DNA of 64,000 nt, taken from contig NZ_JAAKZF010000026.1 of NCBI RefSeq assembly GCF_011045125.1, positions 1 to 64,000 of the forward strand. Direction: 5' to 3'. Origin of the DNA: Allomesorhizobium camelthorni. Lineage in GTDB: Bacteria > Pseudomonadota > Alphaproteobacteria > Rhizobiales > Rhizobiaceae. The translations under genes were made by a program, and so were the position numbers. Below the pieces are notes generated by a model, which was given only the letters and a program-made list of their open reading frames with translations, made no database searches and was not told the origin of the DNA. Below, in pieces: positions 1 through 64,000 of the stretch. The stretch's first letter is position 1. Each line of letters starts with the position of its first letter.

Positions 1-117
1 GACATCTCGACGACGGTCTCGCCGCAGGAACACGAAACGAAGCACCAATGCGCCTGCGGCATGTCTGCGTTGCGGCCAAAGGCCTGACAAACTGCCCGGC
101 GAGTGCCTACCTATATT

Positions 118-131
118 GCATTGCACAATGC
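118..131. promoter_or_regulatory. 14-bp palindrome before small ORF
   Basis: GCATTG-CA-CAATGC is a perfect inverted repeat ending 14 bases before the ATG at 146, just before the ribosome binding site (aaaggaac, about 134-141). It could be an operator or a small hairpin controlling the following short gene. No matching regulator can be named from the sequence. Confidence 0.35.
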
Positions 132-145
132 GAAAGGAACATAGC

Positions 146-310
146 ATGTCATATCGTCAACAGCGCGCGAGACTAGGCGAATTTTTCAACCTGTTCGGCA
201 GCGCCATTGCGGCCGCCTCCGCGGTCGAGAATGGCCGCCAACCGGCAGCGCGCGATCTGCGCGCCCTAGGGATCGATCCCCAACGGTTCCGTCAGATCAA
301 AAGCCTCTAA
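146..310 (+). CDS. small conserved-type hypothetical protein
   Basis: A 54-residue protein starting MSYRQQRARLGEFFNLFGSA. I chose the ATG at 146 because a good ribosome binding site (aaaggaac) lies about 5 bases before it; an in-frame ATG at 116 lacks one. The middle is alanine-rich (AIAAASAVENGRQPA) and the end (RDLRALGIDPQRFRQI) resembles the short C-terminal segment of rhizobial DUF1127-like small proteins that say where a residue run 'LxxLGID' sits, but I cannot assign the family firmly. No signal peptide or membrane segment is evident. The next gene is convergent and ends about 50 bases away. Function unknown. Confidence 0.6.
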   Translation: MSYRQQRARLGEFFNLFGSAIAAASAVENGRQPAARDLRALGIDPQRFRQIKSL

Positions 311-361
311 TTGCCGTCAATAATCGCTACCCCGGTCGCTCAGCAACTGGGCGCGCGAACG

Positions 362-1879
362 TCAATCCTCGTCGCCGGCCAATTGCGCCAGCACCTTGCC
401 TTGTCCCCGCGCCCGCAGAATCATCGGCAGCACGACGGCAGTTACCGCTAGTAGGAGCAGAACGATGGCGATCGGCGAGCCGACCAGAACAGTCGGATCG
501 CCTTGGCTGATCGCAAGCGCGCGGCGCAATTGCTGCTCCGCCATCGGTCCGAGTATCAGCCCGACGACCACCGGCGCGATCGGATAACCGAAGCGCCTCA
601 GCCCATATCCCATAAGACCAAACGCCAGCAGCATGCCGAGTTCGAAACTCGACGGGTTGGCTCCGATCGTGCCGAGCGTGGCGAACATCAGGATGCCGGC
701 ATAAAGCCAATGCGTCGGGATGGTCAGCAATCTGACCCACAGCCCGATCAGCGGCAAGTTCAGCACCACAAGCATGAAATTTGCGACCAGCAGACTGGCG
801 ATCAGGCCCCAGACAAGCTGCGGACTGTTTGCAAAGAGCAGCGGCCCCGGCTGCAGGCCGAATTGCTGGAACCCGGCAAGCATGATCGCCGCCGTCGCGG
901 TCGTCGGCAAGCCCAGCGTCAGCAGCGGCACCAGCGTGCCGGCGGCGGACGCATTGTTTGCCGCCTCCGGCCCGGCGACGCCCTCGATGGCGCCATGGCC
1001 GAATTCCTCGGGTTTCGTGGTGAGCTGCTTTTCCACCGAATAGGACAGGAAGGTGCCGATTTCGGCGCCGCCTGCCGGCATCGCCCCGATCGGGAAGCCG
1101 ATAGCGGTGCCGCGCAGCCAAGGCTTCCATGAACGCGCCCAGTCTTCGCGGTTCATCCACACCGAGCCCTTCACCGGCTCGATCTTTTGTTCGCGGGCGC
1201 CCTTGGTTGCCGCGACGCTCAATGCCTCTCCGACCGCAAACAACGCGACCGCCAGCGTCGTCACCTCGATACCGTCCAAAAGGTCGGGAATTCCGAATGC
1301 CAGCCGGGCCTGTCCGGTCTGGAGGTCGATGCCGATCAGGCCCAGCGTCAGACCAATAGCCAGCGCCGTCAGTCCGCGCAGCGCCGAATCGCCGAAAGCC
1401 GCCGAGACGGTCATGAAGGCAAGCACCATCAGTGCGAAATATTCGGCCGGCCCGAACGACAGCGCAATGCTCACGATCCAGGGCGCGATGAAAGCCAGGC
1501 CGAGTGTAGCGATGAGCCCGGCGATGAAGGATCCAATCGCCGCCGTCGCAAGTGCCGGCCCTCCGCGCCCCGCCCTGGCCATCTTGTTGCCTTCGAGCGC
1601 AGTGACGATGGAAGCGCTTTCGCCCGGCGTGTTAAGGAGAATCGACGTCGTCGAACCGCCATACATGCCGCCGTAATAGATGCCGGCGAACATGATCAGC
1701 GAGCCGGCCGGATCAAGTTTGTAGGTGACAGGCAGCAACAGCGCTACGGTCAAGGCCGGGCCGATGCCCGGCAAGACGCCGACGGCGGTGCCAAGCGTCA
1801 CGCCGACCAGTGCGTAAAACAGATTGATGGGCTCGAGAGCGACGAGCAGACCTTGCGCGAGCAGACCGAAAGTATCCAT
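362..1879 (-). CDS. tctA: tripartite tricarboxylate transporter permease TctA
   Basis: A 505-residue polytopic inner-membrane protein of the TctA family, the large subunit of secondary transporters that use a periplasmic binding protein. It starts [20 protein letters not shown] and shows the family's glycine/proline-rich loop [17 protein letters not shown] near residue 35, a second one ([14 protein letters not shown]) near 270, and about 12 hydrophobic segments. The length is normal for the family. It is the third gene of tctC-tctB-tctA, 18 bases after tctB. The natural substrate is not readable from sequence; family members carry citrate, other tri/dicarboxylates or aromatic acids. Confidence 0.93.
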
Positions 1880-1897
1880 GCCTTCGTCTAACCTCGT

Positions 1898-2383
1898 TTA
1901 AAAAAGGCGCTCAAGGGGACCGGCGGGCAGAGCTAGCTGCAGTCCCTTTGCGAAGACGAGCCAGATCGCCAAGGCGAGAACGATTCCGAGCGGAACCGTC
2001 TTCCACAACGGACCCTTGCCAAAGCCGCGCGCGGTAGCGGCAAAAAGCAGGCCGGTGGCGATCGAGAAGCCGACTGTCTTCAGGAGCAGCATCTGAGCGG
2101 CGAGGCCGCCGACGATCCACAGCATCGGCGGAAAGTTCTGCTCTTCGCGCTGCGGAAAATCGCCGCGCAGGGCTTCATATGCCGTGCAAATCGCAAGGAC
2201 GAACAGGCCGAAGGCGATCACATAGGGAAACGTCGTCGGTCCGATTCGCGCGTAGCTGGCCGCGCCGCCCATATTTGCCGTGCTCCAGGCGATGACGATC
2301 GCGACAACCGCCAGCGCCGCGGCAATGACGAGCGCCGCCCGGTCGGGGCGACGCTCCTGACGTGGCTGGTTGCCGTCGCTCAT
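1898..2383 (-). CDS. tctB: tripartite tricarboxylate transporter small membrane subunit TctB
   Basis: A 161-residue protein with a charged N-terminus ([13 protein letters not shown]) followed by four predicted membrane helices, the pattern of TctB, the small membrane partner of TctA. Its start overlaps the tctC stop by 4 bases, which implies translational coupling, and tctA follows at once. TctB sequences are poorly conserved, so the call rests on size, topology and position between tctC and tctA. Confidence 0.88.
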   Translation of the reverse strand: MSDGNQPRQERRPDRAALVIAAALAVVAIVIAWSTANMGGAASYARIGPTTFPYVIAFGLFVLAICTAYEALRGDFPQREEQNFPPMLWIVGGLAAQMLLLKTVGFSIATGLLFAATARGFGKGPLWKTVPLGIVLALAIWLVFAKGLQLALPAGPLERLF

Positions 2384-3324
2384 TTAACCAGGCCGATATC
2401 TTTCAGGATGGCCGAAGTCGATTCGATGTCCTTGGCGAGCTGCACCTTGAACTCATCGCCAGCGAGATAGGTGTTCGCCCAACCCTTGTCGGCGAGAATC
2501 TTCTTCCAGGATTCGGACATCACCATCTTCTCGATATCGGCGTTGATGGCGGCCTTCTGCTCGTCGGTAACGCCGGGAGCAGCGGCGACCATGCGCCAAT
2601 TCTGGATCGAGACGTCGACGCCGCCTTCCTTGAAGGTCGGAGCATCGATGCCTTCAACCTTCTCGTCGCTCGAAATGCCGATGATGCGCAGCGCGCCGGC
2701 TTCGATCTGCGAGGCGAACTCGCCGTAACCCGAGATGCCGACCGTCACCTGGCCGCCAAGGATGGCGGCAAGCGCTTCGCCGCCGCCGGAAAAGGCGATA
2801 TAGTTGACCTTGGTCGGGTCAACGCCAATGGCCTTGGCGATCAGACCGGCCGTGATGTGGTCGACGCCGCCGGCGGAGCCGCCGCCCCAGGAAACCGCGC
2901 CCGGATCGGCCTTCAGCTTTTCGACGAGACCGGCCATGTCCATTATGTCGGAGGCGGCGGGCACCACGATCACCTCGTATTCGCCGGTGAGGCGAGCGAT
3001 CGGCGTTACCTGGTCGAGCGTCACGGGCGATGCATTGGTGAGGATTGCGCCGACCATGACATAGCCGCCGACGATCAATTGCGACGGGTCGCCGCTGGCC
3101 TGATTTACGAACTGGGCAAGTCCGATCGTGCCGCCGGCGCCCGGGACGTTTGTGACCTGCACGTTGCCGGAAATCTTCTCGTCCTGCAGCGCGGTCTGCA
3201 TCGAGCGCGCGGTCTGGTCCCAGCCGCCGCCGGGGGCGGCGGGCGCCATGATCTTGTAGTCAGCCGCATGGGCCGGCAGCGCCAAAAAGGCGCCGAGGAT
3301 GGATGCGAATACGAAATGCTTCAC
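2380..3324 (-). CDS. tctC: tripartite tricarboxylate transporter binding protein TctC
   Basis: A 314-residue periplasmic solute-binding protein of the TctC/Bug family. A classical signal peptide ([20 protein letters not shown]) precedes the mature start [20 protein letters not shown]; the PGGGWD segment is the family's ligand-loop signature. The rest has the expected [16 protein letters not shown] block. It leads the tctCBA operon, so it probably defines substrate choice and captures the ligand for TctAB. A ribosome binding site (aggagg) sits before the ATG at 3324. The neighbouring two-component system is of the type that controls such transporters. Confidence 0.93.
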
Positions 3325-3601
3325 TGAATTTCCTCCTTCTGTTCGCCTGCCTTCGGAGAGGCAGCGTCATTGTGGCTATCGCGCCGGAGCGCACGGCAAG
3401 CGCCGACGCCCCTCGCTTCCGGTTTGGAAGCCTCGTACCGCCCCGCGCCGGCTTGCGAGGCCGGACGATGCGTCGAGGAAAAGAGCTTGAAGTCCTCCCA
3501 AACTTCTCAAGGTCTGGCCGCCTCCGGCGACCGACCGGGCATCACATCACCACATGAACCTGTCATCAGGCTGACAATCTCGCCAGCATCTTGTCAGGTC
3601 G
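3325..3601. promoter_or_regulatory. 277-bp upstream region of tctCBA
   Basis: This gap between the binding-protein stop at 3602 and the tctC start holds no convincing gene. It should carry the tctCBA promoter. At 3561-3576 there is an inverted repeat TGTCA-N6-TGACA, and a further TGTCA lies at about 3592-3596. These are candidate sites for the adjacent OmpR-type response regulator; no -35/-10 pair stands out. Confidence 0.4.
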
Positions 3602-4690
3602 CTATCGGCCCCGCAAGGCGTCGTTCCAGCGCTTGATCAGCCGGGTGCGCTTGACCTGGTCGAGATAGACCATCAGCCCGGGACTGACCGGGACGGGGCG
3701 CAATTGCGCGCCGAGATTGGCCTGCATGGTGTTTGCGGTGTTCTCGCCCGAAACGTCGGGATTGACGGCGGCGATCTGCAGCTCGCGAGCCATCACCGCC
3801 TGGCCTTCGGCCGACATGAAATATTCGAGGTATCTGCGGCCGAGATCGGGAGACCGCGCGGCCGCCGGCACCAGGCCGATCCGCGACATCACGACCGTGT
3901 AATCCCTGGGCAGCACGATGCCGACATCCGGATCGCGCGACGCCCAGTCGGCGGCATAGGAGCCGAGAATATTGTAGCCCAGGACGAAGCGGCCGTCGGC
4001 GATGCGCTCGAGGATTGCGGAACTGGTCGAATAGAGCTTGACGCCGGCAGCGCCCATCGCCCCGATCACCGACCAGATGTCGTCGAACTGCTCCTGGTCG
4101 CGCGACATGAACATGAAGCCGACGCCGGAGCGTTCGATGTCGTATGTGGCGATGCGGCCGAAGACCGCGTCGCCCTGGGCTTCCAGGAAATCCACGAACT
4201 GACGCCGCGTCGCCGGCGGTGCAGCGTCCTTGAAGCTCGGCTTGTGATAAACGAAAACCGCCGGTTCGAAAGTCAGCGCATAGGCGGTGTTGCGCCAATT
4301 GGCCCAGCGAGGCCAGCGCGCGCTCATCGGAAGATCGCTCTGCTGGGCATAGCCGTCATTGGCGAGCTTGACCTGCAGGTCCATGGCCGAAGAAAATGCA
4401 ATGTCGGCGGTCTCGCGCTTGGCGTCGGTTTCGGCGACGATGCGGTCGTAGATATCGACGGTCTGCAGATCCTCGTAGCGCACCGCGATCGCCGGATTGG
4501 CTTGCTGGAATCCCTTGATCATCGCGTCCGCCAGGGGCGCGTCGAGCGAGGAATAGACGGTGAGCGTACGCGCGGCCGGGTCGCCATTGGCGGCCGGGAA
4601 CACCGCTACGTCGGCCTGAGCGGGGCCGAAGCCGACCAGCAGGAAAGCGATGAGAATGAAAAACGGCATGGCCGGCCGACCATGCCGCAT
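3602..4690 (-). CDS. orphan iron(III)-type ABC substrate-binding protein
   Basis: About 362 residues with a signal peptide (MRHGRPAMPFFILIAFLLVG, cleavage near AQA). The mature part has the family 1/iron-type binding-protein pattern: LTVYSSLDAPLADAMIKGFQ, then NPAIAVRYEDLQTVDIYDRI, and a C-terminal RYLEYFMSAEGQAVMA block. I start it at 4690, the first ATG of a plausible signal peptide; 4669 is an alternative. No ABC permease or ATPase lies nearby. Instead the gene is divergent, with 59 bases between, from a response regulator/sensor kinase pair. In several bacteria such an arrangement supplies a periplasmic ligand sensor to the kinase; that role is inference here. Confidence 0.82.
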   Translation of the reverse strand: MRHGRPAMPFFILIAFLLVGFGPAQADVAVFPAANGDPAARTLTVYSSLDAPLADAMIKGFQQANPAIAVRYEDLQTVDIYDRIVAETDAKRETADIAFSSAMDLQVKLANDGYAQQSDLPMSARWPRWANWRNTAYALTFEPAVFVYHKPSFKDAAPPATRRQFVDFLEAQGDAVFGRIATYDIERSGVGFMFMSRDQEQFDDIWSVIGAMGAAGVKLYSTSSAILERIADGRFVLGYNILGSYAADWASRDPDVGIVLPRDYTVVMSRIGLVPAAARSPDLGRRYLEYFMSAEGQAVMARELQIAAVNPDVSGENTANTMQANLGAQLRPVPVSPGLMVYLDQVKRTRLIKRWNDALRGR

Positions 4691-4749
4691 GCCGGTGGTG
4701 TTCACAAGTTCGGGCGGTGGTTCTAGGATTATGCGGGAAAGGGGGCCGC

Positions 4750-5421
4750 TTGCGCATATTGGTCGTCGAAGACAATGCCACGCTGGCAAACGGCCTGGCC
4801 GCGGTGCTGAAAGGCAGCGGCTATGCGGTCGACATTGTCGGCGATGGGGCGTCGGCAATCGCAGTGCTGGCGACCGAGCGCTTCGATCTGGTCATCCTCG
4901 ACCTGAATTTGCCGGAGCATGACGGGCTGGAGGTGCTGCGCATCATGCGGGCGCGCCAGCACGACGCCAGCGTGCTCATCCTGTCGGCCCGTGGCGAGTC
5001 CGACGACCGGGTCAAGGGACTCAATCTCGGCGCCGATGATTATATGGCCAAGCCGTTCGACGTAGGCGAACTGGAGGCTCGGGTGCGGGCGCTGCTCAGG
5101 CGGCAAGCGGGCCAGAAGTCCGCTACGGTTTCGTTCGGCGAGGTCTCGCTCGATCTCAACTCGCGCACTTTCTCGGCCGCCGGCGTCGCAATCGACATTC
5201 CTGCGCGAGAGATCAGCTTGCTGGAGACGCTGTTCATGCGCGCCGGCAAGGTGGTGGCGAAACAGTCGATCATCGAATCGCTCGCCGGCTTCGACGAGGA
5301 TTTGAGCGCCAATGCGATCGAGCAATATGTCAGTCGGCTGCGCAAGCGGCTGGCGCCGCACGGCCTGACCGTCCGCACCGCGCGCGGCATCGGCTACTAC
5401 CTCGAAAAGACGCAAGCGTGA
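4750..5421 (+). CDS. OmpR/PhoB-type response regulator (TctD-like)
   Basis: A 223-residue response regulator. I use the TTG at 4750 because a strong purine-rich site (gggaaagggggg-like, 4735-4746) precedes it and the receiver domain begins at once: acidic pair ED at 7-8, phospho-acceptor Asp51 in LVILDLNLP, and the conserved Lys in MAKPFD near 104. A winged-helix DNA-binding domain follows from about residue 125 (VARLRKRL-type recognition region, ARGIGYYLE at the end). The stop overlaps the sensor kinase start by 4 bases. Together they look like the TctD/TctE pair that induces tricarboxylate transport operons. Confidence 0.92.
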   Translation: MRILVVEDNATLANGLAAVLKGSGYAVDIVGDGASAIAVLATERFDLVILDLNLPEHDGLEVLRIMRARQHDASVLILSARGESDDRVKGLNLGADDYMAKPFDVGELEARVRALLRRQAGQKSATVSFGEVSLDLNSRTFSAAGVAIDIPAREISLLETLFMRAGKVVAKQSIIESLAGFDEDLSANAIEQYVSRLRKRLAPHGLTVRTARGIGYYLEKTQA

Positions 5422-6836
5422 CGGCAGGCGCCGCCGGCTATTCGCTACGCCGCAGGCTGCTCGTCTGGCTGCTGGTGCCGCTCGTGGCGATCGGCCTGAG
5501 CGCGCTGCTCGATACCTACCGGGAGGCGGTGCGCACCGCCGACGCGGTTTCCGACCGCATTCTGGCGGGGTCGGCGCTGGCCATCGCGGAACGCGTGGTG
5601 GTGGCCGAGGATGGCAGCTTGGAGGTCGATATCCCCTATGTCGCACTCGAAATGCTGACATCGGCGGCGCAGGACCGGGTTTTCTACCGCGTCGACGGGC
5701 CGCCCGGCACGTTCATCACCGGCTATGAGAATCTCCCGACGATTTCGAGAGAGGTGCGGGGAAATCTGTCCTTCGCGGATGCTGTTTTCCGGGGCGATCC
5801 GATCCGGCTGGCGGCGCTGTCGCGATCCGCGTCGACGGGGGTGGATTCCATACCTTTCGTGGTCACCGTGGCCGAAACCACCATCGCACGCAGCCAGCTT
5901 GCCAATACGATCCTGTTGCGCTCCGCGGTTCGGCTGGCGATCCTGATCCTCGGGGCGGCGATTATCGTCTGGTTCGCGGTCACGGCCTCGCTCGGGCCGC
6001 TTTATCGGCTGCGCGACGCCATCGCCGAGCGCAATCCGGGAGACCTGCATCCGATCGAGCAGCCGGCGCCAAACGAGGTGAAAGGGCTGGTCGAGGCGGT
6101 CAACTCGTTCATGGGCCGGCTGGACGCGGCAATAGAGGCGCTGCGGCATTTCACCGGCAATGCAAGCCATCAGTTGCGAACGCCGCTGACTATCATCAGG
6201 ACGCAGCTTGCGCTGTCGGCGCGGGCGGGTTCACTCGACGAGGCGCGCTCCGCCGCCAGGACCGGCGATGAAGCTGTCGCCCATGCCGAGCGCGTGCTGG
6301 CGCAGTTGCTGCTGCTCGCCAAGATCGACGAGACGGCGTCCGAACGGCTGAAGCATCTGGTCCCGGTCGATCTCACCCAGCTTGCGCAAGGCTGCACGGC
6401 CGAGCGCATCGTGGCGGCGCGCGCGGCCGGCATCGATCTCGGTTTCGACGGAGTGGAGCCGGCGATGATCCGCGGCGAGCCGCTGCTGCTCGCCGAGCTG
6501 ATCGGAAACCTTATAGAGAACGCGATCGCCTATGCCGGCAGCGGGGCTGAGATCACCGTTCGGGTTCTGGCGAACGAGGCGGTCGTGCTGGAGGTGGAGG
6601 ACAATGGGCCGGGCATCCCGCCCGACCAAATCGAAACGGTGCGGCAGCGCTTTGCGCGCGGCAATGGCGGGGCCAAGCCCGGCGCGGGCCTCGGCCTGCC
6701 CATTGTAGAGGAAATTGCGGCCCTGTTCGGCGCGAGACTCGAGCTTCTGACGCCCAACACCGGGCGCGGGCTGCTGGCGCGGGTCTCGTTTGCTATCGCC
6801 GACGCAACGCCCGCGATTTCGAGGGACTTGACCTGA
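5418..6836 (+). CDS. sensor histidine kinase (TctE-like)
   Basis: A 472-residue membrane kinase starting at GTG 5418. It has an N-terminal membrane helix (about 12-33), a periplasmic sensor region of the two-component-sensor 2CSK_N type (about 35-165), a second helix (about 172-192), and a HAMP-like linker. The H-box contains His251 in NASHQLRTP, the N-box is NLIENAIAYA, and the G-boxes are EDNGPGIPP and GAGLGLPIVEE. All catalytic boxes look intact. It signals to the upstream response regulator. The downstream 70 bases to fmt contain no strong terminator. Confidence 0.92.
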   Translation: MTAGAAGYSLRRRLLVWLLVPLVAIGLSALLDTYREAVRTADAVSDRILAGSALAIAERVVVAEDGSLEVDIPYVALEMLTSAAQDRVFYRVDGPPGTFITGYENLPTISREVRGNLSFADAVFRGDPIRLAALSRSASTGVDSIPFVVTVAETTIARSQLANTILLRSAVRLAILILGAAIIVWFAVTASLGPLYRLRDAIAERNPGDLHPIEQPAPNEVKGLVEAVNSFMGRLDAAIEALRHFTGNASHQLRTPLTIIRTQLALSARAGSLDEARSAARTGDEAVAHAERVLAQLLLLAKIDETASERLKHLVPVDLTQLAQGCTAERIVAARAAGIDLGFDGVEPAMIRGEPLLLAELIGNLIENAIAYAGSGAEITVRVLANEAVVLEVEDNGPGIPPDQIETVRQRFARGNGGAKPGAGLGLPIVEEIAALFGARLELLTPNTGRGLLARVSFAIADATPAISRDLT

Positions 6837-6905
6837 AACGCGTAAACCCGTTTGAAGCGGGCGTGTAAAGCACGCGCATCGCGCCACATCGCCAAACGGA
6901 AACAC

Positions 6906-7841
6906 ATGCCGCTTCGCATAATCTTCATGGGAACGCCGGAATTTTCCGCGCCTACGCTTCGGGCGCTCGCCGAAGCCGGGCATGACATCGCGGCCGTCTA
7001 CACCCAGCCGCCGCGGCCGGCCGGAAGGCGCGGGCTCGATTTGACACCATCGCCGGTGCAGCGCGAGGCCGAAAGGCTGGGGCTAACGGTACGCACGCCG
7101 GTTTCGCTCAGGGGCGAGGCGGAGCAGGCGGCGTTTGCCGCACTCAAGGCGGATGTGGCGGTGGTCGTGGCCTACGGCCTGCTTCTGCCGAAAGCCATTC
7201 TGGAGGACACGAGGCTCGGCTGCTGGAACGGCCATGCATCGCTGCTGCCGCGCTGGCGAGGCGCCGCACCCATCCAGCGCGCCATCATGGCCGGCGACCG
7301 CGAAACCGGTATGATGATCATGAAAATGGACGAAGGGCTGGACACCGGGCCGGTTGCGCTGGCCGAACGCGTGGCGATCGCGCCGGACATGACCACCGGC
7401 GAGTTGCACGACCTTTTGATGGTGATCGGCGCTGACCTGATGGTCAAGGCGATGTCCGGACTGGAACGAGGCGAACTGACGCTGCGGCCGCAGGCGGCCG
7501 AAGGCGTGACTTATGCGCGCAAAATCGATAAAGCGGAAACGCGCATCGACTGGACGCAGGCCAACCGGCAGGTCCACAACCATATTCGCGGCCTCTCGCC
7601 CTTTCCCGGTGCGTGGTGCGAGATGGAGATTGCCGGCAAGGCCGAACGGCTGAAATTGCTGCGCTCGACGCTTGCCGATGGGCAAGGCGAACCGGGCGAA
7701 ATTCTCAACGAGCGGCTCACCGTCGGCTGCGGGGAGGGAGCGGTCCGCCTGCTTGAACTTCAACGCGCGGGCGGCAAGCCCGTCACCGCCGGGCAATTCT
7801 TGCGCGGCGCAAAAACAAGAAAAGGAATGAAACTCGCATGA
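6906..7841 (+). CDS. fmt: methionyl-tRNA formyltransferase
   Basis: A 311-residue enzyme that formylates the amino group of initiator Met-tRNA using 10-formyltetrahydrofolate. The start [20 protein letters not shown] is typical; the upstream in-frame ATG at 6852 would add an unlikely basic tail. The formyl-folate binding signature appears around residues 100-140 ([20 protein letters not shown]), with the catalytic Asn-His-Asp set (N in WNGHAS, H in GHAS, D of DTGP near 145). The C-terminal OB domain holds SPFPGAWC. Peptide deformylase (def), its usual rhizobial neighbour, is not in this window. The stop overlaps the next start by 4 bases. Confidence 0.96.
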
Positions 7842-8350
7842 GTATGATGTCGATCAGAACCGCAACGCCGAGGGACCGCGACGCGATCCGGCTCGTCGAG
7901 GAGCATGCTTTCGGCCAGAAGATGGAGGCCGGGCTGGTCGACGCTTTGGTCAGCGATGGCGACGCGATCATCGAACTGGTGGCGGAAGATGACGGCCAGG
8001 TCGTCGGTCATATCCTGTTTTCGCGGCTCTTCGTGTCGAAGGGCGGCAAGAATTTTCCAGCAGTGGCGCTGGCGCCGCTTGCCGTCGAGCCCGCCTTCCA
8101 CGGCGCCGGCATCGGCGGCGCACTGATCCGCGAGGCGCATCTGAGGCTGAAGGCCGCCGGCGAAAAGCTGTCGTTGGTGCTGGGCGAACCCGCATATTAC
8201 GGCCGCTTCGGTTATTCGCACGAGCGCGCCGCGAAGTTTGAAAGCGAGTATCAGTGCGAGGCGCTGCAGGCGCTCGCCTGGGACGAGGCCGCGCCGGAGA
8301 CCGGAAGCTTGGTCTATGCATCGGCCTTCGGGTCCGCTCTTGCCGCTTGA
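7838..8350 (+). CDS. GNAT-family N-acetyltransferase
   Basis: A 170-residue GCN5-related acetyltransferase. It has the acetyl-CoA loop in [19 protein letters not shown] (about 90-108) and a following [14 protein letters not shown] segment characteristic of the COG3153 (YhbS-like) branch. Its start at 7838 overlaps the fmt stop (ATGA) and its stop overlaps the truA start by one base, so the three genes are translationally coupled. The acceptor is unknown; an effect on translation factors or small molecules is possible but unproven. Confidence 0.88.
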
Positions 8351-9102
8351 TGCCGCGCTACCGCCTCGACATTGAGTATGACGGCAGCACCTATGCCGGG
8401 TGGCAGCGGCAGGACGGACCGCATTCGGTGCAGGCGGCGATCGAGCAGGCGATCAAGAGCTTCTGCGGCGACGACATAGCGCTGCGCGGCGCCGGCCGAA
8501 CCGACGCCGGCGTGCATGCCACCGGCCAGGTCGCGCATGCCGACCTGACCAAGGAATGGCCGGCCGACACGGTGCGCGACGCCATAAACGCGCATCTGCA
8601 GATGGCTGGCGAAGCCGTGGCGGTGCTGGCGGCGAAGCCTGTCCCGGACGATTTCGACGCGCGCTTCTCGGCGACCGGCCGGCAGTATCTCTACCGCATC
8701 ATCAACCGGCGCGCGCCGGCGGCGCTGGAGAAGAACAGGGCCTGGTGGGTGCCGAAGCAACTCGACGTCGAAGCCATGCAGGAAGCGGCGCTCATGCTGA
8801 TCGGCCGGCACGACTTCACCACCTTCCGCTCCGTGCAGTGCCAAGCGAGCAGCCCGGTGCGGACACTGGAACAACTGGACGTCAGGCGTTCGGGCGAACT
8901 GATCGAGATCCACGCCGCGGCGCGATCCTTCCTGCACAACCAGGTGCGGTCCATGGTCGGCTCGCTGAAGCGCGTCGGCGAGGGCGGCTGGACGCCGGCC
9001 GACGTCAAGGCCGCACTTGAAGCGAAGAACCGCGCGGCGTGCGGGGCGGTCGCGCCGCCGGAAGGGCTTTATCTGACCGGCGTGCGCTATCCGGGAAGCT
9101 GA
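8350..9102 (+). CDS. truA: tRNA pseudouridine(38-40) synthase TruA
   Basis: A 250-residue enzyme that makes pseudouridine at positions 38-40 of the tRNA anticodon stem. The start [20 protein letters not shown] is the family's N-terminus. The catalytic Asp lies in [17 protein letters not shown] (near residue 50), and the C-terminal [14 protein letters not shown] block is conserved. It begins one base inside the acetyltransferase stop (TGATG). Its 3' end overlaps the convergent membrane-protein gene by 16 bases. Confidence 0.96.
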
Positions 9103-9680
9103 ATTCCAAGCGCGGCCTGGAGCAGGAACAGTACGGCAAGCGAAGCGATGAACATTCCGGCGAAGACCGCCGTGCCGATGGTCGGCCCCCTGCCGATCAC
9201 CACATTGGTCAGCCGCCACGTCAGCACCATGGAAAGGCCGAATAGGCCGATCGACAGCAGCGACGCCAAGTCGGATGAAGACGGCGAAATCAGCCTGAGC
9301 ATGGCGGCAGGCAGCATCAGCCAGATGATCAGCGCGGAGCCCCAATTGCTGGCGACGACGTAATGGACAAAGCGGGCGCCGATGCCTGCGAGCGGCGCTG
9401 CGACTGCCAGCGCGACGAGCGGCAGGATCCAGGCGCTGAGATCGATCGCGGCCAGCCGCAGCAGGATCGACAGCCGGCCTCCCGCCAGCGGCTCCTCCGC
9501 GATTTCATTGGCGACGCCGATCCAGCTGACGAAAAGCGCCGGCAGCGCTATCACGATGGCGAAGAACGAGTTCCAGAAGCCGTCGACCGAGATGTCGAGC
9601 AGCAGCAGCCCGTCGGGCTTGCCGGTCATCAGCCGCCATGCGCCGGTCAGATATCGCTGGATTTCGGCTGCGCTCGGCAT
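9087..9680 (-). CDS. hypothetical polytopic membrane protein
   Basis: A 197-residue protein beginning [20 protein letters not shown] with an amphipathic front part and about five hydrophobic segments after residue 35. I do not recognise a named family; the layout (short soluble head, [13 protein letters not shown] motif, then helices) is seen in Yip1-like small membrane proteins, which is only a weak comparison. It follows dapE by 6 bases in the same direction and is likely co-transcribed with it. It converges on truA with a 16-base overlap. Confidence 0.8.
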
Positions 9681-9686
9681 TTCGCT

Positions 9687-10874
9687 CTAGCCGAACCAGT
9701 CTTCGATGAAGCGGGAATAAATCTGCGTCAGCGTTTCGAGATCGGCGACGGCGACGCGCTCGTCGACCATGTGCATGGTCTTGCCGACCAGGCCGAACTC
9801 GACGACCGGGCAGAAATCCTTGATGAAGCGGGCATCGGACGTGCCGCCCGAAGTGGAAAGCGAAGGCTGCCTGCCGGTTATCGCCTTCACGGACCCGCTC
9901 AGAGTCTCGATCAGCTTCTCGTCGCGGGTGAGGAAGGCGTGGCTCGGCCGGTCGCGCCAGACAAGCTCGTACTCGATCGGCTCGCTGCGGCCCTTGCGGT
10001 ACTTCTTGCGGCGACTGGCCGCGTCGAGCCGGTTGTGGATCTCGGCCTGAACCGTTTCGGCTGTCCATGCATCGTTGAAGCGGACGTTGAAAATCGCGGT
10101 GGCGTTGGCCGGAATGACATTGGTGGCCGGATTGCCAACGTCTATCGAAGTGATTTCCAGATTGCTCGGCTGGAAATCGGCGGTGCCGGCGTCGAAAGGC
10201 GGCTCGATCAGTGCGTCGACGAGCGTCATCAGCCCGCGCACCGGATTATCAGCCAGGTGCGGATAGGCAACGTGGCCCTGCCGGCCGTGCACGGTGACCG
10301 CGCCCGACAGCGAGCCGCGCCGGCCGATCTTGATCATGTCGCCGAGCGCATCCGGATTGGTAGGCTCGCCGACGATCGCAGCGTCCCATTTCTCGCCCCG
10401 GGAGGCGGCCCAGTCGAGCAGTTTCACCGTGCCGTTGATGGCCGGGCCTTCTTCGTCGCCGGTGATCAGCAGCGACACAGAGCCCCTTGGGTTGCCGTGC
10501 TTTTCGATGTGCCGCGCAAGGGCGGCGACGAAGCAGGCGATGCCGCCCTTCATGTCGACTGCGCCGCGGCCATACATCTCGCCATCACGGATTTCGCCGG
10601 AAAAAGGCGGCAGCGTCCACGCCGAATCGTCGCCAGCCGGCACCACGTCGGTGTGCCCGGCAAACATCAGATGCGGGCCGTTGCCCGACAGCCTGGCGTA
10701 AAGGTTCTCGACGTCCGGCGTGCCGCTTTCTGAGAAGCACGGCCGATCGACCGAAAAGCCGATAGGCTTCAGCATGGCGGCAAGGACGGAGAGCGCGCCG
10801 CCCTCGGCCGGCGTGACCGACGGGCAGCGGATCAGGGTTGCGAGATTTTCGGCCGGATCGGTGGGCAGTTTCAT
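9687..10874 (-). CDS. dapE: succinyl-diaminopimelate desuccinylase
   Basis: A 395-residue M20-family metallohydrolase that releases succinate from N-succinyl-LL-2,6-diaminopimelate in lysine/peptidoglycan precursor synthesis. Metal-site motifs are visible: the His in [12 protein letters not shown], the bridging Asp in [11 protein letters not shown], the general base Glu pair in TGDEEGPA and a later His near the end (KTMHMVDE). I start it at 10874 ([20 protein letters not shown]) rather than at 10910, because the longer form adds a tail absent from the family. dapD, the preceding pathway step, lies 2.3 kb upstream in the same orientation. Confidence 0.96.
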
Positions 10875-10958
10875 GACAAGCGGGATACTGCAAACTGCCG
10901 CCCCTGTCACGCAGCGACGGCTGGGCCAGCAGAGCGGCCTTTTGGGTTGCGATCAGAG

Positions 10959-11624
10959 CTAAACGATATTCGGCATGAGCGAGAAGACGGCGCTTGGCTT
11001 TGCTGCAGCATTCCCAGCCTCGCCGAATTCCAGCACCGGATATTCGGCAATCAGCTGAAGCCGTGAGCGGGGCAGAAAGGCCCGCCACGGATCGCCGATC
11101 AGCACGTCGATGCCTGCCGTGAGGCAGCGATCGAGAAACACCGTCACGCGTTCGGCGAGGTCGCGTTCGTAGAAAAGATCGCCAACGGCGATGATGTCCA
11201 CGGGAGGAGGTGGGCCACCGGTAAGGTCGCCCAGGATCGTCGAAACCGTGACATCGTTCGCCGCGGCGTTCAGGTCGATCGCAACCACCGCGTAGCGGTC
11301 CGTTTCCGCCGCGATCACTTCGCTCGCGCCCGCCCTTGCCGCGGCGATGCCGACAATACCCGAACCGGCGCCAAGGTCGAGTACGCGTCGGCCTGCCACA
11401 ATTTCGGGCCGGTCTAGAATATGCCGCGCCAGCGCCAGCCCGCCGCCCCAATAATAGGCCCAGTAGGGCGAGCCGAAGCCTTGCTCATCCAGCTCGGCAA
11501 GACGGCGCAGGCCGCTGGCCGGCCCGGCCTTGTGGAGACGGATTTCGGGAACGGAGGGAACCGGGGCGATCGGCAGGTTCGCCCGGATGAATTGCTGAAG
11601 GTCCAGGTCAGGGCCGCGCACCAT
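10959..11624 (-). CDS. METTL20/NNT1-like SAM-dependent methyltransferase
   Basis: A 221-residue class I methyltransferase. The SAM-binding motif I is VLDLGAGSGIVGIAAARAGA (about 81-100), preceded by GSPYWAYYWGGGLALAR and followed by an acidic DIIAVGDLFYERD segment. The PYWAxxW and GDPxRAFLP blocks match what I know of the family that includes bacterial homologues of the electron-transfer-flavoprotein beta lysine methyltransferase. That target is an inference; L11 or other proteins are possible. The ATG at 11624 overlaps the upstream stop by one base. Confidence 0.85.
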   Translation of the reverse strand: MVRGPDLDLQQFIRANLPIAPVPSVPEIRLHKAGPASGLRRLAELDEQGFGSPYWAYYWGGGLALARHILDRPEIVAGRRVLDLGAGSGIVGIAAARAGASEVIAAETDRYAVVAIDLNAAANDVTVSTILGDLTGGPPPPVDIIAVGDLFYERDLAERVTVFLDRCLTAGIDVLIGDPWRAFLPRSRLQLIAEYPVLEFGEAGNAAAKPSAVFSLMPNIV

Positions 11625-12334
11625 CAGCCCTTCTTGCGGCCGCCGGACTGCTCGATCATCATGATCTTCTGCCAGATCTTGCGCGACAGGTTGGAGCCCA
11701 GACTTTCGACATCGTTCACGGCATCGACGACCACCTCGTCGTTGACCGATTGCGCAAAGAGGGCGGCAAGCTTGCCCGAGATCGACAGCATCTCGGAGCA
11801 GTAGTCGAGATAGCGGGCGAGGTCGGCGGCATTGAGCTCGCGCACCGGCGAGTGCTCGGTCGCCTTGAAGCCCGACGATAGGGTGGCCGGATCCTTGGTC
11901 AACTGGTGCATATCGATGACGTGGATGAGCGAACGCAGCCCATGCAGTTCGCGAAACACCCGCTTGCGCTTGATGCGCTCTTCGGCCCGCACCAGGGCCA
12001 GAAAGCCGAGACCGGCGAGCAGCAGCGTGTTGAGCGAGGCTTCGATGCCCTGGACGAAGTCGAACGCGCCGGTGGAGATGCGATCGAAGGACAGAATAGT
12101 CCCGACGAAAAGGAACACCGAGGCGCCGGCGGCGATGGCCAGGCCGATCAGGATGCGTACCCACCATATCGGCCGCTCCAGTTCCTTGGCTGCCTTGGCC
12201 AGGTCGCGCGACAAATGGACCAGTCCGGCTGCGACCTTGCGCAGGCCTGAATCGGGGAAGCGGTCGGCGATGCGCTCTTCCAGCCGCTCGGCCGTTCCTA
12301 TGATGAGCACCGGGTCAAGCGTACGGTAGGACAT
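11624..12334 (-). CDS. hypothetical membrane protein with two central helices
   Basis: A 236-residue protein of no family I recognise. It has a soluble N-terminal part (about 1-55), two hydrophobic helices (about 57-80 and 95-115, WWVRILIGLAIAAGASVFLF and LNTLLLAGLGFLALV), then a charged cytoplasmic tail rich in Leu and Arg (about 118-236). The loop between helices is short. It sits between a methyltransferase gene (one-base overlap) and two DUF805 genes on the same strand, so it may share their transcript. The layout suggests a membrane-anchored helical protein. Confidence 0.78.
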   Translation of the reverse strand: MSYRTLDPVLIIGTAERLEERIADRFPDSGLRKVAAGLVHLSRDLAKAAKELERPIWWVRILIGLAIAAGASVFLFVGTILSFDRISTGAFDFVQGIEASLNTLLLAGLGFLALVRAEERIKRKRVFRELHGLRSLIHVIDMHQLTKDPATLSSGFKATEHSPVRELNAADLARYLDYCSEMLSISGKLAALFAQSVNDEVVVDAVNDVESLGSNLSRKIWQKIMMIEQSGGRKKG

Positions 12335-12352
12335 GTCTCGCCCGTCCTGAAC

Positions 12353-12739
12353 TTATTTCGGCTGATTGGTCGCCGCGCCGTAGCGGTTCGGGCCAGGCGT
12401 TCCGGGGAAGAGGCAGAGCAGCACAAATGCGATGATGGAAATGACCGGTATGAACAGCGTCGCGGCAATAATGCCGGGCTTGTCGAGATCGTGCAGGCGC
12501 TTGACGCTGAGCGCGACGTTCGACCAAATCGAGATCAGCACTGCGGCCCAGAACGCCATTGCCCAGAACTGGCCCTGCGTGCTGTCCTGCGGCACGAGCG
12601 TGAAGCGGTACAGCAGGAAAACCTGTACGATCGCCAGAAGCAGGCCGGCAAGAAAATAGGCCGCGCGGCTGACGCGGCCCGAGAAGCGGAAGAAAAGCCA
12701 GAAAAGCTGGTCGCGGTCAGGCAAGCGGGTCCGGTCCAT
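12353..12739 (-). CDS. DUF805 membrane protein (second copy)
   Basis: A 128-residue inner-membrane protein of the DUF805 family. The family pattern is visible: FSGRVSRAAYFLAGLLL near the start, then RLHDLDKPGI and a Pro-Gly-rich end PGTPGPNRYG. I start it at 12739 (MDRTRLPDRDQL); it then overlaps the preceding DUF805 gene by 23 bases. Function is unknown. The two copies are diverged, not recent duplicates. Confidence 0.85.
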   Translation of the reverse strand: MDRTRLPDRDQLFWLFFRFSGRVSRAAYFLAGLLLAIVQVFLLYRFTLVPQDSTQGQFWAMAFWAAVLISIWSNVALSVKRLHDLDKPGIIAATLFIPVISIIAFVLLCLFPGTPGPNRYGAATNQPK

Positions 12740-13079
12740 ACTGGTTGGCGCCTCTGGTACCCTCAAGCATGCCGAGCTCGACGAGTATCCAGATCGCACC
12801 GATGAAGGGCAAGATGGCTATGAGCGACCACCAGCCCGATTTGTCGCGGTCATGCCATCGTTTGGCGTAGAGCGCCAGAGCCAGGTAGATCGACGCCAGC
12901 GAAGCGAGAATGCTGACGATGCCCATCTGGGCGCCGCCGCCGACATCGATCGACGAACCGATGATGATATCGATCACGGTAGCCACGATGCCGAGCAAGA
13001 CCAATACGCCGACGCCGGCCCAGAATTTGGCCCGGTTGATGCGGCCGTCAAAGCTGGTGAGAAGCCATTTCCAGTCCAT
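12717..13079 (-). CDS. DUF805 membrane protein (first copy)
   Basis: A 120-residue DUF805 protein with the standard opening (WKWLLTSFDGRINRAKFWAG), three to four membrane segments, the conserved KRWHDRDKSGWWSL motif and the closing GTRGANQYGPDP. It is the first of a tandem pair, 71 bases downstream of the dapD stop. The family is found widely in bacterial envelopes with no established role. Confidence 0.9.
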   Translation of the reverse strand: MDWKWLLTSFDGRINRAKFWAGVGVLVLLGIVATVIDIIIGSSIDVGGGAQMGIVSILASLASIYLALALYAKRWHDRDKSGWWSLIAILPFIGAIWILVELGMLEGTRGANQYGPDPLA

Positions 13080-13149
13080 GTCACCCCTCTTGGTATGGAA
13101 CGCGACATAATTTCGCGCCCGCGGAAGGTGCGTCCGTTTCCGGTAAAGA

Positions 13150-14004
13150 TCAATCTCTCAAAAGCTCGTTGATCGAGGTCTTGGAACGGGTCTGGGCGTC
13201 GACGCGCTTGACGATGACGGCGCAGTAGAGGCTGGGGCCGGGCTGGCCGTTCGGAAAGGGTTTTCCCGGCAGCGCGCCGGCCACGACCACCGAATTGGCG
13301 GGAACCTCGCCATAGCTGATCTCACCGGTGGCGCGGTCGACGATCTTCGTCGACTTGCCGATGAAGACGCCCATTCCGAGCACCGAGCCCTCGCGCACGA
13401 TGCAGCCCTCGACGACCTCGGAGCGTGCGCCGACGAAGCAATTGTCCTCGATGATGGTCGGTCCGGCCTGCATCGGCTCCAGCACGCCGCCAATGCCGAC
13501 GCCGCCGGACAGATGCACGTTCTTGCCGATCTGGGCACAGGAGCCGACCGATGCCCAAGTGTCGACCATCGTGCCGGTGTCGACATAAGCGCCGAGATTG
13601 ACGAAGGACGGCATCAGCACCGCGCCCGGCGCGATATAGGCCGAGCGGCGCACCACAGCCGAGGGCACGGCGCGGAACCCGGCCTTCTCGAAATCGACCG
13701 CGCCCCAGCCGGAGAATTTCGACGGCACCTTGTCCCACCAGACCGCGTCGCCCGGACCGCCCTTGACGATCTCCATCGGATTGATGCGGAAGGATAGGAG
13801 CACCGCCTTTTTCAGCCATTGATTGACGCGCCATTCGCCGTCCGGCTGGCGCTCCGCGACGCGGACCTGGCCGCGGTCGAGCAGGTCGAGCGCCGTCTCG
13901 ATTGCCTCGCGGATTTCGCCGCGCGTTTCCGTCGAAATGGCTTCGCGCTCGTCGAATGCCTTTTCGATGGTCTTTTCAAGGCTGGCCAGATCGGGCTTGG
14001 ACAT
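13150..14004 (-). CDS. dapD: tetrahydrodipicolinate N-succinyltransferase
   Basis: A 284-residue enzyme that transfers succinyl from succinyl-CoA to 2,3,4,5-tetrahydropyridine-2,6-dicarboxylate in the succinylase branch of diaminopimelate synthesis. It has the helical N-terminal domain (1-100), then a left-handed beta-helix of hexapeptide repeats (about 115-240) with [20 protein letters not shown] and the conserved [20 protein letters not shown]. Length is normal. It is divergent from the LOG-family gene and has a possible leader hairpin at 14021-14036. Confidence 0.97.
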
Positions 14005-14020
14005 GAATTGCTCCGCTACA

Positions 14021-14036
14021 CGCCCTGTTAAGGGCG
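14021..14036 (-). promoter_or_regulatory. hairpin in the dapD leader
   Basis: CGCCCT-GTTA-AGGGCG forms a perfect 6-bp stem 17-32 bases upstream of the dapD start. It lies where a ribosome binding site or operator would act, so it may tune translation or bind a repressor. There is no T-run, so it is not a classic terminator. Confidence 0.35.
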
Positions 14037-14151
14037 CTGTCGTTAACGTGGTTTAAAATCGCGCGGACCCTATGTCAGAGGGATGTATCGGGTCAATCAC
14101 GCCCAGCGTCACGGGACGGCGCAGGCAGACAGAAAGTGGACGGGGAAGCAT

Positions 14152-14991
14152 ATGAATCCAATGGAACAGTCCGGATGGACGCCGCTGCCGCATTCGGACG
14201 AAGACCTGGAACGCTCCAGAAGCGTGCCGGACACGCCGCAGACGCGTGCCGCCACCTATCGGCTCGCCTGGAACGACGAGGAGTTCATGACGCGGCGGGA
14301 GTTGCGCCCGGTCCGGCTGCAACTCGAACTCCTGAAGCCGGAAATGATCCTCGCCGAGCGCGGCATCCAATCGACCGTAATCCTGTTCGGCGGCGCGCGC
14401 ATTCCCGAGCCGGGCGGCGAGGCGTGGGCAGCCAAGGACGAGCGGCAGAAGCGCAACCTCGAAAAGAACAGCATCTATTACGAGGAGGCGCGCAAATTCG
14501 CGCGGCTCTGCTCGCAGCATTCGGCGCTGTCATACTATCGCGAATTCGTGGTGGTGACGGGCGGCGGACCGGGCGTGATGGAGGCGGGCAATCGCGGCGC
14601 CGACGATGTCGGCGCGCCGTCGATCGGGCTCAACATCGTCTTGCCGCACGAGCAGGCGCCTAACGCCTATGTGACGCCGGAACTGTGCTTCAACTTCCAC
14701 TATTTCGCTATCCGCAAGATGCATTTCGTCATGCGCGCCAAGGCGGTTGCAGTGTTTCCGGGCGGCTTCGGCACGATGGACGAGTTCTTCGAGACGCTGA
14801 CGCTCATCCAGACGGGGCGCATGGAGCGCGTGCCGGTGATCCTGTTCGGCAAGGCGTTCTGGCAGCGCGCCATCGACCTCGATTTCCTGGCCGAGCAGGG
14901 CACCATCACCCCCGGCGACCAGGATATCATCGACTTCGTCGACACCGCCGACGAGGCCTGGGAGATCATCGGCAAGTTTTATGAACTCTAG
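14152..14991 (+). CDS. LOG family (TIGR00730-type) protein
   Basis: A 279-residue Rossmann-fold protein with both LOG signatures: GGGPGVMEAGNRGA and PGGFGTMDEFFE. Some LOG proteins are cytokinin riboside 5'-monophosphate phosphoribohydrolases and others are nucleotide 5'-monophosphate nucleosidases; this longer form, with an extra N-terminal 90 residues, is the type usually left as 'TIGR00730 family'. I start it at 14152 (MNPMEQSGWTPL), behind ggacggggaag. It is divergent from dapD. In a plant-associated host a cytokinin role is tempting, but the sequence alone does not show it. Confidence 0.88.
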   Translation: MNPMEQSGWTPLPHSDEDLERSRSVPDTPQTRAATYRLAWNDEEFMTRRELRPVRLQLELLKPEMILAERGIQSTVILFGGARIPEPGGEAWAAKDERQKRNLEKNSIYYEEARKFARLCSQHSALSYYREFVVVTGGGPGVMEAGNRGADDVGAPSIGLNIVLPHEQAPNAYVTPELCFNFHYFAIRKMHFVMRAKAVAVFPGGFGTMDEFFETLTLIQTGRMERVPVILFGKAFWQRAIDLDFLAEQGTITPGDQDIIDFVDTADEAWEIIGKFYEL

Positions 14992-15011
14992 GCGTGAGCC
15001 CGAACCGAAGG

Positions 15012-15251
15012 TCACAGGCGCGAGCGGAGTTCATCCAGGTGCAACCTGCCGATTTCGCGGTCGACGATCGCCGTAATGTCGTGCCGCTTGATGCCGATGT
15101 CGCGCAATTCACGATCGTCGAGGCGCTGCAGGTCCTTGAGAGCCAGGCGCCGGCGCTCACGGATGTGGAAAAAGTCCAGTATCCAGGTGAAAAAAGACGC
15201 CGCGGGTCTCGCCGGAGGGCGGATTTCATCGATTTCGGTGCAATAGGCCAT
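15012..15251 (-). CDS. DUF1127 small protein
   Basis: A 79-residue protein with a central hydrophobic/aromatic stretch (FFTWILDFFHIRERRR) and the DUF1127 C-terminal motif LQRLDDRELRDIGIKRHDI. Short DUF1127 proteins in related bacteria have been tied to phosphate, carbon or RNA-related regulation, but none of that can be deduced here. It lies divergent from the LysR gene, with a 119-base shared promoter region. Confidence 0.88.
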   Translation of the reverse strand: MAYCTEIDEIRPPARPAASFFTWILDFFHIRERRRLALKDLQRLDDRELRDIGIKRHDITAIVDREIGRLHLDELRSRL

Positions 15252-15317
15252 GGTCCTCGCCTTTCAATGCAATTTGACGTTCGACTGTGAAGAGGACTCT
15301 ACGCGCTTGAAGCTCCG

Positions 15318-15339
15318 GCAAAAAACGACTAGTTTTTGC
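15318..15339. promoter_or_regulatory. inverted repeat, candidate LysR operator
   Basis: GCAAAAA-N8-TTTTTGC lies about 32-53 bases before the LysR start at 15371, in the region shared with the divergent DUF1127 gene. Its position and dyad symmetry suit a LysR-type autoregulatory site. Confidence 0.45.
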
Positions 15340-15370
15340 GGCATCGGATAGTTTTATTTGAAGATGATCA

Positions 15371-16288
15371 ATGCCTCACATTCCTGGCACGCGTGCCTTG
15401 CAGGCGTTCGAAGCGGCGGGGCGGCACCTGAGTTTCACGCGCGCAGCCAATGAGCTGCATCTTACGCCGGCGGCGATCAGCCATCAGATCAAGGAGTTTG
15501 AGGATCAGGTCGGCGTCGAGCTGTTCCATCGGACCAGCCGCACCATGCGGCTGACGGAAGCCGGCGAGGTCCTGCATGTGGCGACGATTGAGGCTCTCAC
15601 GGGGCTGACCCGCGCGGTATCGCGCGCCCAGAAAATGGCGCGCGGTACGTCACTGTTGAAGGTCACGGCCGACGCGCAATTTGCGTCAAAATGGCTGATG
15701 CGGCGTGTGGACGGTTTCAGGAAAGCCTGTCCCGATATCGAGTTGAGATTCGATATTTCTTATGAAGTGCGGGATTTGGAACACGAAGACGTTGATATTG
15801 CCATCCGTTTCGGCACCGGAAAATATCCAAGACTTTGCGCCGACCGGCTGTTTGAGAACGTCATAATTCCGGTCTGCCGTCCCCGCCTGCTGGAATCCGG
15901 GCCGCCGCTGAAAGAGCCGCGCGATCTCTTCAAGCATACACTTGCCCATATCGAATGGTCCCGCCGCGGCGTGACATGGCCGAACTGGCGAATGTGGATG
16001 GCCGCGGCCGGCATCGACGATTTCGACGATAGCCGCACAATCGTCTTTGGCACGTCGACAGACGCCCTGCAGGCCGCCATCGACGGCGATGCGGTCGCAC
16101 TTGCCGATTTTACCATCGTGGCCAACGATCTTTCGGAAGGCAGGCTGGTGCGCCCGTTCCAATTGGGAATCAAGATGGCCCCGGAGTTCGCCTACTTCCT
16201 CGTCTATCCCGAAAGCATGGCCGAGGACCCCCGCATCGTCGCCTTCCGAACATGGATCATCGACGAAGCGTCAAAAACGCACGTATAG
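15371..16288 (+). CDS. LysR-family transcriptional regulator (GcvA-like)
   Basis: A 305-residue LysR protein. The N-terminal winged helix-turn-helix has FTRAANELHLTPAAISHQIK (about 23-42) and FHRTSRTMRLTEAG, close to the GcvA/AmpR branch. The rest is a periplasmic-binding-protein-like effector domain. No operon partner is adjacent on the same strand within 178 bases, and its divergent neighbour is a DUF1127 gene. The target and the effector are unknown. Confidence 0.92.
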   Translation: MPHIPGTRALQAFEAAGRHLSFTRAANELHLTPAAISHQIKEFEDQVGVELFHRTSRTMRLTEAGEVLHVATIEALTGLTRAVSRAQKMARGTSLLKVTADAQFASKWLMRRVDGFRKACPDIELRFDISYEVRDLEHEDVDIAIRFGTGKYPRLCADRLFENVIIPVCRPRLLESGPPLKEPRDLFKHTLAHIEWSRRGVTWPNWRMWMAAAGIDDFDDSRTIVFGTSTDALQAAIDGDAVALADFTIVANDLSEGRLVRPFQLGIKMAPEFAYFLVYPESMAEDPRIVAFRTWIIDEASKTHV

Positions 16289-16467
16289 CGCGCAACGAGC
16301 AATGTCGGGGTGGTTGGCGGCCTTTCCACCCTCTCGCGACCTGCGGAAGGCGAAAGATCGAAGAGTTTGCAGTCTCCTGGCGAGATCATGCGGAAAACAA
16401 GCGTAGCGCCGCCATGCCGCAGAGTGGCGCGGTAGCGGGTCGCCGCTGATTCCGCTAAGCAATCGTC

Positions 16468-16884
16468 ATGGCAGGCCGCAGGACATCGCCGGGTTGGTTT
16501 CAGACGCTGCGGCGCGACCGCGCGCTGTTTGCCGTGGCCGCGACGCTGGTTCTCTTCGCACATCTGTTCCAGCCGTTGGCCGAGGCGAATGCCGCCAATA
16601 CAGCCAAGGCCTGGGTCATCTGCACGATGTTCGGCGAGGCCAAGTCCCCGGCCGCGGATGATGCTTTGCCGCCGCCCGGCGCCGCCGACGATTGCCCGAC
16701 CTGCATCGGCGGCCCTTGCGCCGGGATGGATGCCCCGCCGAAGCTTTCGGCGGGTTCCGAGCCCGCGTTCGCCGCGCCGGCGGCCTATGCCGGCCGGTTC
16801 CCGCATTGGCTCGAGACGGAGAACCTTCCGGGCCGCCTGAACGAGCCTCCGCCGGCCATCCGCGCCCCACCCCTTTCCGCCTGA
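16468..16884 (+). CDS. DUF2946-like copper-associated protein
   Basis: A 138-residue protein with a basic front, one hydrophobic segment (LFAVAATLVLFAHLFQPLAE), and a small cysteine cluster (DDCPTCIGGPCAG). This layout fits the DUF2946 family, often encoded with copper uptake/resistance genes. It lies 65 bases before a YcnI-PCuAC fusion gene, so a role in copper handling at the envelope is likely. The cysteines could bind copper, which is inference. The upstream 178 bases hold no gene. Confidence 0.7.
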   Translation: MAGRRTSPGWFQTLRRDRALFAVAATLVLFAHLFQPLAEANAANTAKAWVICTMFGEAKSPAADDALPPPGAADDCPTCIGGPCAGMDAPPKLSAGSEPAFAAPAAYAGRFPHWLETENLPGRLNEPPPAIRAPPLSA

Positions 16885-16949
16885 AACATGAATGCTCTTG
16901 CGCCCTGGGTGCCGGAGAAAAATCTGTTTTGGACGCGAAAGGACACACC

Positions 16950-17909
16950 ATGCGCCGAATTCTCATGCCGCTTGCCACAGCCTGTGCGCTGACGGCTATT
17001 TCGATCATCACCGCCCACGCCCATGCATCGCTCGAAAAGCGCGAGGCCTCGCCGGGCTCCTACAAGGCGGTCCTTAAAATCCCGCACGGCTGCGACGGCC
17101 AGGCGACCCACACGGTCCGCCTGCAAATCCCCGAGGGATATATCGGCGTGAAGCCGATGCCGAAGCCTGGCTGGACCATCGCAACGGTCAAGGGCGACTA
17201 TGCAAAAAAGTACGATCTGCACGGCGAGGACGTTGCTTCCGGCGTCACCGAAGTGACCTGGAGCGGCGGCGAACTGCCTGACGATTTTTACGACGAGTTC
17301 ACGGTCAGCGGCACGCTGGCCGGTGTTGAGGCCGGGCAGACGCTGTTCTTCAAGACGACGCAGCTTTGCGCCGACGGCGAGGTTGCCTGGATCGAGGAGC
17401 CGGCCGAAGGCCAGGATCCGCATTCGCTGGAGCACCCCGCGCCGGCGCTGAAGGTAGCGGCGGCCGGCGGTGGCCATGAAGGTCACGGCGTGCCGGCGGA
17501 TGCGGCGGTCACGGTTGGAGATCTCGAAATCACCGGCCAGTGGGCGCGGGCGATGCTGCCCGGCCAGCCGGCCGGCGGCGGCTATATGACCATCGCCAAC
17601 AAGGGCAGCGGGCCCGATCGTCTCGTGTCGATCACCTCGGCCGCTGCCGGCAGGGCCGAGATCCATTCAATGGAGGTGGTCGACGGCGTGATGGTCATGC
17701 GTCCGGCTGCTGGCGGGCTGGATATTCCGGCCGGCGCGGCGGTCGAGCTGAAGCCCGGCGGCTTGCACCTGATGTTCATGGAAGTCGCCGAGCGTTTCGT
17801 GGTGGGCGCGAGCGTGCCGCTGACGCTGGAATTCGAGAAGGCCGGCAAGGTCGAGCTGACGCTGCCGGTCAAGGCGGCAGGCGGCGGCGGGGATCATTCC
17901 AACCACTGA
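16950..17909 (+). CDS. YcnI-PCuAC fusion, periplasmic copper chaperone
   Basis: A 319-residue exported protein with two copper domains in series. After the signal peptide (AISIITAHA, predicted cut at AHA/HAS) the mature chain would begin with His, as in YcnI (DUF1775) proteins that bind copper through an N-terminal histidine. YcnI runs to about residue 170. A His/Gly-rich linker (GGGHEGHG) leads to a PCuAC domain (about 190-305) with the copper motif: His and Met in HSM, a Met further on, and HLM. The tail ends in DHSNH. PCuAC proteins deliver Cu(I) to cytochrome oxidase. Such fusions occur in proteobacteria. Confidence 0.88.
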   Translation: MRRILMPLATACALTAISIITAHAHASLEKREASPGSYKAVLKIPHGCDGQATHTVRLQIPEGYIGVKPMPKPGWTIATVKGDYAKKYDLHGEDVASGVTEVTWSGGELPDDFYDEFTVSGTLAGVEAGQTLFFKTTQLCADGEVAWIEEPAEGQDPHSLEHPAPALKVAAAGGGHEGHGVPADAAVTVGDLEITGQWARAMLPGQPAGGGYMTIANKGSGPDRLVSITSAAAGRAEIHSMEVVDGVMVMRPAAGGLDIPAGAAVELKPGGLHLMFMEVAERFVVGASVPLTLEFEKAGKVELTLPVKAAGGGGDHSNH

Positions 17910-17966
17910 TACGGAACGTCGTGCGGGCTTCGGTGTTAACTTCGGCTATGCCAAGGGAGAATGCCG

Positions 17967-18227
17967 ATGGTCCGCACGACGAGACCGAACGACATGACCG
18001 CCAAGCGCCGCGCGGCAGAGGCTGGAAAGCCGGCGGTCGGCCAGCCGGCGAGCGACGAGAACGCGCCGAAAAAGCGCGTCGGGCGGCTGGAGGAAAGCGT
18101 GCGCGGCAATGACGGGCTCGGCATTTCGCGGGCCGACCGCGGCGGCCTCGACGGCAGCGAGACCGAAGACGCGTTGAAACGAGCGGTCGTCCGCTCCAAC
18201 ATCAAGCGCGGCAGCCGAAAGGCCTGA
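17967..18227 (+). CDS. small charged hypothetical protein
   Basis: An 86-residue, lysine/arginine/glutamate-rich soluble protein (SDENAPKKRVGRLEESVRGN and an end rich in basic residues, SNIKRGSRKA). I use ATG 17967, because aagggag lies about nine bases before it; ATG 17961 is too close. No family recognised and no membrane segment. It lies 57 bases after the copper protein and converges on the DUF817 gene. Confidence 0.6.
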   Translation: MVRTTRPNDMTAKRRAAEAGKPAVGQPASDENAPKKRVGRLEESVRGNDGLGISRADRGGLDGSETEDALKRAVVRSNIKRGSRKA

Positions 18228-18238
18228 AAAGTCCAGCG

Positions 18239-19120
18239 CTATTCCGCCGCTTGCGGTTTTGCGGCCAACTCCGTCTCGACCGGCCGTGGCCGGTGGACGA
18301 ATATCACCAGCACGAAGGAAATAATCATCAGCAGGTACCAGGAGCCGAGCTTCTGGATCGATACCGGCGTCCATGCGTCCCGCTGCCCCGGATAAATCCA
18401 CGCGCGCGACCATGTGCCGATATTCTCGGCGAACCAGATGAACAGCGCGACCAGCAGGAAACCGGCCAGCAGCGGCATTCTGTGGCGGACACGGAAGACG
18501 CGGTAGTGAACGATTGTGCGGAAATAGAGGATCGCCGTCGCGGCAAACAATCCGTAGCGCATGTCGACGACATAGTGGTGGGCGAAGAAATTGACATAGA
18601 TCGCGACCGCCAGAACGGCCGTCGCCCAGAGCGGCGGATAGACGGCGTAGCGCATGTCGAAAATGCGCGAGATGCGGGCGAGATAGGAACCGACCGCAGC
18701 ATACATGAAGCCGGAAAACAGGGGTACGCCGCCGATACGAAACATGCTTTCTTCGGGATAGATCCAGGAGCCGGCCGATGTCTTGAATAGCTCCATCGCC
18801 GTGCCGACGATGTGGAAGATCAGGATGATCTTGGCTTCGGCGAGTGTTTCGAGCTTGAGACCCAGCATGCAGAGCTGGATCGCCAGAGCGGCGAGAAACA
18901 GGAAATCGTAGCGTTCGATGCCGGAATCGTCCGGCCAGAACAATCGCGTGGCGATGATGAGAGCCAGCATGGCTCCACCGAAAAGGCAGGCCCATGCCTG
19001 CTTCAGGCCGAACACCAGGAACTCTACCAGTGCACCGTAAAGGCCGCGCGCCGGAAGCCGATCGAGCACGCCATGGGCGGCGGCGTCGATCCGTGCTTCG
19101 ACCGAGGTGAATCGCTTCAA
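18239..19120 (-). CDS. DUF817 family membrane protein
   Basis: A 293-residue protein with eight or nine hydrophobic helices. The motifs EFLVFGLKQAWACLFGGAML, PDDSGIERYDFLFLAALAIQ and AENIGTWSRAWIYPGQRDAW match the DUF817 (YbhL-like in older notation) family as I know it. Function unknown. Its start overlaps the upstream nucleotidase stop by 4 bases, so the two are co-translated. Confidence 0.88.
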   Translation of the reverse strand: MKRFTSVEARIDAAAHGVLDRLPARGLYGALVEFLVFGLKQAWACLFGGAMLALIIATRLFWPDDSGIERYDFLFLAALAIQLCMLGLKLETLAEAKIILIFHIVGTAMELFKTSAGSWIYPEESMFRIGGVPLFSGFMYAAVGSYLARISRIFDMRYAVYPPLWATAVLAVAIYVNFFAHHYVVDMRYGLFAATAILYFRTIVHYRVFRVRHRMPLLAGFLLVALFIWFAENIGTWSRAWIYPGQRDAWTPVSIQKLGSWYLLMIISFVLVIFVHRPRPVETELAAKPQAAE

Positions 19121-19827
19121 GCCTTACGATCCTGGATCAGCGTGTTTAGGAAGCTTGCAAGATCGTCGGTGACGAAATCGACGGCATCGTCGAAGGCCGG
19201 ATCGCGTTCCCAGATTTCGGAGAAGGTCGGTTCGAAATTTTTCGGAACGATCAGCACGGTCAGCATGCCGAGCGCCTTGGGCACGATGAGATTGCGCGCC
19301 AAATCTTCGAACATGACCGCGTTGCGTCCGGTTATCTTATGAAGCTCTAGAAACCTGTCGTAGGTCTGCTGCGCCGGCTTCGGCGTCAGCCCGGCGGCGA
19401 CGATGTCGAAAATGTCGTCGAAATGATCGAGTATGCCGAGTTGCCGCGCGGTGCGCTCGGCGTGGCCGCGGTCGCCATTGGTGAAGATGAACTTGCGGCC
19501 CGGCAACTGCTTGATGGCGACTCCCAGTACCGGGTCCGGCACCAGCCAGGAATAGTCGATGTCGTGGACCTTGTTGAGGAAGTCGTCGGGGTCGATCTTG
19601 TGGCGCTGCATCAGCCCGGATAGCGTCGTCCCGTATTCCTGATAGAGCTCCTTCTGCAGCTTGCGCGCCTCCTCGCGCGGAAGCGTCAGCAGTTCCGACA
19701 CATAGGCCGTCATCTTCTGATCGATCTGCGAGAACAGGTTGGTGTGGTGCGGGTAGAGCGTGTTGTCGAGGTCGAACACCCAGTCGGTGACATGGGCGAA
19801 GCGGGCGGGATCCGGAAGCTCGGTCAT
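19117..19827 (-). CDS. pyrimidine 5'-nucleotidase (HAD superfamily)
   Basis: A 236-residue HAD phosphatase. Motif I is WVFDLDNTLY (nucleophile and acid Asp), motif II is FTNGDRGHAER, and motif III/IV sit near KALGMLTVLI and the preceding MFEDLARNL. This is the pyrimidine-nucleotidase type (SDT1-like, TIGR01993) common beside dapD in rhizobia. Length is normal. I start it at 19827 (MTELPDPARFAHVT). Its stop overlaps DUF817 by 4 bases. Confidence 0.92.
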   Translation of the reverse strand: MTELPDPARFAHVTDWVFDLDNTLYPHHTNLFSQIDQKMTAYVSELLTLPREEARKLQKELYQEYGTTLSGLMQRHKIDPDDFLNKVHDIDYSWLVPDPVLGVAIKQLPGRKFIFTNGDRGHAERTARQLGILDHFDDIFDIVAAGLTPKPAQQTYDRFLELHKITGRNAVMFEDLARNLIVPKALGMLTVLIVPKNFEPTFSEIWERDPAFDDAVDFVTDDLASFLNTLIQDRKA

Positions 19828-19951
19828 AGGGTTCCTTACGCAAACATCGAGGCTTTTGGAAGCCGGTTCGCTTTGTCCGATCTGCCGCAACCAATGGTGG
19901 TGGAAATGCCGCGTTGGCTCGAATTTTAGCCATCGCGGAAAGGAGACCTTC

Positions 19952-19996
19952 ATGGCTTTTGCGGCATTGAGGCGGCCGAGTGGAGGCGGCGGATGA
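19952..19996 (+). CDS. 14-codon leader ORF before the diguanylate cyclase
   Basis: A strong ribosome binding site (aaggaga, about 19940-19946) precedes ATG 19952. The reading frame encodes MAFAALRRPSGGGG and ends in a TGA that overlaps the cyclase ATG (ATGA). It may act as a coupling leader, or the ribosome binding site may simply be a vestige. The cyclase has its own weaker site (ggagg, 19982-19986). Confidence 0.35.
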   Translation: MAFAALRRPSGGGG

Positions 19997-20754
19997 ACAG
20001 CATTATCGTGAGGTCGGCAATCGTGGCGCTTCTGGCAGCCGCCGTCTCGGTGCTGATCGTTTCGGCGGCAGTTCCAGCACTTGGCGGCATGGTCGACGGG
20101 ACAGCCATCCTGATGTGCGTCTTGTGCCCGCTGGCGACGGCGTGGCCGGCGAGCGCCTTCACATTCTGGCAAAGCGACAGGCTGAAGCAGGCGCATCGCG
20201 AACTCGCCCGGACGCACGCGCAGCTTGCCGCCGCGCATCGCCGGCTGGCGGAAAAGGCGAGCCGCGATGACATGACCGGCATGCTGAACCGCGAAAGCTT
20301 CTTCGCAGCCCTCGACCGCTCGCGCCGCAAGACCGACCGCGGCGCGCTGCTGATCATCGATGCCGATCATTTCAAGAAGATCAACGACAGTTTCGGCCAT
20401 CTGACGGGCGACCGGGCGCTGCTCGAGATCGCGGCGGCGATCGCCCGCGGCGTGCGCAGCGGCGACATTCTCGGCCGGATCGGCGGTGAGGAATTCGGCG
20501 TTTTCCTGGTCGGCGCCACGGCGAAGGAAGCCGAGCGCGTCGCCGAGCGCATCCGCCGCGAGGTCGAACTGATCCGCTTCCGTCCGATCGACGAGCGCAC
20601 CATCCCGCTGACCGTCAGCATAGGCGGAGCCAATTGCGCGCCGGATGCAAGCGTGTCCGACCTGATGCGCGCCGCCGACAAGCGGCTCTACCAGGCAAAG
20701 AACGGCGGCCGCAATCTGGTCATCGTCGACGACGGCATCGCCGAGGCTGCCTAG
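19993..20754 (+). CDS. diguanylate cyclase (GGDEF) with N-terminal membrane helices
   Basis: A 253-residue inner-membrane enzyme that makes cyclic di-GMP. Two hydrophobic segments (about 7-28 and 38-58) and a short coiled linker (about 64-90) lead to a GGDEF domain. The active-site loop is GGEEF (164-168), and an RSGD inhibitory I-site (155-158) lies five residues before it, so product inhibition is expected. No partner receptor is encoded nearby. It diverges from the nucleotidase across a 165-base gap that contains a strong Shine-Dalgarno and a small leader ORF. Confidence 0.94.
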   Translation: MNSIIVRSAIVALLAAAVSVLIVSAAVPALGGMVDGTAILMCVLCPLATAWPASAFTFWQSDRLKQAHRELARTHAQLAAAHRRLAEKASRDDMTGMLNRESFFAALDRSRRKTDRGALLIIDADHFKKINDSFGHLTGDRALLEIAAAIARGVRSGDILGRIGGEEFGVFLVGATAKEAERVAERIRREVELIRFRPIDERTIPLTVSIGGANCAPDASVSDLMRAADKRLYQAKNGGRNLVIVDDGIAEAA

Positions 20755-20902
20755 CAGCCGGCCAGAAGTCCCGCAGACAGGCGAGACCGTCACGCCGCGG
20801 ATCGTCTTCCGCGCGATAGGCCGGATGCAGGAGATCGATCTTCAGGCCGGGATAATGATGGCCGAAGCGATGGCACGGGCAGAAATCGACTGCGGAAATC
20901 AT
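20720..20902 (-). CDS. possible small ORF B
   Basis: A 60-codon reading frame starting MISAVDFCPCHRFGHHYPGL. Its ATG overlaps the stop of small ORF A by 4 bases, which is a gene-like arrangement, but its 3' end runs 35 bases into the convergent cyclase gene and the last residues are simply arginine-rich. No family recognised. Confidence 0.25.
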   Translation of the reverse strand: MISAVDFCPCHRFGHHYPGLKIDLLHPAYRAEDDPRRDGLACLRDFWPAARQPRRCRRRR

Positions 20903-21075
20903 CGCGCTTCCCAAGTCCGCCCGGCGGCTTCGAGAACCCGACGCGCTGCGGCGAGCGCCGCTTCGGCCCGCGCCTTTGGCCCGAGCGTGCTTGCCAGTTC
21001 ATGGTTCGGAACCTCGACTCTGATCGTGACACCGTCCAGGCCGGCGGCACCGAGCCGACGATGAGCACGTCGCAT
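20899..21075 (-). CDS. possible small ORF A downstream of IclR
   Basis: A 58-codon frame starting at ATG 21075, 23 bases after the iclR-type gene ends, with a plausible middle section (LDGVTIRVEVPNHELASTLG) and a helical Ala-rich end. It overlaps the next small frame by 4 bases. The 343-base stretch 20755-21097 otherwise shows no gene. It could equally be the remnant of a larger gene. Confidence 0.3.
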   Translation of the reverse strand: MRRAHRRLGAAGLDGVTIRVEVPNHELASTLGPKARAEAALAAARRVLEAAGRTWEAR

Positions 21076-21097
21076 ACGCCGATCGGGCCGTCGCCGC

Positions 21098-21934
21098 TCA
21101 TCCCGACAGGCTCTCGGTTTCCAATATCCCCGGCGACAGGCTGCGGGCGCTGCGGAAGAAGCGCGACGCGCTGCTTGCCTGGCCGAGCTCGGCGGCCGCT
21201 GCCTTCAGCGGCTCGGCGAGTTCCTTCATGCGCTCAGGCGTCAGGCGGGCAGCGGGGCCGGCGATGCTGAGCGCGCCGACCACCGTGCCCTGCTGGCCCA
21301 GACGGACGGGCACGGCCATCGCCGCCATGCCGACGATGTAGCTGTCGACGGCAACGGAGTAGCCGCGCCGCCTCGTATCGGCGAGCCGTGCGAGCAGTTC
21401 CGTGGCCGTCTTTGGCGCGTTGGGGCCGGGCGTCTGCAGCCTTGGCACAAAACCCTGTTCGGCGACCATCATGAGAGCTTCGTCGTCGTCCAGCGTGGAG
21501 AGAAAGGCCTGGCCGCCCGCAGTCGAGGCGAGGTGGAGGACGACGCCCTGTTCCTTGCCGGGATCATAGCGCAGGCCGGTGGTTGCCCCTTGAGCGACCG
21601 CGACCCAGACCAGCTTTCGGTCGTCGATGACGCTGAGCCGGATGAGTTCGCCGCTGGCTGCCGCCAGACTGTCGAGGATCGGCTGGGCGATATCGGTGAC
21701 GCCGCTCTGGCCGAGGAAGCTCAGGCCCATGGCCGCGAGCTTGATGGTCAGCGAATAGTCGCCCTGCGCACGGTCCTGGCGCACATAGCCGAAGCGGGCG
21801 AGCTCGTTGAGCAGCCGGTGGGCGGCGCTCGGCGGCAGGCCGAGGCGGTTAGCGATGGCGCTGACCGAGAGGCCCTCGGCATTTTCCGAGAGGAGTTCGA
21901 GGATGCCGAGCGACCGTTCGAGAATGCTGGTCAT
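21098..21934 (-). CDS. IclR-family transcriptional regulator
   Basis: A 278-residue regulator. The N-terminal winged helix includes SVSAIANRLGLPPSAAHRLL, and the effector-binding domain follows (IRLSVIDDRKLVWVAV ... VVLHLASTAGGQAFLSTL ... GMAAMAVPVRL). The start codon overlaps the stop of the upstream dehydrogenase by 4 bases, so it is the last regulatory gene of that operon. It probably controls the divergent flavoprotein operon through the dyad at 23090-23104. The effector is unknown. Confidence 0.93.
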   Translation of the reverse strand: MTSILERSLGILELLSENAEGLSVSAIANRLGLPPSAAHRLLNELARFGYVRQDRAQGDYSLTIKLAAMGLSFLGQSGVTDIAQPILDSLAAASGELIRLSVIDDRKLVWVAVAQGATTGLRYDPGKEQGVVLHLASTAGGQAFLSTLDDDEALMMVAEQGFVPRLQTPGPNAPKTATELLARLADTRRRGYSVAVDSYIVGMAAMAVPVRLGQQGTVVGALSIAGPAARLTPERMKELAEPLKAAAAELGQASSASRFFRSARSLSPGILETESLSG

Positions 21935-23009
21935 GCCCCATGCTCCGAATTGGCCGGGCGGGCAGAAATGGCCTCGACCTGTGTTTCGCGCCCGCTCTCG
22001 GCCGCCCGGCGGATCGCGTCGATGGTGGCGAGGTTTTTCGCGGCTTCGATGCCCGACACCAGCGGCTCGGCGCGGCCGGCGATCACCGCGCCGAAATGCC
22101 TTATCTGCGCGCCGTAGGGGTCTTCCGGCTCGATTGCGAGGGTTTTTCGGTCGAGCGTCTGGGTCCAGCTTTTCTCACCCTTGTGCGACCAGTATGTCAG
22201 GTCGGGCAGCGACAAGCCGCCTTCGGAGCCGGCGAAGAAATGTGACTGCACGGGATGCGCGGGAAAGCGCTGGATGTTTTCGCCGGCCGAAAGATCCCAG
22301 GCCCACGGCCCAACCGCTGCATCCGAGACCGTCAGCGACGCCAGACCGCCATCTTCGAAGCGCAGGATGGCCGCCGCGGTGTCCTCCACCTCGAACCCGC
22401 GCATGGCATTGGAACTGATTGCCGAGACGGAGGCGACGTCGCCGAAGAAATGGCTCATCAGGTCGACTTCGTGGATCAGATTGATGAGCAGCGGCCGCCG
22501 ACGCCCGGCTGACGCCGCCATGCCGTGCTGAAATAGTCGCCGCCCTTGTAGAGCGAGCAAACCACGGAGGCCATGACGAGCTTGCCGATAGCGCCTTCGG
22601 CGATCGCCTTTTTCGCAGCGCGGATGATGGGGTTGTGGCGTCGGTGATGGCCGACCAGCAGCGGCGCGCCGGTGCGGTCGGCGACTGCGAGCAGAGCGGC
22701 TGCTTTGGCGACCGTGTTGGCGATCGGCTTTTCGAGAAGCACCGGCAGGCCGGCTTCGAGCAATTGGGCGGATATTGACACGTGCAGTTCGTTGGGCGTC
22801 GCCACGATCACGCCATCGGCGTCTCCGGCTGCAATCATCGCCTCGACGCTGGCATGGAGCGGCACGCCGCGGGCTTTGGTGATCTCGGCGGCACTGGGAC
22901 CCGGATCAACAATGCCCGTCAGCCGGAAGCCGTCCGTCCGGGCGATCGTTTCCATGTGGGTGATTCCGATAAGGCCGGCTCCCACCAGTCCTATGCGAAT
23001 GTCCGCCAT
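21931..23009 (-). pseudogene. Gfo/Idh/MocA oxidoreductase interrupted by a frameshift
   Basis: Two frames together spell one complete NAD(P)-dependent dehydrogenase of about 358 residues. The 5' part (from ATG 23009) has the Rossmann motif GLVGAGLIGITH and the catalytic-lysine motif LLEKPIANT; it runs to ...WRRQPGVGG. The 3' part continues in another frame with PLLINLIHEVDLMSHFFG, the family's conserved GGG-P-L-I-N-x-x-H-E-x-D region. The break lies at about 22494-22500, equal to one missing base. Both halves are otherwise well conserved, so this is either a recent mutation or a base-calling error. I use ATG 23009 because aggag is nine bases upstream. Product expected to oxidise a sugar or cyclitol. 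Confidence 0.82.
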
Positions 23010-23089
23010 TGCTGCCATTCTCCTACGGTGCTCGGCATCGAGCGCCGAGACGCACTTCTCTATGCCAAAATTGTAGAAATTGGAATAGC

Positions 23090-23104
23090 ATTCAATTCTT
23101 GAAT
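23090..23104. promoter_or_regulatory. candidate IclR-type operator
   Basis: ATTCAA-TTC-TTGAAT is a perfect inverted repeat in the divergent region between the dehydrogenase and the flavoprotein. The half-element TTCAATTCT (23091-23099) recurs at 23110-23118, 19 bases on, about two helix turns. An adjacent smaller dyad (GAAT-AGC-ATTC) begins near 23082. The region is strikingly AT-rich next to GC-rich genes. Binding by the IclR regulator in the same operon is inference. Confidence 0.6.
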
Positions 23105-23188
23105 AACATTTCAATTCTGCTAGAACATCCCCAGATCGCAGGCTAGCCGTGGGGTTTGTGCGGCCGGTAGTTTCGCTAGGGCCATTCG

Positions 23189-24913
23189 ATGAGCAAAGCA
23201 TCAACCGTCCTGGCCGGCATTCCCGACGGCGCGCGCTACGATGTGGCGGTGCTCGGCGCGGGAGCTGCCGGAATGGCGGCCGCAATTTACGCGGCGCTCG
23301 AAGGCAGGCGCGTCATCCTGATCGAGCGCACCGAATATGTCGGCGGCACTTCGGCCTTTTCGGCGGCGACGACTTGGGTCCCCAATACGCATCATTCCAA
23401 AGCGATCGGGGCGGAAGACAGTTTCGAGAAGGCGAGCGGCTACCTGGACCGCGCCGTTGGCAACCGCTCCTCCAAGGCGTTCCGCGACGCATTCCTGAAG
23501 GCTGGTCCCGACGCGATCCGCATTATCGAGGACGGCGCGGGCGTGAAATTCCGGCCGCGGCCATTTCATCCCGACTATCTGTCCGAGCTGGAGGGATCGA
23601 CCTCGTTTGGCCGCGCGCTCGAGCCCCTGCCTTTCTCCGCAAAGGATCTTGGCGGCGATCTCGACCTGATCCGGCCGCCGATCCCGGAATTCACCATTCT
23701 GGGTGGCCTGATGGTCGACCGCGACGACATCGCCAATCTGCTGGCGATGACGAAATCGCTCAAGGCGGCGCGCTATTCGGCGAAGCTTATCGGCGGCTAC
23801 TTCCTCGACAGGCTCAGCCATTCGCGCGGCACGCGGCTGGTGATGGGTAATGCGCTGATCGGGCGGATGCTGGAGGCTACGCGCCGGCTCGGCGTCGAGC
23901 TCGCGGTGAACGCCCGCGTCACCGAGATCACCGAGACCGAAGGCAGGGTGACGGGCATTGTCGCCGTCCAGGGCGGCGTTGTGCGCCGGCTTTCCATCAG
24001 CGGCGGCGTGGTGCTGGCGAGCGGCGGCTTTTCGAGGCATCCGGAACTCAGGCAGAAATACCTGCTGAAGCCGGTTCCGGAACACAGTCCCTCGGCGCCC
24101 GGCCACACCGGCGAGCTGCATGATCTGGCGCTGAAGCTCGGCGCGCATCATGGCAAGGGGGCGCAGCAGAACTGCTTCTGGGCGCCGGTTTCGGTGCGCC
24201 GCCGTGCCGACGGCACGACCGCTGTGTTCCCGCATTTCGTCTTCGACCGCTCGAAACCCGGCATCATCACGGTCGGGCGCGACGGCAAGCGCTTCGTCAA
24301 CGAAAGCACGTCCTACCATCTTTTCGTCAGCGCGATGTTCGCGGCCAACAGGGACGGTTCGGCCATCCCCGCCTATCTGATCACCGACAGCGCGGGGCTG
24401 AAGAAATACGGGCTGGGCATGGTCCGGCCCGGCGGCAAGGGGCTGAAGCCTTTCCTCGCCGACGGCTATCTCGCCAAGGCCAATACGCTTGCCGAACTGG
24501 CGCAAAAGCTCGGCATCGACGCCGGAGGATTGGCGGCATCGGTCGCCTCCATGAATGAATATGCCAAGACGGGAGTCGATCCCGATTTCAAGCGCGGCAC
24601 GACGATCTACGAACGCGCCAATGGCGACCCCGCGCACGGGCCAAACCCGACGCTCGGGCCGATTGGCGCAGCGCCATTCTATGCTGTGAAGCTCTATCCC
24701 GGCGACATAGGCTCGGCGATGGGGCTGGTGACCGACGAGCATGCGCGCGCGCTGCGCAAGGACGGGACGCCGATCGAAGGACTCTATGCGATCGGCAACG
24801 ATATGCACTCGATCATGGGCGGAACCTATCCCGGCCCCGGCATCACCATAGGCCCAGGCATCACGTTCGGCTACATCGCCGCCACCCACGCCTCGCGCCG
24901 GGCGGCTTCCTGA
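23189..24913 (+). CDS. FAD-dependent oxidoreductase, KstD/fumarate-reductase-like
   Basis: A 574-residue flavoprotein of the FAD_binding_2 superfamily. The dinucleotide motif is VLGAGAAGMAAAIYAALEG near residue 21, followed by IERTEYVGGTSAFSAATTWV, and the C-terminal GNDMHSIMGGTYPGPGITIG is the second FAD-contact signature. Relatives include 3-ketosteroid dehydrogenase and other alpha,beta-dehydrogenases. Such enzymes can desaturate or aromatise rings. It is the first gene of a forward operon; an epimerase and an AroE-like gene follow. Substrate unknown; its stop overlaps the next ATG by one base. Confidence 0.87.
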   Translation: MSKASTVLAGIPDGARYDVAVLGAGAAGMAAAIYAALEGRRVILIERTEYVGGTSAFSAATTWVPNTHHSKAIGAEDSFEKASGYLDRAVGNRSSKAFRDAFLKAGPDAIRIIEDGAGVKFRPRPFHPDYLSELEGSTSFGRALEPLPFSAKDLGGDLDLIRPPIPEFTILGGLMVDRDDIANLLAMTKSLKAARYSAKLIGGYFLDRLSHSRGTRLVMGNALIGRMLEATRRLGVELAVNARVTEITETEGRVTGIVAVQGGVVRRLSISGGVVLASGGFSRHPELRQKYLLKPVPEHSPSAPGHTGELHDLALKLGAHHGKGAQQNCFWAPVSVRRRADGTTAVFPHFVFDRSKPGIITVGRDGKRFVNESTSYHLFVSAMFAANRDGSAIPAYLITDSAGLKKYGLGMVRPGGKGLKPFLADGYLAKANTLAELAQKLGIDAGGLAASVASMNEYAKTGVDPDFKRGTTIYERANGDPAHGPNPTLGPIGAAPFYAVKLYPGDIGSAMGLVTDEHARALRKDGTPIEGLYAIGNDMHSIMGGTYPGPGITIGPGITFGYIAATHASRRAAS

Positions 24914-25799
24914 TGCGGGTTCTGGTCACCGGCGGCTGCGGATTTCTGGGCGGCTGGGTTGTGCGCGCACTGGTCCGGCGCGGGCATGAGGTGCGCATCC
25001 TAGACGCGAGGCCGGATACAGCCCGTCTCGACTTCGTCGAACCGGGCCTGTCGGGAAGGGTCGAGATCCGCGCCGGCGACGTGACCGTTAAGGACGAGGT
25101 GATGCGGGCAGCGGAGGGCTGCGGCGGCGCCGTCCACCTCGCCGGAATCATGACCGTCGACTGCCGCCGCGATCCCCTGCGCGCGACAAACATCAATCTG
25201 ATCGGCAGCCTCAATCTGTTCGAGGCGGCGCTTGCGGCGGGCATGCGGCAGGTCGCCTATGCCAGCACAGCCGGCGTCTATGGACCCGACGACGGACGCC
25301 ATCCCCGGCCGATGACGCATTACGGCGCGCTGAAGCTCGCGGTCGAAGGCTCGGCACGCGCATATGTCGTCGACCATGGCCTTCGCAGCGGGGGCTTCCG
25401 GCCGTACATCGTCTACGGGCCGGGAGAGGGTTTGGGCATCAGCGCCGGACCGAGCATTGCGCGGCGCAGCCGGACGAGGCCGCCGAGATCATGTTCAGCG
25501 GCCGGGTCGGCATGGTGCATGTCGAGGACGTGGCCGAAGCCTTCGCCGCTACCGTCGATGCGAAACTGGACGGCGCCGAAGCGCGCAACCTGGTCGGCGA
25601 GGTGACGACGATCGACGCCTTTGTCGAGGAACTCAAACATCAGGTTCCGGGTGCCCGCATCACGGCGTCGGGCGCGCCGCTGCTGATCGCATCCGACCTT
25701 GAAATCGCACCGCAGCCGGCCTGGCTTGCCGGCTTGCCGAAGACGGGTGTGGCCGACGGGATTGGCGCGCACGCTCGCACACTATGCAAACGAGTTTGA
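24913..25799 (+). pseudogene. NAD-dependent epimerase/dehydratase with a frameshift
   Basis: The opening (MRVLVTGGCGFLGGWVVRAL) is the short-chain epimerase nucleotide motif, and a catalytic Tyr-Lys pair is visible in THYGALKLAVEG. The frame is lost after YIVYGPGEGLGISAGPSI. The expected continuation, EAAEIMFSGRVGMVHVEDVA, is in another frame from about 25458 to the stop at 25799. The break at about 25455-25460 is equal to one missing base. Total length would be about 295 residues. Together with the frameshift in the neighbouring dehydrogenase it marks this operon as decaying or poorly sequenced. The natural product is a sugar- or lactone-type epimerase/dehydrogenase. Confidence 0.8.
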
Positions 25800-25800
25800 C

Positions 25801-26610
25801 ATGCCCCTGAAGCTCGACGGCGAAACGCGGCTGTTCATCATCATCGGCGACCCGATCGCCCAGGTGAAGTCGCCGGCGTTCCTGTCCGCAATCCTGGCCC
25901 GGCGTGGCGCCAACGCGCTGGTCGTGCCTGCCCATGTCGGCACGGCCGACCTGCCGGCCTTCATGCGCTCGGTGCGGCTGATGCAGAATCTCGACGGCAT
26001 CGTGGTGACGGTGCCGCACAAATTCGCGGCGCTCGATTATTGCGACCTACCGAGCGAGCGGGCGGCCTTCGTCGGTTCGGTCAATGTCATGCGCCGGCTG
26101 GCGGACGGGCGCTGGGACGGCGACAATCTCGACGGGCTCGGCTATCTCGACGGCATCGCCAGGGAAGGCTTCTCGGTGGCCGGCAAGTCGGCGCTGCTGG
26201 TCGGGGCGGGCGGCGCCGGTTCGGCGATCGCGCTCGAAATACTGAAGCGCGGGGCGACGCGGCTAGCCATCCACGACGCCGACAAGGAACGCCGCGATCG
26301 GCTGGTCGCCAAGCTGGCGGGACGCTTCCCCGGCCGGGCGGAAGTCGGGAGCGCGGATCCGACGGGCTTCGATCTCGTCGCCAATGCGACGCCGATGGGC
26401 ATGAAGGAGGGCGACCCGCTGCCAGTCGACGCCGCCCGGCTGTCGAAAGACCAGTTCGTGGCCGACGTCATCACCGGGCCGGCTGTTTCGCCTCTCGTGC
26501 AGCACGCCCGCGATCTGGGCTGCGGCACGATGATGGGCGTCGGCATGTTCAACGCGCAGGCCGAACTGCTTGTCGACCGCATGCTCGGGCAGGGAGAGGC
26601 CGCGCTGTAG
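25801..26610 (+). CDS. AroE-family dehydrogenase with an altered substrate clamp
   Basis: A 269-residue member of the shikimate/quinate dehydrogenase superfamily. The substrate domain has VTVPHK with catalytic Lys74 and DNLDGLG with catalytic Asp111; the nucleotide domain has LLVGAGGAGSAIALEIL. The usual carboxylate clamp in AroE, a Ser-x-Ser pair in the P-I-x-H-S-x-S-P motif, reads PIAQVKSP here: the His and first Ser are missing. So it may oxidise a related but different cyclic compound. It starts one base after the upstream stop at 25799. Housekeeping AroE is presumably elsewhere. Confidence 0.87.
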   Translation: MPLKLDGETRLFIIIGDPIAQVKSPAFLSAILARRGANALVVPAHVGTADLPAFMRSVRLMQNLDGIVVTVPHKFAALDYCDLPSERAAFVGSVNVMRRLADGRWDGDNLDGLGYLDGIAREGFSVAGKSALLVGAGGAGSAIALEILKRGATRLAIHDADKERRDRLVAKLAGRFPGRAEVGSADPTGFDLVANATPMGMKEGDPLPVDAARLSKDQFVADVITGPAVSPLVQHARDLGCGTMMGVGMFNAQAELLVDRMLGQGEAAL

Positions 26611-26636
26611 CCGCGCGGCCTGCTGCCAACCGAGGC

Positions 26637-27902
26637 CTACTTTGCCAGTCCGCTCTTGATCTTGCCGACTTCCTCGGCGCTGATCTCGCCGACCGTGGTG
26701 ACTTCGCCGTTCTGGATGCGCCACAGGCGAAACGGACCGGTGATGTCGCCATATTCGTCGAAGCTGACCGGGCCGATGACGCCTTCATACTTGATCGGCT
26801 TGCCTTCTTTGATGAGGCCAAGCGCCTTGGCGAATTCCTCCTTGCCGGCATGGATCGGCTCGCCGCCGGCCGCGACCACTTGCGGGATCGCAGCCTTGAT
26901 CGCGGCGGCGTCGCCCTTGCCCGCCTTCGCCACTGCAAGCGCCACGATAGCGCCGGCGTCGTAGGAGCGGTCGGCCGCCGGCGCGTCCGGCTTGATGCCG
27001 CCCGAGAATGCCTCGTAGGCGCCGTTGAAATATTCGGTCGAGGCGGTCGGGCTGGTGCCCGACGAGGTGCCGTAGGCGTCGTTCAGATATTGCGCGCCGA
27101 CGGCCTCGATGAACTCGGCCGAGTTCATGCCGTCATTGAGCAGGAATTTCGGCGCGCCGCCGCCCGAGATCCAGGCGCGGGCTATGGTCGCTCCGTCGAC
27201 GGGATAGCTGACGAGGTAGAGCGCTTCCGGCTCGCCGGCCATGGCCGCGCTCGCCTCGGACGAGTAGCTGGCCTGCTTCTCATTGTAGGGCGTGACCGAC
27301 GTGATAGCGCCGCCGAGCTTTTCATAGGCGGCGGTGAATTCGCGCACCATGTTGACGCCGAAATCATTGTTGACGTGGATGATAGCGATCTTCTTCAGCC
27401 CCTGGTCGAGCGCGTATTTGGCCGCCGCCGTGCCTTGCAGCGCGTCCGAGGTGATGGTGCGGAAGAACACGCCGTTGGTTTTGCCGTCGCGGGCAAGCTG
27501 GGTAAGCGTCGGCGAAGACGAAGCCGGCGAAACCTGCACGACGCCTGCTGGCGCCGTCACCGAAGTCAGGATCGGGATCGACACCGACGAGATGATGCCG
27601 CCGATGATGACCGGCACCTTCTTGATGTTGACGAGCTGCGTCGCCTGGTCGACCGCAACGGTGCCCTGGCTCTGGCTGTCGCGCGTGTCGGTGACGAGAT
27701 TGCAGCCGCCGACGCCGCCGGCCTCGTTGAAGTCGCGGAAGGCCATCTCGACGGATTTCGCGCCGGCCTGGCCGTATGCGCCGGCCGGGCCGGTCAGTTC
27801 CATGACGACGCCGATGGTGATGTCGCAATTCTGCGCAGCCGCCGGCAGGGCCGATGCCCCAAGACCGGTCAGCAGCGTGGTGATCAGAAGCATCTTCTTC
27901 AT
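26637..27902 (-). CDS. branched-chain-type ABC substrate-binding protein
   Basis: A 421-residue periplasmic binding protein of the LivJ/K family. Signal peptide MKKMLLITTLLTGLGASALP is followed by the typical DITIGVVMELTGPAGAYGQA start, with VIIGGIISSVSIPILTSVTA and AIIHVNNDFGVNMVREF domain segments. There is a Cys pair near residues 26 and 67 (NCDITI, GGCNLV). It is the last gene of a reverse operon with an aldo/keto reductase and a GntR regulator; the matching membrane and ATPase genes are divergent, about 2.4 kb away. Such proteins bind amino acids, amides or aromatic acids; ligand unknown. Confidence 0.92.
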   Translation of the reverse strand: MKKMLLITTLLTGLGASALPAAAQNCDITIGVVMELTGPAGAYGQAGAKSVEMAFRDFNEAGGVGGCNLVTDTRDSQSQGTVAVDQATQLVNIKKVPVIIGGIISSVSIPILTSVTAPAGVVQVSPASSSPTLTQLARDGKTNGVFFRTITSDALQGTAAAKYALDQGLKKIAIIHVNNDFGVNMVREFTAAYEKLGGAITSVTPYNEKQASYSSEASAAMAGEPEALYLVSYPVDGATIARAWISGGGAPKFLLNDGMNSAEFIEAVGAQYLNDAYGTSSGTSPTASTEYFNGAYEAFSGGIKPDAPAADRSYDAGAIVALAVAKAGKGDAAAIKAAIPQVVAAGGEPIHAGKEEFAKALGLIKEGKPIKYEGVIGPVSFDEYGDITGPFRLWRIQNGEVTTVGEISAEEVGKIKSGLAK

Positions 27903-27994
27903 GTCGCATTCCCCTTTTGTTTGGCCGGCATGCGCGCGGCCGCTGGTTCATTCTTGCTTGCGGTATTCTCGCGCCGTCTCCCGCGGCGCGGGGT

Positions 27995-29062
27995 TCAGGC
28001 GGCTCCCTTGTTGAGATTGTATTTCATGATCATGCCGTGGCGTCCGCCGCGGTCGCGCTCCAGCTCGTAGACATCGCCGGAGAGCGGGCTTGCCATGGCC
28101 AGCACGGCCTCGATCCGGCCATGGTCGTCTTCAGTCAACGCCAGGCTGGAGATCGCCAGGTTCGACTTGAGGTGCGAGCGGTTGCGCGCGCCGACGATGA
28201 CACCGCCGACGCCCGGCCGCGAGAGCATGGCCGCGCTGGCCACCGTCGCGATGTCGACGCCGTGCCCGTCGGCTATACCGCGCAGGGTCGTGAGCAGGGT
28301 CTGGAACAGGTCCCAGCCGCCGAAATCGTCGATGATGAGTTTGTATTTGACGAGTGAGCGGTTTTCGAGCGGCTCGGAGGGCTCGGCGGCCCCCAGCCAT
28401 TTGTCGCCGAGAAAACCGCCGGCGACGGTGCCGTAGCAGAGCAGCGAGACGCCGTGGCGGGCGGCCTTGGCCGTCATGCGCTTGGCCGGACGCGCGTCGA
28501 GCAGCGAATACTGCACCTGCATGGAGACCAGCGGCACGCCTCCCTGGATGATGGCGAGCATGTGGTCGGTGTCGAAATTGGTGCCGCCGACCTGGCGGAT
28601 CTTGCCTTCCCGGCGCAATTCGCCGAGCCATTGCGCGGCTTCCAGCCAGCGCGGCGCGTCGTAGTCCCACCAATGGAACTGCACGAGGTCGAGGCTGTCG
28701 AGATTGAGCCGGCGCAGCGACTGGTCGATGACGCCTTCGACATAAGCCTTGGTTATGCGCGGCAGCACATCGAGATCGGGCACGAATTTGGTGTGGACCC
28801 GGATGCGGTCGAGCGCTTCCTGTCCGCGCAGGTCGCGATAGCGCAGGCGGAAACGGCCGATCAATTCCTCGACGCCGGTATAGATATCAGCGCAATCGAA
28901 AGTGGTGATGCCGGCGTCGGCAAACGCGACCATGTCGGCGATCGGGTCGTCGCTGCGGACAGCGCCGTGCCCGCCGGCGAGCTGCCAGCCGCCGCGAATG
29001 ACACGGGAGATTTCGTAGCCCGGCGCGAGTTGGATGCGCTGCATTGCCGTGTGGTCAGTCAT
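27995..29062 (-). CDS. aldo/keto reductase
   Basis: A 355-residue TIM-barrel NAD(P)H oxidoreductase. The catalytic tetrad can be read: Asp in FDCADIYTG, Tyr in the same motif, Lys in VHTKFVP and His in QFHWWDYD. The C-terminal cofactor loop is VGGVIVGARNRSHLKSNL. I start it at 29062 (MTDHTAMQRIQLAPG), overlapping the upstream TIGR04076 gene by 8 bases. It is a paralogue of the N-terminal part of the fused protein at 33793: both contain AYGT-or-CYGT followed by GGFL-DKWLG and a W-D-x-F-Q segment. Substrate unknown. Confidence 0.9.
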   Translation of the reverse strand: MTDHTAMQRIQLAPGYEISRVIRGGWQLAGGHGAVRSDDPIADMVAFADAGITTFDCADIYTGVEELIGRFRLRYRDLRGQEALDRIRVHTKFVPDLDVLPRITKAYVEGVIDQSLRRLNLDSLDLVQFHWWDYDAPRWLEAAQWLGELRREGKIRQVGGTNFDTDHMLAIIQGGVPLVSMQVQYSLLDARPAKRMTAKAARHGVSLLCYGTVAGGFLGDKWLGAAEPSEPLENRSLVKYKLIIDDFGGWDLFQTLLTTLRGIADGHGVDIATVASAAMLSRPGVGGVIVGARNRSHLKSNLAISSLALTEDDHGRIEAVLAMASPLSGDVYELERDRGGRHGMIMKYNLNKGAA

Positions 29063-29402
29063 CGAGCGGCACCGCCGTGGTCTGGGCATGGCTGAAGCGG
29101 CGAAGGCCGAGCCGGATTATGCGGAAGCGGGACGAGCAGTTCGGGTCGGGGCAAGCCACTTCCGCGTCGGTGGTCATCCAGTCGTTCTTGTGGGTCGGTC
29201 GCTGCTTGGCCGGCAGCAGCGGCAGGAGCGCAGCCAGCGAGTAGATAGAAAAGCCTTGGCCCGGCGGCAGATGCAGCATCTCGCCGTGCAGCTCGAAATA
29301 GTCACCGACCTTGGCTCCGCAATAGATCGGGCCGCCTTCCGGCGCGGTCACCTCGACGCGCAGATCGTAAAGCTCGAAGGAATCGTCGCGGGCGTCAGCC
29401 AT
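29055..29402 (-). CDS. TIGR04076-family protein
   Basis: A 115-residue protein of the TIGR04076 type. The pattern includes YCGAKVGDYFELHGEMLHLP, GFSIYSLAALLPLLPAKQRP and a cysteine pair in ACPDPNCSSRFRI. Function not established in the family to my knowledge; members occur near oxidoreductases. It overlaps its neighbours at both ends (8 bases each), so it is in a tight GntR - TIGR04076 - AKR operon with the binding protein. Confidence 0.85.
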   Translation of the reverse strand: MADARDDSFELYDLRVEVTAPEGGPIYCGAKVGDYFELHGEMLHLPPGQGFSIYSLAALLPLLPAKQRPTHKNDWMTTDAEVACPDPNCSSRFRIIRLGLRRFSHAQTTAVPLDD

Positions 29403-30108
29403 AGCTCACCGCCTTTTCTGGAACATCCTGCTCATCGAGGCGGGAGCGGATGAGATTGAAGGAACGGGTGATGTCGTCGGTCAGCGCCTTGATGGAGCCG
29501 GCGACGTCGCCGCGCTCGAGCGCCTCGATCAGCGCCCAGTGATGATGGGTGGCGGGTATGTCGCGGCGCTCGTCATGGATATGCGCCGCGGCGCGCACAT
29601 AAGGTCCGGACTGCAGCCACAGGCTTTCGACGATAGGGATCAGCACGGCCGAGCCGGCGGCGCGGTAGATGTAGAAATGGAAGGCGTGGTTGAGTTCCGA
29701 GGTGGTCTGCGCCTTGTCCTTTTCATGGCCGCGAAACGCCGTCTCGCATTCCACGGTGAGCTGCCGCAGTCGTGCGAAATCATCACCCGAAAGATTGGGC
29801 AGAGCGAGCGCGGTGATCTGCCCTTCGATCAGGCAGCGCGCGCGGGCGAGATCGTCCAGCCTTTCGCGGGTGATGACGGGTACGCGCACCGAGCGGTTGG
29901 GCAGCGCCTCCAGCGCCTGCTCGGAAACCAGCCGGCCGAGCGCCTCGCGCACCGGCATGGTGCTGGTCTGCAGCGTCTCGGCGACGTCCTGGATGCGCAG
30001 CATGTCGCCGGCGTCGAACATTCCGTGGATCAGCGAACGGCGCAGCTCGGCATAGACGCGGTCATGCAGGGTTTCGCGGCCGACCGGGGAGAGCGCGCGG
30101 CGGCTCAT
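29395..30108 (-). CDS. GntR-family (FCD) transcriptional regulator
   Basis: A 237-residue GntR regulator with an N-terminal winged helix (ETLHDRVYAELRRSLIHGMF ... TSTMPVREALGRLV) and an FCD effector domain including ELNHAFHFYIYRAAGS, where the His residues form a metal-binding pocket in relatives. I start it at 30108 (MSRRALSPVGRET) because the longer form adds a low-complexity tail. It lies divergent from the ABC transporter operon and probably controls both directions. Confidence 0.92.
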   Translation of the reverse strand: MSRRALSPVGRETLHDRVYAELRRSLIHGMFDAGDMLRIQDVAETLQTSTMPVREALGRLVSEQALEALPNRSVRVPVITRERLDDLARARCLIEGQITALALPNLSGDDFARLRQLTVECETAFRGHEKDKAQTTSELNHAFHFYIYRAAGSAVLIPIVESLWLQSGPYVRAAAHIHDERRDIPATHHHWALIEALERGDVAGSIKALTDDITRSFNLIRSRLDEQDVPEKAVSYG

Positions 30109-30129
30109 GCTTGGGACCTTTGAACTCTG

Positions 30130-30156
30130 CTCGGTTGAGTATTTGTACTGTCCGAG
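30130..30156. promoter_or_regulatory. dyad, candidate GntR operator near its own start
   Basis: CTCGG-ttg-AGTA-tttg-TACT-gt-CCGAG gives nested inverted repeats 22-48 bases upstream of the gntR start. FCD GntR repressors often bind such dyads over their own promoter. Inference only. Confidence 0.45.
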
Positions 30157-30305
30157 CGAATTCTGAAAAGGTCTCCGGCTAACGCCGGGTGGGCGTATTC
30201 GACTGCGCGCTGACATTCCCGTTCGGGCATTGTGACCGCCGTTCGACTTCATGCCGCGGGGCGCGGCCGTCCAGATTTTTTAGTTGCGTTTAGGCGCGAT
30301 GTAAA

Positions 30306-30317
30306 GTTTGATCAAAC
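30306..30317. promoter_or_regulatory. palindrome before the Liv-type ABC operon
   Basis: GTTTGATCAAAC is a perfect 12-bp palindrome 36-47 bases before the ATPase start, in an AT-rich patch. It is a second candidate operator in the 244-base divergent region 30109-30352. Confidence 0.45.
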
Positions 30318-30352
30318 ATCAGCGATCACAATTTTGACGTACGGAAGCCGCG

Positions 30353-31162
30353 ATGCCGTCTGCCGCCGACGCACCAAGACCGACGAGCTCCGCAGCGGCC
30401 ATGCCTGTCGAGGCGCGTGATCTGGTGAGGCGGTTCGGCGGCCTGCGTGCAGTCGACGGCATGTCGATTGCTCTCAGGCAAGGTGAGATGCTGGGCCTTA
30501 TCGGGCCGAACGGGGCGGGCAAGACCACCCTGTTCAACCTGATTGCCGGCAGCCTGAAGCCGACCTCCGGCTCGATCCAAATCTCCGGCGAGGAGGTGTC
30601 CGGTGAAGGCCCGGAGCGGCGCATCGCGCACGGTCTGGGGCGCACCTTCCAGATACCGCGCCCGTTTCCGGAAATGACGGTGCTCGAAAACGTCTTGACC
30701 GGCGGCCAGAGCCAGGCCGGCGAACACATCTGGAGGAATTTCCTGCAGCCGGGCCGCGTCGCCGCCGAGGAGAAGGCGGCTGTCGACCGGGCGCGGTCGC
30801 TGCTCGACTTTGTCACGCTCTCCGGGCTCGAAGATGAGCCGGCGCGGGTGCTCTCCGGCGGGCAGCGCAAGCTGCTCGAACTCGCCCGCATATTGATGGC
30901 CGACCCCGAAACGATCCTGCTCGACGAGCCGGCGGCCGGCGTCAACCCGACGCTGCTTGAGATCATTATCGACCGTGTTCTCGATCTCAATGCGCGGGGA
31001 AAATCGGTGCTGCTGATCGAGCACAATATGGACATGGTGGCGCGGCTTTGCGGGCGCGTCGTGGTGATGGCGGCTGGGCGGCACCTGGCCGAAGGGCCGC
31101 CGGCCGAGGTCGCACGCAACCCGGCGGTCATCGAAGCCTATCTAGGCGGGGTCGCGGCGTGA
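30353..31162 (+). CDS. branched-chain-type ABC transporter ATPase (LivG-like)
   Basis: A 269-residue ABC ATPase of the LivG branch. Walker A is GPNGAGKTTLF, the signature is LSGGQRKLLELARIL and Walker B is ILLDEPAAGVNP; the H-loop is LIEHNMD. The short extra front (MPSAADAPRPTSS...) makes a start at 30401 possible. It is the first of four coupled transporter genes. Confidence 0.94.
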   Translation: MPSAADAPRPTSSAAAMPVEARDLVRRFGGLRAVDGMSIALRQGEMLGLIGPNGAGKTTLFNLIAGSLKPTSGSIQISGEEVSGEGPERRIAHGLGRTFQIPRPFPEMTVLENVLTGGQSQAGEHIWRNFLQPGRVAAEEKAAVDRARSLLDFVTLSGLEDEPARVLSGGQRKLLELARILMADPETILLDEPAAGVNPTLLEIIIDRVLDLNARGKSVLLIEHNMDMVARLCGRVVVMAAGRHLAEGPPAEVARNPAVIEAYLGGVAA

Positions 31163-31914
31163 CTGCGTCCGACCGACCCGTAGCGCTTTCGACAAAGGCG
31201 CTCGTTGCCGGCTACGAGCGCGACCTGCCGATCGTGCGCGGCGTCGATTTTGCGATCCGCCAGGGCGAACTGGTCGTGGTGCTCGGACCGAACGGGGCCG
31301 GCAAATCGACCTTCGTCAAGGCGATAGCCGGGCTGGTGCCGGTGCATTCCGGAACGGCATCGCTTGGCGCGGCCGACATCACATCTGTGCCGGCACATGA
31401 GAAGATCCGCCACGGACTGGCCTTCGTGCCGCAGACCGAGAACATCTTCGCGACGCTTTCCATCCATGAGAACCTGCTTTTGGCGGCGAATATCCTGCCC
31501 AAGGAGCGGCGGCAGGAGCGCATCGCCGCGCTTTATGGAATGTTTCCCGATCTCGCCGCGCGGCCCTCGCTGCGCGCCGGCCAGCTTTCGGGTGGGCAGA
31601 GGCAGATGCTGGCAGTGGCCCGGGCGCTGGTCGTCGAGCCTTCGGTCCTGATCCTGGACGAGCCTTCGGCCGGCCTGTCCCCGAAGATCGTCGCCGAGGT
31701 TTTCTCGACGCTGAAGGCGATCAACGAAACCGGGGTCACCATCGTCCTGGTCGAGCAGAACGTGAAGGCGGCTCTCGCCATCGCCGACCGCGCGGTCATC
31801 TTGGTCGAGGGCCTGCTGCGCCATGAGGGTCCGGCGGCGACGCTCGCCGACGACCCGATCGTGGCGGAGCTCTATCTCGGCGCGCGGCACGTGCCGAAGG
31901 CGGCTGGCCAATGA
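31159..31914 (+). CDS. branched-chain-type ABC transporter ATPase (LivF-like)
   Basis: A 251-residue ABC ATPase of the LivF branch, starting at GTG 31159 inside the previous stop (GTGA). Walker A is GPNGAGKSTFV, the signature is LSGGQRQMLAVARAL and Walker B is LILDEPSAGLSP. The end overlaps the permease start by 4 bases. Confidence 0.94.
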   Translation: MTASDRPVALSTKALVAGYERDLPIVRGVDFAIRQGELVVVLGPNGAGKSTFVKAIAGLVPVHSGTASLGAADITSVPAHEKIRHGLAFVPQTENIFATLSIHENLLLAANILPKERRQERIAALYGMFPDLAARPSLRAGQLSGGQRQMLAVARALVVEPSVLILDEPSAGLSPKIVAEVFSTLKAINETGVTIVLVEQNVKAALAIADRAVILVEGLLRHEGPAATLADDPIVAELYLGARHVPKAAGQ

Positions 31915-32822
31915 ACCCGCAGGCGCTGATGGACGGGCTGGTCACCGGCTCGATGATAGGGCTTGGCGCCATCGGCGTGACGCTGACCTATTCGATCCTG
32001 CGGTTCGCCAATTTCGCGCATGGCGAATTCCTGGCGTGGGGCGCTTACATCGCGCTGGCGGTGAGCGGCGCACTCGGCTGGCTGGCTCCTTCGCTGCTGG
32101 CGCCGATCGGCCCTTTCTCCTTCGGCTGGTCGCTGCCGATTGCCGCGATCGCGGCGATCGCATTGACTGGCGGGCTCGCGCTTCTGGTTGACGCTTTGCT
32201 GTTCGGCCGCCTGCGCGCCCAGCGCAGTACAGTCATCATCATGGTCATGGCCAGCTTCGGCGCGGCGCTGACGTTGCGCAGCCTGCTCGAATTTATCTTC
32301 ACTGCAAAGCCCGCCTACTACACCAAGGCTCTGCAGATCGCGCTGCCACTCGGCGGAGGGTTGAGAGCGACACCGGATCAGTTGCTGTCGCTTGGCCTAG
32401 CGGCGATATTGGTCGTGACCCTCCATGTGCTGCTGACCCGCACCACGATCGGCCGGTCCATGCGCGCAGTGAGCGAGAACCAGCAGCTTGCCGGCGTTGT
32501 CGGCGTCGATGTGCGCAAGGTGATCCGCACGGTCTGGCTGCTCGGGGCGGGACTGGCCGCAGTCGCCGGCATCATGGCCGGGCTGCTGGTGCAGGTCCGT
32601 CCCTATATGGGCCTTGACCTGCTGTTGCCCCTGTTTGCGGCAGCGATCCTCGGCGGCATAGGCAGCGTGCCGGGCGCGATGCTCGCTGGGTTGATCGTCG
32701 GCCTTACCGAAGCATTTGCCGTGCAATTCGTCGGCGCCGAATGGCGTGCGGCCATCGCCTTCGTCATCCTCGTCGCCGTCCTGCTCTTCCGGCCGCAGGG
32801 TATTTTCGGGAGGCCGGAATGA
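31911..32822 (+). CDS. branched-chain-type ABC permease (LivH-like)
   Basis: A 303-residue inner-membrane permease with eight or so helices and the family's opening GLVTGSMIGLGAIGVTLTYS and the EAA-like cytoplasmic loop with GIGSVPGAMLAGLIVGLTEA. Length is normal for LivH. Its stop overlaps the next permease start by 4 bases. Confidence 0.94.
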   Translation: MNPQALMDGLVTGSMIGLGAIGVTLTYSILRFANFAHGEFLAWGAYIALAVSGALGWLAPSLLAPIGPFSFGWSLPIAAIAAIALTGGLALLVDALLFGRLRAQRSTVIIMVMASFGAALTLRSLLEFIFTAKPAYYTKALQIALPLGGGLRATPDQLLSLGLAAILVVTLHVLLTRTTIGRSMRAVSENQQLAGVVGVDVRKVIRTVWLLGAGLAAVAGIMAGLLVQVRPYMGLDLLLPLFAAAILGGIGSVPGAMLAGLIVGLTEAFAVQFVGAEWRAAIAFVILVAVLLFRPQGIFGRPE

Positions 32823-33796
32823 GCGTCGAACTGATCGCCTACGGCGCCTTCTTCCTGACCATGGCGCTGACCTACGCCATCATGTGCCTCGGGCTCAACG
32901 TCCAGTGGGGCCAGACCGGCCTGTTCAATGTCGGCATTGCCGGTTTTGTCGCGATCGGAGCCTACGTCTCGGCGCTGCTGACGACGCCGGATGCGGCTGG
33001 CCGCTTCGGCGGCTTCGGCCTGCCCATCGTTGCCGGCTGGCTGGGCGCGGCGCTGGCGGCGGGGCTCGTCGCCTTCCTGATCGGCGCGCTCACGATCAGG
33101 CTTCGCGCCGACTATCTGGCCATCGCGACATTCGGCGTCGCCGTTGCTGTGCAACTCTGCGCGCTCAACCTGGAACTGGTCACCGGCGGGCCGTTCGGCA
33201 TCGGCTTCATTCCGCGGCCGTTCGCCAGCCTGGCAGGCGATCCGCTCGCCTTCAGCCTAGCCAATCTCGGCGTCCTCGTCCTGGTCGTGCTCGCGCTCTA
33301 TCTGGCGTTGGAACGGCTGCTGCGCAGCCCGTGGGGCAGGGTGTTGCGCGCCATCCGCGAGGACGAGACGGCCGCGCTCGCGCTCGGCAAGAGCGCGACG
33401 AGGTTCCGGCTGCAGGCATTCGCCATAGGCGGCGCGATCATGGGCCTGGCCGGCGCCGCGCAGGCGCACTTCATCGGCTTCATCGCGCCCGACAACTATA
33501 TGCCGATGCTGACCTTCCAGGTCTGGGCGATGCTGATCGTCGGCGGCTCCGGCAACAATCGCGGTGCGATCCTCGGCGCGATCCTGGTCTGGGGCATCTG
33601 GGCCGGTTCGGCGGGCGCGATAGCGTCGCTGTTCCCGCCCGGTGAGCAGGCCCGCGCGGCCTCGCTGCAGATCGTGATGATTGGCGTCGGGCTATGCGCG
33701 ATCCTGCTTTTGCGCCCACGCGGCATTCTGGGCGAGGTGAAGACCGTCTCCCGCCACATCGGGCGGCTGGCCGGCAAACCGGTGTCCGAACCATGA
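32819..33796 (+). CDS. branched-chain-type ABC permease (LivM-like)
   Basis: A 325-residue LivM permease starting MSVELIAYGAFFLTMALTYA, with NVQWGQTGLFNVGIAGFVAI and the coupling loop MLIVGGSGNNRGAILGAILV near the C-terminus. The stop overlaps the start of the AKR-RidA gene (ATGA), so the enzyme is translated together with the transporter. Confidence 0.94.
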   Translation: MSVELIAYGAFFLTMALTYAIMCLGLNVQWGQTGLFNVGIAGFVAIGAYVSALLTTPDAAGRFGGFGLPIVAGWLGAALAAGLVAFLIGALTIRLRADYLAIATFGVAVAVQLCALNLELVTGGPFGIGFIPRPFASLAGDPLAFSLANLGVLVLVVLALYLALERLLRSPWGRVLRAIREDETAALALGKSATRFRLQAFAIGGAIMGLAGAAQAHFIGFIAPDNYMPMLTFQVWAMLIVGGSGNNRGAILGAILVWGIWAGSAGAIASLFPPGEQARAASLQIVMIGVGLCAILLLRPRGILGEVKTVSRHIGRLAGKPVSEP

Positions 33797-35274
33797 GCGA
33801 GCATTCCATGCAGCGACGTCCCGACCGCATCGCCGTTGGCGACAACAACATCAGCCGGCTGATCTGCGGCCTCTGGCAGGTCGCCGACCTCGAAAAAGGT
33901 GGCACGCTGCTCGATCCCGAACGCGGCGCCGACGCGCTCCAGGCTTATGCCGAGGCGGGCTTCGATACGTTCGACATGGCCGATCACTATGGCAGCGCCG
34001 AACTGATTGCCGGGCGGCTGCTCGCGCGCTACCCCGATGCCTCGCGCCGGCCGGCGGCTTTCACCAAATGGTGTCCCGAGCCCGGCCCGATGGCTGCCGA
34101 AATCGTGCGTAAGGGCGTACAGGAACGGCTAGACCGGCTCGGCGTCGACAGGATCGACCTGTTGCAGTTCCACTGGTGGACCTTCGAGCATCCGGCCTGG
34201 CTCGACGCGCTGTACGAAATGGCGCGACTGAGGCAAGACGGCCTGATCGGCGCGCTCGGCGTCACCAATTTCGACGCCGCGCATCTGGCGCTGGCGCTAG
34301 CCGACGGCGTGCCGATCGCGACCAACCAGGTTTCGTTCTCGCTCGTCGACCGCCGGGCGGCGGGTGCGCTGGCGCAGCTTTGCGAAAGATCCGGCGTGAA
34401 GCTGCTGGCCTATGGCACTCTCTGCGGTGGTTTCCTCTCGGACAAATGGCTGGGCAGGCCCGAACCGACCGGTATCGCCGACTGGAGCCGCTCGAAATAC
34501 AAGCGCTTCATCGACACAGCGGGCGGCTGGGACGCCTTTCAAGGCATATTGGCGGCGGCGGACAATGTCGCGCGGAAGCATGGCGTCTCGATTTCCAACG
34601 TCGCGACGCGCTGGGTGCTGGAACACGAAGCGGTGGCGGCGGCGATTGTCGGTGCGCGCATCGGCGAAAGCGAGCACCGCTCCGACAATCTCAACGTCTT
34701 CCGCTTCGCGCTCGACGCCGAAGACAAAGCAAGGCTGGAAGAAGCATTCGCCGCGACGAAACCGATTCCCGGCGATTGCGGCGACGAATACCGCCGCCCG
34801 CCCTACCTCACGGCGTCCGGCGACTTGAGCCATCATCTCGGCGCCATACCGTCGGTGTTCAAGGCCGAGCCTGTGCCCGGCCGGCCGGACCGCCTGCGCG
34901 TCTCGTCGGGCAGCGTCTGGGAGCCGATCGCCGGCTACAGCCGCGCCGTGCGGGTCAAGGACACGATCCGGGTTTCCGGCACGACGGCCACACATGGCGG
35001 AGACCGCTGTGTCGCTCCAGGCGACCCCGGCGCGCAGACAACCTACATTCTCGACAAGATCGCCGCTTCGATCACCGCCCTCGGCGGCAGGATGGAAGAC
35101 GTGGTGCGCACCCGCATCTACCTGCGTGACGCCGCGCAGTGGGAGCCGGTGTCGCGTGCACATGGCCGTGTTTTCGGCGATATATTGCCGGCTAACACGT
35201 TGATCGAGGCCGGCAATCTCATCGGCGACTACGAGGTCGAGATCGAAGCTGAGGCGGTCGTTACGGAAGGCTAG
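33793..35274 (+). CDS. aldo/keto reductase fused to a RidA domain
   Basis: A 493-residue two-domain protein. Residues about 1-335 are an aldo/keto reductase: Asp and Tyr in FDMADHYGS, Lys in AAFTKWCPEP, His in LLQFHWWTFEH and a cofactor loop AAAIVGARIGESEHRS. Residues about 365-493 are a YjgF/YER057c/UK114 (RidA) domain: RVSGTTATHGGD and TTYILDKIAASITALGGRME followed by VVRTRIYLRD with the conserved Arg. RidA proteins hydrolyse reactive enamine/imine intermediates, so the fusion suggests an oxidation that creates an imine or enamine. It is translationally coupled to the LivM-like permease. Confidence 0.9.
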   Translation: MSEHSMQRRPDRIAVGDNNISRLICGLWQVADLEKGGTLLDPERGADALQAYAEAGFDTFDMADHYGSAELIAGRLLARYPDASRRPAAFTKWCPEPGPMAAEIVRKGVQERLDRLGVDRIDLLQFHWWTFEHPAWLDALYEMARLRQDGLIGALGVTNFDAAHLALALADGVPIATNQVSFSLVDRRAAGALAQLCERSGVKLLAYGTLCGGFLSDKWLGRPEPTGIADWSRSKYKRFIDTAGGWDAFQGILAAADNVARKHGVSISNVATRWVLEHEAVAAAIVGARIGESEHRSDNLNVFRFALDAEDKARLEEAFAATKPIPGDCGDEYRRPPYLTASGDLSHHLGAIPSVFKAEPVPGRPDRLRVSSGSVWEPIAGYSRAVRVKDTIRVSGTTATHGGDRCVAPGDPGAQTTYILDKIAASITALGGRMEDVVRTRIYLRDAAQWEPVSRAHGRVFGDILPANTLIEAGNLIGDYEVEIEAEAVVTEG

Positions 35275-35281
35275 GCGGAAG

Positions 35282-36184
35282 TTATGCGTTCATGTTTTTC
35301 TTCGCGCGCTGCTCGCGGAAGAAGATGAACAGGCCGGCCGCCACAATGATCGCCGCGCCCGCCAGCATGGCCGGCCGCGGAATGTCGCCGAAGACCAGCC
35401 AGCCAAAAATTACTGCCCACAAGAGCAGTGTGTACTGGAACGGCGCGACGGTGGCGGCATCCGCCAGCTTCAGCGCACGGTTGACGCAGACATGTGCGAT
35501 CATGGCGACGACGCCGAGCAACCCGAGCAGCGCGAAGTCCGGCGCGCTTGGCGTCACCCAGCCGAACGGCGCGGTGGCGAGCCCGAACAAGCCTGCGCCA
35601 ATCGTCTGCCAGAACACCAGCGTCGTGTCCGGCGTGGCGCGCAGCGAGCGGCCCGACAGCATCATGAAGGCGAAGGCGAAGCTGCCGAAGATCGAGATCA
35701 GCGCAGGGGCGGTCAGCGTGGCGGCGGACGGCTCCAGCGCCACGATGACGCCGACGAAGCCGATGAAGATCGCCGTCCAGCGCCGCCAGCCGACATGTTC
35801 GCCAAGCAGGAAGGGCGAAAGCGCGGCGACATAGATCGGCGCCGCCAGCCAGTAGGTCATCACGTCGGCGAGCGGCAGGTAAATCACCGCGAAATAGAAG
35901 CAGTAGACTTCAAGCGAGGACAGGATGACACGCAGCACCTGCATTCGCGGCTGTTCGATGCGGATCAGCGAGCGGACGCCGGCCTTCCAGATGAATGGCG
36001 ACAGGATCAGCAGCGCCGCCGCGCTTCGGATCAAAAGCACCTGGCCGACGCTGTAGGTGGCGACCAGCCATTTGCCCATCACGTCGTTGAGCGAGAACAG
36101 CAAAATGCCGGCGAGCATCACGGCGATGCCGAGCTGCGTCGAGCGGGACGCGCTTGCGTGGGCCGGTAGCGCTTCCGCGGTCAT
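35282..36184 (-). CDS. DMT/EamA-family permease
   Basis: A 300-residue protein with ten hydrophobic helices in two repeats, the EamA pattern (LFSLNDVMGKWLVATYSVGQ, then YLPLADVMTYWLAAPIYVAA). Start 36184. It follows the enolase-superfamily gene by 10 bases in the same direction and is the end of the GntR-TRAP operon. Substrate and direction of transport unknown. Confidence 0.88.
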   Translation of the reverse strand: MTAEALPAHASASRSTQLGIAVMLAGILLFSLNDVMGKWLVATYSVGQVLLIRSAAALLILSPFIWKAGVRSLIRIEQPRMQVLRVILSSLEVYCFYFAVIYLPLADVMTYWLAAPIYVAALSPFLLGEHVGWRRWTAIFIGFVGVIVALEPSAATLTAPALISIFGSFAFAFMMLSGRSLRATPDTTLVFWQTIGAGLFGLATAPFGWVTPSAPDFALLGLLGVVAMIAHVCVNRALKLADAATVAPFQYTLLLWAVIFGWLVFGDIPRPAMLAGAAIIVAAGLFIFFREQRAKKNMNA

Positions 36185-36194
36185 TTTATAGTTC

Positions 36195-37391
36195 TCAGGC
36201 CTTGCTGGTGCGCACGATGGCATCGGCGCGCTCGGTCAGTCCCGGCAGAAGCGTGAGGCCAAGACCCGGCGCGTCGGCGAGGCTGATCTCGCCGTTCTTC
36301 ACGCTTGGCAGTTCCGTCACCAGTTCGGTGTACCAGCCGGTGTAGAAGGCGCGGACGGATTCCTGGATCAGCGCATTGCGGGCGTGCAGCGAGAAATGGC
36401 ACGATGCCATGAACACAACCGGGCCGGTGCAATCGTGCGGGGCAACCGGAATGTGATGGGCTTCGGCCATGCCGGCAATCTTGCGCGCTTCCGACAGGCC
36501 GCCGCACCAGGAAAGGTCGAGCATGGCGACGCCGGCGACGCCGGTCGCGAGATAGTCGCGGAAAGCGTGTGGATAGGCGAGCGTTTCGGAGGCGCAGATC
36601 ATCGCCTTCGAATGTGGCGCATAGGCTTTCAGCGTCTCCAGCGAATCCATCCGCACAGGGTCTTCATGCCAGTAGGTGTCGAAGGGCTGGAGTGCGCGCG
36701 CGATGCGCTGGGCGGCGGGAAGCTGCCACAGCGAATGGAATTCGACCATGATGTCCATGCGGTCGCCGACGGCAGTGCGGATCTTCTCGAACGGCTTCAG
36801 CGCGGTGCGCAGCTCCTCGGCGGAGATGTCGAGGCCGCCGGTGCGTTCGGCAGCGATGTCGAATGGCCAGATCTTCATGCCGGTGATGCCCTGCTCGATC
36901 AGCGAATGGGCGAGCTCGTCGGCGCGGTTCAGGAAGCCGTCGAGGTCCTCATAGGGGCCTTCGGTCGCGCCGACACCCCAGTTCTCCACCGCCTGGGCGC
37001 GGGCATCGCGCACATATTTGTAGCCGGCGCAGGTATTGTAGGTGCGGATCGAATCCCGGCTTTTGCCGCCGAGCGCCACGCTGACCGGAACGCCGAGCGC
37101 CTGCCCGAAAAGATCCCAGAGCGCGATATCGACCGCCGAATTCCCGCGCGTCTCGACGCCCGCGCCGCGCCAGCCGAGATAACCGATCAGGTCGCGGTTG
37201 ATCGCTTCGATCTGCAGCGGGTCGCGGCCGATCAGCTTGGGCGCGACAGTTTCGTGGATATACGCCTCGACGGCGGCAGCTCCCATGAAGGTCTCGCCGA
37301 GCCCGATCAGCCCTTCATCGGTGTGGATGCGGACCCAGATGATGTTGGCGAATTCGCCCAGCCTGACGGTTTCGACGGATGTGATTTTCAT
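36195..37391 (-). CDS. mandelate racemase/muconate lactonizing enzyme family protein
   Basis: A 398-residue enolase-superfamily enzyme. Metal ligands can be placed: Glu in IMVEFHSLW, Glu in HEDPVR, Glu in CASETLAY. Candidate acid/base residues are Lys in MKIWPFD and His in APHDCTGPV. This pattern is that of the mandelate racemase subgroup, whose members include acid-sugar dehydratases (galactonate, glucarate type). The TRAP binding protein next door would import the acid sugar. Exact substrate cannot be read here. Confidence 0.9.
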   Translation of the reverse strand: MKITSVETVRLGEFANIIWVRIHTDEGLIGLGETFMGAAAVEAYIHETVAPKLIGRDPLQIEAINRDLIGYLGWRGAGVETRGNSAVDIALWDLFGQALGVPVSVALGGKSRDSIRTYNTCAGYKYVRDARAQAVENWGVGATEGPYEDLDGFLNRADELAHSLIEQGITGMKIWPFDIAAERTGGLDISAEELRTALKPFEKIRTAVGDRMDIMVEFHSLWQLPAAQRIARALQPFDTYWHEDPVRMDSLETLKAYAPHSKAMICASETLAYPHAFRDYLATGVAGVAMLDLSWCGGLSEARKIAGMAEAHHIPVAPHDCTGPVVFMASCHFSLHARNALIQESVRAFYTGWYTELVTELPSVKNGEISLADAPGLGLTLLPGLTERADAIVRTSKA

Positions 37392-37460
37392 GGAGCAACC
37401 TTGCAGAAAACGGGCGGCGAACTGTGCCGCCGCCCGGAAGTATCAAAATCGCTTAAGCAG

Positions 37461-38471
37461 CTATTCGCCGCGCAGCTTTTTGAGTTCGGCCATCATCTTG
37501 TCGACGACCTCCTGGCCGATCGTGGCGGAGTGCTTTTCGTAGACCGGCTTCACCGCTTCGCGCATCTCGGCCTGAGCCTCCGGCGTAAGTTCGGTCACTT
37601 CCATGCCCGCCGCCTTGACGTTTTCCAGCGACTTGGCGCCGAGGTCGCGGCTGGCCTTGCGCTGCACGTCGCGACCGACGACCGCACACTCCTGCAGGAC
37701 GGCCTGTTCTTCCGGAGAGAGCTGGTCCCAGAGCGGCTTGGAGTAGAGCACCATGAACGGCGTATAGGCATGCCGCGACAGGGTTAGATGGTCTTGAACC
37801 TCGGAGAATTTCGAGGTGTCGATCGTCACCACCGGGTTTTCCTGGCCGTCGATGGCTCCGGTTTCGAGCGCGGTGAACACTTCGCCGAACGCCATCGGCA
37901 CGGCATTGGCGCCGAGGTTCTGGAAGGAATCGAGGAAGATGTTGTTCTGCATCACCCGAACCTTCAGGCCCTTGATGTCATCTACCCCGGCCACGGCGCG
38001 CTGCGAATTGGTGAGATTGCGGAAGCCGTTCTCCCAATAGGCGAGGTTGACGAGGCCGTAGCCCGGCATCTGGTCGGAAATGTACGTGCCGAACTCGCCG
38101 TCGAGGATGGCGTCGGCCTCCTTCTCGTCGTTGAACAGGAAGGGCAGGTCGAACACGCCGAGCGCCGGCGCGATGCCGACCAGCGGCGAGGTCGAGGTGA
38201 TGACCATTTCCTGCGTGCCGGAGCGCAGCGCCTGGGTTGCGTCCAGGTCGCCGCCGAGCGCGCCGCTCCAGAAGGCGGTGAGCTTCATCTTGCCACCGGA
38301 CTTGTCGGCCATGCACTGGGTCATCGCCTTGACGCCGTTGCCGACAGGATGCTCCTCGGCGACGCCATTCGAGACGCGGATGGTGCGCTCCTGGATTTCG
38401 GCGAGCGCCGGTCCGCTGAAAACGCCGGCGCAGAGCGCGAGCGCCAGGCCCTTTAGAATTGTCGATTTCAT
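37461..38471 (-). CDS. dctP: TRAP transporter substrate-binding protein (DctP)
   Basis: A 336-residue periplasmic receptor for a tripartite ATP-independent transporter. Signal peptide MKSTILKGLALALCAGVFSG, then EIQERTIRVSNGVAEEHPVG. The DctP ligand Arg lies in LKVRVMQNN and the PVVTIDTSKF region follows. I start it at 38471, where ggagg is seven bases upstream. It is third in the operon after dctQ and dctM. Confidence 0.93.
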   Translation of the reverse strand: MKSTILKGLALALCAGVFSGPALAEIQERTIRVSNGVAEEHPVGNGVKAMTQCMADKSGGKMKLTAFWSGALGGDLDATQALRSGTQEMVITSTSPLVGIAPALGVFDLPFLFNDEKEADAILDGEFGTYISDQMPGYGLVNLAYWENGFRNLTNSQRAVAGVDDIKGLKVRVMQNNIFLDSFQNLGANAVPMAFGEVFTALETGAIDGQENPVVTIDTSKFSEVQDHLTLSRHAYTPFMVLYSKPLWDQLSPEEQAVLQECAVVGRDVQRKASRDLGAKSLENVKAAGMEVTELTPEAQAEMREAVKPVYEKHSATIGQEVVDKMMAELKKLRGE

Positions 38472-38533
38472 TTTGTTTCCTCCGTTGTTGAACTTGGACT
38501 TCTGCTTCTCGAAACACACGTGCCCTCTCATTC

Positions 38534-39811
38534 CTAGCGAAGCCAGGCGAGCGGTACGAGAACGAGCTCTGGGAACATGACGAGCAGGAATAGCACGACG
38601 GTCTGCGCCAAAAGGAAGGGCCAGACGCCGACGATGACTTGCCCGAGCGGAATACGTGCTACGCCGCTCACCACGTTGAGAACGATGCCGACCGGCGGCG
38701 TGAGCAGGCCGATGCAATTATTCATGACGAACAGGACGCCGAAATAGACCGGATCGATGCCGGCCTCGCGGATGATCGGCATCAGCACCGGCGTCAGGAT
38801 CAGGATGGTCGGCGCCAGGTCGAGCGCGGTGCCGACGACCAGCACCAGCACCATAATGGCCGCGAGCAGCAGCTTCGGCCGGTCTACGAGCGGCTGGATC
38901 ATGCCGCCGATCTCCGCCGGGATGTTGGCCGAGGTGATGAGCCAGGCCGAGACCAGCGCCGCCGCCACCAGGAACATCACGACCGATGTCGTCTTGGCGG
39001 CAGTGAGGAACACGCCGTAGAGGTCGCGGAACTTCAGCTCGCGGTAGATGAACATGCCGACGAAAAGGGCATAGACAGCCGCGACGACCGCCGCCTCGGT
39101 CGGCGTAAAGATGCCGAAGCGGATGCCGCCGAGCACGATCACCGGCATGAACAGCGCCCAGCCGGCGCGCCCCGTCGCTTTCAGTTTCACGGCCATCGGC
39201 TGACGCGGCAGAACCGCCACGCTTTCCTTTTTGGCCAGGAAAAGCCAGGTCAAGACCAGCGACAGCGCCATCATCAAGCCGGGCACGATGCCGCCGATGA
39301 AGAGCTGAGTGATGGAAACGTTGGCCGCTACGCCGAAGATGATGTAGGCGATCGACGGCGGTATGACCGGCGCGATGACGCCGCCCGCAGCCATCAGGCC
39401 GGCAGCGCGCGGCACATTGTAGCCGGCGTCACGCATCATCGGGATCAGGATCGAGGCAAGCGCCGCCGTGTCGGCGGCGGCGGAGCCCGATATGCTGGCC
39501 ATGATGACGGCCGCCACGATCGCCACAATGCCGAGGCCGCCGCGTATATGGCCGACACAGGCGATGGCGAACTCGACGATGCGGCGCGACAGGCCGCCGG
39601 CGTTCATGATCTCGCCGGCGAGTAGAAAGAACGGAATAGCGAGCAGCGTGAACGTGTCGGCGCCGGAAATCATGCGCTGCGAGACGATCTGCGTATCGAA
39701 GATACCGCCATAGGTCATCAGCGCGATGCCGCAGAAGATCAGTGCGAAGGCGACCGGCACGCCGATCGCCATGGACCCGAGCAGGGAAACCAGGAAAACG
39801 ACGATGGTCAT
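38534..39811 (-). CDS. dctM: TRAP transporter large permease (DctM)
   Basis: A 425-residue permease with about 12 helices and the family's blocks: the opening MTIVVFLVSLLGSMAIGVPV, then SGSAAADTAALASILIPMMR and GLLTPPVGIVLNVVSGVA. It overlaps dctQ by 4 bases. With DctQ it forms the sodium-driven membrane complex for the DctP ligand. Confidence 0.94.
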   Translation of the reverse strand: MTIVVFLVSLLGSMAIGVPVAFALIFCGIALMTYGGIFDTQIVSQRMISGADTFTLLAIPFFLLAGEIMNAGGLSRRIVEFAIACVGHIRGGLGIVAIVAAVIMASISGSAAADTAALASILIPMMRDAGYNVPRAAGLMAAGGVIAPVIPPSIAYIIFGVAANVSITQLFIGGIVPGLMMALSLVLTWLFLAKKESVAVLPRQPMAVKLKATGRAGWALFMPVIVLGGIRFGIFTPTEAAVVAAVYALFVGMFIYRELKFRDLYGVFLTAAKTTSVVMFLVAAALVSAWLITSANIPAEIGGMIQPLVDRPKLLLAAIMVLVLVVGTALDLAPTILILTPVLMPIIREAGIDPVYFGVLFVMNNCIGLLTPPVGIVLNVVSGVARIPLGQVIVGVWPFLLAQTVVLFLLVMFPELVLVPLAWLR

Positions 39812-40344
39812 TCGGCGCGCTCCCGGATGGCGGCTGCTTCGGCGCCCTCGCCGGCGAAGGCGTTTATCTCATCCTCCGTGATCCGGCCGGTGATCGTTCG
39901 GAGGAGCCGGATGATGACGAGCCCGCCAATGCCGACCGCGGTGAAGAAGCCGATTCCGTAGATCCAGTTCATCGAAATGCCGACGACGGGTGCCGTCATT
40001 GAGGCGTTGATGGGATACTGCTTCCAGGTGCCCCAGAAGAACGCCGCCATGCAAAGCAGGATAATGAGGTCGCTCAGCACCATGCAGATGAGCCGGCCAT
40101 TGCGGCCGAAGCGCTGGACCAGGGACTCGACCCCTAGATGCGCGTTTTCGCGGAAGGTCACGACCGCGCCGATGAAGGTCAGCCAGACGAAGAAATAGCG
40201 GGACATTTCCTCGGAAACGAGGATGCCCGAGTTGAAGCCGTAGCGCAGCACGACATTGCCGAAGACCATGATCGCCATACCCGCGAGCAGGATGACGAGC
40301 AAGACCTCAAGCCCGCGGGCCAGCCAGTCGATCCCTTTCAGCAT
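39808..40344 (-). CDS. dctQ: TRAP transporter small permease (DctQ)
   Basis: A 178-residue small permease with four helices (VLLVILLAGMAIMVFGNVVL ... RYFFVWLTFIGAVVTFRENA). Its 5' end overlaps the gntR gene by 38 bases and its 3' end overlaps dctM by 4, so the whole set is one transcript. Confidence 0.92.
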   Translation of the reverse strand: MLKGIDWLARGLEVLLVILLAGMAIMVFGNVVLRYGFNSGILVSEEMSRYFFVWLTFIGAVVTFRENAHLGVESLVQRFGRNGRLICMVLSDLIILLCMAAFFWGTWKQYPINASMTAPVVGISMNWIYGIGFFTAVGIGGLVIIRLLRTITGRITEDEINAFAGEGAEAAAIRERAE

Positions 40345-41053
40345 TCGTTCCTCCCGTTGAAAGTGGCAGCACCTGGAAAATATCCTCGCGCGCTGCTTCG
40401 ATTAGTGTAGTGAGCGCCGCCCTGGCGGCCTCCGGATCGCGGCCAATGATAGCGTCCGCAACGGCCCTGTGCATGGGCAGCGAAGCCCGCGCGCTATCCA
40501 TGCTGATGACCGACAGGCTGAACGAAACGCGCAGCGTGTTCGCCATCAGCGGCGCCAACTGGCGCAGGAACTGATTGCCGGAGCCGAGAAAGATCGTTTC
40601 GTGGAACGCCAGATCGGCCTGATGGTAGTCGCCGTCGCCGTCCACCGCGGCCGCCATTCGGCGGAAGTATAGATCCAGTCTCTCCCCCGGAAATTCCGGA
40701 TTGGCGGCGGCAAGTCCGGCCGCGTAGGGCTCGATGCCGAGCCTGAAATGGATCAGATCCTCTATGAATTCCCGCGTCAGGCCGCTCGACAGCCGCCATG
40801 AAACCACCTGCGGGTCGAACAGGCTCCAGGAATCGACCGGCTGGACCTGGGTGCCGTGACGCCGGCGCACATTGACCATGCCCTTAGCGACCAGCGTGCG
40901 CATCGCTTCGCGCACGACCGTGCGGCTGACCCCGAGCTCGTCGCCAATCTCGTCTTCGGTGGGCAGCACGGCGTCGGCGGCGAACCGCCCTCCGACGATC
41001 CAGCCGGCAATTACGTCGACCGCATCCTGGTGCCGGGTCCGCAAAATCGCCAT
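40307..41053 (-). CDS. FadR-type GntR transcriptional regulator
   Basis: About 248 residues starting at ATG 41053 (MAILRTRHQDAVDVIAGWIV); ATGs at 41062 and 41065 are alternatives. The winged helix carries LPTEDEIGDELGVSRTVVRE, and the FCD domain has HQADLAFHETIFLGSGN with metal-type residues. It leads the TRAP-enolase operon and overlaps dctQ, so it likely represses its own operon until an acid sugar (or its dehydration product) binds. The palindrome at 41061-41074 covers the two upstream ATGs, which favours the shorter start. Confidence 0.9.
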   Translation of the reverse strand: MAILRTRHQDAVDVIAGWIVGGRFAADAVLPTEDEIGDELGVSRTVVREAMRTLVAKGMVNVRRRHGTQVQPVDSWSLFDPQVVSWRLSSGLTREFIEDLIHFRLGIEPYAAGLAAANPEFPGERLDLYFRRMAAAVDGDGDYHQADLAFHETIFLGSGNQFLRQLAPLMANTLRVSFSLSVISMDSARASLPMHRAVADAIIGRDPEAARAALTTLIEAAREDIFQVLPLSTGGTNAERDRLAGPRA

Positions 41054-41060
41054 CAGAAAC

Positions 41061-41074
41061 ATCATACGTATGAT
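41061..41074. promoter_or_regulatory. perfect 14-bp palindrome, GntR operator candidate
   Basis: ATCATAC-GTATGAT lies just upstream of the gntR coding start (41053). FadR-subfamily GntR proteins bind short perfect dyads of this size. Its overlap with the first possible start codons suggests tight autorepression. Confidence 0.65.
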
Positions 41075-41170
41075 TAATGACGCGGCAAGCGCCTAATTCG
41101 CAGTCACCAGAAATTTTATCAGAGGAGTTCCGCGCCTGAACGGGTGAGCCGCAAACCGCTGACGCGCCGC

Positions 41171-41944
41171 CTACTGGACGATGAAAAAGTCTTCAATCTT
41201 GAGCGCAGCGGCGAGCAGATGCGGCAGGATTTCGCGCTTCATCTCGGCGGTCGTGAACCGCGACGATTGCGTCGACACGTTGATGGCAGCGACGATCTTG
41301 CGGGAGCGGTCGCGGATCGGCACCGCGATCGAGCGCAGCCCGATCTCCAGTTCCTCGTCGACGATCGCGAAGCCGGCTTGCGCGGCCTTGGTGATCTCGG
41401 CGGCCAGGGCAGTGCGGTCGGTGATGCTCTTGGGAGTGTTGCGCTCGATTTTCGCGCTCTCCAGAAGTTCCCGCAATTGCGGCGCAGGCAGGTCCGACAG
41501 AAGTACGCGTCCCATCGAGGTGCACCAGGCTGGGAGCCGGGTCCCGACATGCAGCGCGACGCTCAATATGTGCCGGCCTGGGACGCGCGCGACATAGACC
41601 ACGTCCTCGCCGGACAGCACCGCCGCCGAACTCGATTCGTTAAGCCGTAACGCCACTTCGCGCATGAAGGGCTCGGCGTAAGACCAGAGCGACGCGCCCT
41701 GCAGCCAGGTGCGCGCCACCGAGAGCAGCCGGGGCGAAAGGCTGAAGCGGCGGCCGGTCTGGATTGCGTATTCGGCGGCGACCAGGGTCAGCAGGAAACG
41801 GCGTGCGCCGGCGCGCGTCAATTCCGCCTTGTCGGCCATTTCGGTGAGCGTCAAGCCGCCGGGATGGGCGGCCAGGATCTCCATCACGGCAAGGCCGCGC
41901 TGGAGCGAGCCGACATTGTCGCGTGGCAGCGGCGCCTCGGCCAT
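41171..41944 (-). CDS. pcaR: IclR-family regulator of 3-oxoadipate genes (PcaR-like)
   Basis: A 257-residue IclR regulator starting MAEAPLPRDNVGSLQRGLAV. The winged helix has TEMADKAELTRAGARRFLLT, and the effector domain ends with VPIRDRSRKIVAAINVSTQ. It has the PcaR/PcaU/PobR look and is divergent from pcaIJF, an arrangement known in rhizobia, where PcaR activates pcaIJF in response to 3-oxoadipate. Dyads in the 121-base promoter region support binding there. The start at 41944 is the last plausible ATG before the family N-terminus. Confidence 0.85.
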   Translation of the reverse strand: MAEAPLPRDNVGSLQRGLAVMEILAAHPGGLTLTEMADKAELTRAGARRFLLTLVAAEYAIQTGRRFSLSPRLLSVARTWLQGASLWSYAEPFMREVALRLNESSSAAVLSGEDVVYVARVPGRHILSVALHVGTRLPAWCTSMGRVLLSDLPAPQLRELLESAKIERNTPKSITDRTALAAEITKAAQAGFAIVDEELEIGLRSIAVPIRDRSRKIVAAINVSTQSSRFTTAEMKREILPHLLAAALKIEDFFIVQ

Positions 41945-42015
41945 ATAGTCCTCCCCGATCAAAATCCGCGCGTCCGCTGCAGGCAGCTTGACACCGGTGC
42001 AAATATCCTTCAAAA

Positions 42016-42050
42016 GTATTGCATACAAAACAAATGTTCGCAATACGAAC
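42016..42050. promoter_or_regulatory. nested dyads in the pcaR-pcaI promoter
   Basis: GTTCG-CAATA-CGAAC (42036-42050) is a perfect inverted repeat, and GTAT-TGC-ATAC (42016-42026) is another. GTATTGC at 42016-42022 is repeated inverted as GCAATAC at 42040-42046. The GTTCG-type half-site resembles IclR-family boxes of aromatic-acid genes (PcaR/PobR). The 3' dyad ends 15 bases before the pcaI start. Confidence 0.65.
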
Positions 42051-42065
42051 TGGGAGGAGATGCGA

Positions 42066-42941
42066 ATGGCGAAGTTCCTGCCGCTTGCACAGGCGGTCGC
42101 CGAAAACCTGCGCGACGGTGACAAGGTCGCCTTCGAAGGCTTTACACATCTGATCCCGACCGCTGCGGCGCATGAGGCGATCCGCCAGGGATTCAGAAAT
42201 CTCACCCTGATCCGCATGACCCCCGATCTGATCTACGATCAGATGATCGGCATGGGCATGGCGCAAAAGCTGGTCTTCTCCTATGCCGGCAATCCGGGCG
42301 TCGGTCTCCTGCGCCGGGTGCGCGATGCGGTCGAGAACGGCTTCCCGAACGCGCTAGAGATCGAGGAGCATGGCCACGCCGCCATGGCCAATGCCTATGA
42401 GGCGGGCGCGGCCGGACTGCCCTGCGCCGTCTTCCGCGGCTATCGCGGCGCCGACCTGGCGAGGGTCAATCCGAACATCAAGCCGATTACCTGTCCGTTC
42501 ACCGGCGAACAGCTCGCAGCCGTCCCCGCGGTTCGTCCCGACGTGACCTTCATCCACGCACAGAAGGCTAACCGGCGCGGCGACGTGCTCGTTGAGGGCA
42601 TAATCGGCATCCAGAAGGAAGCAGTGCTTGCGGCTAAACGTTCGGTGGTCACGGTCGAGGAGGTAGTCGAGGACTTCGGCGGCCTGCATCCCAATCTGAC
42701 AATCCTGCCGCGCTGGACGATCTCGGCCATTTCCGTGGTGCCTGGCGGCTCGCATCCGTCCTACGCGCACGGCTACTACGCCCGCGACAACGCGGCCTAT
42801 CTCGAATGGGACGAGATCGCCGCGGACCGCGACCGCTTCAGCGCCTGGATGGAGGAGAACGTGATGCGGGCCAAGCCGGAGGATTTCGCTGCGCGGGTGG
42901 AAGGCCTCAGGGCCGGCGCAAGTCTCAGGAGCGTGGCATGA
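42066..42941 (+). CDS. pcaI: 3-oxoadipate CoA-transferase subunit A
   Basis: A 291-residue subunit of the CoA-transferase that turns 3-oxoadipate plus succinyl-CoA into 3-oxoadipyl-CoA. It starts MAKFLPLAQAVAENLRDGDK at ATG 42066, because gggaggag lies six bases before. The glycine-rich motif FEGFTHLIPTAAAHEAIR is visible and length fits the CatI/GctA-type branch. It is followed by the B subunit with a 4-base overlap. Confidence 0.9.
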   Translation: MAKFLPLAQAVAENLRDGDKVAFEGFTHLIPTAAAHEAIRQGFRNLTLIRMTPDLIYDQMIGMGMAQKLVFSYAGNPGVGLLRRVRDAVENGFPNALEIEEHGHAAMANAYEAGAAGLPCAVFRGYRGADLARVNPNIKPITCPFTGEQLAAVPAVRPDVTFIHAQKANRRGDVLVEGIIGIQKEAVLAAKRSVVTVEEVVEDFGGLHPNLTILPRWTISAISVVPGGSHPSYAHGYYARDNAAYLEWDEIAADRDRFSAWMEENVMRAKPEDFAARVEGLRAGASLRSVA

Positions 42942-43741
42942 CCAGCTTCACGCCTAACGAGATGATGACCATCGCGGCGTCGCGCGCACTGAAGAACGAC
43001 GATGTCTGCTTCGTCGGCATCGGCGCCCCCTCGGCGGCATGCAATGTAGCGCGGCTGACGCATGCGCCCGACATCACCCTGATTTACGAGAGCGGCACGA
43101 TCGGAACCGCGCCGGACGTGTTGCCGCTGTCGATCGGCGACGGCGAACTCTGCGATACGGCGGTAACCACGGTCTCGGTGCCGGAAATGTTCCGCTACTG
43201 GCTGCAAGGCGGCCGCATCTCGATCGGCTTCCTGGGCGCAGCCCAACTCGACAAGTTTGGCAACATCAACACCACCGTGATCGGCGACTACGCGCATCCG
43301 AAGACGCGTCTGCCGGGTGGCGGCGGCGCGCCCGAGATCGCGACCTCGTCGCGCGAAGTCTACATCACCATGGCGCAGAGCAAGCGCGGCATGGTGGAGA
43401 AGATCGACTTCTACACTTCCTTCGGCCATGGCGACGGCGGCGATCACCGCAAGCGCCTGGGTATCGACACGGCGGGGCCGACTCTGCTTATCACCGACCT
43501 CGCCATCTGGAAGCCCGATCCCGAAACGAAGGAGTTCACAGTCGTGTCGTTGCACCCGGGGGCCACCCGTGAAATGGTCCAGGAGACCTGCGGCTGGACA
43601 GTGAAATTCTCTCCGGCGCTCGAAGAGACGCCGGCCCCAAGCGAACTGGAACTGGCCACCCTGCGCAATCTCAAGGTGCGCACCGACGCCGCCCACAAGC
43701 GCGGTGCGGCCGCAGCCAAGAGAGGGTCGAAGGATGGCTGA
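42938..43741 (+). CDS. pcaJ: 3-oxoadipate CoA-transferase subunit B
   Basis: A 267-residue partner subunit starting MTSFTPNEMMTIAASRALKN. The catalytic Glu is expected in IYESGTIGTAPD, the class I CoA-transferase motif, and later motifs RLPGGGGAPEIATSSREV and HPGATREMVQETCGW are typical. It overlaps pcaI by 4 bases and pcaF by 8. Confidence 0.9.
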   Translation: MTSFTPNEMMTIAASRALKNDDVCFVGIGAPSAACNVARLTHAPDITLIYESGTIGTAPDVLPLSIGDGELCDTAVTTVSVPEMFRYWLQGGRISIGFLGAAQLDKFGNINTTVIGDYAHPKTRLPGGGGAPEIATSSREVYITMAQSKRGMVEKIDFYTSFGHGDGGDHRKRLGIDTAGPTLLITDLAIWKPDPETKEFTVVSLHPGATREMVQETCGWTVKFSPALEETPAPSELELATLRNLKVRTDAAHKRGAAAAKRGSKDG

Positions 43742-44939
43742 AGCCTTCATCTGCGATTACATCCGCACGCCGATCGGCCGCTTCGGCGGGGCGCTTTCGG
43801 CAGTCCGCACGGACGACCTCGGCACGGTTCCGCTTAGGGCGCTGATGGCGCGCAATGCCGGCGTCGACTGGGCGGCCGTCGGCGATGTGGTCTATGGCTG
43901 CGCCAACCAGGCCGGCGAGGACAATCGTAACGTCGCGCGCATGTCGCTGCTTCTGGCCGGACTTCCGGAGGCGGTGCCGGGCTCGACCGTCAACCGGCTT
44001 TGCGGCTCGGGCATGGATGCCGTGACCATCGCGGCCCGCGCCATCAAGGCCGGCGAGGCCGAACTGATGATAGCGGGCGGTGTCGAATCGATGTCGCGCG
44101 CGCCCTTTGTCATGCCGAAAGCCGAGACCGCGTTTTCGCGCCACGCCGAGATCCACGACACGACCATCGGCTGGCGTTTCGTCAACCCGTGGATGAAGAA
44201 GCAGTACGGCATCGATTCCATGCCGGAGACGGGCGAGAACGTCGCCGAGGAATTTTCGATTTCCCGTGCCGACCAGGACGCCTTCGCCGTGCGCAGCCAG
44301 AACAAGGCGGTAGCCGCTCAGGAGAATGGCCGTCTCGGCAAGGAAATCACCGAAGTATCGATCCCCCAGCGCAAGGGCGATCCAATCGTGGTCGACCGGG
44401 ACGAGCACCCGCGCGCCGGCACCACGCTGGAAGCGCTCGCCAAGCTGCCAACGCCTTTCAGGCAGGGCGGGACGGTGACGGCCGGCAATGCGTCCGGCGT
44501 CAACGATGGAGCCGCGGCGCTGATCATCGCTTCCGAGGCGGCTGCAAGAAAATACGGCCTGACGCCGATCGCCCGTATCCTAGGCGGGGCGGCAGCCGGC
44601 ATTGCGCCGCGCATCATGGGCATGGGCCCGGCCCCGGCGACCAAAAAACTGTGCGCCCGCCTCGGCATCGCGCCGCGGGATTTCGACGTCATCGAACTCA
44701 ATGAAGCCTTCGCCTCCCAGGGCATTGCCGTGCTCCGCGAGCTCGGCATCGCCGAGGATGCGGAACACGTGAACCCCAATGGCGGAGCCATCGCGCTCGG
44801 CCATCCGCTCGGCATGTCGGGAGCGCGCATCACCGGAACCGCCGCCCTGGAACTCAGGGAGCGCGGCGGCAGGCTGGCGCTGGCCACAATGTGCATCGGC
44901 GTCGGCCAGGGCATCGCGATCGCTTTGGAACGAGCGTGA
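43734..44939 (+). CDS. pcaF: 3-oxoadipyl-CoA thiolase
   Basis: A 401-residue thiolase that cleaves 3-oxoadipyl-CoA to acetyl-CoA and succinyl-CoA, the last step of the pathway. The acyl-accepting Cys is Cys90 in VNRLCGSGMDA; the His is in ALGHPLGMSG and the second Cys in ATMCIGVGQG. Opening MAEAFICDYIRTPIGRFGGA is typical. Start 43734, overlapping pcaJ by 8 bases. A tiny 26-codon frame with a strong ribosome site (44983-45063) follows before quiC. Confidence 0.94.
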   Translation: MAEAFICDYIRTPIGRFGGALSAVRTDDLGTVPLRALMARNAGVDWAAVGDVVYGCANQAGEDNRNVARMSLLLAGLPEAVPGSTVNRLCGSGMDAVTIAARAIKAGEAELMIAGGVESMSRAPFVMPKAETAFSRHAEIHDTTIGWRFVNPWMKKQYGIDSMPETGENVAEEFSISRADQDAFAVRSQNKAVAAQENGRLGKEITEVSIPQRKGDPIVVDRDEHPRAGTTLEALAKLPTPFRQGGTVTAGNASGVNDGAAALIIASEAAARKYGLTPIARILGGAAAGIAPRIMGMGPAPATKKLCARLGIAPRDFDVIELNEAFASQGIAVLRELGIAEDAEHVNPNGGAIALGHPLGMSGARITGTAALELRERGGRLALATMCIGVGQGIAIALERA

Positions 44940-44982
44940 GGATCGACTGAACTTCGATAAGAATCCTATGGAGGAAAGTGAC

Positions 44983-45063
44983 ATGAACAGAAGAAGCATT
45001 CTAAGGATCGAAGCCGATGAAAACCTCGATCGCGACCGTCTCGATAAGCGGCGACCTTTCTGA
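44983..45063 (+). CDS. short ORF overlapping the quiC start
   Basis: A 26-codon frame starting MNRRSILRIEADENLDRDRL has a strong upstream ribosome site (tggaggaaa, about 44971-44979). It overlaps the first codons of quiC in another frame. It may be a leader or chance; no family can be recognised. Confidence 0.25.
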   Translation: MNRRSILRIEADENLDRDRLDKRRPF

Positions 45064-46909
45064 AAAGCTGGCGGCGATCGCCGCGGCCGGCTTCGACGGC
45101 GTCGAGATTTTCGAGAACGACCTTCTGGCCTCGGACGCTTCGCCGGCCGAAGTCGGCCAGATGGTGCGCGATACCGGCCTGGAGATCACGCTGTTCCAGC
45201 CGTTCCGCGATTTCGAGGGCATGCCGGAGCCGCACCGGTCGCGCGCCTTCGACCGCGCCGAACGGAAGTTCGACCTGATGCAGGAACTGGGCGCCGAGCT
45301 GATGCTCGTCTGCTCGAACGTTTCCTCGGCCTCGCTCGGCGGCGTCGACCGCGCGGCGGACGATTTTCGCGAGCTCGGCGAACGTGCCGCGGCGCGAGGC
45401 CTGCGCGTCGGCTACGAGGCGCTTGCCTGGGGCAGGCATATCAACGATCATCGCGACGCCTGGGAGATCGTGCGCCGCGCCGATCATGCCAATGTCGGGC
45501 TGATCCTCGATTCTTTCCACACGCTTGCGCGCAAGATAGATGTCGGCTCGATCCGCGCCATCCCGAAGGACAAGCTGTTTCTGGTCCAGCTTGCCGACGC
45601 GCCACAGATCGACATGGACCTGATCTACTGGAGCCGGCATTTCCGCAACATGCCGGGCGAGGGCGATCTGCCGGTTCGCGACTTCATGCGGGCGGTCGCG
45701 GCGACCGGCTATGACGGCTATCTTTCGCTCGAAATCTTCAACGACCAGTTCCGCGGCGGTTCGCCGAAGTCGATCTCGGTCGACGGCCGCCGCTCGCTGA
45801 TCTACCTGATGGATCAGGTGCGCCGCGACGAACCGGAAGCCTCCACCGGTCTGCCGGAAATGCCGGACCGCATCGCGGTCAGCGGCGTCGAGTTCATCGA
45901 ATTCGCAGCCAGCGAAGCGGAGGGAAGCGAACTGGCCGCCTTCTTCCGCGGCATGGGCTTCAGGAAGTCCGGAAAGCACGTCTCCAAGGATGTGACACTC
46001 TACCGGCAGGGCGACATCAACCTGGTCATCAATACCGAGCGCGAGGGTTTCGCGCATTCCTCCTATGTCGTCCACGGCACGACGGTCTGCGCGCTCGGCC
46101 TTAAGGTCGAGAACGCCGCCGCCACCGTGGAACGCGCCCGCGTGCTTGGCGCGGAGATATTCAGCCAGCCGGTCGGGCCCGGCGAACTGACTATCCCGGC
46201 GATCCGGGGCGTCGGCGGCGGGGTCATCTACTTCATCGACCAGACGTCGGAATTGCGCCGCGTGTGGGAGACCGAGTTCGTCCCCGTCGAGGACGACGAT
46301 GCGCCGCAGGATGCCGGCCTCAAGACCACTGACCATGTCGGCCAGACCATGCTGCATGAGGAGATGTTGACTTGGCTGCTGTTCTACACCGCGATCTTCA
46401 GGACCAGGAAGACGCCGATGGTCGACATCATCGACCCGGCCGGCGTGGTGCGCAGCCAGGTCATCGAAAACGACGAAGGCAGCCTGCGGCTGACGCTGAA
46501 CGGCGCCGAAAACCGCCGCACCTTCGCCGGCCATTTCATCAACGAATCCTTCGGCTCCAGCGTCCAGCATGTCGCCTTCGGCACGGACGACATCTTCGCC
46601 GCCGCCGCGGCGCTCCGGGCGAATGGGTTCGAGCCGCTGCACATTTCGCCCAACTATTATGACGATGTCGAAGCTCGTTTCGGCCTCGATCCCGGTCTCG
46701 CCGATCGGCTGCGGGCGGAGAACATCCTCTACGACCGCGACGACAGCGGCGAATATTTTCAGCTCTACAGCCCGAATTACGGCGAGGGCTTCTTCTTCGA
46801 GATCGTCGAGCGCCGCGGCGGCTACCGCGGTTACGGCGCGCCGAACGCGCCGTTCAGGATCGCGGCGCAGAAGCGGCATTTGCGGCCGAAGGGCATGCCG
46901 CGCGCCTGA
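45017..46909 (+). CDS. quiC: 3-dehydroshikimate dehydratase, QuiC1-type fusion
   Basis: A 630-residue protein in which an N-terminal sugar-phosphate-isomerase-like TIM barrel (1-290) is joined to a hydroxyphenylpyruvate-dioxygenase-like C-terminal part (300-630). The barrel's metal residues are Glu134, Asp165, Gln191 and Glu239, the same positions I remember from the Pseudomonas QuiC1 enzyme. It converts 3-dehydroshikimate to protocatechuate. The C-terminal part has HVGQTMLHEEMLTWL and later SVQHVAFGTDD and YFQLYSPNYGEGFFFEIVER, the vicinal oxygen chelate fold. It sits between pcaF and pobA, in a convergent pair with pobA. Confidence 0.93.
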   Translation: MKTSIATVSISGDLSEKLAAIAAAGFDGVEIFENDLLASDASPAEVGQMVRDTGLEITLFQPFRDFEGMPEPHRSRAFDRAERKFDLMQELGAELMLVCSNVSSASLGGVDRAADDFRELGERAAARGLRVGYEALAWGRHINDHRDAWEIVRRADHANVGLILDSFHTLARKIDVGSIRAIPKDKLFLVQLADAPQIDMDLIYWSRHFRNMPGEGDLPVRDFMRAVAATGYDGYLSLEIFNDQFRGGSPKSISVDGRRSLIYLMDQVRRDEPEASTGLPEMPDRIAVSGVEFIEFAASEAEGSELAAFFRGMGFRKSGKHVSKDVTLYRQGDINLVINTEREGFAHSSYVVHGTTVCALGLKVENAAATVERARVLGAEIFSQPVGPGELTIPAIRGVGGGVIYFIDQTSELRRVWETEFVPVEDDDAPQDAGLKTTDHVGQTMLHEEMLTWLLFYTAIFRTRKTPMVDIIDPAGVVRSQVIENDEGSLRLTLNGAENRRTFAGHFINESFGSSVQHVAFGTDDIFAAAAALRANGFEPLHISPNYYDDVEARFGLDPGLADRLRAENILYDRDDSGEYFQLYSPNYGEGFFFEIVERRGGYRGYGAPNAPFRIAAQKRHLRPKGMPRA

Positions 46910-46912
46910 TTT

Positions 46913-49166
<2,254 letters not shown>

Positions 49167-49168
49167 CT

Positions 49169-49783
49169 CTAGATATCGAAGAAGACGGCTTCCCGCTCGC
49201 CCTGAAGATGGATGTCGAATGTGTAGGTGTCGCCATCGCGCGGCGCGATCAGCGTCGGCACACGAACGCGATGCTCGATGCGTGCGAGAACCGGATCCTC
49301 GGCATTGGCTGCTTCTTCGTCGCCGAAATACATCCTGGTGTGCAGGCCGATATTGATGCCGCGGGCCACGATCCAGATCGTGATGTGCGGCGCCATCAGC
49401 CGCCCGTCCGGGAACGGCACGCGGCCGGGCTTGACCGTCTCGAACAGGCATTCGCCGGTGGTCATGTCGGTTGCTTGCCGGCCCCAGCCGGTGAAATTCG
49501 GATCGGCGGTCCCGCGCATTTCCGAAGGTGAATTGTGGAGACCGTCGGCGTCTGCCTGCCAGATTTCCACCACCGCGTCCTTGAGCGGAGTACCCGACCC
49601 GTCGATCACCCTGATCTTGACGGCAATGCGTTCGCCCCTGGTTTTCTCGTTGACCATCGCCGCGCCGAGATCGCCGTCATAGACGCCGGAAATGCCGGAG
49701 AAATTCGGCGTCAGGCCGATATGGGCGTAGGGTCCGGCGGTCTGCGAAGGACTTTCCTTCAGCCTGTCGAGGCTTTGCACCAT
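49169..49783 (-). CDS. pcaG: protocatechuate 3,4-dioxygenase alpha subunit
   Basis: A 204-residue alpha subunit. It starts [20 protein letters not shown], with AVVEIWQADADGLHNSP and APHITIWIVARGINIGLHTR. It lacks the iron ligands, as expected, and pairs with PcaH. Its start overlaps the pcaH stop by one base (TGATG). Confidence 0.95.
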   Translation of the reverse strand: MVQSLDRLKESPSQTAGPYAHIGLTPNFSGISGVYDGDLGAAMVNEKTRGERIAVKIRVIDGSGTPLKDAVVEIWQADADGLHNSPSEMRGTADPNFTGWGRQATDMTTGECLFETVKPGRVPFPDGRLMAPHITIWIVARGINIGLHTRMYFGDEEAANAEDPVLARIEHRVRVPTLIAPRDGDTYTFDIHLQGEREAVFFDI

Positions 49784-50535
49784 CAATTGCCCTCCAGCCG
49801 GTTTTCGAACAGCGACGAGCGCCGGCCCCTGAGCACAATGTCGAATTTGTAGGCGCGCGCATCCATTGGGATCGTCGCCTCCATGTCCAGCGCCGCGACC
49901 AGCCGCTCGATTGCTGCGCGGTCGGGGATGGTGCGCACGATCGGACATTGCCAGATCATCGGATCGCCCTCGAAATACATCTGGGTGATCAGCCGCTGCG
50001 CGAAGCCATGGCCAAAGATCGAGAAGTGGATATGCGCCGGCCGCCAGTCGTTCGGGCCGTTCGGCCAGGGATAGGGTCCTGGCTGGATCGTGCGGAGCGA
50101 GTAGGCCCCGTCCTCGTCGGTGATGGTGCGCCCACAGCCGCCGAAATTCGGGTCGAGCGGCGCGATGTAGCCTTCCTTCTTGTGGCGGTAACGGCCGCCA
50201 GCGTTTGCCTGCCAGAACTCGAGCAGCGCCCCGGGGACGCCTTTGCCGCGCTCGTCGAGAACCTTGCCGTAGACGATAATACGCGGCCCGATCGCGCTTT
50301 CGCCGGGCTTGGCGAAATTGTGAATCAGATCATTGTCGAGTTCACCGAGAATATTGTGGCCGAACACCGGCCCGGTGATCTCGGACAGCGTCCCGTCGAG
50401 CGACAGCAGCGCCCGCCGCGGCGAACGCAGCACTGAAGTCTTGTAGATCGGCGCATAGGCCGGCGGATGAGAGTTGAGATCGCGCCGGAAGAATGCGCCG
50501 GTTTCGGGCCTGCGGTTCGATATGCGTTCCGTCAT
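49783..50535 (-). CDS. pcaH: protocatechuate 3,4-dioxygenase beta subunit
   Basis: A 250-residue beta subunit that carries the ferric iron and cleaves the ring of protocatechuate between C3 and C4. Iron ligands are seen at Tyr116 (GGRYRH), Tyr155 (GPYPWP), His168 and His170 (RPAHIHF), each eight residues past the Pseudomonas positions I recall. Start 50535 ([20 protein letters not shown]), inside the pcaC stop by 4 bases. Confidence 0.96.
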
Positions 50536-50936
50536 CGCTGCTCGCCCTTGCCGTCCATCTCGTCGAATACCTGCTTGGCGATCTTGATCGCCTGGTTGGC
50601 CGCTGGCACGCCGGCATAGATCGCCACATGCAGCATGGCTTCGCAAATATCCTCGCGGCTGGCCCCAGTACGAGCTGTAGCGCGGACATGCATGGCGACT
50701 TCCTCGGAATGCCCGAGCGCGGCCAGCAGCGCGATGGTGACCATCGACCGCTCGCGCTGCGTCCAGTTCGGCCGCGACCAGACATGGCCCCAGGCCGCCT
50801 CGGTGATGAGATCTTGGAACGGCCGGTCGAATTCGGTCTTGGCGGCTTCGGCGCGGTCGACATGAGCGTCGCCGAGCACGGCGCGCCGGGTTGCCATGCC
50901 GAGGCTATGGCGATCCGCCTGTCCGGCTTCATGCAT
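50532..50936 (-). CDS. pcaC: 4-carboxymuconolactone decarboxylase
   Basis: A 134-residue enzyme that decarboxylates 4-carboxymuconolactone to 3-oxoadipate enol-lactone. The core [20 protein letters not shown], and [20 protein letters not shown] with its conserved His, is typical. I start it at 50936 ([14 protein letters not shown]) because ggagg is eight bases upstream, inside the pcaD end. It overlaps pcaH by 4 bases. Confidence 0.94.
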
Positions 50937-51741
50937 CGGCATGGCCTCCAAGCCGTTTGCGCGCGAGGAATTCGCGGATTCTCGCGACGAGCTGCACGGG
51001 TTGCTCCACGCAGGGTATATGCCCGGCGCCTTCTATGATCGCAAACTCCGCGCCTGGTATCAAATCCGCCATCGAGCGGACTAGCGGCGGCGGCGTCGAG
51101 CCGTCCTGGTCGCCGACAAGGCAGAGCGTAGGCACTTCGATGCGCCCAACAGCCTCCGTGTGATTGGCGTCGCGCACTGCAGCACAGGTGCCCGCATAGC
51201 CCTCGACCGGCTGCCGCGCCAGCATCGCACGGCAACCGGCGAGCAATGCCGGCTTCTCGGCGTGGAAGGACGGCGTGAACCACAGCTTCAATATGGCCTC
51301 GGCGAGCGAGTCGATACCGTCCCGGCGCACCGTGTCGATGCGCGTGTTCCACGTTTCCGCAGTTCCGATCCTGTGGGCAGTATCGCAGAGGATGAGCGCG
51401 CGCACGATCTCGGGGCGGACGGCATAGAGCCCCTGCGCGACGAGCCCGCCGACTGAAAGCCCGCAGATGATGACATCGCGCGCGCCGACAAAATCGAGCA
51501 GGCCGGAAAGATCGGCGACATGATCCGTGATCGCGTAGGGCGGGGCGCCGAGCCCGGACAGCCCATGGCCGCGCATATCGTAGCAAAGTGTGGAGAAGTC
51601 TGCGGCGAGGTCGTCCACGACCTCGCGCCAGATGCGGAAATCGGTGCCGAGCGAATTGGCGAAGACGATCAGCGGTTTTCCCGGCCCGCCCGCCCTGTGT
51701 TCGTAATGAAGCGTGACGCCGCCAATGTCGGTGAACTGCAT
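50929..51741 (-). CDS. pcaD: 3-oxoadipate enol-lactonase
   Basis: A 270-residue alpha/beta hydrolase that opens the enol-lactone to 3-oxoadipate. The nucleophile elbow is CGLSVGGLVAQGL (Ser in GLSVGG), the catalytic Asp is near LVGDQDGSTPP and the His in GAGHIPCVEQPVQL. Start 51741 (MQFTDIGGVTLHYEHRAGGP). It is the first gene of the pcaDCHGB operon, divergent from pcaQ. Confidence 0.95.
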   Translation of the reverse strand: MQFTDIGGVTLHYEHRAGGPGKPLIVFANSLGTDFRIWREVVDDLAADFSTLCYDMRGHGLSGLGAPPYAITDHVADLSGLLDFVGARDVIICGLSVGGLVAQGLYAVRPEIVRALILCDTAHRIGTAETWNTRIDTVRRDGIDSLAEAILKLWFTPSFHAEKPALLAGCRAMLARQPVEGYAGTCAAVRDANHTEAVGRIEVPTLCLVGDQDGSTPPPLVRSMADLIPGAEFAIIEGAGHIPCVEQPVQLVARIREFLARKRLGGHADA

Positions 51742-51810
51742 CCAGGCTCCTCCCTTTCTCAAATTGATATGCTTTTTCGGTTTCGTAAAATCATTTCTTT
51801 TGCCAGTTCG

Positions 51811-51826
51811 ATAACCTGTAGGTTAT
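51811..51826. promoter_or_regulatory. PcaQ binding site
   Basis: ATAACC-TGTA-GGTTAT is a perfect dyad in the pcaD-pcaQ divergent region, starting nine bases before the pcaQ ATG. It matches the PcaQ box remembered from Sinorhizobium meliloti, ATAACC-N4-GGTTAA, in all but the last base. PcaQ would activate the pca operon with the ring-cleavage products as effectors. Confidence 0.85.
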
Positions 51827-51834
51827 CAGGTAGC

Positions 51835-52743
51835 ATGATCGATGCGCGCATCAAGCTTCGCCATCTGCGCACTTTTCTCGAAGTGGCGCGCCAGAAGAGC
51901 GTGGTCGCGGCGGCAAATCTCCTGCATGTCAGCCAGCCGGCTGTGACCAAGACGATCCGCGAACTCGAGGAGACGCTCGGCGTCGCACTGTTCGAACGCG
52001 AGGGCCGGCGCATTCGCATCACCCGCCATGGCGAGATATTCCTGCGCCATGCCGGCATGGCGCTCAGCGCGGTCAGGCAGGGCGTCGATTCCGTGACGAA
52101 TGCGCATGAAGGCGAGGGGCCGCCGCTGCGCATCGGCGCATTGCCGACCGTTTCGGCGCGGATCATGCCGCGCGCAATCTCGCTCTTCCTCAAACAAGGC
52201 ACCGGCAGCAGCATCAAGATCGTGACCGGCGAGAACTCGGTGCTGCTGGAGCAACTCCGTCTTGGCGAACTCGAGCTCGTCGTCGGCCGGCTCGCCGCGC
52301 CGGAGAAGATGAGCGGCTTCTTCTTCGAACACCTCTATTCGGAGAAGGTGGTGTTCGCCGTCAGGAGCGGGCATCCGCTGCTCGAAGCCGGTCAGGATAT
52401 TTTCGCGCGGATTGGCGATTTCCCGGTTCTGATGCCGACGCGCGGCTCGATCATCCGGCCATTCGTCGAACGGTTCCTGATCGCCAACGGCATGCCTGCC
52501 ATCGCAACCGAGATCGAGACAGTGTCCGACAGTTTCGGGCGCGCTTTCCTGAGGACTAGCGATGCGGTCTGGGTGATCTCGGAAGGCGTCGTCGCGAACG
52601 ATCTCGCCGACGGGACGCTTGCCGTGTTGCCGGTCGACACCGCGGACACGAGAGGGCCGGTCGGGCTGACCATGCGCACCGACACGGCGCGGCCGCCGGC
52701 CTTCGAGGCGCTGCTGCAGACCATCCGCGAGGCGGCGCGCTGA
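51835..52743 (+). CDS. pcaQ: LysR-type activator of the pca operon
   Basis: A 302-residue LysR regulator. It starts MIDARIKLRHLRTFLEVARQ and has the helix VVAAANLLHVSQPAVTKTIR. The effector domain is of the PcaQ type: ISLFLKQGTGSSIKIVTGEN and RGSIIRPFVERFLIAN. Divergent position with pcaD and the dyad at 51811-51826 support the name. Starting at ATG 51835 leaves the dyad just before the gene. Confidence 0.94.
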   Translation: MIDARIKLRHLRTFLEVARQKSVVAAANLLHVSQPAVTKTIRELEETLGVALFEREGRRIRITRHGEIFLRHAGMALSAVRQGVDSVTNAHEGEGPPLRIGALPTVSARIMPRAISLFLKQGTGSSIKIVTGENSVLLEQLRLGELELVVGRLAAPEKMSGFFFEHLYSEKVVFAVRSGHPLLEAGQDIFARIGDFPVLMPTRGSIIRPFVERFLIANGMPAIATEIETVSDSFGRAFLRTSDAVWVISEGVVANDLADGTLAVLPVDTADTRGPVGLTMRTDTARPPAFEALLQTIREAAR

Positions 52744-52746
52744 GGC

Positions 52747-53661
52747 TCAGCCGTTGATGGTCAGATAGGCGGAATAGAGCGACGTGGTCCCGCAGATGAA
52801 CAGGCGGTTGCGGCGTGGTCCGCCGAAAGTAACGTTGGCGACCAGTTCCGGGATTCTGATCTTGCCGATCAGGGTTCCGTCCGGCTCGAAGCAGTGCACA
52901 CCGTCGCCGGCGCTCGTCCATATGCGACCGGCGCGGTCGACGCGGAAGCCGTCGAACAATCCATTCGAGCACTCCGCCAAGACCTCGCCGCCCGACAGCG
53001 TCCCGTCACCCGAGACGGAAAAGCGGCGGATATGGCGCGGCCCGCCGGGCATGTGGCTCGCGCCGGTGTCGGCGATGTAGAGCAGGCTTTCATCTGGCGA
53101 GAACGCAATTCCATTGGGCTTGACGAAATCGTCGGCGACCTTCGTCACCGCGCCTGTTGCTGCGTCGACGCGGTAGGCATGGCAGCCTCCGATCTCCTCA
53201 TCCTGGCGTTCGCCCTCATAATCGCTCATGATCCCGTAGGTCGGGTCGGTGAACCAGATCGAGCCGTCGCTCTTGGTCACAAGGTCGTTGGGCGAATTGA
53301 AGCGCTTGCCCTCGAACCGGTCGGCGATCACTGTGACCGAACCGTCGAATTCGGTCCGTGTCACCCGGCGGGTCAGGTGCTCGCAGGTCAAAAGCCGGCC
53401 CTGGCCATCCACCGTGTTTCCATTGGAATTGTTGGACGGCTTGCGAAATTCTGAGACAAGACCATTGGTCTCGTCCCAGCGCAGCATGCGGTTGTTGGGG
53501 ATGTCGGACACGACGAGATAGCGCCCGGCGGCGAACCAGGCCGGTCCTTCCAGCCATCGCGCGCCGGTCCACAGCCGCTCGACGCGGGCATGGCCGGCAA
53601 AGCAATCCGCAAAACGGCGTTCGATGACTTCGAATCCGGTTCCTTCGACTTCTCCGAACAT
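52747..53661 (-). CDS. SMP-30/gluconolactonase-like lactonase
   Basis: A 304-residue six-bladed beta-propeller hydrolase. Metal-site blocks are visible: WLEGPAWFAAGRYLVVSDIP (Glu), FNSPNDLVTKSDGSIWFTDP (Asn and Asp), and IAFSPDESLLYIADTGA (Asp). Relatives open sugar lactones. It starts at ATG 53661 (MFGEVEGTGFEVIERRFADC). It is convergent with pcaQ (three bases apart); no direct part in the pca route, so it may serve the neighbouring sugar-acid genes. Confidence 0.88.
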   Translation of the reverse strand: MFGEVEGTGFEVIERRFADCFAGHARVERLWTGARWLEGPAWFAAGRYLVVSDIPNNRMLRWDETNGLVSEFRKPSNNSNGNTVDGQGRLLTCEHLTRRVTRTEFDGSVTVIADRFEGKRFNSPNDLVTKSDGSIWFTDPTYGIMSDYEGERQDEEIGGCHAYRVDAATGAVTKVADDFVKPNGIAFSPDESLLYIADTGASHMPGGPRHIRRFSVSGDGTLSGGEVLAECSNGLFDGFRVDRAGRIWTSAGDGVHCFEPDGTLIGKIRIPELVANVTFGGPRRNRLFICGTTSLYSAYLTING

Positions 53662-53808
53662 TGCTTCCCTCGCGCGCGACGCTTTCTGCCTCAAACGACC
53701 ATATGATAACGCCGTCGTCAAAGGCTTCGACGGGATGCGCTCGGTGTGAGTTGCGTTTGTGGCTGCCGATGGCCTAAAGCCTGAACCGCGACTTTTCGGT
53801 CGCCTTGG

Positions 53809-54735
53809 ATGAGCGGCCGCCAAAGACGCATGGAACTCTGGATACCCATCACCATCGCCGCAGCCTTCCTGCAGAATCTGCGGTCGGCGGCGCAGAAGCA
53901 CCTGAAGAGCGTGATGGGCACGACCGGCGCGACTTTCGTGCGCTTCGGCTTCGGTGTCCCATTCGCGCTGTTCTTCGTCTTCGTTCTCAACCGCTTCGCC
54001 GGTTATCCACTGCCCGGCGTCAACGGCGCCTTCCTCGCTTGGATGGTCGTCGGCGGGCTCGGCCAGATCGCCGCGACTTTCCTTCTGGTCTATCTGTTTT
54101 CATTCCGCAATTTTGCGGTCGGCACCGCCTATTCGCGCACCGAGCCTGCGCAGGCGGCGCTGTTCGGCTTGATCTTCATCGGCGAGCGGGTGACCGCAGG
54201 CACATTGTCGGCCATTGCCGTCAGCGTGTTCGGCGTCATGCTGATCTCGGTCGCCCATATGGCGGTCAGCTGGCGCGCGCTGGTGTCGTCCGTCGTTTCC
54301 CGCAATTCGCTGATCGGCCTGGCTTCCGGTACGCTGTTCGGCATAGCGGCCGTGGCCTACCGCGCCGCGTCGCTGGCGCTCGGTGGTCCAAACTTCATGA
54401 TGCAGGCGGCGGTCACGCTCGCCTTTGTCATTGTGTTCCAGACGCTGGTGATGGGCGCCTGGATGGTGTTCCGGGATCGTACAGAAATAGGACACATCGC
54501 GAGAGCCTGGCGTCCCGCTCTGTTCGTCGGCCTGGTCGGCGCATCCGCCTCGTTCGGCTGGTTCATGGCCATGACCCTGCAGCAGGCGGCAGTGGTCAAG
54601 GCTCTGGCGCAGATAGAGATGCTGTTCACTTTCGCGTCGTCGATCTTCTTCTTCAAGGAGAAGATAAATGCATTGGAAACAGCAGGTTGCCTGCTGATCG
54701 TGGGCGGCATTCTGCTGCTGCTCCTGGTCGGCTGA
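53809..54735 (+). CDS. DMT/EamA-family permease
   Basis: A 308-residue transporter with ten helices (FLQNLRSAAQKHLKSVMGTT ... AYSRTEPAQAALFGLIFIGE, and a second half FVGLVGASASFGWFMAMTLQ). The start could be 53809 or 53830. It is divergent from the lactonase; a 160-base gap follows before the Tat-signal gene. Confidence 0.87.
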   Translation: MSGRQRRMELWIPITIAAAFLQNLRSAAQKHLKSVMGTTGATFVRFGFGVPFALFFVFVLNRFAGYPLPGVNGAFLAWMVVGGLGQIAATFLLVYLFSFRNFAVGTAYSRTEPAQAALFGLIFIGERVTAGTLSAIAVSVFGVMLISVAHMAVSWRALVSSVVSRNSLIGLASGTLFGIAAVAYRAASLALGGPNFMMQAAVTLAFVIVFQTLVMGAWMVFRDRTEIGHIARAWRPALFVGLVGASASFGWFMAMTLQQAAVVKALAQIEMLFTFASSIFFFKEKINALETAGCLLIVGGILLLLLVG

Positions 54736-54895
54736 GCGCCGACAGTAACCGGTACTTCGCAACCAGGCGGTAAGCATATCCTCAGCAAATCGGTGGCCAT
54801 CGGCGCGTAAATCGCGTTTGGCATGGTTCTGGCTTCTTCCGCCGCGAGCGTCCCGGAGCGGTGCGCTCGCCGCAGCCCCTGACGGAGCCATGACC
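54736..54895. other. 160-bp gap between the DMT permease and the Tat-signal gene
   Basis: No gene, T-rich terminator or recognised operator is visible here. It should carry the promoter of the Tat-signal/GMC pair. Confidence 0.5.
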
Positions 54896-55057
54896 ATGAC
54901 CGACGCCAAAACGAAACGCTCAACACGACGGAGCTTTCTCCGTACGCTGCTTGCGATACCGGCCACCGCCTTCTTCTTCCGCAACATCCGGCTGACCGAA
55001 CACGACGACATCGTCGAGGTCGACGGCTGGATCCTGAAGCGGAGCGACATACTATGA
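54896..55057 (+). CDS. 53-residue Tat-signal protein
   Basis: A tiny protein starting MTDAKTKRSTRRSFLRTLLA. The twin-arginine motif STRRSFLRT and hydrophobic core TLLAIPATAFFF form a Tat signal; little more than 20 residues (DDIVEVDGWILKRSDIL) would remain. I use ATG 54896, eight bases after ggag; ATG 54890 is too close. Its stop overlaps the GMC oxidoreductase start by 4 bases. In known membrane dehydrogenases a small Tat subunit exports the flavoprotein that lacks a signal, and that is the likely role here. Confidence 0.75.
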   Translation: MTDAKTKRSTRRSFLRTLLAIPATAFFFRNIRLTEHDDIVEVDGWILKRSDIL

Positions 55058-56496
55058 TCTTCCAGGACGCTGCCGCCTATGCGGCATCGGGTTTTGCGCC
55101 GAAGGTCTGCGTCATAGGCGCGGGTCCGGCTGGCATCACCATCGCCCGGAAGCTCGCCACCGCGGGCATTCCAGTCGTCCTCCTCGAGGCCGGCTCCAAC
55201 GAATGGACCGAAGAATCGCAGGATGCCTACAAGGGCGTGACGATCGGCGATCCCTATTTCGATCTCGACTCGACGCGGCTTCGCTATTTCGGCGGCTCGT
55301 CCAACCATTGGGCGGGCTGGTGCCGGATCCTCGAATCCTATGATTTCGAGCCCAAGACCTATATCCAGAACTCGGGCTGGCCGATCCGCCGCAGCGATAT
55401 CGATCCCTATTTCGACGAGACCTACGACATATTGGGATTGTCGCCGTTCCGCCCGGATGTTCCGGTCACCGACAATTTCCGCCTGTTCCAGGTCATCAAG
55501 AGCGAGCCGGTTCGGTTCGGCGAAAAATACGCGGCGGAGCTCGAGGCAAGCAAGACGATCGCGGTCGTTCTCAACACCGAGGTCACGGAACTTTCGGGCG
55601 ACGGCCGCTCGGTCACGGGCGGCAAGCTCTGGTCGCGCGGCCAGGCAGCCGGCGAGATTCATGCGCCCTATTTCGTCGTTGCCACCGGTGGTCTCGAAAA
55701 TTCGCGGCTGCTGCTCTGGTCCAACGAGCGCTCGAATGGCGGCGTCGTGCCCAATGCGGCGGCGCTCGGGCGCTACTGGATGGAGCACCCGATGTACATC
55801 ACGGGTGACGCCCTGATCACCAACCAGGCGTTCGAGCTCGACCATGAGGGCGAAGCCTTCTTCATGCCTTCGCCCGAGGCGATGGCGCGGCTGCAACTGC
55901 CCAATTTTCATGTCCAGCTCGAAACGGCGCCCTACCGCGGGGTGAAAGCGCTGATCGCCAACATGACGTGCTATGCGGCGCCCGAGACGACCGAATGGTT
56001 GTCGCACAAGCTTGGCCAGCGGCTGCAATGCACGGCGCGCGTGCACATGGATTGGGAGCAGTTGCCGCGCGAGCACAATCACGTCGCCCTATCTGCGACC
56101 GAGCATGACGCGGCGGGCGTGCCGCGCATCGCACTGCATTGGAAGAAGGACGAGAGTGACCGCCGGGTGATGCTCGAGGGCATGCGCCTGTTCGGCGAAG
56201 AGTTTGCCCGCAAGGATCTCGGCCGCATTCACATCAGCGACTGGGTGCGCAATGGCGAGGATTACCCGGACGGCATGGAACTCGCCGGCAATCATCACAT
56301 GGGCGGCACGCGCATGAGCGACGACCCGAAGCTCGGGGTGGTCGATCGCGACTGCAAGGTTCACGGAATGTCGAACCTTTACGTCGGCGGCTCATCGGTG
56401 TTCGCGACCAGCGGCCAGTGCACGCCGACCACCACGATCGTGACGTTGGCGCTGAGGCTTGGAGAACACCTGAGCCGCACGATCAGCAATTCCTGA
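55054..56496 (+). CDS. GMC-family FAD oxidoreductase
   Basis: A 480-residue flavoprotein starting MIFQDAAAYAASGFAPKVCV. FAD motif VIGAGPAGITIARKLATAG, then GGSSNHWAGWCRI, and the C-terminal catalytic area NHHMGGTRMSDDPKLGVV with a following TSGQCTPTTTIVTLA. It has no signal peptide of its own. It is co-translated with the Tat-signal protein, so export as a pair is likely. Relatives include fructose, sorbitol and other polyol dehydrogenases, but substrate unknown. Confidence 0.9.
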   Translation: MIFQDAAAYAASGFAPKVCVIGAGPAGITIARKLATAGIPVVLLEAGSNEWTEESQDAYKGVTIGDPYFDLDSTRLRYFGGSSNHWAGWCRILESYDFEPKTYIQNSGWPIRRSDIDPYFDETYDILGLSPFRPDVPVTDNFRLFQVIKSEPVRFGEKYAAELEASKTIAVVLNTEVTELSGDGRSVTGGKLWSRGQAAGEIHAPYFVVATGGLENSRLLLWSNERSNGGVVPNAAALGRYWMEHPMYITGDALITNQAFELDHEGEAFFMPSPEAMARLQLPNFHVQLETAPYRGVKALIANMTCYAAPETTEWLSHKLGQRLQCTARVHMDWEQLPREHNHVALSATEHDAAGVPRIALHWKKDESDRRVMLEGMRLFGEEFARKDLGRIHISDWVRNGEDYPDGMELAGNHHMGGTRMSDDPKLGVVDRDCKVHGMSNLYVGGSSVFATSGQCTPTTTIVTLALRLGEHLSRTISNS

Positions 56497-56513
56497 GTTC
56501 CCGCGGGGGGAAC
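56497..56513. terminator. weak inverted repeat after the GMC gene
   Basis: GTTCCC-gcggg-GGGAAC follows the stop of the GMC gene immediately. No T-run is present, so termination is uncertain. Phenylalanine hydroxylase converges from the other side. Confidence 0.35.
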
Positions 56514-56569
56514 GGGCGTCCGCGCCGGCATCGACGTCAAGTCGAGCCGCAGCGCGGGCGCCTAGTCAT

Positions 56570-57397
56570 TCAGATCGTTGCCGGATCGAGCACCGGCGCG
56601 TCTTTCCAGCGGGCGATGATGGCGGCGAGATCGGATTTCTCGAAACCATCCTTCAGCGCCGAGAATGAAGGCAGCACGAAATAGGCGCGCTGGAATTTGT
56701 CGATCTCGTAAGTCGTCCGCATCACCGTCTCAATGTCGAACGGCACATGGTGCGCGTCGGGGCTTTCCACGGCGAACTGCAACTCGCTGAAGGACGACAT
56801 CAACCCGGCGCCGAAGGCTTTGACCTGGCCAGCTTCCTGCATCAGGCCGAATTCGGCGGTGTACCAGTAGAGCCGCTCGATCATGTCGCCGCCCAGCTCG
56901 ATCAGGCTTTCCGCCTTCTGCCCGTACATCTGCATGAAGTCGGCGAAGGCCGGCTGCGTCAGCGCGGGCACATGGCCGAAGAAATCGTGGAACATGTCTG
57001 GCTCGACGATGTAGTCCAGTTCCTCGCGCTTGCGCAGCCAGTTGGTGACCGGGAAGCGGCGCTCGGCGAGATGGTCGAAGAAGGCCGGAGCCGGGATAAG
57101 TCCGGGCACGGCCACGAGTTCCCAGCCGGTCAGCTTGCGCAGCCTTTGGCTGACCTCGTCGAAATCCGGGATGCGGTCGATGAGGCCGAGGGCTTCGACC
57201 CCGTCGAGGTAGGATTTGTGCGCCAGTCGCTTCGTAAGCTTGGTCTGGCGGTCCGACAGGATACGCCAGACCTCCTGCTCGGCGTCGGTGTAGTCGTATT
57301 CCTGTTCGACGGTGAAGTCGGAGCGGCAGACGGCGTAATTGCCGCGCAGACCCTTGTCGGCGCATTCTCGCGCATAATCCTGAACGCTGATTTCCAT
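56570..57397 (-). CDS. phhA: phenylalanine 4-monooxygenase
   Basis: A 275-residue pterin-dependent iron enzyme that makes tyrosine from phenylalanine. The iron ligands are His137 and His142 (in MFHDFFGHVPAL) and Glu182 (in YWYTAEFGLM). I start it at 57397 (MEISVQDYARECADKGLRGN) behind ggagg. The divergent Lrp-type gene is its probable regulator. The tyrosine produced enters homogentisate or other routes outside this window. Confidence 0.95.
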   Translation of the reverse strand: MEISVQDYARECADKGLRGNYAVCRSDFTVEQEYDYTDAEQEVWRILSDRQTKLTKRLAHKSYLDGVEALGLIDRIPDFDEVSQRLRKLTGWELVAVPGLIPAPAFFDHLAERRFPVTNWLRKREELDYIVEPDMFHDFFGHVPALTQPAFADFMQMYGQKAESLIELGGDMIERLYWYTAEFGLMQEAGQVKAFGAGLMSSFSELQFAVESPDAHHVPFDIETVMRTTYEIDKFQRAYFVLPSFSALKDGFEKSDLAAIIARWKDAPVLDPATI

Positions 57398-57531
57398 AAG
57401 TTCCTCCTCTTTTCGAGGGCTCAAGGCCGATCTGCCGACAGGATACGCCGGGTTAACGAGTGAATGTTTCCCGGGATATCGCTGTGAGAGGCAAAATGAG
57501 GTAAGGTTCTCAGCAAAAGCCAGGATCGGGA

Positions 57532-58014
57532 GTGAACTTGCCTCAATTCGACGAATTCGAGATCAGGATGCTGGAGATCCTGCAGCACGACGGGCGCAAA
57601 CCCGTCTCGGAACTGGCGCAGGAGATCGGCCTTTCCAATACGCCTTGCGCCCGCCGCTTCGAGGCGCTGCAACAGGCCGGCATCATCAAGGGATTCTCGG
57701 CGCGGATCGGCCGTCGCGCGATCGGGCTGATGGTCGAGGTGTTCATCCAGGTCCGGCTCACCAGCCACAGCGACGAGTCGCCCGAAAAATTCATCGCGGC
57801 GGTGCAGCGCATGGACGAGGTGTCGGCCTGCTGGACGATGACCGGCGACTACGATTTCCTGTTGCATGTGATGGTGCCGTCGGTCGACGACCTCAACGCC
57901 TTCGTCATGCACCGGCTGATGCGGCTTGCCGGCGTGCGCGACGTGCACACGCAACTGGTGCTGCAGAACATCAAGGGGCCGGGTCACGTGCCGCTTGGGC
58001 ATCTGAGGGGGTAA
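57532..58014 (+). CDS. Lrp/AsnC-family transcriptional regulator
   Basis: A 160-residue regulator starting at GTG 57532. Helix-turn-helix LAQEIGLSNTPCARRFEALQ, then an effector domain with VSACWTMTGDYDFLLHVMV, including the conserved GDYDFLL loop. It diverges from phhA over a 134-base region and probably senses phenylalanine or tyrosine. Confidence 0.93.
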   Translation: MNLPQFDEFEIRMLEILQHDGRKPVSELAQEIGLSNTPCARRFEALQQAGIIKGFSARIGRRAIGLMVEVFIQVRLTSHSDESPEKFIAAVQRMDEVSACWTMTGDYDFLLHVMVPSVDDLNAFVMHRLMRLAGVRDVHTQLVLQNIKGPGHVPLGHLRG

Positions 58015-58063
58015 GGTTGGGGCAGTTCGAATATCCCACGGTACAATGCGCGGCGTCGTTCAT

Positions 58064-58963
58064 TTAGGGCACGATCAGCGTGCCGGCGCCATGCTGGGTG
58101 AAGAGTTCGAGCAGGACCGCGTGCGGCGTCTTGCCGTTGAGGATGACAACGCCTTCCACGCCGCGCTCGATCGCCTCGATGCAGGTCTCGACCTTCGGGA
58201 TCATGCCTCCGGAGATCGTGCCGTTCCGGATCAGCGCGCGGGCCTCGGCCACGGTGAGCTCGTCGATGAGCTTCTTGTCCTTGTCGAGGACGCCGGGAAC
58301 GTCGGTCAGGAATAGCAGGCGCGACGCGCCAAGCGCGCCGGCGATGGCGCCGGCAAATGTGTCGGCGTTGATGTTGTAGGTATGGCCGTCGCGGCCCGGC
58401 GCCACCGGCGCCAGCACCGGGATCATTTCCGAGCGCGCCAGGAGGTCGAGCAAAGTGCGGTCGACCTCGACCGGCTCGCCGACGAAACCGAGATCGAGCA
58501 CGCGCTCGATGTTCGAATCCGGATCGGTGACGGTCTTCTTGGCCTTTTCGGCGAAGACCATGTTGCCGTCCTTGCCGCAGAGCCCGATCGCCCATTCGCC
58601 CTCGGCGTTGATCAGCGCGACGATCTCCTTGTTGATCGAGCCGGCCAGCACCATTTCGACGATCTCGACCGTCTTGCGGTCTGTGACGCGCAAGCCGCCC
58701 TCGAACTTCGATTCGATGCCCATCTTGCTGAGCATCGCGCCGATCTGCGGCCCGCCGCCATGCACGACGATCGGGTTGACGCCGGACTGCTTCAGAAGCG
58801 CGATGTCGCGGGCGAAAGCCTGGCCGAGCGCCGCGTCGCCCATGGCGTGGCCGCCATATTTCACCACCACGGTCTTGTTCTCGTAGCGCTGCATGTAGGG
58901 CAGGGCCGCGGAAAGCAGGTGTGCCTGCTCGGCGGCGGTGGCGGCAATATCCGTCGGTGTCAT
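58064..58963 (-). CDS. argB: acetylglutamate kinase
   Basis: A 299-residue amino-acid kinase that phosphorylates N-acetylglutamate in arginine synthesis. Motifs: [12 protein letters not shown] with the nucleotide Lys, [16 protein letters not shown] and [15 protein letters not shown] near residue 205, and the C-terminal [20 protein letters not shown]. Length is normal. It is a core gene on the right flank of the island. Confidence 0.97.
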
Positions 58964-59104
58964 CAGGCTTTCCCCCGGAACTGGAATCGGCGGTTACTTA
59001 GCGGCAAAGACCATGACGGGCAAATGATAAGCATGGCTGGGCAACCTCGTGCCCGGCAATTTGCTCCCGTTGCAAATCATCCCCAAATCCATAATTTGGC
59101 GGCG

Positions 59105-59644
59105 ATGACGCCGCAGGACATTACGAAGCTGATCGTCCGCACCTCGATGGGGGATCGCGGGGCGTTTGACCTGCTTTACCGCCAGACCAGCGCGAAACTT
59201 TTCGGCGTCTGCCTGCGTGTCTTGAATGATCGCGCCGAGGCGGAGGAGGCGCTGCAGGAAGTGTTCGTCAAGATCTGGACGAAGGCCGACCGCTTCGCAG
59301 TCTCGGAGTTGAGCCCGATTTCGTGGCTGGTGGCGATCGCGCGCAATCATTCGATCGACCGCATCCGCTCGCGGAGGCCGCCGGCCGTCGACGTGGACGC
59401 CGCCCTGGACGTAGCGGACCCGACGCCCGGGCCCGAGGCGATGGCGGTGGCGAGTGGGGAAAGCGAGCGAATTCACCGCTGTCTCGATGAATTGGAACCG
59501 GACCGTGCTGCCGCCGTGCGCGGCGCCTATCTGTCCGGTGAAAGCTATGTCGAACTGGCTGCGCGCCATGGCGTGCCGCTCAACACGATGCGAACATGGC
59601 TGCGCCGCAGCCTGATGAAACTGAGGGAATGCCTCGAGCGATGA
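59105..59644 (+). CDS. ECF sigma factor (SigK-like)
   Basis: A 179-residue sigma-70 family factor of the extracytoplasmic function group. Region 2 is FDLLYRQTSAKLFGVCLRVL and EEALQEVFVKIW, and region 4 is LAARHGVPLNTMRTWLRRSL. The order sigma, anti-sigma and fasciclin protein resembles sigK-rskA with the MPT70/83 fasciclin genes of mycobacteria. The start at 59105 (MTPQDITKLIVRTSMGDRGA) is consistent with the family. Confidence 0.92.
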   Translation: MTPQDITKLIVRTSMGDRGAFDLLYRQTSAKLFGVCLRVLNDRAEAEEALQEVFVKIWTKADRFAVSELSPISWLVAIARNHSIDRIRSRRPPAVDVDAALDVADPTPGPEAMAVASGESERIHRCLDELEPDRAAAVRGAYLSGESYVELAARHGVPLNTMRTWLRRSLMKLRECLER

Positions 59645-60354
59645 GCATCGCTGACGACAACGGACCGGAACGCGACGACGAGATGGTCGCCGCCGAATAT
59701 GTTCTCGGCGTCCTGCCGGCGGACGAGCGCCAGGCGGCGGCGCGGCGCATAGACGTCGAGCCTGATTTTGCGCGCCTCGTCGACCAGTGGGAGGTCCGGC
59801 TGTCGCCGATGGCCACGGCCTATCCGGAAGTGGAGGCGCCGGCCTCGGTGAAGGCGGCGATCGACCGGCGGCTGTTTGCCGGCGACCCGGTTCAAGCCGG
59901 CGGCGTCTCCTGGTGGTCGAGCCTCGCGCTGTGGCGCGGGTTGGCCGTCGCCTCCCTCGCCGCCCTCGCGCTTTATGTCGCTGTTCCCTACCTGGCGCCA
60001 CCGGCGCAAATGCCGCCGCAGCGGCTGGTCGCGTCGCTGGCGGCGGATGGCAGCGACGTGCGCTATCTGGCCCTCTACGACCCCGAACGTGGCGCGGTCG
60101 GGCTTTCGCACGTTTCGGGCGAACGCGGTTCGGGCCGCGATTTCGAACTGTGGATGATCGAGGGAAACAACCCGCCGGTTTCGATGGGCGTGATACCGGC
60201 CGGCCCGACCGCGCATATCGAGATTGCGCCGGAAGCCCGCGAAAAGCTCGGCCTCGGCGCGGTCCTGGCAGTCAGCCTCGAGCCGGCTGGCGGCTCGCCC
60301 ACGGGGCAGCCGACCGGCCCGGTGGTGGCAGCGGGCGATCTCAAGAACATCTGA
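59641..60354 (+). CDS. membrane anti-sigma factor (RskA/anti-sigma-K type)
   Basis: A 237-residue protein with an N-terminal cytoplasmic anti-sigma domain (about 1-90: AAEYVLGVLPADERQAAARR ... VDQWEVRLSPMA), one helix (about 105-125) and a periplasmic RskA-like domain with GSGRDFELWMIEGNNPP. Its start overlaps the sigma factor stop by 4 bases. It should hold the sigma factor until periplasmic stress cleaves it. Confidence 0.92.
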   Translation: MSIADDNGPERDDEMVAAEYVLGVLPADERQAAARRIDVEPDFARLVDQWEVRLSPMATAYPEVEAPASVKAAIDRRLFAGDPVQAGGVSWWSSLALWRGLAVASLAALALYVAVPYLAPPAQMPPQRLVASLAADGSDVRYLALYDPERGAVGLSHVSGERGSGRDFELWMIEGNNPPVSMGVIPAGPTAHIEIAPEAREKLGLGAVLAVSLEPAGGSPTGQPTGPVVAAGDLKNI

Positions 60355-60392
60355 CTCAACACACCTTGGCTCAGGAAAATTTCTCGGCCGTG

Positions 60393-60421
60393 TGAAACTC
60401 TCCGGCACACAGCGCCCGTAT
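60393..60421 (+). promoter_or_regulatory. candidate ECF promoter of the fasciclin gene
   Basis: TGAAAC (60393-60398), 18 bases, then CGTAT (60417-60421). The spacing and the CGTAT -10 fit ECF-type promoters. It lies 50-78 bases before the fasciclin gene, so the sigma factor next door is a good candidate. Confidence 0.5.
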
Positions 60422-60470
60422 CTCCCTGCGTCCCCCGATTGCGGGAAATCCAAACCAGGGAGTTCTTCAC

Positions 60471-61016
60471 ATGCGCAAATACCTTATCGGCGTCGCCGCT
60501 CTTTCCATGCTCGCCACCGCCGCTTATGCCGAAAACCCGATGGTCGGCGGCGCGCCCATGCCAGCCGACAAGAACATCATCGAGAACGCCGTCAATTCCA
60601 AGGACCACACCACGCTGGTCGCCGCCGTGAAGGCGGCCGGTCTCGTCGAGACGCTGCAAGGCCCCGGCCCGTTCACCGTCTTCGCGCCGACCAACGCCGC
60701 CTTCGAGGCGCTGCCGGCCGGCACGGTCGAGACGCTGCTGAAGCCTGAAAACAAGGATCAGCTGACCAAGATCCTGACCTGCCATGTCGTCGGCGCCGAA
60801 GCCATGTCAGACGCCATCGGCAAGATGATCGCCGACGACGGCGGCACGCACCCGGTCAAGACCGTCGGCGGCTGCACACTGCAGGCCAAGATGGACGGCG
60901 AAAAGATCACGCTGACCGACGAGAACGGCACGGTTGCGACCGTGACAATCGCCGACGTCGACCAGTCCAACGGCGTCATCCATGTCATCGACAAGGTCAT
61001 TACACCGAAGGCGTAA
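60471..61016 (+). CDS. secreted fasciclin-domain protein
   Basis: A 181-residue protein with a signal peptide (MRKYLIGVAALSMLATAAYA) and one fasciclin/FAS1 domain (about 36-180). The FAS1 H1/H2 signature regions are PFTVFAPTNAAFEALP and SNGVIHVIDKVITPK. It ends at a Rho-independent-like terminator. Fasciclin domains mediate surface or extracellular adhesion. Coupling to an ECF sigma gene makes this the likely envelope-stress target. Confidence 0.93.
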   Translation: MRKYLIGVAALSMLATAAYAENPMVGGAPMPADKNIIENAVNSKDHTTLVAAVKAAGLVETLQGPGPFTVFAPTNAAFEALPAGTVETLLKPENKDQLTKILTCHVVGAEAMSDAIGKMIADDGGTHPVKTVGGCTLQAKMDGEKITLTDENGTVATVTIADVDQSNGVIHVIDKVITPKA

Positions 61017-61097
61017 CATCCCTTCAAGACCGCCGGCGCGTCCCCTCTCCAAGCGGTTGGCGGCCGGATCGCGCAGGTCTGCACCTGCTCGTCTTGA

Positions 61098-61142
61098 GCG
61101 CCCCAGCCAGCCGCTCCGTCGGCTCGCATGGGGCGCCTTTTT
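61098..61142 (+). terminator. terminator after the fasciclin gene
   Basis: GCGCCCCA (61098-61105) pairs with TGGGGCGC (61129-61136); an inner AGCCG/CGGCT stem lies at 61109-61124; TTTTT follows at 61138-61142. Good Rho-independent layout. Confidence 0.75.
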
Positions 61143-61215
61143 GCGGGTAGTCAAAGGGAGTTGATTTTGCCGTGAGGGCCGGGAGGGCTAAGACCGGAAG
61201 CCAGAGGAGAAAGCC

Positions 61216-61713
61216 ATGAAGAGACGCAGCTTCCTGTTTTCCGGCGCCGCCGTCGCATTCCTGGCCGGAACGACGGTCCTCTGGCGCATGGGTGCGCCAA
61301 CCGACGCCAGGGCGGAATGGTTCGAGGTGACCAAGACCGAAGAGGAATGGCGCGCGCTCTTGAGCGAAGCGCAATACGCGGTGCTGCGCGAGGAGGATAC
61401 CGAGCCTGCCGGCACGAGCCCGCTCAACAATGAGAAGCGCAAGGGGACCTTCCACTGCGCCGGCTGCGATCTTCCCCTCTATCCTTCGGAGACGAAATAT
61501 GAATCCGGAACCGGCTGGCCTAGCTTCTGGGATTCGCTGCCGGGCGCGATCGGCACCAAGGAAGACAATTCGCTGTTCATGACGCGGACCGAAGTCCATT
61601 GCCGCCGCTGCGGCGGGCATCTTGGACACATATTCAATGACGGCCCGCCGCCGACCGGAAAGCGCCACTGCCTCAATGGTTTGGCGCTGACGTTCAAGCC
61701 GGCGACGGCTTAG
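61216..61713 (+). CDS. msrB: exported peptide-methionine (R)-S-oxide reductase MsrB
   Basis: A 165-residue MsrB with an N-terminal Tat-like signal (KRRSFLFSGAAVAFLAG). Zinc-type cysteines are Cys81 and Cys84 (HCAGC) and Cys129 and Cys132 (HCRRC); catalytic Cys152 is in KRHCLNGLAL. The tail after the signal (WFEVTKTEEEWRALLSEAQY) is the usual MsrB start. Export implies repair of oxidised methionine in the periplasm. It follows the fasciclin terminator and has its own transcript. Confidence 0.92.
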   Translation: MKRRSFLFSGAAVAFLAGTTVLWRMGAPTDARAEWFEVTKTEEEWRALLSEAQYAVLREEDTEPAGTSPLNNEKRKGTFHCAGCDLPLYPSETKYESGTGWPSFWDSLPGAIGTKEDNSLFMTRTEVHCRRCGGHLGHIFNDGPPPTGKRHCLNGLALTFKPATA

Positions 61714-61751
61714 AAATCGCCGCAAATTCTATTCTGCCGGGCGGCTGAGAA

Positions 61752-62420
61752 TCACCCGCCCCTTACCGCCAGCGCGATCGCCTCGCGAAGCTCGTCCATG
61801 CCTTCGCCCTTTTCCGAGGAGGTGGCGATGACAGTCGGGAAGGCGGCCGGTCGCTTGCGGATCTTTTCCAGCGTCTCCTCGATCAGCCGCGGCACGCCCG
61901 CGGCCTTGATCTTGTCGGTCTTGGTCAGCACGATCTGGTAGGACACTGCCGCCTTGTCGAGCAACCGAAGCACCTCCTCGTCGTTTTTCTTGATGCCATG
62001 GCGGGCGTCGATCAGCACATAGACGCGCTTCAGCGTCACCCGGCCCTTGAGATAGTCGAAGACCAGCTTCGTCCACTCGTCGACCTTCTCCTTGGGTGCG
62101 GTGGCGTAGCCGTAGCCGGGCATGTCGACCAGCGCCATCGGCGGCAGGTCCGAGCCTTCGCCGGAATAGCCGTCGGGCACGAAATAGTTGAGCTCCTGCG
62201 TGCGGCCCGGCGTGTTCGACGTGCGGGCGAGGCCTTTCTGGCCGACAAGCGCGTTGATCAGCGATGACTTGCCGACATTGGATCGTCCGGCGAAGGCGAT
62301 CTCGACCGGCCCTTCAGGCGGCAGGAACTTCATAGACGGGACGCCGCGGATGAAGACCCATGGCGCAGCAAACAGTTCGCTGGCGACGGCCGTCGCGCCG
62401 TTTTGTGTTGCTTCGCTCAA
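61752..62420 (-). CDS. engB: ribosome biogenesis GTP-binding protein YihA/YsxC
   Basis: A 222-residue GTPase for 50S assembly. G1 is [17 protein letters not shown]3 is VDMPGYGYA and G4 is LTKTDKIK. The length is close to the family norm. It overlaps the Vat-type acetyltransferase by 4 bases; yidC is upstream on the same strand after a terminator. In other rhizobia it is followed by argB, but here sigma and msrB genes lie between. Confidence 0.95.
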
Positions 62421-63055
62421 ACTGCTCGCTCCAGACGGTCGATGTCGGCGCCGCGGATGGCGTCGAGGTTGCGCGTCAGCTTATCGACCGGCCAGTTCCA
62501 CCATGCAATGGCGAGAAGCCGTCTTATCGTCATCCTGTCGAAGCGGGTCTTCACTACCTTGGCCGGATTGCCGGCCACGATCGCATAGGGCGGCACGTCG
62601 TGCGTGACGACGGACTTGGCCGCAATGATTGCGCCGTCGCCGATGGTGATGCCGGGCAGGATCAGGGCTTCCATACCGACCCATACATCATTGCCGAGCA
62701 CGGTGTCGCCACGGTTTTCCGCCTCCCAGGTCTTGATGTCGAAGCCCTGTTCCCAGCCATGGCCGAAGATGTTGAACGGATAGGTGGAAAACCCCGACAT
62801 TGCGTGGTTGGCGCCGTTCATGATGAAGCGCGCGCCTTCGGCAATGGCGCAGAAGCGCCCGATGATCAGCTTGTCGCCGATGAAGGGATAATGGTGCAGC
62901 ACGCATTTCTCGGCGAACCGGTCGGGGCCATCCGGATCGTCGTAATAGGTGTAGTCGCCGATCTCGATGTTCTCGGCCGTGACAAGCGACTTCAGGAAAC
63001 CGACGCGCGGATGCATCGGGATCGGGTGTTTTATCGCAGGGTTGGGTCCGTCCAT
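62417..63055 (-). CDS. Vat/CatB-type hexapeptide acetyltransferase
   Basis: A 212-residue left-handed beta-helix acyltransferase of the xenobiotic (Vat) family. Typical segments: [40 protein letters not shown] with a catalytic-type His in [15 protein letters not shown], and [20 protein letters not shown]. It starts at ATG 63055 ([20 protein letters not shown]). It is coupled to engB by a 4-base overlap. Some family members acetylate streptogramin or chloramphenicol; this branch often has no known drug target. Confidence 0.88.
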
Positions 63056-63162
63056 GGGAAGGCTCGCCGGTCTAGTGGAAATGAAGTGCGCGGCCATTAT
63101 AGCGGTTCGATAAGCCGTGCCGATAGCCGGCGGAGCAAAGCTGCCAGTCCAGGCGCCCGATG

Positions 63163-63190
63163 AAAAAAGCCCCGGCGGACCGGGGCTTTT
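63163..63190 (-). terminator. terminator of yidC
   Basis: AAAAGCCCCGG (63165-63175), loop CGGA, CCGGGGCTTTT (63180-63190): an 11-bp perfect stem followed, on the minus strand, by a run of T's ending at 63163. It ends yidC transcription 20 bases after its stop and isolates the Vat-engB operon. Confidence 0.9.
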
Positions 63191-63211
63191 CCTGATCAAC
63201 GCGCCAGCCGG

Positions 63212-64000
63212 CTATTCTGCCGGACTGGGCTTTTTCTTGAATAGTCCGACCAGATTGTCCCAGAGCTCGATCTTGGCGCCCTGGCGCTTCATGATCGCGC
63301 CCTGCTGGATGATCGACAGCGTGTTGTTCCACGCCCAGTAGATGACGAGGCCCGCGGGGAACGACGCCAGCATGAAGGTGAACACCACCGGCATCCAGGT
63401 GAAGATCATCGCCTGCGTCGGGTCCGGAGGCGTCGGGTTCATGCGCATCTGCAGGAACATGGTGATGCCCATGACGAGCGGCCAGACGCCGATGAGCAGG
63501 TATTCGGGCACCGCGAAGGGCAGCAGGCCGAACAGGTTGAACAGCGATGTCGGATCGGGCGCCGCCAGATCCTGGATCCAGCCGAAGAACGGCGCGTGGC
63601 GCATCTCGATGGTGATGTAGAGCACCTTGTAGAGCGCGAAGAAGACAGGGATCTGGATCAGCACCGGCCAGCACCCGGCCAGCGGATTGATCTTCTCCGT
63701 CTTGTAGAGCTCCATCATCGCCTGCTGCTGCTTCATCTTGTCGTCCGCGTATTTCTCGCGGATCTCCAGCATCTTCGGCTGCACCTTCTTCATGTTCGCC
63801 ATCGAGGCATAGGACTTGTTGGCGAGCGGGAAGAAGACGGCCTTGACCACGACCGTGGTCGCGAGGATGGCGAAGCCGAAATTGCCGAGCAGGCGGTAGA
63901 ACCAGTCGATGAGCCAGAACATCGGCTTGGTGATGAAGTAGAACCAGCCCCAGTCGATCAGGAGCTCGAACTGGCGGATATTGCGATCCTCCTCGTAGCC
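63212..64000 (-). CDS. yidC: membrane protein insertase YidC (3' part, partial)
   Basis: The window keeps the C-terminal 262 residues of YidC/Oxa1; the frame is open to the right edge. The 5HTM core shows [40 protein letters not shown] (coiled linker), [20 protein letters not shown] with the conserved hydrophilic-groove Arg region, and the end KPSPAE. The missing part is a periplasmic P1 domain. It inserts membrane proteins with or without SecYEG. rnpA and rpmH would be expected beyond the window. Confidence 0.96.

Follow-up and report, generated by a model that had tools for sequence, protein, structure and literature searches.

A gene for a 53-residue protein, consisting of a twin-arginine (Tat) signal and a short conserved tail, is joined to the start of a GMC oxidoreductase gene in Allomesorhizobium camelthorni, and the two products probably form a minimal Tat hitchhiker pair, in which the tagless GMC would be carried to the periplasm by the signal of its small partner. 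The pair was studied in a stretch of 64,000 nucleotides (contig NZ_JAAKZF010000026.1, positions 1 to 64,000; hereafter the window). As judged from sequence comparison, the small ORF accompanies its GMC subfamily almost strictly, and what follows the signal is a conserved tail, not filler. Tat hitchhiking as such has been described before; the libraries and literature that we searched contain no account of the size, the motif or the family seen here. No description of such a mini protein was found in open-licence PMC papers, and neither Pfam nor NCBIfam has a named family for it.

The small protein is encoded on the plus strand at 54896–55057 (ATG at 54896, TGA at 55055–55057), and its full sequence is MTDAKTKRSTRRSFLRTLLAIPATAFFFRNIRLTEHDDIVEVDGWILKRSDIL. 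An alternative in-frame ATG at 54890 would yield 55 residues; because a GGAG at 54884–54887 lies 8 nt ahead of the ATG at 54896 and 2 nt ahead of that at 54890, the former is the likelier start. The translation contains a twin-arginine motif, TRRSFLR (residues 10–16, with R11-R12; 54923–54943, plus strand), a hydrophobic stretch, FLRTLLAIPATAFFF (54935–54979, plus strand), with no A-x-A thereafter, and a C-terminal tail, DIVEVDGWILKRSDIL (55007–55054, plus strand), that includes W45 and D51 and is conserved in the alignment. Only some 25 residues remain after the hydrophobic stretch, and there is no folded mature domain of about 120 residues. The GMC gene (55054–56496, plus strand; 480 residues) starts in an ATGA at 55054–55057 (plus strand) in which the small ORF stops, and another GGAG (55041–55044, plus strand), a possible ribosome site for the GMC, lies within the tail codons. 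A first-pass annotation of this DNA had proposed that the stop of the small ORF is fused to the start of a GMC enzyme without a signal of its own. Both points are borne out: the ATGA is common to the two genes, and the enzyme starts some 15 residues ahead of its GxGxxG and has no RR other than those at 112 and 370.

Library searches recognized the signal faintly. Pfam TAT_signal matched the 53-residue protein with E 0.047, under the family cut-off, and was the only family found in Pfam and NCBIfam at E up to 1. A profile built from 41 small proteins (A2; L099, L115 and L126 were left out) gave weak matches in the PDB to N-terminal signals, including those of NapA (2pq4_B, E 0.012) and CueO (9e04_H, E 0.56). 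RR is present in 43 of 43 representative small proteins, partly by selection, as the filter required RR or KR. According to a crude pattern, A-x-A occurs between signal core and tail in 12 of the 43 representatives and is absent from the window's protein, so that cleavage of its signal is unsure; a cut may fall within IPATA, or the signal may be retained as an anchor. The signal end in one relative (L041), where ALPALA precedes DQEIELVMLDGW, appears cleavable between the two.

The window's GMC matches GMC_oxred_C (PF05199, E 2.1e-26) and contains GxGxxG; its closest PDB sequence is the alpha subunit of FAD glucose dehydrogenase (8hdd_A, E 3.5e-24). The nearest fold to the model of the relative L041 is fructose dehydrogenase (9jqa_A; Z 43.3, rmsd 4.4, 428 aligned), followed by the alpha subunit of FAD glucose dehydrogenase (8grj_B; Z 36.7, rmsd 3.6, 419 aligned) and by pyranose oxidases (7qfd; Z 35.5, rmsd 3.7, 394 aligned); in this comparison (VIA rows) model residues 36–511 were spanned in at least a fifth of the rows, with the tail outside coverage. 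H85 of the window's enzyme aligns with His105 of the Burkholderia FAD glucose dehydrogenase, which carries FAD covalently according to the consulted sections of PMC6719666. The HH at 414–415 is retained, and T457 aligns with N519 of the Burkholderia enzyme. At this position, that of the NPT-motif Asn, which we take to be the second residue of the catalytic His + Asn/His pair, Thr was counted in 17 of 114 loci among the matches listed, the window included (a regex count, with two misread as Pro). Cysteines are found only at 19, 90, 306, 326, 434 and 456 and form no 3Fe-4S cluster of the kind that the excerpted text of PMC6719666 assigns to Cys212/218/222 in Burkholderia. The neighbours in the window, named from Pfam and NCBIfam, are an EamA transporter, a phenylalanine 4-monooxygenase and an Lrp/AsnC regulator, and no cytochrome c subunit gene was found among them. 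Since it has neither the 3Fe-4S cysteines nor an adjoining cytochrome gene, the window's GMC falls outside the direct-electron-transfer FAD dehydrogenase class. By analogy with its relatives its substrate would be a sugar or another alcohol. Elsewhere in the window (48114–52743) lie ORFs that, together with a LysR regulator, we presume to be a protocatechuate (beta-ketoadipate) cluster from their resemblance to one. In Rhizobium, GmcA is a GMC of 550 residues (PMC7105596, in the part consulted).

Other members of the family have neighbourhoods of their own. In Pelagibacteraceae the pair adjoins genes for an oxidase resembling DprE1 and a reductase resembling DprE2 (top NCBIfam matches, under cut-offs) and for a UbiA prenyltransferase (L089, 4566–7588), and a second locus, read by eye, is alike (L102, 7334–10356); these neighbours hint at lipid-linked sugar chemistry. 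On a plasmid of Azospirillum thermophilum (L154, 5781–7500) a cytochrome-c peroxidase gene follows the pair, and the annotated start of the small gene in the plasmid record falls inside the signal, hiding the twin arginine.

Relatives of the GMC were collected from whole genomes (27 of 297 genomes of the same family, with 28 matches, and 9 of 398 genomes of the phylum, its own included) and from named genomes (79 loci, from the best 80 stretches listed). Together with the window, the 34 whole-genome and the 79 named loci make at least 114 loci among the matches listed. Searching for the small protein beside GMC genes was one of the checks that the first-pass annotation had called for, and it came out in favour of the pairing: among the matches listed, a small ORF with twin arginine, hydrophobic stretch and Trp tail lies beside the GMC start in 95 of the 114 loci. 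When near copies were merged, again among the matches listed, the small ORF was present in 72 of 91 clusters at 95% GMC identity and in 43 of 54 clusters at 80%. As a control, 451 other genes of at least 250 residues in the named loci were scanned, of which the strict pattern hit 0 and the loose pattern 9; the identical script run on the 114 GMC loci gave 95 and 97, respectively, among the matches listed. Set against 0 of 451 controls, the 95 of 114 GMC loci are more than chance would provide. In this count L090 and L125 were not taken as positives and L081 was counted by its true ORF; L080 and L107, with an N-run or a broken frame and the tail visible, were counted as lacking the small ORF, yet are labelled mini in the tree described below. 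Among the 95 pairs listed, small-ORF lengths range from 38 to 127 residues (median 54) and gaps to the GMC from -11 to 86 bases, with the 4-base overlap seen in the window recurring in 58.

Profile searches started from the small protein lead to the same loci. In the 297 genomes of the same family, A2 gave 28 matches at E 2.8e-9 or better, each adjoining one of the 28 GMC matches, and the next match followed at 1.9e-5. Because A2 was built from many of these loci, the telling part of this result is that strong A2 matches were sought in the same-family genomes without the GMC and none was found, the same-genus genomes G282 and G358 included. At E 0.01 the profile hits 186 of the 297 genomes, mostly by partial matches via the ordinary Tat signals of long ORFs, and only the top 28 are pairs. 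The profile is poorly sensitive at class level, where at E 1e-5 it recovers the small protein from only 5 of 27 GMC-bearing genomes, the window's included. Across 337 class genomes at the same threshold there were 5 matches besides the window's, 4 of them beside a GMC; the fifth (G1141) lies in a 558-residue frame without a GMC and was discarded as false. A motif scan of 19 fetched class-level loci (L129–L147) found a mini ORF in 7, two of which (L131 and L134) have it after the GMC, a longer form in 1 (L145), and neither form in the other 11. A single-sequence search (P0001) of 199 order-level genomes at E 0.1 returned 7 matches, its own included, with a true pair only in G105.

It is conceivable that the small ORF is exported alone or is an unrelated secreted peptide, with the GMC staying in the cytoplasm and the link between the two being transcription only. 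We consider this unlikely, given the 28-to-28 co-occurrence in 297 genomes, the conservation of the tail at GMC loci across several phyla, and the longer versions that adjoin related GMCs; in its favour, AlphaFold2 fusion models gave no confident docking of the tail. These models were read-through fusions of small gene and GMC in one frame, with the signal omitted, for two relatives (L041 and L101). The GMC part had a mean pLDDT of 89.6 (L041) and 89.3 (L101). Means over ten residues of the tail were 58, 64 and 71 (L041) and 64 and 67 (L101), so the tail is modelled with modest confidence and its docking is not confidently placed, a limit on certainty that does not tell against the carrier reading. 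Strands were drawn before and at the Trp in both models (E6-9 and E12-15 in one, E3-5 and E11-13 in the other), and for this reason the tail is likely, as modelled, to form a hairpin.

Conservation of the tail also speaks for a carrier pair. Its typical motif after the signal is [DN]-G-W-[ILV]-[LV]-[KR]-x-x-D, and it is found from Mesorhizobium to Halomonas, SAR11 and a Myxococcales MAG. The A2 columns that are invariant in 41 of 41 rows are M1, R11, R12, W45 and D51; invariance of RR and W is partly by construction, because both belonged to the selecting filter. The acidic residue was absent from the selection criteria, and D or E stands six residues past the W in all 95 small ORFs among the matches listed; G immediately precedes the W in 36 of 43 representatives. 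We computed pN/pS on 59 overlapping Rhizobiaceae-type pairs of 70–99% GMC identity (604 comparisons) and obtained 0.22 for the tail (W-6 to W+7), 0.48 for the signal (an RR-anchored value) and 0.50 for the linker. The tail is therefore under stronger constraint than the signal. The first-pass annotation had described the 53 residues as a Tat signal plus about 20 more. The size and the signal stand; the remainder, which was treated as spare, is a conserved tail, and no other part of the protein is under stronger constraint.

Two readings that would deprive the small ORF of a role as a separate protein were considered alongside these data and rejected. If it were a leader ORF serving only translational coupling to the GMC, the ATGA overlap and the GGAG in the tail codons would be expected features, and a GMC ribosome site there may account for some of the conservation of these codons where the two genes overlap. 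Amino-acid conservation at a pN/pS of 0.22, the Tat motif, and retention of the tail motif at non-overlapping loci, where the GMC starts 20–86 bases downstream, make this reading most improbable. Equally remote in our estimation is a split or frameshifted gene producing a single Tat-GMC protein via recoding at the ATGA. It fits with the tail ending where the GMC begins, and with the Kitasatospora pyranose oxidase KaPOx, which shares with the window's enzyme a related GMC fold and, if the carrier reading holds, Tat-type secretion and which, in the sections of PMC9916811 consulted, has its own in-frame Tat signal. That signal is in cis on the enzyme, whereas the window's is on a separate small protein. 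All three relations between the reading frames of small ORF and GMC occur (80, 9 and 6 of 95 among the matches listed), which identifies the pair as two proteins rather than a frameshift fusion; the spread of gaps, from overlap to 86 bases, and the two loci with the small ORF after the GMC point the same way.

Longer relatives of the small protein have the same motif. A 127-residue Tat ORF ahead of the GMC in a Gemmatimonadales MAG (L115) has VVVDGWVLSVTEAR near its end, a 123-residue one in Flavobacteriaceae (L126) has VVINGWVLALTEAR near its end, and a 118-residue one on the Skermanella plasmid pSR-1 (L156), annotated as a hypothetical protein, has VVVVDGWVLPHS. These mid-size subunits share with the mini form the Tat signal and V-V-[DN]-G-W-V-L near the C-terminus, and differ from it in having some 70 residues more between the signal and the motif, as well as a further stretch after the motif. 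The long small proteins of L115 and L126 matched no Pfam or NCBIfam family, and the larger subunit of L115 had no match among PDB sequences at E 10. In an unrooted tree of 74 GMCs (one sequence of 300 residues or fewer was dropped), a clade with 100/100 support comprises 18 rows: a mid-size subunit was found in 5 of them, no subunit in 13, and a mini in none. Of the remaining 56 rows, 49 have a mini, 2 share one mini between tandem GMCs, and in 5 no such ORF was found. The mini form thus marks a GMC subfamily. At another locus of the genome under study (L013, 863–3039; G000:C315), an open frame of 182 codons containing a Tat-like SRRDLL immediately precedes a GMC gene; this partner is of conventional size.

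No small ORF of this kind was found at the GMC in 19 of the 114 loci among the matches listed. These include all 8 Paraburkholderia/Burkholderia loci (within L113–L127), and L096, L108, L109, L112 and L118; in the Tat-like ORF present at L096, the Trp is replaced by Val. In L119 a longer form of the small ORF is located after the GMC, and in L048 the GMC is without a mini while a second GMC in the locus has one. The Paraburkholderia relatives, as read by eye, sit amid genes resembling those of polysaccharide/exopolysaccharide synthesis. Their GMCs may be cytosolic and, if so, would be a useful contrast. Two further loci of the 19 (L090 and L091, at 4.5–7.4 kb in each) have one mini Tat ORF ahead of the first of two tandem GMCs, suggesting that one carrier may serve two enzymes.

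Tat-type small subunits beside GMC enzymes are familiar from the Gluconate 2-dehydrogenase subunit 3 family (PF13618). That family had no match to the 53-residue protein at E 1, nor any in the whole genome at E 0.1. A closer parallel is the Burkholderia FAD glucose dehydrogenase, which, as described in the consulted portions of PMC6719666, travels with a 168-residue Tat gamma subunit called a hitchhiker, whose hydrophobic C-terminal tail, Trp159 included, lies over the interface as a lid would. Both systems have the Tat signal on the small partner of a signal-less GMC-type enzyme and a Trp in the C-terminal tail of that partner. They differ in that the mature part of gamma, in the same portions, is a five-helix one of 121 residues, in contrast to a 53-residue partner with no helical domain in the window, and in that the Burkholderia complex has a 3Fe-4S cluster in its cargo and a cytochrome subunit, unlike the window's GMC, which is without such a cysteine cluster. 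By this analogy the window pair looks like the Burkholderia arrangement trimmed to signal and tail. The earlier proposal of a Tat hitchhiker arrangement is partly supported and is kept as the best explanation, resting on the near-strict pairing of small ORF and GMC, the signal-less enzyme and an exported relative of solved structure with a Tat small subunit; it gives way in its view of the tail as spare residues.

The order of events that we propose for the hitchhiker pair is as follows. Small protein and GMC would be translated from one transcript, with stop and start coupled, and the GMC would fold and acquire FAD before leaving the cytoplasm. Its partner's C-terminal tail (G-W-[ILV]-L-[KR]-x-x-D) would dock onto the folded GMC, the twin-arginine signal would take both through the Tat translocase, and the GMC would end in the periplasm. 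Where no signal-peptidase site is visible, as in the window, the uncleaved signal might keep the GMC at the membrane.

A different emphasis is that the small protein is primarily a structural or regulatory peptide subunit (a folding aid, a flavin lid or an anchor), placed by its Tat signal, with the GMC travelling along and the tail serving activity or stability. We regard this as quite plausible, though we would lean against it. The stronger constraint on the tail than on the signal suits it, as does the lack of A-x-A after the hydrophobic stretch of the window's protein, which would befit an anchor, and the Burkholderia gamma subunit stabilizes its catalytic subunit (PMC6719666, in the text consulted). 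About 17 residues are, however, little for a folding aid, and a carrier role stays compatible; a stabilizing or anchoring function overlaps with the carrier reading.

A wider interpretation of the carrier pair, which we put forward tentatively and at close to an even chance, is that these proteins form an unnamed family of Tat carriers of 38–75 residues, in which a mature peptide of 12–25 residues (G-W-x-L-x(3)-D) would be a permanent subunit of a periplasmic GMC. In Rhizobiaceae it might also tie the enzyme to the membrane, as no cleavage site is visible there. With the same tail also standing at the end of the 118–127-residue subunits of sister GMCs, it would then be the core by which a broader class of GMC carriers docks, the mini protein being the smallest form of that class. 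The hitchhiker partners described in the sources consulted are folded subunits. If the carrier reading is true, the minimum that Tat needs to accept folded cargo in trans would be set by a signal plus roughly a dozen conserved residues, and the mini carrier could be used as a short export tag. It would also mean that many GMC enzymes now annotated as cytosolic are periplasmic.
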